In this document: in pieces, positions 1 to 40,842 of the stretch | Numbering within the stretch: position 1 is the first letter of the stretch | Layout: the number at the start of each line of letters is the position of its first letter | From: Kineococcus siccus | GTDB taxonomy: Bacteria; Actinomycetota; Actinomycetes; Actinomycetales; Kineococcaceae | Assembly: GCF_009906795.1 (NCBI RefSeq) | Contig: NZ_JAAALN010000012.1 | Location: 1 to 40,842, forward strand | Length of the DNA stretch: 40,842 bases | Direction: 5' to 3' | Notes under the pieces: model-generated | Seen by the model: only the letters and a program-made list of their open reading frames with translations | Database searches by the model: none | What the model was told of the DNA's origin: nothing | Program-made: the position numbers and the translations under genes

Positions 1-1
1 G

Positions 2-1009
2 CCCCCGCCCGTCCCCGAGGCCGCGCCCGACGCCGTGGCGCTGGCCCGCCGCCACCTCGACGCGTGGGTCGACCCCGACGGCCGGGCGGTCCGTCGCGAC
101 ACCGGCGGTGACACCGTCAGCGAGGGCCAGGTGAGCGCGCTGCTGCTCGCCGTCCAGAGCGACGACCCGCAGCTCGCCGCCCTGGTGTGGGAGTGGACGG
201 CGGCGCACCTGCAGCGACCCGACGGGTTGCTGGCCTCGCGGTGGGCCGACGGGGCCGTGGTGGACGCCACCCCGGACGCGGCCGCCGACCTGGCCGGGGC
301 CCACGCCCTCGTCGCCGCCGGGCGTCGCTTCGCCGACCCCGCCCTCACCGCGGCGGGGACGCGCCTGGCGCGCGCGGTGCTGGACGCCGGGACGACGAGC
401 ACCCCGCTCGGCCGGGTGCTGGTGGGCCGCCCGTCCGGGCAGGTGGCGCCCGGCGCCGCCTCGCCCCTCGCCGTGGAGGAGCTGGCCGCGGCCGTGCCGG
501 ACCCGCGCTGGGCGGAGCTGCGCACGGGCAGCCGCGCGGTCCTGGCCGCCCTGCTCGCCGCGGCCACCCTGCCGCCCGACGCCGCGCGCGTGCTGGCCGA
601 CGGGCGCGTGGAGGCGCTGGCCTCCCCGGGGGCCGCGGACGTGCAGTTCGGGTCGGTGGCCGCGCGCGTCCCCGTCCAGTTCGCCGCCTCGTGCGACCCC
701 GCCGACACGGCCCTGGCGGCCGCGCTCGCCCCCGCCCTGGTGCGCACCGACAGCCAGGTCCGCGCCCGCTACGACCTCGGGGGCACCCCGACCGTCGACT
801 ACGCCCAGCCCGCCTCCTTCGTGGCCGCCGCGGCCGCCGCCGCGGCGGCCGGGGACGACGCGGCCCGCACCCGCCTGCTGGCCGCCGCCGCCCGGGCGGA
901 CGCGCGCACCCCGACGTCCTCGGGGGCAGCGGCCGTCGCCCTCGGGGCCGCGCTGCTCGATCCCCGCGGCACCCCGCTGTCGCCCTGCCGCCCACCCGCG
1001 CCCCGCTGA
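2..1009 (+). CDS. GH8-type glycoside hydrolase (endoglucanase-like), 5' truncated by window edge
   Basis: The frame is open from the first bases of the window, so the true start is probably upstream; the first residues are a Pro/Ala-rich linker followed by a conserved-looking domain. The segment TVSEGQ (Glu at residue 30 if counted from the GTG at 35), then WEWTAAHLQRPDGLLASRW and a DAT..AAADLA block, matches the GH8 family (BcsZ/CelA-like endo-beta-1,4-glucanases), in which the Glu of the SEGQ motif is the general acid. GH8 enzymes cut beta-1,4-glucans and often accompany bacterial cellulose-type synthesis. The usual D-x-D-x-D-I-A motif reads D-A-A-A-D-L-A here, so one acidic residue appears replaced. 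The C-terminus is Ala-rich and ends in a Pro-rich tail. The family call is from motifs only; a divergent or inactive GH8 is possible. Confidence 0.7.
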   Translation, partial: PPPVPEAAPDAVALARRHLDAWVDPDGRAVRRDTGGDTVSEGQVSALLLAVQSDDPQLAALVWEWTAAHLQRPDGLLASRWADGAVVDATPDAAADLAGAHALVAAGRRFADPALTAAGTRLARAVLDAGTTSTPLGRVLVGRPSGQVAPGAASPLAVEELAAAVPDPRWAELRTGSRAVLAALLAAATLPPDAARVLADGRVEALASPGAADVQFGSVAARVPVQFAASCDPADTALAAALAPALVRTDSQVRARYDLGGTPTVDYAQPASFVAAAAAAAAAGDDAARTRLLAAAARADARTPTSSGAAAVALGAALLDPRGTPLSPCRPPAPR

Positions 1010-1068
1010 GCCGCCGCCGAAGCCCTGGCAGGATGCCTCTCCCGAGCACGAGACGGCAGGAGGACGGC

Positions 1069-1323
1069 GTGGCGCCACGCAGCGACCGGGAGGACACCCG
1101 GGCCCAGGAGGAGGCGCTCCGCGCGGCCCGCGACGAGGCCGCCGACGTGCTGGCCGAGCTCGCGGCGGAGGCGAAGTCGCTGAGCCGGGCCTACGCGGCG
1201 AGGTCCGTGCGGATCCCCGAGGCCTCCGCGCTCGCGGGGCTCGTCGACGCCGCGCGCCGCGCCGAGGAGGCCGTCGACATCGCCGCCCACGACCTCGCTA
1301 CCGCCCGCGGCGAGGACGCCTGA
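1069..1323 (+). CDS. small helical hypothetical protein (84 aa)
   Basis: The GTG at 1069 is preceded by a strong ribosome-binding site AGGAGGA at 1058-1064, and this decides the start. The 84-residue product is soluble, highly charged and Ala-rich, with heptad-like spacing that predicts two or three helices, possibly a coiled coil. I recognise no family. It lies 59 bp after the GH8-like gene and 100 bp before the sugar porter on the same strand, so co-transcription with either is possible but not shown. The strong RBS and coding-like third-position GC support a real gene. Confidence 0.6.
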   Translation: MAPRSDREDTRAQEEALRAARDEAADVLAELAAEAKSLSRAYAARSVRIPEASALAGLVDAARRAEEAVDIAAHDLATARGEDA

Positions 1324-1423
1324 GCGCTGCGGCGCCTTTCGAGGTGCGGTCCGCGATCTCCGGGCGGAGCATCGTGGATCGGACTCCGGACCCGGAGCCC
1401 GTGGCACGACCCGGGAGCCCGCC

Positions 1424-2893
1424 ATGTCGCACGCAGGAGGTCCGGCCGGCGAGGCGGACGAGCAGCAGCGCACCACGACGAAGGTGGTGCTGATCTCGAT
1501 CGTCGCCGCCATCGGCGGATTCCTCTTCGGCTTCGACACCGCCGTCATCAACGGCGCCGTCAAGGCCGTCACCGAGGAGTTCCGGCTCGGGGACTTCCTG
1601 TCCGGCTTCGCCGTATCGTGCGCCCTGCTCGGCGCCGCCGTGGGCGCCTGGTTCGCCGGGCGGCTGGCCGACCGCTACGGCCGGAAGGCCGTGATGATCG
1701 TGGGCGGTGGCCTGTTCGCGATCAGCGCCGTGGGTTCCGCGTTCGCCTTCGGCGTCGTCGACCTCATCCTGTGGCGCGTCGTCGGCGGCGTCGGGGTCGG
1801 CGTCGCGTCGGTCATCGCCCCGACCTACATCGCCGAGGTCGCTCCCGCGCACATCCGGGGCCGGCTCGCCTCCCTGCAGCAGCTGGCGATCACCGTCGGC
1901 ATCTTCGTCGCCCTGCTGTCCGACGCCTTCATCGCCAACACCGCCGGGGGCGCGTCGGAGGAGGCGTGGCTGGGCTGGGACGCCTGGCGCTGGATGTTCC
2001 TGGCCGGGGTCGTCCCCTCGGTGGTGTGGGCGTTCCTGGCGCTGCAGGTGCCGGAGTCGCCGCGCTACCTCATCGCCCAGGGCCAGACCCAGAAGGCCAC
2101 CGACGTCCTGCGCGAGGTGCTCGGCACCAAGAGCCTGGACGCGCTGCAGCGCAAGGTGGCCGACATCAAGCAGAGCATGCGCCGGGAGCACGACCCCAGC
2201 CTGCGCGACCTGCTGGGCCACCGCTTCGGCCTGCTGCCCATCGTGTGGGTGGGCATCCTGCTGTCGGTCTTCCAGCAGGCCGTCGGCATCAACGTGATCT
2301 TCTACTACTCCACCGTCCTGTGGCAGGCCGTCGGGTTCGAGGAGTCGCAGGCCTTCACCACGTCGGTCATCACCTCGGTCACCAACGTGGTGGTCACCTT
2401 CATCGCCATCGCGACCGTGGACCGGATCGGCCGCAAGCCGCTGCTGCTCGTCGGTTCCGCCGCCATGGCCGTGTCCCTGGCCGTGATGGCCGTGTCCTTC
2501 GCGCAGGCGACGGGTGGGGTGGAGAACCCGTCGCTGCCCGCCCCCTGGGGCGTCATCGCGGTCGTCGCCGCCAACGCCTACGTCGTCGCGTTCGGGGCGA
2601 CCTGGGGCCCCGTCGTGTGGGTCCTGCTCGGGGAGATGTTCCCCAACAAGATCAGGGCGGCCGCCCTCGCGGTGGCGGCGAGCGCGCAGTGGCTCGCCAA
2701 CTTCGCCATCTCGACGTCGTTCCCGTCGCTCGCCTCGGCGGGCCTGCAGTTCGCCTACGGCCTCTACGCCACGTTCGCCGCGCTGTCGTTCGTCTTCGTG
2801 TGGCGGGCGGTGCGTGAGACGAAGGGCCGGGAGCTGGAGGACATGGGCGCCGACACCGACGTCCGCGACGCGAAGGTCGACCGCCGCCGCTGA
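1424..2893 (+). CDS. sugar porter family MFS transporter
   Basis: A 489-residue, 12-TM protein of the major facilitator superfamily, sugar porter branch (XylE/GalP/AraE-like), expected to import a monosaccharide with protons through the cytoplasmic membrane. Family signatures in order: GFDTAVINGAV in TM1, GRLADRYGRK in loop 2-3, PESPRYL after TM6, QQAVGIN with FYYS in TM7 (sugar-binding Gln/Asn), VDRIGRKPL in loop 8-9, and ETKGRELEDM at the C-terminus (the PETKG-type signature). Length is normal for the family. The start ATG has GGGAG at 1413-1417 upstream. The sugar cannot be named from the sequence. A strong hairpin (2923-2952) follows the stop. Confidence 0.93.
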   Translation: MSHAGGPAGEADEQQRTTTKVVLISIVAAIGGFLFGFDTAVINGAVKAVTEEFRLGDFLSGFAVSCALLGAAVGAWFAGRLADRYGRKAVMIVGGGLFAISAVGSAFAFGVVDLILWRVVGGVGVGVASVIAPTYIAEVAPAHIRGRLASLQQLAITVGIFVALLSDAFIANTAGGASEEAWLGWDAWRWMFLAGVVPSVVWAFLALQVPESPRYLIAQGQTQKATDVLREVLGTKSLDALQRKVADIKQSMRREHDPSLRDLLGHRFGLLPIVWVGILLSVFQQAVGINVIFYYSTVLWQAVGFEESQAFTTSVITSVTNVVVTFIAIATVDRIGRKPLLLVGSAAMAVSLAVMAVSFAQATGGVENPSLPAPWGVIAVVAANAYVVAFGATWGPVVWVLLGEMFPNKIRAAALAVAASAQWLANFAISTSFPSLASAGLQFAYGLYATFAALSFVFVWRAVRETKGRELEDMGADTDVRDAKVDRRR

Positions 2894-2922
2894 CGGCGCC
2901 GGCGGCGGCCGGGGCCGCGCGG

Positions 2923-2952
2923 GGACGGCTGACCCGGACGGGTCAGCCGTCC
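2923..2952. terminator. bidirectional hairpin between sugar porter and DUF4233 gene
   Basis: Two perfectly complementary 13-nt arms (2923-2935 and 2940-2952) with a 4-nt loop lie between the convergent genes. The right arm includes the stop codon of the minus-strand DUF4233 gene (2943-2945). There is no U-tract, as is common in high-GC actinobacteria. Confidence 0.7.
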
Positions 2953-3293
2953 AGCCGGCGGGCGACCTCCGCCTGCTCGCGCTCGATCTTCCCGCCGAAG
3001 TGGATCGCCGCCCACCAGATGACGGCGAAGACGAGACCGATGCCGAACATCATCGGGACCCAGAAGCCGCACGCCACGATCACGGCCTGCAGGACCCAGC
3101 CGAGCGCGTAGCCCGCGGGCCGCCGCAGCATCCCGGCGCACAGCAGGCAGAGCAGCAGGAGCACTCCCCCGGCCACGAGCGACGTCGTCAGCCCGACGCT
3201 GGAGAGGCGGCTCGCGACCAGCGTCGCGAAGAACACCACGAGCGCCTCCGCCACGAGGGTCGTCGCCGCGAGCGTGCGCTTGGGCGACCTCAC
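2943..3293 (-). CDS. DUF4233 membrane protein (folC-associated)
   Basis: A 116-residue membrane protein of the DUF4233 family, with a basic N-terminus (RSPKR) and about four TM segments: roughly residues 7-27, 36-55, 61-80 and 82-98, including CGFWVPMMFGIGLVFAVIWW. A charged tail GGKIEREQAEVARRLDG follows. The GTG start overlaps the folC stop in a GTGA (3290-3293), so translational coupling to folC is likely. DUF4233 proteins sit directly after folC in many Actinomycetota (for example after Rv2447c in M. tuberculosis), but their function is unknown. The stop codon falls within the terminator hairpin. Confidence 0.88.
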   Translation of the reverse strand: MRSPKRTLAATTLVAEALVVFFATLVASRLSSVGLTTSLVAGGVLLLLCLLCAGMLRRPAGYALGWVLQAVIVACGFWVPMMFGIGLVFAVIWWAAIHFGGKIEREQAEVARRLDG

Positions 3294-4818
3294 GACGTCC
3301 GTCCGAGCAGCCGGCGCACGTCGCCCGCGAGGACGACGGAGCCCGCGACGAGCACGCCCGCCCCGGAGCCGCCGTAACCGCCGCCCGAGCCGCCGTCGGC
3401 CTCGGCGAGGTCGACCGCCATCGTCAGCGCCTCGTCCAGCCTGTCCGCCTGGTGCACCCGGTCCTCCCCGAACACGTCCTCGGCCACCTCCGCCAGCTCC
3501 GCGACCTCCATCGAGCGCGGTGAGGAGGATCGTGTCACGACGACCTCGGCGAGGACGGGCTCGAGGGCCTGCAGGACCCCCTCGACGTCCTTGTCGCCCG
3601 CGACCCCGACGACCCCGACGAGCCGCGACAGCGTGAACGCCTCGGCGACCGCCTCGGCCAGCGCCCGGGCGCCGCCCGGGTTGTGGGCCGAATCGACGAG
3701 GATCGTCGGCGAGGTCCGGACCACCTCGAGGCGCCCCGGCGACGTGACGTCGGTCAGCGCCCCCTCGACGAGGCCCGGGACGAGCGTGGTGCCGGGCAGG
3801 GCGAGCAGGGCCTCCGCGGCGCTGAGCGCGACGGCGGCGTTCTGCGCCTGGTGGGCGCCGTGCAGCGGCAGCAGCACGTCCGCGTAGGTGCCACCGCGGG
3901 TGCGCAGCGTCAGCAGCTGCCCCCCGACGGCGAGCTCCCGGGAGACGACGCCGAAGTCGACGCCCTCGCGCACCACGGACACCCGCTCGGTGGCGGCCTT
4001 CACGAGCAGGACGCCCTCGGCCTCCTCGGCCTGGGCGGCCAGGACGACCGTGGCGCCGTGCTTGATGATCCCCGCCTTCTGCCCGGCGATCTCCTCCAGC
4101 GTGGAGCCGAGCCACGCCTCGTGGTCCATCGAGACGGGCGTGACGACGACGACGTCGGGCGCGACGACGTTGGTCGTGTCCCACGTGCCACCCAGCCCCG
4201 TCTCGACGACGGCGACGTCGACCGGGGCGTCGGCGAACGCCGCGAAGGCCATCACCGTCAGCACCTCGAAGAAGCTCAGCCGCGCGTGGCCGCGGGCCGC
4301 CTCGCGCTCGTCGAGGATCCGCACGACGGGCTCGACGTCGTCCCACGCGCGCACGAACGCCGCGTGGCTGATCGGCTCGCCGTCGACGGCGATGCGCTCG
4401 GTGACGTCGACGAGGTGCGGGCTGGTGAACCGCCCCGTCCGCAGGTCGTGCTCGCGGACGAGGCGCTCCACCATGCGCGCGGTCGACGTCTTGCCGTTGG
4501 TCCCCGCGAGGTGCACGACCCGGTAGCTCAGCTGGGGGTCGCCCAGCAGCGCGCAGGCCTCGCGGACCCGGTCGAGGCTCGGGTGGATGCGGTGCTCCGG
4601 GTTGCGCGAGAGGATCTCCGCCACGACCCCGTCGAACCGGGGGTCCTCCTCCTGCGGGCGGAGCCGGGCCGCGCGCACGCGGTCCATCTCGGCGCCGCTG
4701 CTGCCGTCGCGCCGCGGGGGCCTCCCGTCGGCCGAGCCGTCCTCCGGCCCGTCGTCGTCCTCGTCGCCCTCGATCGGCCCGTCCAGGAACCGCTCGGGGT
4801 ACTCGTCGTCATTGCCGC

Positions 4819-4822
<4 letters not shown>
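3290..4822 (-). CDS. folC: bifunctional folylpolyglutamate synthase / dihydrofolate synthase
   Basis: A 510-residue Mur-ligase-fold enzyme that adds glutamate to dihydropteroate and (tetrahydro)folates, using ATP, in cytoplasmic folate metabolism. The P-loop GTNGKT is at residues 107-112. It is followed by the [13 protein letters not shown] folate-binding segment and the [19 protein letters not shown] segment with the catalytic Glu, and later by the C-terminal ligase domain motif [14 protein letters not shown]. The first 60 or so residues are an acidic, probably disordered extension not shared by most FolC proteins. The GTG start overlaps the ileS stop in a GTGA (4819-4822), which argues for this start and for coupling to ileS. 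The next gene, DUF4233, overlaps it by 4 nt. Confidence 0.95.
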
Positions 4823-8046
<3,224 letters not shown>

Positions 8047-8281
8047 CGTCCACTCCTCGCACAAGTGCATCAGCCACCTGCGAGGACGACTCCCGCCGGG
8101 TCCGGCGGTGCCGCGGTACCACCCCGCTTGCCGTCGTCCCCGCTCCCCGGCGCAGCGGGTGACGGCGACGACGACCGCTCGTCGCCCGGCTGTCACGGGC
8201 CGGACCCGTCCGGTTCTACTCAGGCCGCGGACGGCCCGTTCTTCCGGAGGCTCGCCGGTGATGGCCGGGTCGACGCCTGTG
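8047..8281 (-). ncRNA. T-box riboswitch leader of ileS, translational type, Ile (AUC) specifier
   Basis: On the minus strand the leader carries the T-box core GGGGTGGTACCGCGG (8125-8111), which base-pairs with the uncharged tRNA acceptor end. Upstream, GGCCATCACCGGCG presents an ATC specifier codon (8262-8260) followed by GAGCCTCCGGAAGAACGG, as in the short stem-I ileS T-boxes of Actinobacteria. Just before the gene, TCCTCGCA (8086-8079) is fully complementary to TGCGAGGA (8061-8054), which holds the Shine-Dalgarno sequence. An alternative pairing GGACGAC (8139-8133) with GTCGTCC (8090-8084) would release the SD. There is no terminator U-run, so control is probably of translation initiation. 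The 5' end is inferred from the -10 box. Confidence 0.88.
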
Positions 8282-8287
8282 CGGACG

Positions 8288-8293
8288 AGTCTA
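8288..8293 (-). promoter_or_regulatory. ileS: candidate -10 box of ileS T-box operon
   Basis: TAGACT on the minus strand lies about 7 nt upstream of the inferred T-box leader 5' end. It resembles the TAnnnT -10 boxes of actinobacterial housekeeping promoters. No clear -35 is visible. Confidence 0.45.
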
Positions 8294-8366
8294 ACCGCGG
8301 CGGGGACCCGGGGCTTCCCGGTTCCCCGCGGCGTCCGAGGTCGGCGGTGCCTCGACCCCCTCCGTT

Positions 8367-8399
8367 GGTACGATCATTTAGCTCGAGGTGAGACGTACC
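8367..8399. promoter_or_regulatory. promoter region and inverted repeat upstream of fic
   Basis: GGTACG (8367-8372) and CGTACC (8394-8399) form an inverted repeat around an AT-richer stretch, ending 14 bp before the fic start. TACGAT at 8369-8374 could be a -10 box. The repeat may be an operator, but this is only a suggestion. The rest of the 8294-8413 interval shows nothing I can assign. Confidence 0.3.
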
Positions 8400-8413
8400 A
8401 GGACGGAGGACGG

Positions 8414-9415
8414 GTGAGTCGCGGACGACCGACGCGCGCCACCGTGTACCGGCGGCTCGACACCGCGATCACCGACCTGCGGGACCGGCTGGGCGGACTG
8501 CCCACACCCGAGGAGGCTTCCGCCGTCTGGGTGGACATCTGGCACCTCGAAGCCCACCACTCCACCGCTCTCGAGGGGAACACGCTCGTCCTGCGTGAGG
8601 TGGAGCAGTTGCTCGAGCAACGCCGGCCGGTCGGCCGCAAGCCCTTGAAGGAGTACCTCGAGGTTCAGGGCTACGCCACGGCGGCGCAGTGGGTGTACGC
8701 CCAGGGACACGACCGGCAGCGCCACGAGCACCTCATCGTCCTCGACGAGCTGCGGCACATCCACCACCTGGCGATGTCGCCGGTGTGGGCGGTGGCCCCC
8801 CACGAGCACGCCACCGCCGACGAGAGCCCGGGGAACTTCCGACGCCACGACATCGCCCCCTTCGCCAACGGGATGACGCCGCCGAGCTGGCCGCTGGTCG
8901 AGGCCGACCTGCAGCAGTGGGTCACGGAGGCGTGCAACCTGGCGACGCAGGTCGACGATGCGCCTTGGCCGGAGCGGGTGGCGGAGGTCCACGCCGCCTT
9001 CGAGCGGGTGCACCCCTTCCTCGACGGCAACGGGCGCACGGGACGGCTCGCCCTCAACCTCATCCTGGTCCGACTCGGTCAGCCGCCCGTCATCGTGCTC
9101 AAGCAGCAACGCCCGGCGTACCTGGGCGCACTCGCGAAAGCGGACGCAGGCGACCCGGGCCCACTCGGAGAGATCGTCGCGCGCGCGATCACCGACAACC
9201 TGCACCGGTTCATCATCCCGAGCGTCGCCGGCCCGGCGCGCATGGTGCCCCTGCCTGCGCTCGTCACCCCCGAGGTGACTCTCATCGCCCTGCGTCACGC
9301 AGCGCGCCGGGGCCGTCTCGAAGCCCACCAGGACGCCGACGGCACCTGGCGCAGCTCACGGCGAGCCGTGGACCGGTACCTCAGCACGCGGTTCCGTCGC
9401 GCCCGGCCGACCTGA
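8414..9415 (+). CDS. Fic-domain protein (probable AMP transferase), N-terminally inhibited class
   Basis: A 333-residue Fic protein. The catalytic motif HPFLDGNGRTGR is at 200-211 and matches HPFx[D/E]GNGRxxR exactly, so nucleotide transfer (usually AMP from ATP to a protein hydroxyl) should be possible. Residues 50-55, STALEG, match the (S/T)xxxE(G/N) inhibitory helix motif located N-terminal to the Fic core (class II), whose Glu blocks productive ATP binding; Fic enzymes of this class often switch between AMPylation and deAMPylation. A Fic_N-like region covers about 35-110, and a small winged-helix-like segment lies at about 285-330. The GTG start has GGAGGA at 8405-8410 with short spacing. 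It is divergent from ileS and convergent with the exporter gene. The target is unknown. Confidence 0.9.
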   Translation: MSRGRPTRATVYRRLDTAITDLRDRLGGLPTPEEASAVWVDIWHLEAHHSTALEGNTLVLREVEQLLEQRRPVGRKPLKEYLEVQGYATAAQWVYAQGHDRQRHEHLIVLDELRHIHHLAMSPVWAVAPHEHATADESPGNFRRHDIAPFANGMTPPSWPLVEADLQQWVTEACNLATQVDDAPWPERVAEVHAAFERVHPFLDGNGRTGRLALNLILVRLGQPPVIVLKQQRPAYLGALAKADAGDPGPLGEIVARAITDNLHRFIIPSVAGPARMVPLPALVTPEVTLIALRHAARRGRLEAHQDADGTWRSSRRAVDRYLSTRFRRARPT

Positions 9416-9483
9416 GGCTCGGCTGGATCGTCGCGCTCCGCGCTGCTGGTGGACGACTCGTCGTGCGCCGCCCCTCGACGACC

Positions 9484-9517
9484 GCAGGGCCCGCCCCCGG
9501 ACGGGAGCGGGCCCTGC
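9484..9517. terminator. bidirectional hairpin between fic and DHA2 exporter
   Basis: Perfect 11-nt arms (GCAGGGCCCGC at 9484-9494 and its complement at 9507-9517) with a 12-nt loop lie between the convergent fic and exporter genes. It is GC-only with no U-tract, and could serve both strands. Confidence 0.7.
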
Positions 9518-9534
9518 GGGCGGGGTCGGGCCGG

Positions 9535-11913
9535 TCAGCGACCGAGCTCGACCTGCGTGGCCGCCGTGGCGTCCTCCTCGACGTCCACGCTCGTGGCGAC
9601 CGGGGCGTAGCCGGACGCGGTGAGCGTGTACTGCCCGCCGGGCAGGTCGGAGAAGGCGTAGGCGCCCTGGTCGTCGGTCACCGCGGCCGCGACGACCTCG
9701 CCGTGCGCGTCCAGGAGCGTCACCGACGCCTCGCGGACGCGGCGGCCGTCGCTGGCGGCGACGACGGTGCCCGTCAGGCGGCCCCCGCCGGTCAGCTGCA
9801 GGTCGCAGGTCAGGCCTCCGCTGTCGGGGATCTCGACGCTGCGGGCCAGCGGTCGGTGCGCGTCGCTCTGCACCGTCAGGACGAAGCGGCCGCCGAGCAG
9901 CTGGGCGAAGGCGTAGCCGCCGTTCGCGTCGCTGCGCGTGGAACCGACCACCTCGCCGGTGACGTCGGTGAGGGTCACCAGCGCCCCGGCGACGGGCGCC
10001 GCCGTGCCGGTCCCGGGCTCGCGGCTGCCGACGACGCCGGCGATCGAGGCCCGCCCGGACAGCGGGACGTCGTGGTGCACCGAGGTCGAAGCCACGGCGA
10101 CGAGCGTCGCCGACGGCTGGACGTGCGCGGCCGCGACGATCAGCAGGTACGTCCCGCCGGTCGGGAGGGCGAGGACGTAGGAGCCGTCCGCCCCGGTGCC
10201 CGTCCGCGTCACCTGCCGGCCGGTCTGGTCGGTCAGGGTGACCACCGCACCCGCGAGGGGCCGGCCGCCGGACTGCCGCACGGTCCCCGAGATCGTGAGG
10301 CCGGCGTCGCTGCGCGCGGCCTGGGTGGGCACGGTCGCGGCGGCCGCCCCGTCCGCCTCGGCGGTGCCGGAGGGCGCGTGCGCCGCCCCGGGGACGTCGG
10401 TGGAGGCGGCGACGTCCGCCGCGTCGACCCCGGGCTGCGGCACGCCGCGGCGCAGCAGCAGGAAGGACAGCACGGCGCCCGCGGCGAAGATGCCGGCCGA
10501 CCACCAGAACGCCGTGTGGTAGCTCGCGAGGGTGGCCTGCGCGAGCTGCCCGGGCGTCGGCTGCCCGCTCACGTTGTCGGCGATCCAGTTCGTGGCCGCC
10601 GTCCCCGCGAAGGCGCTCAGCAGGGCCGTGCCGATCGAGCCGCCGATCTGCTGGGTCGTGTTCGCCATGGCCGAGGCGACCCCGGCGTCGTCGGCGCGCA
10701 CGCCCAGCGTGGCGGTCGCCATCGCGGCGGAGAACACGAACCCGAGCCCGACGCCCTGCACGAGCAGGCCGGGCAGGATCGTCGAGGCGTAGGGGGAGTC
10801 CAGCTCGATGCGCGTGAGCAGCACCATGCCGACCGCGGCGAGCAGCGCGCCCGTGCTGATGACGGGGCGCGGGCCGAAGCGGGCCAGCAGCGGTCCGCCG
10901 AGCAGCGCGGCCGCGACGGAGATCGCGGCGATCATCGGCAGGAACGCCAGGCCGGTCTGCACGGGGCTGTAGCCGAGGCTGTTCGACATGTAGTAGGTCA
11001 GGAACAGGAAGACGCCGAACATACCGGCGCCCGTGACGGCCAGGGCGAGGAGCGAACCGCCACGGTTGCGGTCCAGGACGATCCGCAGGGGCAGCAGCGG
11101 GTGCGCCACCCGGCGCTGCAGCACGACGAAGACGACCAGGACCACGACGCCCGCGGCCAGGAACCCCCACGTGGTCGGGCTCGACCAGCCGTCGGACTCG
11201 GCGTTGGCGAGGCCGTAGACGACGCCGACGAGACCGAGGACCGCCGTGACGGTGCCCCACCAGTCCAGGACGGGGCGCTCCTTGGAGCGGTCGTTCGTCA
11301 GCAGCAGGACACCGGCCGCGACGGCGAAGACGGCCAGCACGACGTTGATGTAGAGGCACCAGCGCCAGGACAGGTGCTCGGTGAGCAGGCCCCCGAGCAG
11401 CAGCCCGATCCCACCGCCGGCGCCGGCCACGGCCCCGAAGACGGAGAACGCCTTCGTCCGCATCCGCGGGTCCGTGAACGTGGTGGTCAGCAGAGACAGG
11501 GCCGCCGGCGCGAGCATCGCGCCGAACGCGCCCTGCAGCGCGCGGGCCACGATCAGCGTCCCGAACCCCTCGGCGGCGCCGCCCAGGGCGGAGGAGGCGG
11601 CGAAGCCGACCAGGCCGACGAGGAACATCAGCTTGCGGCCCAGCAGGTCCGACAGCCGGCCGCCGAGCAGCAGGAGGCTGCCGAAGGCCAGCGCGTAGGA
11701 CGTGACGACCCACTGGCGGTCCTCGTCGGAGAACCCGAGGTCCCGCTGGGCCGTGGGCAGCGCGATGTTCACGATGGTCGCGTCGAGCACGACCATCAGC
11801 TGCGCGAGGCAGAGGACCGCGAGCACGACCCACTTCGCGCGCGAGGATCCGGGGTCGCCGCCGGCGTCGGCGGCGTCGTCGCGGGCGACCGCCACGGGCG
11901 CGGGAGTCTGCAT
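9535..11913 (-). CDS. DHA2 (EmrB/QacA-type) 14-TM MFS exporter with three-repeat transthyretin/carboxypeptidase-regulatory-like tail
   Basis: A 792-residue protein. Residues 1-25 are a short cytoplasmic lead, and about 26-488 form a DHA2 drug/proton antiporter unit with 14 predicted TMs, including LDATIVNIALP in TM1 and GGRLSDLLGRK (motif A). Family members export drugs, lipids or other amphiphiles. Residues about 489-535 are a linker, and about 536-792 contain three tandem beta-sandwich-like repeats (each G.V.....G.P..GA.VTL.D..G..V....T..DG.Y.F....G.Y.L.), typical of carboxypeptidase-regulatory/transthyretin-like modules. With 14 TMs and an inside N-terminus, the tail should be cytoplasmic. 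ATG at 11913 has SD GGAGG 7 nt upstream. It is divergent from a TetR gene that probably represses it. The tail closely matches that of the exporter at 29374-31932. Confidence 0.9.
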   Translation of the reverse strand: MQTPAPVAVARDDAADAGGDPGSSRAKWVVLAVLCLAQLMVVLDATIVNIALPTAQRDLGFSDEDRQWVVTSYALAFGSLLLLGGRLSDLLGRKLMFLVGLVGFAASSALGGAAEGFGTLIVARALQGAFGAMLAPAALSLLTTTFTDPRMRTKAFSVFGAVAGAGGGIGLLLGGLLTEHLSWRWCLYINVVLAVFAVAAGVLLLTNDRSKERPVLDWWGTVTAVLGLVGVVYGLANAESDGWSSPTTWGFLAAGVVVLVVFVVLQRRVAHPLLPLRIVLDRNRGGSLLALAVTGAGMFGVFLFLTYYMSNSLGYSPVQTGLAFLPMIAAISVAAALLGGPLLARFGPRPVISTGALLAAVGMVLLTRIELDSPYASTILPGLLVQGVGLGFVFSAAMATATLGVRADDAGVASAMANTTQQIGGSIGTALLSAFAGTAATNWIADNVSGQPTPGQLAQATLASYHTAFWWSAGIFAAGAVLSFLLLRRGVPQPGVDAADVAASTDVPGAAHAPSGTAEADGAAAATVPTQAARSDAGLTISGTVRQSGGRPLAGAVVTLTDQTGRQVTRTGTGADGSYVLALPTGGTYLLIVAAAHVQPSATLVAVASTSVHHDVPLSGRASIAGVVGSREPGTGTAAPVAGALVTLTDVTGEVVGSTRSDANGGYAFAQLLGGRFVLTVQSDAHRPLARSVEIPDSGGLTCDLQLTGGGRLTGTVVAASDGRRVREASVTLLDAHGEVVAAAVTDDQGAYAFSDLPGGQYTLTASGYAPVATSVDVEEDATAATQVELGR

Positions 11914-11959
11914 GGGAGGGCCTCCAGATGACGCGGAGACCTCTTCTCCGCTTCGGCCG

Positions 11960-12000
11960 AGAGTAGCAGCCGAACTTGAGCAAGCACCTCCGCTTGTGCG
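11960..12000. promoter_or_regulatory. divergent promoter / candidate TetR operator between exporter and tetR
   Basis: CAAGC (11981-11985) and GCTTG (11992-11996) form an inverted repeat with 6-nt spacing, overlapping two smaller ones: CTTGAGCAAG (11975-11984 region) and CCGCTTGTGCGG (11990-12001 region). TACTCT on the minus strand (11965-11960) is a candidate -10 for the exporter. The cluster of nested palindromes between divergent genes is the usual place for a TetR operator. Confidence 0.5.
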
Positions 12001-12016
12001 GTCTACGCTGACCCGG

Positions 12017-12739
12017 GTGAGCGAACGACTCCCCCGCGCGGACGCGGGCCCCGCCGGGCCACCGGCCGCCGCGCCGGGACCGGCCGAGGCCTGCCGGCCC
12101 CTGCGCCGCGACGCGGAGCGCAACCGCCGGCGACTGCTCGACGCGGCCCGGGAGGTCTTCGCCGACCGCGGGTTCGCCGCGACCCTCGACGACGTCGCCC
12201 ACGCCGCGGGCCTGGGCGTCGGCACGGTCTACCGCCGCTTCCCGGACAAGGACGCGCTCGTCGAGGCCCTGTTCGAGGAGCGCATCACGGGGCTCGTCGA
12301 GCTCGCGGAGCACGCCGCGCAGGCCGAGGACGCCTGGACCGGCCTGGCCGGCTTCCTCGAGGCGGCCAGCCGGCTCATGGCCGAGGACCGCGGCCTGCGC
12401 CAGGCGGTGATGTCCCCGCTGCACGGGCGCGCGGGCGTGGCGCTGGCCCGCGGCCAGCTCGTCCCCCGCGTGGAGTGGCTGCTGCAGCGGGCGCGGGACA
12501 GCGGCCAGCTGCGCGCCGACGTCGCCTCGAGCGACGTCGTGACGGTGCTGGAGGCGGTGCAGGTGGCGGCGGAGATCGGCGGCACGGCCCACCCGGAGCA
12601 CTGGCGCCGGCTGTTCGCGGTGCTGCTCGACGGCCTGCGTCCCCCGCCCGGTGGCCACCCGGACCTGCCGGGGGCCCCCCTGAGCGAGGAGGAGCTCGAC
12701 CGGGCGATGCGCCTGCGCAAGCACGGCCGTCGCGACTGA
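12017..12739 (+). CDS. TetR/AcrR-family transcriptional regulator
   Basis: A 240-residue regulator. A Pro/Ala-rich lead of about 30 residues precedes the TetR_N domain (about 33-90: RRRLLDAAREVFADRGFAATLDDVAHAAGLGVGTVYRRFPDKDALVEALF), with the helix-turn-helix at about 55-76. The C-terminal two thirds is the helical ligand/dimer domain. It is divergent from the DHA2 exporter with a palindrome-rich 103-bp gap, so it probably represses that exporter and itself until a ligand binds; this is inferred from arrangement. The GTG at 12017 is chosen; a GTG at 11996 in the same frame would add seven residues but would place the start inside the operator. A hairpin terminator follows. Confidence 0.88.
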   Translation: MSERLPRADAGPAGPPAAAPGPAEACRPLRRDAERNRRRLLDAAREVFADRGFAATLDDVAHAAGLGVGTVYRRFPDKDALVEALFEERITGLVELAEHAAQAEDAWTGLAGFLEAASRLMAEDRGLRQAVMSPLHGRAGVALARGQLVPRVEWLLQRARDSGQLRADVASSDVVTVLEAVQVAAEIGGTAHPEHWRRLFAVLLDGLRPPPGGHPDLPGAPLSEEELDRAMRLRKHGRRD

Positions 12740-12746
12740 GCCGGCG

Positions 12747-12775
12747 GCCCGGGAGGCCCGCTGCGCCTCCCGGGC
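12747..12775 (+). terminator. hairpin terminator after tetR
   Basis: Perfect 11-nt arms (12747-12757 and 12765-12775) with a 7-nt loop, starting 8 nt after the tetR stop and followed by GTTAC. Confidence 0.65.
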
Positions 12776-12873
12776 GTTACCTGTCACCGCCGGTACCGGA
12801 TACCTGGGACCCGCGCGTAGGGTGGCGGCGGACCGGCTCGAGGAGCCCGGTCCGTCACCGACGAGGAGGTCCC

Positions 12874-14109
12874 GTGGCCCGCACCACCCGGAACGTCGTG
12901 TTCACCGACGGCGTCCGCACACCCTTCGGCAAGGCCCGGCCGGACGGGCTGTTCGCCGGCACGCGCGCCGACGACCTGGTCGTCGCCTGCCTGCGCGAGC
13001 TGCTGCGCCGCAACCCGTCCCTGCCGCCCGAGCGCGTCGAGGAGGTCGCCGTCGCGGCCGCCACCCAGACGGGTGACCAGGGCCTCGTGCTCGGTCGCAG
13101 CGCCGCCCTGCTGGCCGGCCTGCCCGTCACGACCCCCGGGTACGCGATCGACCGCTGGTGCGCGGGGGCCATGACGGCCGTCACGACCGTCTCCGCGAGC
13201 ATCGGGGTGGGCGCGCTGGACGTCGCCCTCGCGGGCGGCGTGGAGCACATGGGCCACCACCCGCTGGGCGCCGGCATGGACCCCAACCCGCGCTTCCTCA
13301 CCGAGCGCATCGTGGACCCCGACGCCCTGGACATGGGCAAGACGGCCGAGTCCCTGCACGACCGCTTCCCCGCGCTGACCAAGGAGCGCGCCGACGCCTT
13401 CGCCGCCGCCAGCCAGCGGAAGTTCGCCGCGGCCGTCGCCGCCGGCCAGGTCGCCGCCGACCTCGTGCCCGTCGCGGTCCGCGACGCGCAGGGCGCCTGG
13501 GGCCTCGCGAGCGCCGACGAGCTGGCCCGCCCGCAGACCACCGTGGAGGGGCTCGCGAGCCTGCGGACCCCGTTCCGCCCGCACGGGCGCGTGACGGCCG
13601 GCAACGCCTCCCCCCTCACCGACGGCGCGACCGCGTGCCTGCTCGCGGCCGAGGACGTCGCGACCGAGCTCGGCCTCGCCCCGCGCATGCGGATGGTCGG
13701 GTTCGGCTTCGCGGGCGTGGAACCCGAGGTGATGGGCCTGGGCCCGATCCCCTCGACGGAGAAGGCGTTGCGGCACGCGGGCCTCGGGATCGGCGACATC
13801 GGCCTGTTCGAGCTGAACGAGGCGTTCGCGGTGCAGGTCCTGTCCTTCCTGGACCACTTCGGGATCGCCGACGACGACCCGCGCGTGAACCCCTACGGCG
13901 GGGCCATCGCCATCGGCCACCCCCTCGCGGCGTCGGGCGTGCGTCTCATGACGCAGCTCGCGCGGCAGTTCTCCGAGCAGCCCGAGGTCCGCTACGGCGT
14001 GACCGCCATGTGCGTCGGTCTCGGGCAGGGCGGCACCGTCGTGTGGGAGAACCCGCACCACGCCGACTTCGTCCCCGCGACCGACCCCGCCACGGCAGGA
14101 GCCCGCTGA
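12874..14109 (+). CDS. fadA: acetyl-CoA acetyltransferase / 3-ketoacyl-CoA thiolase
   Basis: A 411-residue thiolase that cleaves 3-ketoacyl-CoA with CoA in fatty acid beta-oxidation. The nucleophile is Cys96 in DRWCAGAM, the His is in AIAIGHPLAASG (His349) and the second Cys is in AMCVGLGQGG (Cys380). The NEAFAVQ block (about 315-321) is present. The GTG start has GAGGAGG (12863-12869) upstream. The stop overlaps the next start by 1 nt (TGATG, 14107-14111), and the partner gene encodes the hydratase/dehydrogenase. Together they form an FadA-FadB-like trifunctional module. The call as degradative thiolase rather than biosynthetic acetyl-CoA C-acetyltransferase rests on this pairing. Confidence 0.93.
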   Translation: MARTTRNVVFTDGVRTPFGKARPDGLFAGTRADDLVVACLRELLRRNPSLPPERVEEVAVAAATQTGDQGLVLGRSAALLAGLPVTTPGYAIDRWCAGAMTAVTTVSASIGVGALDVALAGGVEHMGHHPLGAGMDPNPRFLTERIVDPDALDMGKTAESLHDRFPALTKERADAFAAASQRKFAAAVAAGQVAADLVPVAVRDAQGAWGLASADELARPQTTVEGLASLRTPFRPHGRVTAGNASPLTDGATACLLAAEDVATELGLAPRMRMVGFGFAGVEPEVMGLGPIPSTEKALRHAGLGIGDIGLFELNEAFAVQVLSFLDHFGIADDDPRVNPYGGAIAIGHPLAASGVRLMTQLARQFSEQPEVRYGVTAMCVGLGQGGTVVWENPHHADFVPATDPATAGAR

Positions 14110-16160
14110 TGCCCACCCACCTCCGCCTCGTCGACCTGCCCGGCGGGGCCGGCCCCCTGGCCCTGCTCACCCTCGACTCCGGCGACCCGCGCCGCCCGGC
14201 CACCCTCGGCGCCGAGGCGCTCACCTCCCTCGACGAGGCGCTCGCCGTGGCCGAGGGCCTCGTCGAGACGGCGGGCGTCGTCGCGATCGGCGTCACGGGC
14301 GTCGACGGGGTGTTCTGCGCGGGAGCCGATCTCGGCGCCGTCGCGACCGTGACCGAGCGCTCGGTGAGCGAGGAGCTCGGCCGCCGCGGGCACGCCGTGC
14401 TCGGCCGGCTCGGCACCGCGGCCGTCCCCACGTTCGCCTACGTCAACGGGCTCGCCCTCGGTGGCGGCCTCGAGACGGCCCTGAACTGCACGTACCGGAC
14501 GGTCTCCACGGGGGCCCGCGGCCTCGGCCTGCCCGAGGTCCACCTCGGCCTCGTCCCCGGCTGGGGCGGCTGCTACCTGCTGCCGCGCCTCGTCGGGCCC
14601 GCCGGTGCCGTCACGGTGGCGATCGAGAACGCGCTCGCGAACAACCGCAGCATCGACGGCCCGGCGGCGCTGCGCCTCGGGATCGCCGACGCGGCCTTCC
14701 CGCCCGCCGACTTCCTGGTGGAGTCGCTGCGCTGGACGGCGTCCGTCCTGCGGGGCGACGTGGTCGTCGACCGTCCGGACCACACCGCGGACGCGGAGGC
14801 GTGGGAGGCCGCCGTCGCCCGCGGTCGTGCCGTCGCCGACGCGCGCGTGCACGGGGCGGCCCCCGCCCCCTACCGCGCGCTCGAGCTCCTCGCCGGGGCG
14901 CGCACCGCGACGCGGGAGGAGGGCTTCGCCGCCGAGGACGCGGCGCTCGCCGACCTCGGGGTCTCCGACGAGCTGCACGCGGGCCTGTACGCGTTCACCC
15001 TCGTGCAGCGCGCGGGCAAGAAGCCCCAGGGCGCGCCGTCCGCGGACCTCGCCCGCAAGGTCACCAGCGTGGGCGTCGTCGGCGCCGGCCTGATGGCGAG
15101 CCAGCTCGCGCTGCTGCTGCTGCACCGCCTGCGGGTCCCCGTCGTGCTGACCGACGTCGACGACGCCCGCGTCGACAAGGGCGTGGCGTTCGTCCGCTCC
15201 GGCGTCGACGACCTGCTGGCCAAGGGCCGGATCACCGCCGACACCGCGAACCGCCTGCGGGCGAACGTGTCGGGGTCGACGGACAAGGCCGCTCTCGCGC
15301 AGGCGGACTTCGTCATCGAGGCCGTGTTCGAGGACCTCGCGGTGAAGCAGCAGATGCTGGCCGAGCTCGAGCCCCTGCTGCGCGAGGACGCCGTCATCGC
15401 CACGAACACGAGCTCCCTGTCGGTCTCCGCCATGGCGGGCGTGCTGGCGCACCCCGAGCGGTTCGTGGGGTTCCACTTCTTCAACCCCGTCGCGGTGCTG
15501 CCGCTCGTCGAGGTCGTGCGGACCCCGGAGACCGACGGCGCGACCCTCGCGACGGCGTTCGCCCTGGGCCGCACGCTGAAGAAGACGTGCGTGCTCGTCA
15601 GCGACGCGCCCGCCTTCGTCGTGAACCGGGTGCTGACGCGCATGTTCGACGAGGTCATGCGGGCCATCGACGAGGGCACGCCGCTGCTCGAGGCCGACCG
15701 CGCGGTCGACCCGCTGGGCCTGCCCATGTCGCCGCTGCGCCTGGCGAGCCTCGTCGGCCCGCCGGTCATGCTCCACGTGCACCGCACCCTGGCGGGCGCG
15801 TTCCCCGACCGCTACCGCGTCTCGGAGAACCTCGTGCGCTGGGTCGAGGCCGGCAGTCCCGACCTCGTCACCCGCAAGGGGCCGGTCGCCCTCACGGGCG
15901 CCGAGGAGGGCGTCGTCGAGCAGGGCGACGCGCCGTCGACGGCGGAGCAGGTCCTGGTGCGCGTGCAGGACGCCCTCGCCGACGAGATCTCCCGGCTGCT
16001 CGCCGACGGCGTGGTGGCGCGGCCGCAGGAGGTCGACGTCTGCCTCGTCCTCGGCACCGGGCACCCGCTGTTCACGGGTGGCATCACGCCCTACCTGGAC
16101 CGCACGGGCGCGAGCGAGCGCGCGACCGGCCGGCGCTTCCACGAGGTCGGCGCCTTCTAG
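14109..16160 (+). CDS. fadB: 3-hydroxyacyl-CoA dehydrogenase / enoyl-CoA hydratase fusion (FadB-like)
   Basis: A 683-residue multifunctional beta-oxidation enzyme. Residues 1-260 are a crotonase-fold enoyl-CoA hydratase: FCAGADL (oxyanion region), and two catalytic Glu residues, E122 in GLALGGGLE and E143 in GLPEVHLGLVPGWGG. Residues about 320-500 are the NAD-binding dehydrogenase domain with GVVGAGLM, FVIEAVFEDLAVKQ, ATNTSSLSVS and GFHFFNPV (catalytic His). The C-terminal dehydrogenase domains follow (AFVVNRVLTRMFDE). It converts enoyl-CoA to 3-ketoacyl-CoA, which the upstream thiolase cleaves. The 1-nt overlap TGATG with fadA indicates one transcript. Length is near the usual 700-730. A hairpin follows. 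Confidence 0.95.
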   Translation: MPTHLRLVDLPGGAGPLALLTLDSGDPRRPATLGAEALTSLDEALAVAEGLVETAGVVAIGVTGVDGVFCAGADLGAVATVTERSVSEELGRRGHAVLGRLGTAAVPTFAYVNGLALGGGLETALNCTYRTVSTGARGLGLPEVHLGLVPGWGGCYLLPRLVGPAGAVTVAIENALANNRSIDGPAALRLGIADAAFPPADFLVESLRWTASVLRGDVVVDRPDHTADAEAWEAAVARGRAVADARVHGAAPAPYRALELLAGARTATREEGFAAEDAALADLGVSDELHAGLYAFTLVQRAGKKPQGAPSADLARKVTSVGVVGAGLMASQLALLLLHRLRVPVVLTDVDDARVDKGVAFVRSGVDDLLAKGRITADTANRLRANVSGSTDKAALAQADFVIEAVFEDLAVKQQMLAELEPLLREDAVIATNTSSLSVSAMAGVLAHPERFVGFHFFNPVAVLPLVEVVRTPETDGATLATAFALGRTLKKTCVLVSDAPAFVVNRVLTRMFDEVMRAIDEGTPLLEADRAVDPLGLPMSPLRLASLVGPPVMLHVHRTLAGAFPDRYRVSENLVRWVEAGSPDLVTRKGPVALTGAEEGVVEQGDAPSTAEQVLVRVQDALADEISRLLADGVVARPQEVDVCLVLGTGHPLFTGGITPYLDRTGASERATGRRFHEVGAF

Positions 16161-16176
16161 GCGCGAGAGCGCAGCG

Positions 16177-16211
16177 GGGAGGGCGTCGGGCGGTCCGCGC
16201 GACGCCCTCCC
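16177..16211 (+). terminator. hairpin terminator after fadB
   Basis: 12-nt perfect arms (16177-16188 and 16200-16211) with an 11-nt loop, flanked by further partial pairing (GAGAGC with GCTCTC). It lies between the convergent fadB and glycosyltransferase genes. Confidence 0.65.
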
Positions 16212-16270
16212 TGCTCTCCACGCCCCGGCCCCCCGCCCTGCCGGGTGGCGGTCGGCCCCCGGCGCCGGGC

Positions 16271-18262
16271 TCAGGCCGCCTGGACGTCGCCGCCGGCCGC
16301 GAGGGGCAGCGGCTGCGCCCCCGACGGTGTGGCGGCGAGCAGGCCGGCGGAGAGCTGCGCGTGCGTCACCATGCCCTGCTCCACGGCCAGGTCGCCGAGG
16401 CGCATCCAGGCGGCGTCCGTCGTCGCCTGGAGGTCGAGCAGGCTGCCCAGCTGCGCCGGGGTGAGGACGCCCTGCGCCACCAGGACCGCACCGATGCGAC
16501 GCGCGCGCACGACGGGCCGGAACCTCTCGACCAGCGCAGGCACCCGCTCGGCCGCGTTGCCGCCCAGCACCTGCAGGAGCGGTGCGGCACAGACGAGGGC
16601 GGTCAGGGACATCCAGAAGTACAGCGTCGGGTAGTCGTGGTCCTGCAGGAGCCCGTCCACCACCGCGACGACGGCCACCGCCAGCCAGAGCAGGTGCGGG
16701 CGGAACGTGCGCCAGGTGTCACCGGTCGCGGCGCTGCCCTTCGCCGTCACCACGTAGGACAGCGGTCGGCCGGCCAGCTGGGCTGCCGCCGCCGCGACGT
16801 AGACGGGTGCGGTCAGCAGGTCCAGCACCATCCCGCACAGGCCCCACGACCTCCGCTCGTGCTCCACGAGGTTGAACCGGCGCATCGTGAAGCAGAACAC
16901 CAGCCCGAGCAGGAGGTTGACACCGAACAGCGCGCCCCACATCAGCAGGGGGAGGTCGGTCACCGAGACTCCCCCGACGAGGTACAGCGATGACAGGAGG
17001 ATCCCCCCGACCCAGGCGAGCGACGTCGTCGGGTAGTGGGTCTGCAGGGCGAAGAAGGACCACCGCTGCGCCCGCGTCCGCATGGCCGGGAACACCGTCG
17101 GGGAGTGCCGGCGGGCGATCTGCCAGATGCCGTAGGCCCACCGCTTCTGCTGGCTGAAGAAGTCCGAGTACGTGGCCGGGCCCTCGCCGACGGCGATGAT
17201 GTCGGGCGTGTAGACGCCCTTCCAGTTGCCGCCGGTCCGCTCGTTCACCGCGGTGTAGAGCACCATCGACGTCAGGTGGTCCTCGATGATGCAGTCCTGG
17301 TAGCCGCCGATCTGCCGGAAGGCGACCGGCCGGTACAGGTGGTTGGTCCCGATGAGCAGCGGAGCGTCGTGCCCGTTGCCGCCGCGCTGGATGACACCGT
17401 GGAAGAGGTACGCGAGCTCGGCCGAGCCACGCGCCACGAAGGACTCGCTGAGGTTGCCGTAGACCTGCGGGGCGACGACGAAGGCGACGTCGGCGTCGTT
17501 GAAGTAGCCGAGCGTGCGCTCCAGGAAGTTCGGGAAGGGCACGTGGTCGGGATCCATCTGAGCGACCACGTCGTAGTCCAGCTCGTGGTCGTCCCGCCAG
17601 CTGTTGTGGTTGCCGTGCTTGGTCTTCGCCCGGTAGGGGCCTGCAGCCTGGTTCCACTCCGGCCGGCCCCTGCGGCTGAAGTGCTTGACGCCCATCTGCT
17701 CGCACCGCCGCCTGACCTCGGGGTCGTTCCCCTCGTCCAGCAACCACACGTCGAGCGGACCGTCGTGGCGGACCCGCTGCATCGCGCGCAACGTCGCCAT
17801 GACCAGCTCGACGGGTTCCTTGCCGGGCACGATGGTGGTCAGCAGGGCCACCCGCTGCCCCGTCCGGGCTCGCATCGGAACGGGGTCCCGAGCCTGACCG
17901 GCGTGGTAGGTGATGGTCCAGGTCCGCAGCGCGGCGATGAGCTGGAGCGCCACCATGACGAGCAGGCCCGCCGCAGTCAGGACGTCGAGGAGCGCGCCCC
18001 CGTCGAAGCCGGGCAGGTTGCTCGGCAGGAGGAGGTAGCCCGCGAGCGCCAGGGAGGTGGCGATGTGCAGCCACCCCAGCGACAAGACCCCGCGCCGCTG
18101 ACGCGGGGTGAAGGCGTCGCGGTACTGCACCGTGTCGGAGGCGGGCTGCAGCGCCCCGGTCGACTCGGTGACGACGCGACCGTAGAGGCGGCCGGGAACG
18201 CGCCGGTCGGCTGACGGCAGCGCAGGAGGCTGCCCGAGGTCCGGGTCGGGTCGAGGATGCAC
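16271..18262 (-). CDS. processive GT2 glycosyltransferase (cellulose-synthase-like) with C-terminal MshEN-like domain
   Basis: A 663-residue membrane glycosyltransferase. Two TM helices (about 64-80 and 90-111) precede the GT-A catalytic domain (about 135-400) with DEGND (176-180), DxD in MDPDH (236-240), ED in IEDH (326-329) and the QQKRW processivity motif (371-375). Further TMs lie at about 414-432, 436-458, 478-497, 524-538 and 548-566. All catalytic motifs of polymerising GT2 enzymes are present, so a polysaccharide made from an NDP-sugar is expected; the sugar is unknown. Residues 588-644 contain two MshEN-type 24-25-residue motifs (RRIGAVLVAQG.....L...L..Q, then MRLGDLAVEQG.....L); the first is complete and the second lacks its final Gln. 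MshEN domains bind c-di-GMP, and NfrB of E. coli has the same GT2-MshEN layout. The GTG start has no clear RBS. Confidence 0.88.
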   Translation of the reverse strand: MHPRPDPDLGQPPALPSADRRVPGRLYGRVVTESTGALQPASDTVQYRDAFTPRQRRGVLSLGWLHIATSLALAGYLLLPSNLPGFDGGALLDVLTAAGLLVMVALQLIAALRTWTITYHAGQARDPVPMRARTGQRVALLTTIVPGKEPVELVMATLRAMQRVRHDGPLDVWLLDEGNDPEVRRRCEQMGVKHFSRRGRPEWNQAAGPYRAKTKHGNHNSWRDDHELDYDVVAQMDPDHVPFPNFLERTLGYFNDADVAFVVAPQVYGNLSESFVARGSAELAYLFHGVIQRGGNGHDAPLLIGTNHLYRPVAFRQIGGYQDCIIEDHLTSMVLYTAVNERTGGNWKGVYTPDIIAVGEGPATYSDFFSQQKRWAYGIWQIARRHSPTVFPAMRTRAQRWSFFALQTHYPTTSLAWVGGILLSSLYLVGGVSVTDLPLLMWGALFGVNLLLGLVFCFTMRRFNLVEHERRSWGLCGMVLDLLTAPVYVAAAAAQLAGRPLSYVVTAKGSAATGDTWRTFRPHLLWLAVAVVAVVDGLLQDHDYPTLYFWMSLTALVCAAPLLQVLGGNAAERVPALVERFRPVVRARRIGAVLVAQGVLTPAQLGSLLDLQATTDAAWMRLGDLAVEQGMVTHAQLSAGLLAATPSGAQPLPLAAGGDVQAA

Positions 18263-18367
18263 ACTGGTGGATCGACCGACCCGTCGCGCGACCTGAGTCG
18301 GCGAACGGGGGACAGCCGCTGCGCCGCACCCCCGGCTCCACGGCGCGGGGGCTCGGGCGCGTCCCCC

Positions 18368-19912
18368 TCAGACCGGGCCGGCCGCCCCCGCGGCGCCCGC
18401 CACACTCGACGTCGCCGGGACGTCCGGTGCCGTGATCCTGCGCTTGAGGATCTTGCCGGTCGCACCCTTCGGCAGCTCGTCGACGAGCCACACGCGGCGC
18501 GGGTACTTGTAGGCCGCGAGCGCCGCCTTCACGTGCGCCTGCAGCTCCTCGACCGTGGCGGTGGCCCCGGGCCGCAGCACGACCGCGGCCCCGACCTCCT
18601 CGCCGAGCAGGGCGTCCGGCACGGGCACGACGGCGGCCTCCGCGACGGCCGGGTGCTCGTAGAGGACCTCCTCGACCTCGCGCGGGTACACGTTGTAGCC
18701 GCCGCGGTTGATCATGTCCTTCTTGCGGTCGACGATCGTGTAGTAGCCGTCGGCGTCGCGCGTCGCGAGGTCGCCCGTGGCGAACCACCCGTCGGCGTCG
18801 ATCGCCAGGGCCGTGGCGCCCGGGTCGTTCCAGTACCCCGTCATGACGTTCTCGCCGCGCACGACGATCTCCCCGATCTCGCCCTCCGCGCTGACGGTGC
18901 CGTCGGCGGCGCGCAGCGCCATCTCGCAGCCGCGCACGGGGACGCCGATCGTGCCGGCGCGACGCTCGCGGTCCGGCAGGTTGAACGAGGCGACGGGTGA
19001 GGTCTCCGAGAGCCCGTACCCCTCGAGGATCGCGCAGCCGAACCGCTCCTCGAACGCGCGCAGCACCTCCACGGGCAGGGACGCTCCCCCGGACACGCAC
19101 TGCCGCAGCGCACTCACGTCGTAGTCGCCCGCCGTCGGGCAGTTCAGCATCGCCGAGTACATGGTCGGGACGCCCGCGAAGTACGCCACCCGGTCGCGCT
19201 GCATGACCGCGAGCGCCGCCTCGGGCGTGAACCGCGGCAGCAGCGTGAGCTGCGCGCCCGCCACGACGACGGTGTTCAGCGCGCACGTCTGGCCGAAGGC
19301 GTGGAACAGCGGCAGCGCCCCCAGGACGACCTCGTCGGTCCCGAGGCTCGCGAGGGTCTCCTGGCTCGTGACCGCGTTGCTGCGCAGGTTGTGGTGGGTC
19401 AGCTGGGCGCCCTTGGGCGCACCCGTCGTGCCGGAGGTGTAGAGGATGACGGCGGTGTCCTCGTCGGCCGCGTCGTGGACGTCCGGGTCGGGGTCGATCC
19501 CGGCCAGGAGGGCCGCGGTGGCCGCGGGCTCGACGACGACCACGCGGGTGTCGACGCCCACGGCGCCGGCCTGCGCGGTGTCCGCGACGCCGTGCCAGAC
19601 GAAGGCCAGGACGGCGCCGGAGTCGGCGAAGTAGTGGGCGACCTCGCGGGCGTGCAGCAGCGGGTTCATCGGGACCACGACGCCGCCGGCGCGCAGGACG
19701 CCGTAGTAGAGGACGGCGAAGTGCGGCACGTTGGGCAGCATGACAGCGACGCGGTCGCCGGGCCGGACGCCCTCGGCGCGCAGGTGCGCGGCGGCGCGGG
19801 CCGAGGCGTCGTCCAGCTGGGCCCACGTGAGGACGTGGTCGTCGAGCCGGATGGCGGGCCGGTCCGGCCGGGTCCGGGCGTGCGAGGGGAGGAAGTGGGC
19901 GAGGGTGCTCAT
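18368..19912 (-). CDS. long-chain fatty-acid--CoA ligase (AMP-forming)
   Basis: A 514-residue ANL-superfamily enzyme that activates a carboxylate, probably a fatty acid, to its CoA thioester through an acyl-adenylate. The P-loop YTSGTTGAPKG is at 158-168, the acyl/adenine segment GYGLSETSP at 298-306, the hinge GDLATRDADGYYTIVDRKKDMI at 380-401, and the catalytic Lys487 in PKGATGKILKR. All core motifs are intact. The ATG at 19912 has SD AGGAG 5 nt upstream. It fits upstream of the beta-oxidation genes at 12874-16160 in pathway terms, although they are on the opposite strand and separated by the glycosyltransferase. The exact chain length preferred cannot be read from the sequence. Confidence 0.92.
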   Translation of the reverse strand: MSTLAHFLPSHARTRPDRPAIRLDDHVLTWAQLDDASARAAAHLRAEGVRPGDRVAVMLPNVPHFAVLYYGVLRAGGVVVPMNPLLHAREVAHYFADSGAVLAFVWHGVADTAQAGAVGVDTRVVVVEPAATAALLAGIDPDPDVHDAADEDTAVILYTSGTTGAPKGAQLTHHNLRSNAVTSQETLASLGTDEVVLGALPLFHAFGQTCALNTVVVAGAQLTLLPRFTPEAALAVMQRDRVAYFAGVPTMYSAMLNCPTAGDYDVSALRQCVSGGASLPVEVLRAFEERFGCAILEGYGLSETSPVASFNLPDRERRAGTIGVPVRGCEMALRAADGTVSAEGEIGEIVVRGENVMTGYWNDPGATALAIDADGWFATGDLATRDADGYYTIVDRKKDMINRGGYNVYPREVEEVLYEHPAVAEAAVVPVPDALLGEEVGAAVVLRPGATATVEELQAHVKAALAAYKYPRRVWLVDELPKGATGKILKRRITAPDVPATSSVAGAAGAAGPV

Positions 19913-19974
19913 CGGTGCTCCTGCAGGCGTCGTCGACTGACAGCTGCCTCGGAGTCTCACACACCGCCGGGGCC

Positions 19975-21486
19975 TCAGGCCCGGGGACCACCCGCGGGGA
20001 CCAGCGCGCCCGCGCCGCCGCTGCCGGCCGGTCCTCCGGCCACGACGCTGCGCCGGCGCCCGGCGGCCTTGGCGGCGTACAGCGCGGCGTCGCAGCGCAC
20101 CAGCAGCTCCTGCAGCGTCTCCCCCTCGCGCCGGCGCGCGAGCCCGGCGGAGAAGCTCTGGCCGTGCGGCGTCGCGGCCCGCAGCCGCTCCAGCCGCGCC
20201 TCGACCTCGTCGACGTCGCGGCCGGGCACCGAGACGAGGAACTCCTCCCCGCCCCAGCGCGAGAGGACCGCCCCCGTGCCCGCCAGGCCCGCGCGCCAGA
20301 CCCGGGCGACCCCGCGCAGCAGCGCGTCGCCCGCGGGGTGGCCGAAGGTGTCGTTGAACCGCTTGAACTCGTCGAGGTCGAGCAGGGCGACGACCAGCGG
20401 GCCCCCCGACGCCGCGGCCTCGGCCGCGTGCCGGCGCAGCTCCTCCTCGCCGCTGCGGCGGTTGGGCAGGCCCGTGAGGACGTCGGTGCGCGCGAGCGCC
20501 GCGAGCTCCGCGGCCTGGCTGCGGTTGCGGCGCAGCAGCAGCGACATGCGGCCGACGACGAGCAGGAACAGGACCGCGGAGCAGGCGGTGACCGCCCACG
20601 CGTCCAGGGGCAGGCCGAGGACGAGCTGCACCGCGAGGGTCGCGGGCGCCAGCAGGCTGGCGCCCGCGAGCAGGGACAGCCGCAGCGCGCTGATGTCCTC
20701 GCGGGCGTCGTAGTCGGGGTCGGACAGCCGGAGCATGGACGGGTGCAGGGCCGCGGCGCCCCACAGCGCGTAGGCCGCGAGCCACACCGGGTCCATGGCC
20801 GACCCGTCGTAGCCGACCGTCGCGTAGCTGAGCTGGTAGGCCACGTCGGCGACGAGCATGAGCACGGCGGCGGCGCCGAGGAGGCGGAAGGACGTGGACC
20901 GGCTGCCCGCGGCGGACAGCAGCCGGACGAGCATGGCCAGCACGAACACGTCGGCCACGGGGTAGGTCGCGGACACGAGACCCCCGAGGACCCCCTCGTC
21001 CAGGGTCCGAAGCGCCGGGCGGACCAGGAAGGTCCAGGACAGCAGGCCGGTGCCGACGGCGAGGATCGTGGCGTCGACCAGGCCGGCGAGGTCGCGGCCG
21101 GGCCGGGCCTGCCGGGCGAGCCCGAGCAGGGAGGCGCCGAGCAGCGGGTAGGCCAGCAGGTAGGCGACGTCCGGGGCCGCGGGGTAGGCGTCGGACCCCA
21201 GCACGTCGTAGACGACCGTGTAGGCGACGTCCCCGATCCCCCACGCGCCCATCCCGGCGGCCATCAGCCACCAGGCCCACGCGCGCTGCGGGCGGTGCAG
21301 CCGGGTGCCGGCGGCGATGGCGGCGGCGCTGCCGCAGCTGACGGCGGACAGGAGCGCGTCGTGGACGGCGCCCTGCGTGGTGACGGCGAGCGCGCCGACG
21401 AGCCCGCTCCCCAGCAGGTACCAGCGCCAGGCGCGTGACCGGGCGCGCCGGTCACCGCGCGGCGTCCTCCACGGTCTCGGGATCAC
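19975..21486 (-). CDS. membrane-bound diguanylate cyclase (GGDEF), paralogue 1
   Basis: A 503-residue protein with about eight to nine N-terminal TM segments (about 20-320) and a C-terminal GGDEF domain (about 335-490). The domain starts with ARTDVLTGLPNRR, has LLDLDEFKRFNDTFGHPAGDALL, and the active-site GGEEF at 412-416, so it should make c-di-GMP from GTP. The RxxD inhibitory site expected just before RWGGEEF is absent (Gly and Ala occupy those places), so product inhibition is probably lost. The TM sensor contains a conserved-looking D-V-A-Y-L-L-A-Y-P-L segment (about 104-114) shared with paralogue 2 (24816-26336) and with other actinobacterial GGDEF/EAL proteins; its signal is unknown. 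The GTG start at 21486 lacks a good RBS and is uncertain. Confidence 0.9.
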   Translation of the reverse strand: MIPRPWRTPRGDRRARSRAWRWYLLGSGLVGALAVTTQGAVHDALLSAVSCGSAAAIAAGTRLHRPQRAWAWWLMAAGMGAWGIGDVAYTVVYDVLGSDAYPAAPDVAYLLAYPLLGASLLGLARQARPGRDLAGLVDATILAVGTGLLSWTFLVRPALRTLDEGVLGGLVSATYPVADVFVLAMLVRLLSAAGSRSTSFRLLGAAAVLMLVADVAYQLSYATVGYDGSAMDPVWLAAYALWGAAALHPSMLRLSDPDYDAREDISALRLSLLAGASLLAPATLAVQLVLGLPLDAWAVTACSAVLFLLVVGRMSLLLRRNRSQAAELAALARTDVLTGLPNRRSGEEELRRHAAEAAASGGPLVVALLDLDEFKRFNDTFGHPAGDALLRGVARVWRAGLAGTGAVLSRWGGEEFLVSVPGRDVDEVEARLERLRAATPHGQSFSAGLARRREGETLQELLVRCDAALYAAKAAGRRRSVVAGGPAGSGGAGALVPAGGPRA

Positions 21487-21654
21487 GAGGGGTCATCGGC
21501 GCGGGCCGGGCGCCGCTCAAGCGCGCCGGCCGCGGCGGTCCCGGGCGTCCCCCGTTCGGGTGGCGCCTCGTGCGCGGCGTCCACCCGAGCGGGCGACACT
21601 CCGGCAAACACGCAGCGTGACGACGGCCCGTCTGCCAGTGTCGGGAGCATGTTG

Positions 21655-22068
21655 ATGCAGACCGTCACGCAACCGGACGCCGCGGCGGCCGCCGCAGCCC
21701 TCGTCGGCTCGCTGATCGGCGGGCTGATCGGCTACCTGCTGGCCACGATCCCGCTCTACGGCGTCCTCAAGAAGGCCGCCCACCCCGACGTCCCGGCCTG
21801 GGGCGCCTTCGTGCCCGTCTACAACACCTACTGCCTGCTCAAGGTGGTCGGCCGGCCGTGGTGGTTCCTCCTGCTGCTGCTCGTGCCCCTCGTCAACATC
21901 GTCGTCCTGGTCGTCGTCTACCACGACCTGTCGCGGTCCTTCGGTCACGGCGCCGGGTTCACGGTCGGCCTCGTGCTGCTGTCGTTCGTCTTCCTGTTCG
22001 TCCTCTGGCTGGGCTCCAGCCGCTACCTCGGGCCGGCCGCCGCGCCGGCGACGCCCCGCTACGCCTGA
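21655..22068 (+). CDS. DUF5684 small membrane protein
   Basis: A 137-residue protein with three predicted TM segments (about 14-35, 69-90 and 100-121). The cytoplasmic loop WGAFVPVYNTYCLLK..GRPWW (about 49-70) is characteristic of DUF5684 family proteins, sometimes annotated with signal peptidase I-like proteins but with no catalytic residues. The ATG at 21655 is preferred because GGGAG (21643-21647) is 7 nt away; the ATG at 21649 is too close to it. It is divergent from the GGDEF gene and followed by a strong terminator, so it is probably monocistronic. Function unknown. Confidence 0.82.
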   Translation: MQTVTQPDAAAAAAALVGSLIGGLIGYLLATIPLYGVLKKAAHPDVPAWGAFVPVYNTYCLLKVVGRPWWFLLLLLVPLVNIVVLVVVYHDLSRSFGHGAGFTVGLVLLSFVFLFVLWLGSSRYLGPAAAPATPRYA

Positions 22069-22086
22069 CCCCCCGACCGCTCACCC

Positions 22087-22118
22087 GGCCCCGCTCCCGC
22101 CTCGTCGGGAGCGGGGCC
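22087..22118 (+). terminator. hairpin terminator after DUF5684 gene
   Basis: Perfect 13-nt arms (22087-22099 and 22106-22118), 6-nt loop, followed by GCGGCTTTG. It separates the DUF5684 gene from valS. Confidence 0.75.
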
Positions 22119-22141
22119 GCGGCTTTGCGATGATGGGGACC

Positions 22142-24814
22142 ATGTCCGACGCTCCCCCCAGCACCGCCTCCACCTCGCCGGCCGCCCCCGCCGCGGCGGG
22201 CCCGCCGCCGACCGCGCCCGGGGTACTCGTCCCCGACCGCCCCACGGTCGACGGCCTCGAGGACCGCTGGTCGCCCGCGTGGGCCGAGCAGGACACCTAC
22301 CGCTTCGACCGCACCGCGGAGCGGGCCGACGTGTACTCCATCGACACGCCGCCGCCCACCGTGTCGGGGTCGCTGCACATCGGCCACGTCTTCAGCTACA
22401 CCCACACCGACGTCGTCGCGCGCTTCCAGCGCATGCGCGGCAAGACCGTGTTCTACCCGATGGGGTGGGACGACAACGGCCTGCCGACCGAACGCCGAGT
22501 GCAGAACTACTACGGCGTGCGCTGCGACCCGAGCCTGCCGTACGAGGCCGGCTTCGTGCCGCCGGAGAAGGCGCCCAAGAGCGACCGCGACTTCGTCCAG
22601 GTGTCGCGGCGCACCTTCGTCGAGCTGTGCGAGCGCCTGACCGCCGAGGACGAGCAGGCCTTCGAGGCCGTGTGGCGCCGCCTGGGCCTGTCGGTGGACT
22701 GGTCGCACACGTACTCCACGATCTCCGCGCCCGCGCGGGCCACGGCGCAGCGCGCCTTCCTGCGCAACCTCGCCCGCGGCGAGGCGTACGCGGCCGAGGC
22801 GCCCACGCTGTGGGACACCACGTTCCGCACCGCGGTGGCGCAGGCCGAGCTGGAGGACCGCGACCGCGAGGGCGCCTACCACCGCATCGGCTTCGCCCGC
22901 GACGGCGCCGAGCCGGTGTTCGTCGAGACCACCCGCCCGGAACTCGTCCCGGCGTGCGTGGCGCTGGTGGCGCACCCCGACGACGAGCGCTACCAGCCGC
23001 TGTTCGGCACCACCGTGCGCTCGCCGCTGTTCGGCGTCGAGGTGCCCGTGCTGGCGCACCGCCTCGCCGACCCCGCCAAGGGTTCCGGCATCGCGATGAT
23101 CTGCACCTTCGGCGACGTCACCGACGTGACGTGGTGGCGCGAGCTCCAGCTGCCCACCCGCGCGGTGCTCGGCTGGGACGGCCGGTTCCAGCGAGAGCTG
23201 CCGGCGTGGGTCGCCGGAGGCCCGGGCGAGGCGCTGTGGGGAGAGCTGGCGGGGGCCACCGTGCACACCGCGAAGGAGCGGATCGTCGCGGCCCTGCGGG
23301 AGTCCGGGGACCTCGTGGGGGACCCGACGCCGATCGTGCACCCCGTGAAGTTCTACGAGAAGGGCGACCGCCCGCTCGAGATCGTCACGACGCGGCAGTG
23401 GTACCTGCGCAACGGCGGCCGCGACGAGGCGCTGCGCACGGAGCTGCTGGGCCGCGGTGCGGAGCTCGCCTGGCACCCCGAGCACATGAAGCACCGCTAC
23501 GACAACTGGGTCTCGGGGCTCAACGGCGACTGGCTCGTGTCGCGGCAGCGGTTCTTCGGCGTCCCGTTCCCCGTCTGGTACCCGCTCGACGCCGACGGCA
23601 CCCCCCGCTACGACGCCCCCGTCCTGCCCGACGAGGCGTCCCTGCCGGTCGACCCGGCGTCGGAACCCGCCCCCGGCTACACCGAGGAGCAGCGCGGCGT
23701 GCCGGGTGGTTTCGCCGCCGACCCCGACGTCATGGACACCTGGGCGACGTCGTCGCTGACGCCGCAGATCGCGGGCGGCTGGGAGCGCGACGAGGACCTG
23801 TTCTCGCGCGTGTTCCCCATGGACCTGCGTCCGCAGGGCCAGGACATCATCCGCACCTGGCTGTTCTCCACCGTCGTGCGCGCCCACCTCGAGCACGGCG
23901 GCCTGCCGTGGCGCCGGACCGCGCTGTCGGGCTGGATCCTCGACCCGGACCGCAAGAAGATGAGCAAGTCCAAGGGCAACGTCGTCACCCCGGTGGCGCT
24001 GCTCGAGGAGTTCGGCTCCGACGCCGTCCGCTACTGGGCGGCCACCGCCCGGCTCGGCACCGACGCCACCTTCGACACCGGTCAGATGAAGATCGGCCGG
24101 CGGCTCGCGATGAAGCTGCTCAACGCGTCGAAGTTCGTCCTGGGGCTCGGGGTGGCGCGCGGCGACGTCGCCGACCGCGCCGCGGTCACCGACCCGCTCG
24201 ACGTCAGCACGCTCGCGAACCTCGCCGTCGTGGTCCGCACGGCGACGGACGCCTTCGAGCGCTACGACCATGCGGGCGCGCTGCAGGTCACCGAGCAGTT
24301 CTTCTGGACGTTCTGCGACCAGTGGGTGGAACTCGTCAAGGACCGCGCCTACGGGGCGCGCGGCGAGCAGGCGGCGGCGTCGGCGCAGGCCACCGCGGCC
24401 ATCGCGCTGCGGACGCTGCTGCGCCTGCTCGCGCCGTTCCTGCCTTTCGCGGCCGAGGAGGTGTGGTCGTGGTGGCAGGAGTCCTCCGTGCACACCGCCG
24501 CCTGGCCCGACGTCGCGGAGCTCGGGCCGGCGGCCGCCGCGGAGGCCGAGCTCGGCGTCCTCAGCGCTGCGGCGCAGGCGCTCTCGGCGCTGCGCAAGCT
24601 CAAGAGCGAGGCCAAGGTCTCGCAGAAGACGGAGCTCGCCGCCGCCACGCTGTCCGGCCCCGCCGGCGTGCTCGCCGACGCGCGGCGGGCGGAGGACGAC
24701 GTGCGCGCCGCGGCCCGCGCCGCGTCCATCACGTGGTCGGAGGTCCCCGCCGTCGAGGGGGAGCAGGCCGCCGCGCTGCGCGCGGAGGCCGAGATCGCCG
24801 CGCCCGCCGCCTGA
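22142..24814 (+). CDS. valS: valyl-tRNA synthetase
   Basis: An 890-residue class I synthetase that charges tRNA-Val. A Pro/Ala-rich lead of about 30 residues is followed by the catalytic core: HIGH at 79-82 (SGSLHIGHVFSYTHTD), the GWDDNGLPTERR segment, the CP1 editing domain (about 200-400), DVMDTWATSSLTPQ, and KMSKS at 606-610 (DRKKMSKSKGN). The anticodon-binding domain and a short C-terminal coiled-coil-like arm (RKLKSEAKVSQKTEL) follow. ATGs at 22130 and 22133 are possible, but the ATG at 22142 gives the MSDAPP start with GGGGA upstream. In M. tuberculosis valS is adjacent to folC; here ileS takes that place and valS stands alone. The gene ends 1 nt before the convergent GGDEF gene. Confidence 0.96.
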   Translation: MSDAPPSTASTSPAAPAAAGPPPTAPGVLVPDRPTVDGLEDRWSPAWAEQDTYRFDRTAERADVYSIDTPPPTVSGSLHIGHVFSYTHTDVVARFQRMRGKTVFYPMGWDDNGLPTERRVQNYYGVRCDPSLPYEAGFVPPEKAPKSDRDFVQVSRRTFVELCERLTAEDEQAFEAVWRRLGLSVDWSHTYSTISAPARATAQRAFLRNLARGEAYAAEAPTLWDTTFRTAVAQAELEDRDREGAYHRIGFARDGAEPVFVETTRPELVPACVALVAHPDDERYQPLFGTTVRSPLFGVEVPVLAHRLADPAKGSGIAMICTFGDVTDVTWWRELQLPTRAVLGWDGRFQRELPAWVAGGPGEALWGELAGATVHTAKERIVAALRESGDLVGDPTPIVHPVKFYEKGDRPLEIVTTRQWYLRNGGRDEALRTELLGRGAELAWHPEHMKHRYDNWVSGLNGDWLVSRQRFFGVPFPVWYPLDADGTPRYDAPVLPDEASLPVDPASEPAPGYTEEQRGVPGGFAADPDVMDTWATSSLTPQIAGGWERDEDLFSRVFPMDLRPQGQDIIRTWLFSTVVRAHLEHGGLPWRRTALSGWILDPDRKKMSKSKGNVVTPVALLEEFGSDAVRYWAATARLGTDATFDTGQMKIGRRLAMKLLNASKFVLGLGVARGDVADRAAVTDPLDVSTLANLAVVVRTATDAFERYDHAGALQVTEQFFWTFCDQWVELVKDRAYGARGEQAAASAQATAAIALRTLLRLLAPFLPFAAEEVWSWWQESSVHTAAWPDVAELGPAAAAEAELGVLSAAAQALSALRKLKSEAKVSQKTELAAATLSGPAGVLADARRAEDDVRAAARAASITWSEVPAVEGEQAAALRAEAEIAAPAA

Positions 24815-24815
24815 G

Positions 24816-26336
24816 TCAGCCGACGGGCTGGGCCGGCTCCCCGCGGGAGCCGGCCCGGTGCCCGGCCGCCTCACGCTCGCCCGCGCCCTCGCCCTCGTCC
24901 GCCAGCAGGACGCGGTCACGCCCGGCCGTCTTCGCCGCGTAGAGCGCCGCGTCGGCCCGGCTCACGAGCGCGCCCGGGTCCTCCCGGCCGTCCCACTGCG
25001 CCACGCCGGCCGAGAACGTCTGCCCGGCAGGCGTCGCGGGCCGCAGGGCCTGCACGGCGGCGCGCGCCGAGGCCGCGTCCCGGCCGGGCAGCAGCACGAC
25101 GAACTCCTCCCCGCCCCAGCGGGCCAGCACGGCGTCCCCACCCGTGCTCGCGGTGAGCACGGTCCGCCAGGCGGCGCCGGTCTCGACGAGGAGCCGATCC
25201 CCCGCCTGGTGGCCGAAGGTGTCGTTGAACGCCTTGAAGTGGTCCAGGTCGAGCATCGCCAGCGACAGCGGCGTCCCGTCGCACCCCGCCCGCTCGCGCA
25301 TCCGCTCCAGCTCGGCGTCGCTCGTGCGGCGGTTGGGCAGCCCCGTGAGGGCGTCGCTGCGGGCCAGGGCGGCCAGCTTGCCGGCCTGCTCCTGCAGGTG
25401 GCGCACCAGCCCGGACATGCGCAGCACGACGAGGAGGAACAGCACGACCGAGCTGAGCGCGACCGCCCACGTCTCCAGGTGCAGGCCCAGCGCCAGCTGC
25501 ACCAGCAGGGTGCCGGGCGACAGCAGGCTGGCCACCGTCAGCGCCGCCAGCCGCCCGCGCGTGAACGCCCAGCCCGCAGGCGGTTCGGCGTCGGTCAGCG
25601 ACCGCATGGACGGGTGCAGGGCCGCCGCGGCGAAGAACAGGTAGCTCACGACCCACAGCGCCGTCAGGACCGCGCCGCCGTCGTCGCTGTCCAGGCTCAC
25701 GAGCTGGTAGGCGCAGTCGGCCCCGAGCATCGTGACGGTCCCCGCGACGAGGAGCCGGAAGGCGGTGCTGCGCCCGCCGTTCGTCGTGAGCAGCCGCACG
25801 AGGAAGGCCAGCAGCAGCACGTCACCCAGCGGGTAGGCCGTCCCGAGCACCCGCGCCAGCACGGACTCGTCGACCGCGGCCAGCGTGGGCCGCATGAGGA
25901 AGGTCCAGCTCAGCAGGCAGAAGCCGACCGTGACGATGGCGCTGTCGACGAGCCCCTCGCGGTCCCGGCCCCCGCGGCGCGCGCGGACGAACTGCCAGCA
26001 GCCCGCGGCCAGCAGCACGTACGCCGCGAGGTAGCACACGTCCGCGGGCGAGGGGAACGGGTCGGTGTCCAGGACCCACACCTGCACGAACCAGACGACG
26101 TCGCCGGCCACCCAGCAGGCGACGCCGGCCGTGACGAGCCACCAGGCCAGCGGGCGGCGCGGGCGGTGACGGGCGACGCCCACCGCCATGGCCACGACGC
26201 ACGCGACGCTGAGGGAGGTCGCCAGGGCGTCGCGCCACAGCCCGAGGGGCAGCACGGGCACGAGGACGGTGAGCAGGGCGGCCGCGGCGAGGAAGGTCCG
26301 GGCCGCTGGGGTGAGGCGCGTGTGGAGCGGGGGCAC
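24816..26336 (-). CDS. membrane-bound diguanylate cyclase (GGDEF), paralogue 2
   Basis: A 506-residue paralogue of the protein at 19975-21486: about eight N-terminal TM segments (12-320) and a GGDEF domain (about 330-480) with ARSDALTGLPNRR, MLDLDHFKAFNDTFGHQAGD and GGEEF at 408-412, so c-di-GMP synthesis is expected. The RxxD inhibitory site is missing here too. The sensor shares A-D-V-C-Y-L-A-A-Y with paralogue 1. The C-terminal tail is charged and its coding DNA contains the hairpin 24830-24856, which lies just after the valS stop. The start (GTG at 26336) lacks a convincing RBS. The two copies flank the DUF5684-valS segment, suggesting an old local duplication. Confidence 0.9.
   Translation of the reverse strand: MPPLHTRLTPAARTFLAAAALLTVLVPVLPLGLWRDALATSLSVACVVAMAVGVARHRPRRPLAWWLVTAGVACWVAGDVVWFVQVWVLDTDPFPSPADVCYLAAYVLLAAGCWQFVRARRGGRDREGLVDSAIVTVGFCLLSWTFLMRPTLAAVDESVLARVLGTAYPLGDVLLLAFLVRLLTTNGGRSTAFRLLVAGTVTMLGADCAYQLVSLDSDDGGAVLTALWVVSYLFFAAAALHPSMRSLTDAEPPAGWAFTRGRLAALTVASLLSPGTLLVQLALGLHLETWAVALSSVVLFLLVVLRMSGLVRHLQEQAGKLAALARSDALTGLPNRRTSDAELERMRERAGCDGTPLSLAMLDLDHFKAFNDTFGHQAGDRLLVETGAAWRTVLTASTGGDAVLARWGGEEFVVLLPGRDAASARAAVQALRPATPAGQTFSAGVAQWDGREDPGALVSRADAALYAAKTAGRDRVLLADEGEGAGEREAAGHRAGSRGEPAQPVG
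24830..24856 (+). terminator. valS terminator hairpin inside the 3' end of the GGDEF coding sequence
   Basis: Perfect 12-nt arms (24830-24841 and 24845-24856) with a 3-nt loop start 15 nt after the valS stop. The DNA also encodes the C-terminal tail of the convergent GGDEF protein. Confidence 0.6.
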
Positions 26337-26406
26337 CCCGTGTCCGTCGGCGCGTCCGGGGGCCGGGCTGAGCGTCCGGCCCCCGGTCGGCCGAACGGGC
26401 GCGGCC

Positions 26407-27486
26407 TCAGCGCTCGACGTCGCCGCGGATGAAGGCCTCCACGGCCGCGCGACCCTCGTCGTCCGGCAGCTGCTGCGGCGGCGACTTCATGAAGTAGGCG
26501 GACGCGGACAGCAGCGGCCCGCCGATCCCCCGGTCGAGGCCGATCTTCGCGGCCCGCACCGCGTCGATGATGACGCCCGCGGAGTTCGGGCTGTCCCAGA
26601 CCTCGAGCTTGTACTCGAGGTTCAGCGGGACGTCGCCGAAGGCGCGGCCCTCCAGGCGGACGTAGGCCCACTTCCGGTCGTCGAGCCACTGCACGTAGTC
26701 GCTGGGCCCGATGTGGACGTTGCGGGTGCCGAAGTCGGCGTGCACGTTGCTCGTGACGGCCTGCGTCTTGGAGATCTTCTTCGACTCCAGCCGGTCCCGC
26801 TCCAGCATGTTCTTGAAGTCCATGTTGCCGCCGACGTTCAGCTGGTAGGTGCGGTCGAGCTGGATGCCCCGGTCCTCGAGGAGCTTGGCCAGGACGCGGT
26901 GCGTGATGGTGGCGCCGACCTGCGACTTGATGTCGTCGCCGACGATGGGCAGGCGCGCGTCGGTGAACCGCTGCGCCCACTCGGGCGTGCCGGCGATGAA
27001 GACGGGCAGGGCGTTGACGAAGGCCACGCCCGCCTCCAGGGCGCACTGCGCGTAGAACGTCGCGGCGTCCTGGGAGCCCACGGGCAGGTAGCACACGAGC
27101 ACCTCGGCCTGCGCCGCACGCAGGGCCGCGACCACGTCGACGGCCGGGGCGGCGGACTCGGTGATGGTCTCGCGGTAGTAGCGGCCGAGGCCGTCGAGCG
27201 TCGGGCCGCGCTGCACCTGCACGCCCAGCGGGGGGACGTCGCAGATCTTGACGGTGTTGTTCTCGCTCGCGCCGATGGCGTCCGCCAGGTCCGTCCCGAC
27301 CTTCTTGTCGTCGACGTCGAACGCGGCCACGAACTCGAGGTCGCGGACGTGGTACTCCCCGAACATCACGTGCATGAGGCCGGGCACGGTGGCGGTCGCC
27401 TCGGCGTCGGCGTAGTAGTGCACGCCCTGCACGAGGGACGCCGCGCAGTTGCCCACGCCGACGATCGCGGTGCGGATCGGTGCCAT
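26407..27486 (-). CDS. ino1: inositol-3-phosphate synthase
   Basis: A 359-residue NAD-dependent enzyme that converts glucose-6-phosphate to 1L-myo-inositol-1-phosphate, the first step to phosphatidylinositol and mycothiol in actinobacteria. The NAD-binding start [19 protein letters not shown] is at 9-27. Further blocks are [37 protein letters not shown] (catalytic Lys region), [14 protein letters not shown], and [24 protein letters not shown] near the C-terminus. Length matches the bacterial form. Its ATG overlaps the stop of the PadR gene by 1 nt (TGATG), so the two are one operon and start choice is firm. The same PadR-ino1 order occurs in M. tuberculosis (Rv0047c-Rv0046c). Confidence 0.95.
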
Positions 27487-28115
27487 CAGGGTCTCTCCCG
27501 TTCTCCGTGGTGCCCGGGCACCTGCTGCCCGGGGTCGTGCTCCCCGCCCGCGACGGGACCTGCCGGCGGCCGGCGCTCCTCGGCCTCGATGAGGCCGTCG
27601 AGCCAGTCGACCTCGCGGCGGACCGTGTCCAGGCCGTGCCGCTGGGCCTCGAGCGCGTACGCGTCGACGACCGCCTGCGCCCGCTCGATCGAGTGCGTCA
27701 GCTGCTCCAGCCGCTCGAGCAGCCGGGCGCGCCGGCCCTCCAGGACGCGCAGCCGCGTGCGGGGGGCGACCCGGGCGAACAGTGCGAGCCGGACCCCGAA
27801 GGCGTCGTCCTCCCACGCGTCCGGGCCGGCCTCCTCCAGCAGCTGGGCGAGGCGGGCGCGGCCGGGCCCGGTGAGCGCGTACGTGACCCGGGTGCGACGC
27901 GGGGCGACCGTGCCGGCCGCGCGGGCCTGCGTCGTCTCCTCGACCCAGCCGGCGGTCTGCAGCTGGCGCAGGCAGGGGTAGAGCGTCCCGTAGGACAGCG
28001 CCCGGAAGGCACCCAGCCGCAGGTCCAGCCGGCGACGCACCTCGTAGCCGTGCAGCGGGCCGTCGGCCAGCAGCGCGAGCACCGCCAGCTGGAGCGAGTC
28101 CGCCCGTCGCCGCAC
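27486..28115 (-). CDS. PadR-family transcriptional regulator
   Basis: A 209-residue regulator. The PadR winged helix is at about 7-85 ([23 protein letters not shown] and [20 protein letters not shown]). A C-terminal helical dimerisation domain (Vir_act_alpha_C-like, about 105-185) is followed by a Pro/His-rich tail. The GTG at 28115 has GGAGG 7 nt upstream; the adjacent GTG at 28118 would have 4-nt spacing. The gene overlaps ino1 by 1 nt and so controls inositol synthesis directly or is expressed with it. A perfect palindrome (28134-28152) lies just upstream of the RBS, fitting autorepression of the padR-ino1 operon (inferred). Confidence 0.9.
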
Positions 28116-28133
28116 CACGTCGCCTCCGTCCCG

Positions 28134-28152
28134 ATGCATCGAGTCGATGCAT
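28134..28152. promoter_or_regulatory. candidate PadR operator, perfect 19-bp palindrome
   Basis: ATGCATCGACTCGATGCAT on the minus strand has two 9-nt arms that are exact complements around one central base. It lies 16-18 bp upstream of the padR GTG, overlapping the expected 5' untranslated/promoter region. PadR sites typically contain ATGnnnnnnCAT-like palindromes. Confidence 0.75.
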
Positions 28153-28257
28153 TGCGGTGACCGTACGACACCGCGCACCACGACGTCGACCTCCGGAGGA
28201 CGTGTCGCGGCGCACCCGCACGACACCCGCACCGAGAGCGGTCTCACCCACCCCCCG

Positions 28258-28267
28258 GTACTAGTAC
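28258..28267. promoter_or_regulatory. short palindrome upstream of first MarR gene
   Basis: GTACTAGTAC is a perfect 10-bp palindrome 9 bp upstream of the marR ATG at 28277. It overlaps a possible -10 box and could be an autoregulatory operator; weak evidence because of its shortness. Confidence 0.35.
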
Positions 28268-28276
28268 GGTCGGCGC

Positions 28277-28705
28277 ATGGTGAGCGGACCCGGTGAGCAG
28301 CTCGAGCGCGAGCTGGCAGTGCTGCTGCGCAGGTCGCGCGCGATCTCCCGGGAGACGGCCCGCTCCGTCCACCCGGACCTGGAGGCGGAGGCGTACAGCC
28401 TGCTCGTGCGCCTGGACGACACGGGCGACGCCCGCCCCTCCGACCTCGCGACCTTCTTCGGGATCGGCAAGCCCACGCTCAGCCGCCAGGTGCAGATGCT
28501 CGAGCGGCTGGGGCTGGTAGAGCGGACCGCCGACCCCTCCGACGGCCGCGCGGTCCGCCTGGCCCTGTCCGCGACGGGTCGTGACCGGGTCCACGCCGCG
28601 CGCCAGGCGCGCCGCGAGCGGCTGCGGGACCGGCTGCGCGACTGGAGCCAGGAGGACATCGCCCAGCTGGCGGGCCTGGTCGGCCGGCTCAACGCCAGCC
28701 TCTAG
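28277..28705 (+). CDS. MarR-family transcriptional regulator (first copy)
   Basis: A 142-residue MarR regulator. Helices in the first 35 residues begin the dimer region. The winged helix is at about 38-105: RPSDLATFFGIGKPTLSRQVQMLERLGLVERTADPSDGRAVRLALSATG, with the DGR wing signature. The last helices close the dimer domain. The ATG at 28277 follows a palindrome closely, and no strong RBS is seen, so a short leader is likely. It is separated from the second MarR gene by 150 bp on the same strand. It is only distantly similar to that second MarR protein, so recent duplication is not evident. Its target is not clear; the palindrome suggests self-regulation. Confidence 0.88.
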   Translation: MVSGPGEQLERELAVLLRRSRAISRETARSVHPDLEAEAYSLLVRLDDTGDARPSDLATFFGIGKPTLSRQVQMLERLGLVERTADPSDGRAVRLALSATGRDRVHAARQARRERLRDRLRDWSQEDIAQLAGLVGRLNASL

Positions 28706-28788
28706 CCCCACGGGGGCGCACCGGCCGCCCACCTCCCCGCCCTGAGGAGCCGCGCCCCTGCCGGGGCGACGCGTGCGGGCGCTCAACG

Positions 28789-28838
28789 GGTTGCATGCTG
28801 CAACCATCCGCGTCTATGGTTGCTTGCACACACCAACC
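28789..28838 (+). promoter_or_regulatory. promoter and candidate MarR operators of the marR-exporter-yceI operon
   Basis: A -35-like TTGCAT (28791-28796) and a -10-like TATGGT (28815-28820) are 18 bp apart. GGTTGCATGCTGCAACC (28789-28805; 7-nt exact arms, 3-nt spacer) covers the -35. A second pair, GGTTG (28818-28822) and CAACC (28834-28838), covers the -10 and start region. Repressor binding at both would block the promoter. Confidence 0.6.
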
Positions 28839-28855
28839 TCGATGCGAAGGTCGCC

Positions 28856-29377
28856 ATGGCCACTCCGTCCGCCTGCGCCGGGCTCGTGGAGGTCCTCCCC
28901 CGCCTCCTGCGGGCCCGCCGCTCCCTCGTCGGCACGACGCCCGCCCCCGCGACGGCGACCCTGGCCGCGGTCCGCGACGGCGGCGCCCCCCGGCTCTCGG
29001 AGGTCGCCGAGCTCCTCGGCCTCGACCTCTCCACCGTCAGCCGGCAGGTGGCGCACCTGCGCCAGCGCGGGCTGCTCACCGCCGCCCCCGACCCGCAGGA
29101 CGGCCGCTCGCAGCGCCTCAGCCTCACCGAGGCGGGTGCCGCCGAGCTCCGGTGGCACCGGCGCGCGCTGGTCGAGACCCTCGTCACCAGGCTCGCCGAC
29201 TGGGACGACGCGGAGATCGACCGGTTGACGCAGCTGCTGGACCGCTTCGCCCGCTCCGGTGACCCCGGGACGGGCGCGACCTGCGCCGAGCCCGCCGCGT
29301 GCCGAGCCACCGCCGCTCCCGCCCCGCACACCCCGCCCGCCGACCACCCCGGGCACCACCTGCAGAGGAACGCATGA
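28856..29377 (+). CDS. MarR-family transcriptional regulator (operon head)
   Basis: A 173-residue MarR protein. The winged helix is at about 40-110 (PRLSEVAELLGLDLSTVSRQVAHLRQRGLLTAAPDPQDGRSQRLSLTEAG). After the dimerisation helices the C-terminus has an extra Pro/Ala/His-rich tail of about 35 residues. The ATG at 28856 has GAAGG upstream; an upstream in-frame ATG at 28820 overlaps the -10 box and is unlikely. The stop overlaps the exporter start in ATGA (29374-29377). It probably represses its own operon, with a ligand related to the exported substrate; inferred from arrangement and from the palindromes at the promoter. Confidence 0.88.
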   Translation: MATPSACAGLVEVLPRLLRARRSLVGTTPAPATATLAAVRDGGAPRLSEVAELLGLDLSTVSRQVAHLRQRGLLTAAPDPQDGRSQRLSLTEAGAAELRWHRRALVETLVTRLADWDDAEIDRLTQLLDRFARSGDPGTGATCAEPAACRATAAPAPHTPPADHPGHHLQRNA

Positions 29378-31932
29378 CCACCACCGCACCGCCCCACGCG
29401 CAGCACGTCGCCCACACCGCGCCCAGGCCCATGTCGCACCAGCAGGTCCTCGAGGCGCTCTCGGGCCTGCTGCTCGGCATGTTCGTCGCGATCCTGTCCT
29501 CGACGGTCGTCTCCAACGCGCTGCCCACCATCGTCGAGGACCTCGACGGCACCGAGTCGGGCTACACCTGGGTGGTCACGGCCGCCCTGCTGGCCACGAC
29601 GATCTCGACGCCCATCTGGGGCAAGCTCGCGGACCTCTTCGACAAGAAGGTCCTCGTCCAGGTCGCCCTCGTCCTGTTCGTCGTCGCCTCCGCCATCGCG
29701 GGCCTGTCCCAGAGCATGGGCATGCTCATCACGATGCGCGTCTTCCAGGGCATCGGCGGGGGCGGGCTCATCGCGCTGGCGCAGGTGATCCTGGCGACCA
29801 TCGTCGCGCCGCGCGAGCGCGGGCGGTACTCCGGCTACCTCGGCGCGACCTTCGCCCTCGCGACGGTCGGCGGGCCCCTCATCGGCGGTGTCCTGACCCA
29901 GCACCTGTCCTGGCACTGGTGCTTCTACGTCGGCGTCCCGTTCGCCCTGCTGGCCTTCGTCGTCCTGCAGTTCAAGCTCAAGCTGCCGCCGACGCCGCGC
30001 CGCGAGGTCCACATCGACTACCTCGGCGCCACGCTGATCGCGCTCGGCATCTCCGCCCTGCTCATCTGGGTCTCGCTCGGGGGCCAGCAGTTCGACTGGG
30101 CCTCCTGGTGGACCGTCGGGCTCGTCGGCGGCGGCCTCGTCGTGCTGGCGCTCGCCGTGCTCGCCGAGAGCCGCGCCAAGGACCCGATCATCCCGCTCCG
30201 GTTCTTCCGCAGCCGGACCGTCACCATCGCCGCGGTCGCGAGCCTCTTCGTCGGCATCGGCCTGTTCACCGCGACGATCTTCCTCAGCCAGTACTTCCAG
30301 CTGGCGCGCGGCGAGAGCCCGACGATGTCCGGCGTCATGACGATCCCGATGATCGCGGGCCTGGTCCTGGCCTCGACCGTGGCGGGGCAGTTCATCACCC
30401 GCACCGGGCGCTGGAAGGGCTGGGTCGTCGCGGGCGGCGTCCTGCTCACCGCGGGCCTGGGCCTGATGGGCACCGTCGAGTGGGACACCGACTACTGGAC
30501 CGTGGCGCCGTGGATGGCCCTCATCGGGCTGGGCGTCGGCATGATGATGCAGAACCTCGTGCTCGCGGTGCAGAACGTCACCGCTCCCGAGGACCTCGGG
30601 TCGGCCAGCTCCCTGATCGCGTTCACCCGCACGCTCGGCGGCGCGATCGGCGTCTCCGCGCTCGGCGCCGTCCTCAGCCACCGCGTCGCCACGCACCTCG
30701 AGAGCGGCCTGCGCGACGCGGGGGTCCCCGCCTCGGCGCTCGGCTCCGGCAGCAGCACGGGCATCCCCGACCTCGACGCCCTCCCCGACGCGGTGCGGCC
30801 CCTCGTGCAGGCCGCCTACGGCTCCTCGATCGCCGAGGTCTTCCTCATCGCGGCCCCGTTCGCGCTCGTCGCCCTCGTCCTGACGCTCTTCTTCAAGGAG
30901 GTCGCCCTGCGCGGCGCCGGCAGCAGCACCACCCGGACGGCCGAGGCCGCCGTGACGGCCGTCCCCGCCGACGTCGGCGCGGGTCTGCCGTCCGCCGGCA
31001 CCGGCTCCGCGGCGGGCACCGGCTCCGGCCCCCGCCGGACCAACGGCACGGTGAACGGGACCGCCCGCGCCGCGCTCGACGGCGTCGCCGACGGCGGGGC
31101 CGACCACGGTGCCCGCGCCGGGACGGTCCCGGCGCAGTCCTCGCGGTCCGACGCTGGGCTCACGGTGTCCGGCGTCGTGCGCCACCACGACGGCCGGCTC
31201 CTGCCCGGGGCTGTCGTCACGCTCGCCGACCAGATGGGTCAGCAGGTCGCCCGCACGGCCACCGGGGCCGACGGCGACTACGTCCTGGCCCTGCCGACGG
31301 GGGGCACCTACCTCCTGATCGTGGCGGCCGCGCACGTCCAGCCGTCCGCGACGCTCGTGCCCGTGGGCAGCGCGTCGGTCCACCAGGACGTGGTGCTGTC
31401 CGGCCGCGCGTCCGTGACGGGGCGCGTCGTGGGCCGCGACGCCGTGAGCGGGTCCCTGGACCCGGTCCCGGGCGCGCTCGTGACGCTCACCGACATCACC
31501 GGTGAGGTCGTCGGCTCCACCCGCAGCGACGGGGCCGGGGGCTTCGCGTTCGCCCAGCTCATGGGCGGCAGCTACGTCCTGACGGCCCAGAGCGAGGCGC
31601 ACCGCCCGCTCGCCCGCAGCGTGGACGTGCCCGACAGCGGCGGCCTGACGTGCGACCTGCAGCTGAGCGGTGGTGGTCGCCTGACCGGGACCGTCGTCGC
31701 CGCCAGCGACGGCCGGCGCATCCGCGAGGCCTCCGTCACGCTCGTCGACGCCGAGGGCGACGTCGTCGCCGCGGCGGTCACCGACGAGGACGGCACCTAC
31801 TCCTTCGAAGACCTGGCGGGCGGGCACTACACGCTGACGGCGGCGGGCTACGCGCCCGTCGCGACGAGCGTCGACGTCGAGGAGGACAGCGTCGCGGCCG
31901 CGCAGCTGGAGCTCGGGAGCCGTCACGCATGA
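29374..31932 (+). CDS. DHA2 (EmrB/QacA-type) 14-TM MFS exporter with three-repeat transthyretin/carboxypeptidase-regulatory-like tail
   Basis: An 852-residue protein. Residues 1-28 are cytoplasmic, and about 29-507 form a 14-TM DHA2 unit (14 hydrophobic segments counted; GKLADLFDKK motif A; RVFQGIGGGGLIALAQ; long loop before TM14), a proton-driven exporter of amphiphilic compounds. Residues about 508-590 are a low-complexity Gly/Ser/Thr linker. About 592-680, 681-768 and 768-852 are three tandem beta-sandwich repeats like those of carboxypeptidase-regulatory/transthyretin modules. The tail is strikingly similar to that of the exporter at 9535-11913, more so than the membrane parts. Both ends are ATGA overlaps (with marR at 29374 and yceI at 31929), so the three genes are translationally coupled. 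By topology the tail should face the cytoplasm. Confidence 0.92.
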   Translation: MTTTAPPHAQHVAHTAPRPMSHQQVLEALSGLLLGMFVAILSSTVVSNALPTIVEDLDGTESGYTWVVTAALLATTISTPIWGKLADLFDKKVLVQVALVLFVVASAIAGLSQSMGMLITMRVFQGIGGGGLIALAQVILATIVAPRERGRYSGYLGATFALATVGGPLIGGVLTQHLSWHWCFYVGVPFALLAFVVLQFKLKLPPTPRREVHIDYLGATLIALGISALLIWVSLGGQQFDWASWWTVGLVGGGLVVLALAVLAESRAKDPIIPLRFFRSRTVTIAAVASLFVGIGLFTATIFLSQYFQLARGESPTMSGVMTIPMIAGLVLASTVAGQFITRTGRWKGWVVAGGVLLTAGLGLMGTVEWDTDYWTVAPWMALIGLGVGMMMQNLVLAVQNVTAPEDLGSASSLIAFTRTLGGAIGVSALGAVLSHRVATHLESGLRDAGVPASALGSGSSTGIPDLDALPDAVRPLVQAAYGSSIAEVFLIAAPFALVALVLTLFFKEVALRGAGSSTTRTAEAAVTAVPADVGAGLPSAGTGSAAGTGSGPRRTNGTVNGTARAALDGVADGGADHGARAGTVPAQSSRSDAGLTVSGVVRHHDGRLLPGAVVTLADQMGQQVARTATGADGDYVLALPTGGTYLLIVAAAHVQPSATLVPVGSASVHQDVVLSGRASVTGRVVGRDAVSGSLDPVPGALVTLTDITGEVVGSTRSDGAGGFAFAQLMGGSYVLTAQSEAHRPLARSVDVPDSGGLTCDLQLSGGGRLTGTVVAASDGRRIREASVTLVDAEGDVVAAAVTDEDGTYSFEDLAGGHYTLTAAGYAPVATSVDVEEDSVAAAQLELGSRHA

Positions 31933-32786
31933 GCTCGACGCCCGACGCCCGCGTCTCCCCGGCCGTCCGCGGGGCCACCGGCGGCGCCACGGCGACCGGC
32001 CGCGTGCTGACCCGTGAGGGCTGGCCCGTGGGCGGAGCCTCCGTCACGCTGCTGAGCGCCGAGGGCCGTCAGGTCGGCCGCGCGGTCAGCGCCGGTGACG
32101 GCAGCGTGCTGCTGCAGGACGTCCCGCCGGGCCCGGCCACGCTGCTGGTGGCCGCTCCGGGCCACGACCCGAAGGCCAGCACCGTCGTGGTGCCCGCCGG
32201 GTCCTGGCCGCTGGGCGACCTCCGCCTGGTGCGTCACGGCGCCTCCCCGACGCCCGCCCCGGGCATCTGGGTCATCGACGTGGCGCACTCCTCGATCACC
32301 GCGACCGCGCACCACCTCGGCCTTTCGGCGGTGCACGGGCGGTTCACCTCGTTCACGGGCGCCATCACGGTGCCCGACGACGTCAGCCGCTCCCACGTCG
32401 AGGTCGACATCGACGCGACGTCGATCGACACCGGCAACCGGATGCGCGACGACCACCTGCGGGCCGCCGACTTCCTCGACGTCGCCCGCCACCCCAGCAT
32501 CCGCTTCGCCTCGAGCGGCCTCACCCGCGCCGACGGCGGGGCGTGGCTGCTGGACGGGGACCTCACGCTGCTCGCGACCACGCGCCCCGTGCAGCTGCGG
32601 ATGACCTACACGGGGTCCGGCCCGGACCCGTGGGGCGGGACCCGCGCGGCCTTCTCCGCCACCGCCGAGCTGCGCCGCGACGACTTCGAGATGAACTGGA
32701 ACCAGGCCATCGGTGTCGGCGTCACGGTCTTCGGCACGACGCTCAAGGTCGCCATCGACCTCGAGGCGCTGCTGCAGGAGACCTGA
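31929..32786 (+). CDS. YceI-family lipid-binding protein with N-terminal carboxypeptidase-regulatory-like module
   Basis: A 285-residue protein. Residues about 20-102 form one module (TGRVLTREGWPVGGASVTLLSAEGRQVGRAV...LLVAAPGHDPKASTVVVPAG) related to the repeats on the adjacent exporter. A short Pro-rich linker leads to a YceI domain (about 113-285: WVIDVAHSSITATAHHLGLSAVHGRFTSFTG, SIDTGNRMRDDHLRAADFLD). YceI proteins are lipocalin-like barrels that bind isoprenoids or other amphiphiles and are usually secreted; this one has no signal peptide, so it should be cytoplasmic. It overlaps the exporter by 4 nt (ATGA). A carrier that presents substrate to the exporter is a reasonable hypothesis. The operon ends at a 21-bp-arm hairpin. 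Confidence 0.92.
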   Translation: MSSTPDARVSPAVRGATGGATATGRVLTREGWPVGGASVTLLSAEGRQVGRAVSAGDGSVLLQDVPPGPATLLVAAPGHDPKASTVVVPAGSWPLGDLRLVRHGASPTPAPGIWVIDVAHSSITATAHHLGLSAVHGRFTSFTGAITVPDDVSRSHVEVDIDATSIDTGNRMRDDHLRAADFLDVARHPSIRFASSGLTRADGGAWLLDGDLTLLATTRPVQLRMTYTGSGPDPWGGTRAAFSATAELRRDDFEMNWNQAIGVGVTVFGTTLKVAIDLEALLQET

Positions 32787-32796
32787 GGACCGCGCG

Positions 32797-32838
32797 ACGA
32801 CGAAGGGCCCGTCCCCCGGGGGACGGGCCCTTCGTCGT
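32797..32838. terminator. long bidirectional terminator between yceI and clpX
   Basis: Two 21-nt arms (32797-32817 and 32818-32838) are exact complements, making a 42-bp perfect palindrome between convergent genes. It is the strongest hairpin in the window and should stop transcription from both sides. Confidence 0.85.
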
Positions 32839-32855
32839 GCGGTGCGGCGGCCGGC

Positions 32856-34145
32856 TCAGGCCGACTTGTCCCGCCGCTCGCGCGGCGTCTTGCGCACGGG
32901 CGCCTCACGCGGCACCAGGGTCGGGTTGACGTTCTTCAGGACGACCTCGCGGGTGACCACGACGCGGGCGATGTCGTCGCGGCTCGGCACGTCGAACATC
33001 ACCGGGAGCAGGACCTCCTCGATGATGGCGCGCAGCCCGCGCGCGCCCGTGCCGCGCAGGATCGCCTGGTCGGCCACGGCCTCGAGCGCGTCCTCGGTGA
33101 ACTCCAGCTCGACGCCGTCGAGCTCGAACATGCGCTGGTACTGCTTGGCCAAGGCGTTGCGGGGCTCGGTGAGGATCTTCACGAGCGCGTCGCGGTCGAG
33201 GTTCTCCACGGAGGTGATGACGGGCAGGCGGCCGATGAACTCGGGGATCAGCCCGAACTTCATGAGGTCCTCGGGCATGACGTCACCGAACTGCGGTTCC
33301 GTCTTCGAGGCGGTCGTCGAGCGCAGCTGCGCGCCGAAGCCGAGCCCCTGCTTGCCGGAGCGGGCCTCGATGATGCGGTCCAGACCCGCGAAGGCCCCGC
33401 CGACGATGAACAGGACGTTCGTCGTGTCGATCTGGATGAACTCCTGGTGCGGGTGCTTGCGGCCCCCCTGCGGCGGCACGCTGGCCGTCGTCCCCTCGAG
33501 GATCTTCAGCAGCGCCTGCTGCACGCCCTCGCCCGAGACGTCGCGCGTGATCGACGGGTTCTCGGACTTGCGGGCGATCTTGTCGACCTCGTCGATGTAG
33601 ATGATGCCCGTCTCGGCCTTCTTGACGTCGTAGTCGGCGGCCTGGATGAGCTTGAGGAGGATGTTCTCGACGTCCTCGCCGACGTAGCCCGCCTCGGTCA
33701 GGGCCGTGGCGTCGGCGATCGCGAACGGCACGTTGAGCATCTTGGCGAGCGTCTGCGCGAGGTACGTCTTGCCGCAGCCCGTGGGGCCGATCAGCAGGAT
33801 GTTGGACTTGGAGATCTCCACCGCGTCCTCGCGGCCCTTGGCGGGCTCGCCGATCTGGATGCGCTTGTAGTGGTTGTAGACGGCCACGGCGAGGGACTTC
33901 TTCGCCGAGCTCTGGCCGATGACGTACTGGTCGAGGAAGTCGAAGATCTCCTTCGGCTTCGGCAGCTCCACCAGGCCCAGGTCGTTGGCCTCGGCGAGCT
34001 CCTCCTCGATGATCTCGTTGCAGAGGTCGATGCACTCGTCACAGATGTAGACGCCGGGTCCGGCGATCAACTTCTTGACCTGCTTCTGGCTCTTGCCGCA
34101 GAAGGAGCACTTCAGCAGGTCGCCACCGTCTCCGATGCGTGCCAC
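32856..34145 (-). CDS. clpX: ClpX, ATP-dependent unfoldase of the Clp protease
   Basis: A 429-residue AAA+ unfoldase that recognises tagged proteins and feeds them to ClpP. The N-terminal zinc-binding domain has Cys13, Cys16, Cys35 and Cys38. The Walker A GPTGCGKT is at 120-127, Walker B is in [10 protein letters not shown], and the pore and sensor motifs follow (arginine finger region GRLPVI). The GLGFGAQL loop matches the IGF-type ClpP-docking loop region. The GTG start follows AGGAGAGGA upstream on the minus strand. It is separated from clpP2 by 176 bp that hold a hairpin (34261-34296), so it may have its own promoter. Confidence 0.97.
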
Positions 34146-34260
34146 CGACGATTCCTCTCCTCGTGCTCACGACGCGGACCGGGCCACGAGGGCCCCACCC
34201 GAGCGTCACCTGCCGTTCACGCTACCCGGCGCGGAGACCGGGATCCGACTCATTAGACGC

Positions 34261-34296
34261 CCCCGGGGGGTCCGGTGCCAGACCGACCCCCCGGGG
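34261..34296 (-). terminator. hairpin between clpP2 and clpX
   Basis: 12-nt perfect arms (34261-34272 and 34285-34296) with a 12-nt loop lie just after the clpP2 stop on the minus strand, probably ending or attenuating the clpP transcript. TCTAAT just downstream on the minus strand (34255-34250) could serve as a -10 for clpX, which is weakly supported. Confidence 0.6.
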
Positions 34297-34321
34297 AACG
34301 CCCACACGAGTGACGGCTCGA

Positions 34322-34993
34322 CTACCTCGGGGTGACGCTGAGTGACGCCTTGCGGGTCTGCAGCACCTCGTCGATGAGGCCGTACTCGACGGCCCCGTCG
34401 GCGGAGAGGAACTTGTCGCGCTCGATGTCGGCGCGCACCTGCTCCACCGACCGGTTCGAGTGCTGGGACAGCGTGTCCTCGAGCCACTCCCGCATGCGCA
34501 GGATCTCCTGGGCCTGGATCTCCAGGTCGGAGGCCTGCCCGTAGTCGCCGCCGGACATGGCGGGCTGGTGGATGAGGATGCGGGAGTTGGGCAGGGCGAA
34601 CCGCTTGCCCTTCGCGCCGGCCCCGAGCAGGACCGCGGCGGCCGAGGCCGCCTGGCCCATGCAGTACGTCTGGATGTCCGGCCGGATGTACTGCATCGTG
34701 TCGTAGATCGCCGTCATGGCCGTGAAGGACCCGCCCGGCGAGTTGATGTACATGATGATGTCGCGGTCGGTGTCCTGGGACTCGAGCACGATCAGCTGGG
34801 CGATGATGTCGTCCGCCGAAGCGTCGTCCACCTGCACGCCGAGGAAGATGATGCGGTCCTCGAAGAGCTTCGTGTACGGGTCGCTGCGCTTCATCCCGTA
34901 GGACGTGCGCTCCTCGAACTGCGGGAGGACGTAGCGCGCCGACGGCGCGTGCAGCGGCGGGCGGTCGCCGAACGGCTGCTGGCTGGGGCTCAT
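34322..34993 (-). CDS. clpP2: ATP-dependent Clp protease proteolytic subunit ClpP2
   Basis: A 223-residue serine peptidase of the S14 family forming part of the ClpP1P2 barrel used with ClpX and ClpC. The catalytic triad is Ser117 (GQAAS), His142 (LIHQPAM) and Asp193 (ERDKF). The N-terminal segment ARYVLPQFEERTSYG is typical of actinobacterial ClpP2 and would be processed. The ATG at 34993 has GGAGG 11 nt upstream; an ATG at 35011 (229 aa) is an alternative. It follows clpP1 after about 50 bp, so both belong to one transcript. Confidence 0.95.
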   Translation of the reverse strand: MSPSQQPFGDRPPLHAPSARYVLPQFEERTSYGMKRSDPYTKLFEDRIIFLGVQVDDASADDIIAQLIVLESQDTDRDIIMYINSPGGSFTAMTAIYDTMQYIRPDIQTYCMGQAASAAAVLLGAGAKGKRFALPNSRILIHQPAMSGGDYGQASDLEIQAQEILRMREWLEDTLSQHSNRSVEQVRADIERDKFLSADGAVEYGLIDEVLQTRKASLSVTPR

Positions 34994-35045
34994 GGCGTAG
35001 CGGTCCTCCATCTGGGGGTCTCCGGTCGGCGGCAGGCGGAAGGGG

Positions 35046-35687
35046 TCACGCACCGGTGCCACCACCACCGGTGACCTCGCTCGAGCGCCCGACGACGTGG
35101 TCGATGAGGCCGTACTCCTGCGCCTGCTCGGCCGTGAACCAGCGGTCGCGGTCCGAGTCGCGCGTGATGGTCTCGAAGTCGCGCCCGCTGTGCTGGGCGA
35201 TGAGCTCGGCCATCTGCTTCTTGGTGAGGATGATCTGCTCGGCGAGGATCTTGATGTCGCTGGCCGAGCCGCCGAGGCCGCCCAGGGGCTGGTGCATCAT
35301 GATCTTCGCGTGCGGCAGGGCCGAGCGCTTGCCCGGAGCCCCCGCGCAGAGCAGGAACTGCCCCATCGAGGCCGCGAGCCCGGTCGCGATCGTCGCGACG
35401 TCGGGCTTGATGTACTGCATCGTGTCGTAGATCGCCATGCCGGCGGACACCGAGCCGCCGGGCGAGTTGATGTAGAGGTAGATGTCGCTGTCCGGGTCCT
35501 CGGCAGCGAGCAGAAGCATCTGCGCGCAGATCGCGTTGGCCATCTCGTCGCGCACCTCGGTGCCGAGGAAGATGATCCGCTGCTGCAGCAGCCGCTGGTA
35601 GACGTTGTCGTCGAGGCCCATCCCCGGCTGCGGGCCTCGGGCCTGCTGGGGCGTCACCAGTCCCGGTGCGCTCATGAACTCGCTCAC
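35046..35687 (-). CDS. clpP1: ATP-dependent Clp protease proteolytic subunit ClpP1
   Basis: A 213-residue S14 peptidase. The triad is Ser107 (GLAASMG), His132 (IMMHQPLGG) and Asp181 (DRDRW). [22 protein letters not shown] is the conserved substrate-binding strand. The GTG start at 35687 has AGGAG 5 nt upstream. In actinobacteria ClpP1 and ClpP2 form mixed rings and are both needed, which matches the tandem arrangement here. The Gly-rich C-terminus (GGGGTGA) is specific to this copy. A -10-like TTAGGGT on the minus strand near 35770 may drive the pair; no clear ClgR-type box was recognised. Confidence 0.95.
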
Positions 35688-35816
35688 GCTGTCTCCTGGC
35701 CCTTCCTGGCATCGACCACCCCGGCGGACCGGGGGTCGGCGGGGACGCCGCCGAACTCGATCGACCCTAACGCGGGGGGCGTCGGCGCTACGGGGGGGAC
35801 GGGGCCTTTTCGCTGT

Positions 35817-35846
35817 GGGCGCACGGGCCGCGGTGCCCGTGCGCCC
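35817..35846 (-). terminator. hairpin terminator after tig
   Basis: 12-nt perfect arms (35817-35828 and 35835-35846), 6-nt loop, 16 nt beyond the tig stop on the minus strand. Confidence 0.7.
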
Positions 35847-35862
35847 CCGGCGGAGGCGGTGC

Positions 35863-37281
35863 TCAGGCCTTGCCGTCGTCCTCGGGCGCGTCGTCGCCGG
35901 CCGGGGCCGCGGCGGCGTCGGCCGCCTCCTGCGCGTCGTCGCCCACGGCGTCGACCGTCTCGCCGGTCTCCTCGGTGCTCTCCACGACCGTCTCCTCGGT
36001 GTCGTCCTCGTCGGTGCCCACGAGCTCCTCCAGGTCGACCGCGTTGCCCGACGCGTCGGTCACGGTGGCGCGCTCCATGGCGATCGCCAGCGCCTTGCGG
36101 CGGCGGACCTCGGCGACCATGGCCGGCACCTGGCCCGCGCCGTCCATCATCTGCACGAACTGGTTGGGCTCCATGCCGTACTGCTGCGCCTGGCCGACGA
36201 GGTACTCGACGAGCTCCTCCTGGGCCACGCCGACCTCCTCGCGCTCCGCGAGCGCGTCGAGCAGCAGCTGGCTCCTGATGGCCTGCCGCGAGCTCTCCGT
36301 GACCTCGGCCCGGTGGGTCTCGTCCTCGAGCCGGTTCTCCTGCTCGAGGTGGCGGTGCACCTCGGCCTCGACGAGCGAGTCGGGCACGGGCACGTCGACG
36401 ACCTCGAGCAGCTTCTCCAGCACGCGGTCGCGCGCCTGCAGGCCCTGGTCGAACTTCTTGGTCTGCTCGACCTGCGACACGAGGTCCGCGCGCAGCTCCT
36501 CGAGCGTGTCGAACTCGCTCGCCATCTGGGCGAAGTCGTCGTCGGCCTCGGGCAGCACGCGCTCCTTGACCGACTGCACGGTCACGGTGATCTCGGCGTC
36601 CTGGCCGGCGCGGTCGCCGCCCGCCAGCGGGGCGGTGAACGTCGTGGTCCCCTCGGCCGACAGGCCCGTGAGGGCGTCGTCCAGGCCGATGATCATGTTG
36701 CCGTTGCCCACCTGGTAGGAGATGCCCTTCGCGGTCTCGATCTCCTCGCCGTCGATCTCGGCGCGCAGGTCGATGGAGACGAAGTCGCCCTCGGCGGCCG
36801 GGCGGTCGACGCCGGTCAGGGTGCCGAAGCGCTCGCGCAGCGAGGTCAGGCGGGCCTCGACGTCCTCGTCGGCGACGGCGAGGTCGTCGACCGTGACGGC
36901 CAGCTCGGAGAGGTCCGGCAGCTCCAGCGTCGGGCGTACGTCGACCTCGACGGAGAACTTCAGCTCGCCGCCGGTCGCCGGGTCCGGGACCTGGTCGACG
37001 TCGACGGTCGGCTGGCCCAGCGGCACGTAGTCCGTGGCCTCGATGGCCTGCTGGTAGAACTTCGGCAGGGCGTCGTTGACGGCCTCCTGCAGCACCGCGG
37101 CGCGGCCGAAGCGCTGGTCGATGACGCGGGCCGGGACCTTCCCCTTGCGGAAGCCCGGCACCTGCACCTGGCCGCCGATGGTCTTGTACGCGGCGTCGAG
37201 GCTGGGCTTCAGCTCGTCGTAGCCGACCTCGACGGTCAGCTTCACCCGGGTCGGGTTGAGGGTCTCGACGTCGCTCTTCAC
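35863..37281 (-). CDS. tig: trigger factor, ribosome-associated chaperone and peptidyl-prolyl isomerase
   Basis: A 472-residue chaperone that binds nascent chains at the ribosome exit. The ribosome-binding signature GFRKGKVP is at 43-50. An FKBP-type isomerase domain (about 160-245: [33 protein letters not shown]) and the C-terminal helical chaperone domain follow. The last 45 or so residues are a very acidic Glu/Asp/Thr-rich tail. The GTG start at 37281 has AGGAG 9 nt upstream. The frame stays open further up, through the tRNA-Pro gene, but that is not coding. TAGGCT on the minus strand near 37360 is a possible -10. Confidence 0.96.
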
Positions 37282-37444
37282 AGCAGGGTTCTCCTGGGGT
37301 CTCTCCGTCGCAGCGGAGGTCGTGGTCAGGCGTGCGGGCAGCGGGGCAGGGCCCGGGGACCGCGGAAGCCTAGCCGCCCCGGGACCGGGTCCCCTGGTGA
37401 GACCGGCGGGGCGCCTGGTGCAGCGCGTCCACCGGCGGTGTCCG

Positions 37445-37518
37445 TCGGGGTACCCGGATTCGAACCGGGGGCCTTCCGCTCCCAAAGCGGACGCGCTACC
37501 AAGCTGCGCCACACCCCG
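37445..37518 (-). tRNA. tRNA-Pro (anticodon TGG)
   Basis: 74 nt on the minus strand with a complete cloverleaf. The acceptor CGGGGTG pairs with TACCCCG (one G-T), the anticodon stem is TCCGC/GCGGA with loop TTTGGGA giving anticodon TGG and G37, and the T-loop is GGTTCGAATCC. CCA is not encoded. A TAGCCT -10-like box lies about 30 nt upstream (minus strand, 37552-37547 area). Confidence 0.95.
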
Positions 37519-37642
37519 CGCGCCCACCGGACGGCGGGCACCGCAGCAGGCTACCGCCCGGAACCCGGTAGGCTGGTCGACGACCTCGGGCCACGGCCCC
37601 GGCTGCGCTCCCAGGTGCCGTCGGACCGGGACCGCGACGTCT

Positions 37643-37713
37643 GCGGGTGTAGCTCAATGGTAGAGCCCCAGTCTTCCAAACTGGCTACGCGAGTTCGATT
37701 CTCGTCACCCGCT
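37643..37713 (+). tRNA. tRNA-Gly (anticodon TCC)
   Basis: 71 nt with acceptor GCGGGTG/CACCCGC, D-loop AGCTCAATGGTAGAGC, anticodon loop CTTCCAA (TCC), and T-loop GTTCGATTC. CCA follows at 37714-37716 and is genome-encoded. TAGGCT (about 37570) is a candidate -10. It is divergent from tRNA-Pro. Confidence 0.95.
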
Positions 37714-38187
37714 CCACCCCCCTGCCCCGGCCGCGGACACCGTCGCCAGGGCGCCGGCCTCTTCCCCCAGCAGCTCCACGACCGCGCCCAGCTGCGCGTG
37801 CGTGAGGTAGGAGGGGTTGCTGCCGGCGGCCATCCGCACGACCTCCGCGCCGCGGAACGCCGGGTCGTCGACGAGGTCCGCGCGGGGCACGCCGCGACGC
37901 ACCCGGCGCAGCTCCACCTCGACCGCCTCCTCCCCCGCCACCTCGACGACCGGGGAGGACGTGAGCGCGCCCACCGCCTGGACACCCGGGTCCACGCGAC
38001 CGCTGAGCCACAGCACGCACGGCTGACCGGGCGCCATGAGCGAGAGCCGGTAGGAGGGGCGGACGCAGCGGCGCAGGCGCCGGGTCGTGCCCGGCGCCCA
38101 GCCGGCCGGGGTCGCGGGCGGCAGCGTCGCCGACTTCAGCAGCCAGCAGGCGACGTCGGCGGTGGACAGGCGGCGGGTCGGGCTCAC
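37705..38187 (-). CDS. EVE/PUA-like domain protein
   Basis: A 160-residue soluble protein. CWLLKSA (14-20), GQPCVLWLSG (54-63) and GVQAVGAL (68-75) follow the pattern of EVE/PUA-like domains (a W-x-x-K start, then a hydrophobic G.....W.SG strand and a G....G turn), which bind modified bases in nucleic acid. A second conserved-looking block RMAAGSNPSYLTHAQL is at about 113-129. The GTG at 38187 is used. The stop codon (37705-37707) lies within the last bases of the tRNA-Gly gene on the other strand. The family call is tentative; it could be an uncharacterised actinobacterial relative. Confidence 0.6.
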   Translation of the reverse strand: MSPTRRLSTADVACWLLKSATLPPATPAGWAPGTTRRLRRCVRPSYRLSLMAPGQPCVLWLSGRVDPGVQAVGALTSSPVVEVAGEEAVEVELRRVRRGVPRADLVDDPAFRGAEVVRMAAGSNPSYLTHAQLGAVVELLGEEAGALATVSAAGAGGWSG

Positions 38188-38265
38188 GCCGGCCAGCCTC
38201 GGGTCGGCGCGCCCGCCGCGCCAGCGCACCGCCCGCGCCGGCGTGCCGTCTGACAGGCTCGCGCG

Positions 38266-39450
38266 ATGCGCCTGGAGCCCCCGCTGACGCTGCCGGTCCA
38301 CGTCGTCGTCGCGCCCGACAAGTTCAAGGGCTCGCTGACCGCGCAGGAGGTCGCCCGGTGCATCGCCGACGGTCTGCGCGCGGGCTTCACCGCCGCCCGC
38401 GGCGGCGGCCCCGGCGACCTCGTGACGACGCTCGTCCCGCTGGCCGACGGCGGGGAGGGCACGGTCGACGCGGCCGTCGCCGCCGGCTGGCGGCGCCTGG
38501 CCGTGCGCGTCGCGGGGCCGACGGGCGAGCCGGTCGACGCCGTCCTGGCGCGCGACGGCGCGGTCGCGCTGGTCGAGATGGCGCAGGCCTCGGGCCTGGA
38601 CCGGCTGCCCGGCGGGGTCCGCGCGCCGCTGACCGCGAGCACCCGCGGCACGGGTGAGCTCGTGCGGGCCGCGCTGGACGACGGCGCCCGCGAGGTGGTC
38701 CTCGCGGTCGGCGGCAGCGCGTCCACCGACGGCGGGGCGGGGCTGCTGGCGGCCCTGGGGGCGCGGCTGCTGGACGCGGACGGCGCCGAGCTGCCCGACG
38801 GCGGGGCCGCCCTCGCCGACCTGGACCGCCTCGACCTCACGGGCCTCGACCCGCGCCTCGCCGCGACGCGCTGGGTGCTGGCCGCCGACGTGGACAACCC
38901 CCTCCTCGGGCCGCGCGGCGCGGCCGCGGTGTTCGGGCCGCAGAAGGGCGCGGGCCCCGGCGAGGTGCCGCGGCTGGACGCGGCCCTCGCGCGCTTCGCC
39001 GACGCGCTGGCGCAGGCGGGCGGCCGGGACGCGCGCGAGGCGCCCGGCGCGGGCGCGGCGGGCGGCACCGGTCTCGTCGTGCTCGGGCTGCTGGGCGCGG
39101 TGCGGCGCCCGGGCATCGAGGTGGTGCTGGAGCTCGCGCGCTTCGACCACCGCAGCGCGGGGGCGGACCTCGTCGTCACGGGCGAGGGCAGCTTCGACCA
39201 CCAGTCCCTGGGCGGCAAGACGCCCGTCGGCGTCGCCGCCGCGGCCGCGCAGCGGCAGCTGCCCGTGGTCGTGCTCAGCGGCCGCCGCACGCTCGCGCCC
39301 GAGGAGTGGCGGGCGGCCGGGTTCCTCGACGCCCGGGCGCTGACCGACGCCGAACCGGACACCGCCCGCTGCCTCGCGCAGGCGGGGCCCCTGCTGCGCG
39401 AGCTGGCGCGCGGCCTGGGTGCGGACCTCGCGGCGAGCGTCGCGCCCTGA
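38266..39450 (+). CDS. glycerate kinase (GlxK/type II)
   Basis: A 394-residue kinase that phosphorylates D-glycerate with ATP. The family N-terminus VAPDKFKGSLTA is at about 15-26, LADGGEGT at about 62-69, GGSASTDGG at about 148-156, DVDNPLLGPRGA in the middle and TGEGSFDHQSLGGKTP in the C-terminal domain. The ATG start has no clear RBS and may be leaderless. It is divergent from the EVE-like gene by 78 bp and convergent with nei. Length is normal. Confidence 0.94.
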   Translation: MRLEPPLTLPVHVVVAPDKFKGSLTAQEVARCIADGLRAGFTAARGGGPGDLVTTLVPLADGGEGTVDAAVAAGWRRLAVRVAGPTGEPVDAVLARDGAVALVEMAQASGLDRLPGGVRAPLTASTRGTGELVRAALDDGAREVVLAVGGSASTDGGAGLLAALGARLLDADGAELPDGGAALADLDRLDLTGLDPRLAATRWVLAADVDNPLLGPRGAAAVFGPQKGAGPGEVPRLDAALARFADALAQAGGRDAREAPGAGAAGGTGLVVLGLLGAVRRPGIEVVLELARFDHRSAGADLVVTGEGSFDHQSLGGKTPVGVAAAAAQRQLPVVVLSGRRTLAPEEWRAAGFLDARALTDAEPDTARCLAQAGPLLRELARGLGADLAASVAP

Positions 39451-39462
39451 CGCCGGCGGCGC

Positions 39463-40260
39463 TCAGGCGGGCTGGCAGGTGGGGCACCAGGTGAGGTGCC
39501 GGGCCACCATCTGGGCGTAGGCGACGGGGGTGCCGCACAGGCGGCAGGGCAGCCCGGTGCGGCGGTAGACGTAGAAGGCGTCCTCGCGCCGGGCCGTGCC
39601 CGAGCGCTTGGCCCGGTGCTCGGGGCGCGTGGTGACGATCCGCCCGGACCGCACCCCCGCCCGCAGCAGCACGACGAGGTCGGCCCACACGGCGTCGAAC
39701 TCCTCGCGCGTGAGGCTGCGGCCGGGGCGGTAGGGCCCGATCCCGGTGCGGAACAACGTCTCCGCGCGGTACACCGCCCCGACGCCCGCGACGACCTCCT
39801 GCTGCATGAGCAGGGCCCCGATCGCGACGCGCGAGCGGGAGATCCGCGCCCAGACCGCGTCCGGGTCGGCGTCGGCGCGCAGCGGGTCGGGGCCGAGGCG
39901 CTGGTGCACGAGGGCGACGCCGCCCTCGTCGAGGACCTCGCACGCCGTCGGGCCGCGCAGATCCGCCCAGCCGGTCTCGCTCTCCAGGCGCACGCGCACC
40001 GCGCCGCGCGGCGCGTCGGGCGCACCGTCGCCGAGCGTCCACTTCCCGTACAGGCCGAGGTGCACGTGCAGCCAGCGGTCCGCGCCGAAGCGGGCGAGGA
40101 GGTGCTTGCCGTGCGCCTCGGTGTCCGTGAGCTCGCGGCCGTCGAGCAGCGCGGCGCCCTCGGAGAAGCGCCCCTGCGGGCTCGAGACGATGATCTCCTG
40201 CCCGCCGAAGCGCTCCCGGAGGGTCCGGGCGCTGCGGTGGACGGTGTGGCCCTCGGGCAT
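39463..40260 (-). CDS. Fpg/Nei-family DNA glycosylase
   Basis: A 265-residue DNA repair glycosylase/AP lyase. After Met removal Pro2 is the Schiff-base nucleophile and Glu3 the second catalytic residue (MPEGHTVHR, the endonuclease VIII-like start). Lys52 is in HGKHLL. The H2TH domain lies at about 130-215. The C-terminal zinc finger is C-x2-C-x16-C-x2-C (CRLCG...CPTC). It removes oxidised bases from DNA; the PEGHT start favours Nei over Fpg. The ATG overlaps the rpiB stop by 1 nt (TGATG), so both are in one operon, as in M. tuberculosis (Rv2464c-Rv2465c). Confidence 0.93.
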   Translation of the reverse strand: MPEGHTVHRSARTLRERFGGQEIIVSSPQGRFSEGAALLDGRELTDTEAHGKHLLARFGADRWLHVHLGLYGKWTLGDGAPDAPRGAVRVRLESETGWADLRGPTACEVLDEGGVALVHQRLGPDPLRADADPDAVWARISRSRVAIGALLMQQEVVAGVGAVYRAETLFRTGIGPYRPGRSLTREEFDAVWADLVVLLRAGVRSGRIVTTRPEHRAKRSGTARREDAFYVYRRTGLPCRLCGTPVAYAQMVARHLTWCPTCQPA

Positions 40261-40733
40261 CAGGTCCCGGGCAGCGGGGGGAGCTCGCCCGTGCCGGCGT
40301 AGTCCGTGAGCATCCGCAGCCGCCGCACGTGCCGCGGGTTCTGGGAGAAGGGCGTGTCGACGAAGGCGTCGGCGATGGCCGTGGCCTCCGCGAGCGTGTG
40401 CATGCGCGCCCCGATGCCGACGCACTGCGCGTCGTTGTGCTCGCGGGCCAGCCGCGCCGTCTCCACCGACCACGCGAGCGCGCAGCGGATCCCCGGCACC
40501 GCGTTGGCCGCGATCTGCTCGCCGTTGCCCGACCCGCCGAGCACGATGCCGAGCGACCCCGGGTCCGCGGCCACGGCTGCGGCCGCCCGCAGGACGAAGG
40601 GGGGGTAGTCGTCGGTGGGGTCGAGCTCCGGCGCGCCGTGGTCGACGACCTCGTGACCGCGCCCGCGCAGGTGCGCGACGAGGTGCTGCTTCAGCTCGAA
40701 CGCGGCGTGGTCGGTGCCGAGGTGGACGCGCAT
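40260..40733 (-). CDS. rpiB: ribose-5-phosphate isomerase B
   Basis: A 157-residue isomerase that interconverts ribose-5-phosphate and ribulose-5-phosphate in the pentose phosphate pathway. The start MRVHLGTDHAAFELK carries the substrate Asp-His pair. GGSGNGEQIAAN shows the actinobacterial active site with Glu in place of the usual Cys, and AREHNDAQCVGIGAR is the later phosphate-binding part. The ATG at 40733 is chosen because it gives the family N-terminus; a longer in-frame start at 40769 would add 12 residues not found in the family. It is followed by nei with a 1-nt overlap. Confidence 0.94.
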   Translation of the reverse strand: MRVHLGTDHAAFELKQHLVAHLRGRGHEVVDHGAPELDPTDDYPPFVLRAAAAVAADPGSLGIVLGGSGNGEQIAANAVPGIRCALAWSVETARLAREHNDAQCVGIGARMHTLAEATAIADAFVDTPFSQNPRHVRRLRMLTDYAGTGELPPLPGT

Positions 40734-40842
40734 GGGTGCAGCTTGGCAGGCCTCCGCCCGGGCCCGCACGGGGGCCGGAGGGGCCCCGTCCCCGCTCGCA
40801 CGGCAGCATCGTGGCGGTGTGGACCGTGCTGGGGGTCGACGG

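Follow-up and report, generated by a model that had tools for sequence, protein, structure and literature searches.

The stretch of DNA analysed here (40,842 nucleotides of a Kineococcus siccus contig, in the following called the window) harbours three plus-strand genes encoding a MarR-family repressor, a DHA2 exporter and a YceI-family lipocalin which overlap serially at two ATGA junctions. The TGA stop codon of marR (29375 to 29377) shares its ATGA with the exporter start codon ATG at 29374, and the stop codon of the exporter gene (31930 to 31932) shares a second one with the yceI start codon ATG at 31929. Both overlaps (29374–29377 and 31929–31932) had been noted in a preceding sequence-only reading of this DNA and are confirmed. 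At its end the operon is bordered by a terminator-like hairpin (32790 to 32842, plus strand; RNA fold −48.9 kcal/mol, z −6.3) which lies convergent with clpX. The genes adjoining the yceI locus are those of the exporter and MarR as well as clpX.

The marR gene (28856 to 29377, plus strand) is recognised by the Pfam profiles MarR_2 (7e-10) and MarR (1e-07). A longer open reading frame starts from TTG at 28820; judged from the sequence, however, ATG 28856 is the likelier start codon as it is preceded by an RBS-like GAAGG at 28846 and as most homologues align from about there. The putative operator and promoter region (28789 to 28823, no strand assigned) contains the palindrome GGTTGCA-TGC-TGCAACC (28789–28805) and a second one, GCAACCAT-N8-ATGGTTGC (28800–28823), both of which are overlapped by a promoter-like pair, TTGCAT-N18-TATGGT. 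Most of the Kineococcus and Streptomyces loci have a palindrome of the type GCAACCAw-N8-wTGGTTGC ahead of marR. The exact pattern occurs in a single copy in the K. siccus genome and once each in 19 of 198 genomes of the class, and within this search nearly every match in Streptomyces is located at the marR-exporter-yceI promoter. Likewise, GGTTGCANNNTGCAACC is unique in the K. siccus genome if up to one mismatch is allowed. The adjacency of a MarR gene and a conserved promoter palindrome characterises a MarR-controlled operon, and the MarR protein would bind to the palindrome upstream of its own gene. While marR is placed upstream of the exporter gene in Kineococcus and Streptomyces, at several further loci its place is behind yceI. 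A second MarR gene (28277–28705, plus strand) lies directly upstream of marR and stays beside the operon in most Kineococcus genomes.

The exporter (29374 to 31932, plus strand; 852 amino acids) scores above the curated cut-off of the NCBIfam DHA2/EmrB family TIGR00711 (259.4 versus 230.2 bits) and is matched by the Pfam profile MFS_1 with 2.1e-52. Its AlphaFold2 model, computed on alignments of relatives (pLDDT 87.5), features the 14 transmembrane helices of a DHA2 exporter, and the best Foldseek matches are EmrB (8zal), MHAS2168, EfpA and QacA. With EmrB, EfpA, QacA and Tcr3/OtrB it has the sequence family and the 14-helix fold in common, but it exceeds the DHA2 family by a linker and three transthyretin-like modules, and its operon is devoid of an EmrA-type adaptor. 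The low-complexity linker, which connects TM14 with the tail, comprises 76 residues (518–593; 30925 to 31152) and, with a mean pLDDT of 30–40 in the model, is probably disordered and flexible. It is followed by three CarboxypepD_reg modules, M1 to M3 (residues 596–847; 31159 to 31914, plus strand), which give three PF13620 matches (124.5 bits against a cut-off of 32.3) and are modelled by AlphaFold2 as three beta modules of transthyretin-like fold. The composition of 14 helices plus three C-terminal modules had been read correctly from the sequence. As the helix number is even at 14 and as the loops on the N-terminal side contain 17 Lys and Arg residues compared to 5 on the opposite side, the tail is predicted to be cytoplasmic, in agreement with the topology assumed before.

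The YceI protein (31929 to 32786, plus strand; 285 amino acids) is assigned to PF04264 (3.4e-42, 144.8 bits versus a cut-off of 23.7) and, as the earlier reading had it, carries one N-terminal module which is recognised by PF13620 (residues 23–91, 42.9 bits, 6.3e-11). The AlphaFold2 model (pLDDT 89) displays this module at residues 20–102 (31986 to 32234), followed by a lipocalin barrel (112–282). Foldseek identifies PA0423 (7bwl), E. coli YceI (1y0g) and TT1927b (1wub) as structural relatives (TMt 0.86–0.92), with which the barrel is shared at 33–35% identity; the fold resembles polyprenyl- and antibiotic-binding structures. Neither a signal peptide nor a hydrophobic N-terminus was found in the K. 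siccus protein or its orthologues, many of which begin just a few residues ahead of the module. The absence of a signal peptide had been anticipated, yet it is not the unusual trait it had been taken for: in a class-wide sample of 30 YceI proteins none possesses a hydrophobic N-terminus, and most actinomycete YceI proteins sampled are plain, cytosolic single domains, which rules it out as a special feature. The exporter tail and YceI are consequently predicted to reside in the same compartment, the cytoplasm, as had been supposed. Compared to YceI/BcnA lipocalins, the K. siccus protein is distinguished by its PF13620 module, its predicted cytoplasmic location and its tie to an MFS exporter. 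For BcnA, secretion and linkage to a gene for cytochrome b561 are described (PMC9113575), whereas the K. siccus protein has no hydrophobic N-terminus and its gene no cytochrome b561 neighbour. The module is retained in the YceI orthologues examined. Streptomyces possesses, in addition, YceI paralogues whose N-terminal module has diverged and whose genes have no exporter gene beside them (L088–L096).

A profile search, as proposed by the sequence-only reading, places both the exporter tail and the YceI N-terminus above the Pfam cut-offs for CarboxypepD_reg; the MarR, MFS_1 and YceI matches likewise exceed their gathering cut-offs. Genome-wide, nine PF13620 modules were found in K. siccus. Seven of them fall within the window (three in the exporter, three in a second exporter encoded at 9538–11907 and one in YceI), a clustering which exceeds chance. 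The modules share fold and Pfam family with CarboxypepD_reg, SdrD_B and SpaA transthyretin-like modules and DUF1416. Most solved relatives, however, are extracellular or surface proteins, while the modules described here reside on predicted cytoplasmic exporter tails, nearly always three per exporter: among the collected loci, which were picked by their likeness to the operon rather than sampled at random, a tail of exactly three modules was counted for 69 MFS exporters, one of two modules for two and a single module for one. In a tree of 274 modules, whose deep branches are weak given a module length of about 80 residues, M1, M2 and M3 group by position across transporters. The YceI modules form a clade of their own, nearest to M1. 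The claimed relatedness of tail and YceI modules holds at the level of the PF13620 family, but not in the sense of a recent copy; that the YceI module split off recently from the exporter tail is ruled out by its separate clade and its proximity to M1 instead of M3.

The operon is present in all 11 Kineococcus genomes searched (K. siccus included) and, furthermore, in Streptomyces, Sphaerisporangium, Actinomadura, Nocardioides and several other families of the class. The 4-nucleotide overlap of exporter gene and yceI recurs in all 11 Kineococcus loci, in G223 and in Sphaerisporangium, while the spacing elsewhere mostly amounts to 4 to about 320 nucleotides. That marR, exporter gene and yceI overlap in an operon which is conserved, as is the single palindrome in front of it, is shown or strongly predicted. 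Prediction and genome survey revealed neither an extracellular tail nor a YceI signal peptide nor a lack of conservation of the pair, which is kept in Kineococcus, Streptomyces, Streptosporangiales and Nocardioides. Module-bearing YceI, counted at E≤1e-60, is encoded by 37 of 395 genomes of the class, all 37 of which also encode a tailed exporter somewhere, compared to 16 of the 358 genomes without such a YceI (Fisher 1e-39, with Streptomyces dominating and the genomes not being independent). Exporter relatives were not found in viral contigs, and plasmids contained only distant YceI relatives (<60% identity). Among the loci no genuine natural exporter-YceI fusion was found; apparent fusions within long open frames of several loci were ruled out as high-GC read-through in another frame. 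In one locus (L111:6324-9809) the open frame of a tailed exporter continues into a DUF1622 membrane domain, which represents either a fusion or frame read-through.

The 82 close relatives of the exporter comprise 54 with both the tail and an adjacent YceI, 22 with neither, five with the tail only and one with YceI only. One of the five tail-only cases contains an intact tailed exporter gene beside a yceI decayed by internal deletions (L117:8540-8760). In the YceI-only case (G321/L083) a module-bearing YceI adjoins a tailless exporter. Several tailless relatives without YceI (L138, L174–L176, L178, L179) retain the same MarR and operator. The exporter tree demands at least 7 changes for the tail and at least 9 for YceI. 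In an independent-pairs test YceI follows the tail on average in 2.5 of three well-supported pairs and hardly ever behaves in the opposite way, although three pairs are too few for significance (median p 0.25). The tail thus tends to be absent together with yceI. Since both are adjacent in the DNA and may be removed by one deletion, their joint loss supports but does not prove a shared function.

Judged from its distribution, the three-module tail is portable: it is present on several DHA2 subgroups as well as on MMPL exporters and moves independently of the transporter. The second exporter in the window (9538 to 11907, minus strand), which has no YceI neighbour, shares 79% identity with the first one in its tail but only 29% in its MFS part. 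Its gene adjoins a divergent TetR-like regulator gene (ORF 11702–12739, plus strand), and an open reading frame with a Fic-like HPFxxGNGRxGR motif lies beside it (7934–9415, plus strand). In L060/L062 the MFS part is a member of another DHA2 subgroup (27% identity), yet its tail reaches 69% identity with the usual one, and YceI is encoded next to it. Two MMPL-family exporters, a family whose C-terminus is cytoplasmic, end in the same module triplet (L119:2024-5452 and L129:10476-13820), and a further protein bears three modules with neither evident transmembrane helices nor a signal peptide (L115:5097-6770); the latter is possibly a soluble partner or competitor. The distances of tail and YceI correlate with 0.89–0.94, in contrast to 0.27–0.37 for the MFS part with either of them. 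Since many tailed exporters, those of the MMPL family included, lack a YceI neighbour, YceI docking is not the tail's only function.

MarR-type control is common in the DHA2 family, EmrR being an example. An MFS multidrug pump under a MarR regulator which is induced by its drugs is known as SCO4121/SCO4122 from Streptomyces coelicolor (Nag and Mehra 2021, cited in PMC11632069 and PMC11944582 and described in the latter). In the pairing of pump and MarR regulator the two systems are alike, but the neighbour SCO4120 is described as a regulatory protein and not a YceI. SCO4024, considered as the S. coelicolor copy of the exporter, was ruled out on account of its neighbour SCO4023, a mannosyltransferase. 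A published account of the operon or the exporter tail was not found in the open-access full text searched, and the same literature yielded no described precedent for a carrier handing its cargo to a pump at the inner face of the membrane. DHA2 exporter and YceI lipocalin are each genuine by sequence and fold; their combination is undescribed in the literature searched.

The best, albeit tentative, explanation of the locus is that of an export unit under MarR control whose own cytosolic carrier docks on the exporter tail. MarR would sit on the palindrome and be released upon the appearance of an amphiphilic drug or metabolite, and the barrel of YceI would take up the same hydrophobic compound. 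The YceI module would lead the protein to the exporter tail, either directly or via a cluster of modules, so that the cargo might be concentrated at the cytoplasmic mouth of the exporter and then expelled. We infer docking and hand-over as well as the nature of the ligands of YceI and MarR. Such a hand-over is favoured by the occurrence of a tailed exporter in every genome with module-bearing YceI as opposed to few of the others, by tail and YceI evolving in step while the MFS part does not, and by their joint presence or absence among the 82 relatives. It is further favoured by the shared predicted compartment, with the same tail occurring on MMPL exporters, and by the 4-nucleotide overlaps in Kineococcus and two other genera, while the polyprenyl- and antibiotic-binding fold matches argue for a cargo-binding YceI. 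Against it count the many tails with no module-bearing YceI adjacent, the G321 module-bearing YceI beside a tailless exporter, the stand-alone module-bearing paralogues in Streptomyces and the lack of a particular closeness between the YceI module and any one module of the tails. The three-module tail might moreover serve several exporters as a general recruitment device, with those linked to YceI forming a subset. That it constitutes a recruitment code on DHA2 and MMPL pumps, with a lipocalin of matching module ferrying amphiphilic cargo, appears less probable to us.

The chief rival, which we consider rather unlikely, is homotypic clustering, where the tails of different exporters and the YceI module would bind one another, or else a third protein common to them, and YceI would be just one client. 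It accounts for the tails without YceI and accords with the block-wise inheritance of M1-M2-M3 in DHA2 subgroups and MMPL exporters alike, with the predicted soluble three-module protein and with the resemblance between tails of the same lineage, as seen for the two K. siccus paralogues and for L060, whose tail is 69% identical to Streptomyces tails at an MFS identity of 27%. This resemblance, however, may be due to nothing but recombination, there is no known partner, and the close association of yceI with a single type of exporter points to a relation of greater specificity. Less probable still is that YceI, by analogy to secreted BcnA, which traps antibiotics outside the cell, acts alone in the cytosol by sequestering the toxic compound of the exporter; the modules would then have unrelated tasks and the genes would be held together only by one inducing signal. 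That YceI lipocalins bind diverse antibiotics (PMC5350466), that plain cytosolic YceI proteins prevail in actinomycetes and that the G321 protein neighbours a tailless exporter agree with this, but the orthologues examined keep the module, and through exporter swaps the tail and YceI stay in step. A ligand- or stress-responsive gating or sensing function of the tail, with no docking site, would suit its presence on unrelated MMPL pumps and on exporters that lack YceI but is highly improbable, given the 76-residue low-confidence, probably disordered linker which parts it from the membrane domain and the tailless close relatives (L175, L138, L179) in which MarR and operator are nevertheless the same.

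The usual picture of a multidrug pump is that it picks up drugs from the membrane as chance brings them. If the docked-carrier explanation is true, a pump-docked cytosolic lipocalin would constitute a delivery route for hydrophobic compounds and, as the operon is present in Streptomyces, could be of relevance to self-resistance and the export of antibiotics. Finally, the portable tail connects DHA2 and MMPL pumps and provides a sequence handle towards their cytosolic partners.
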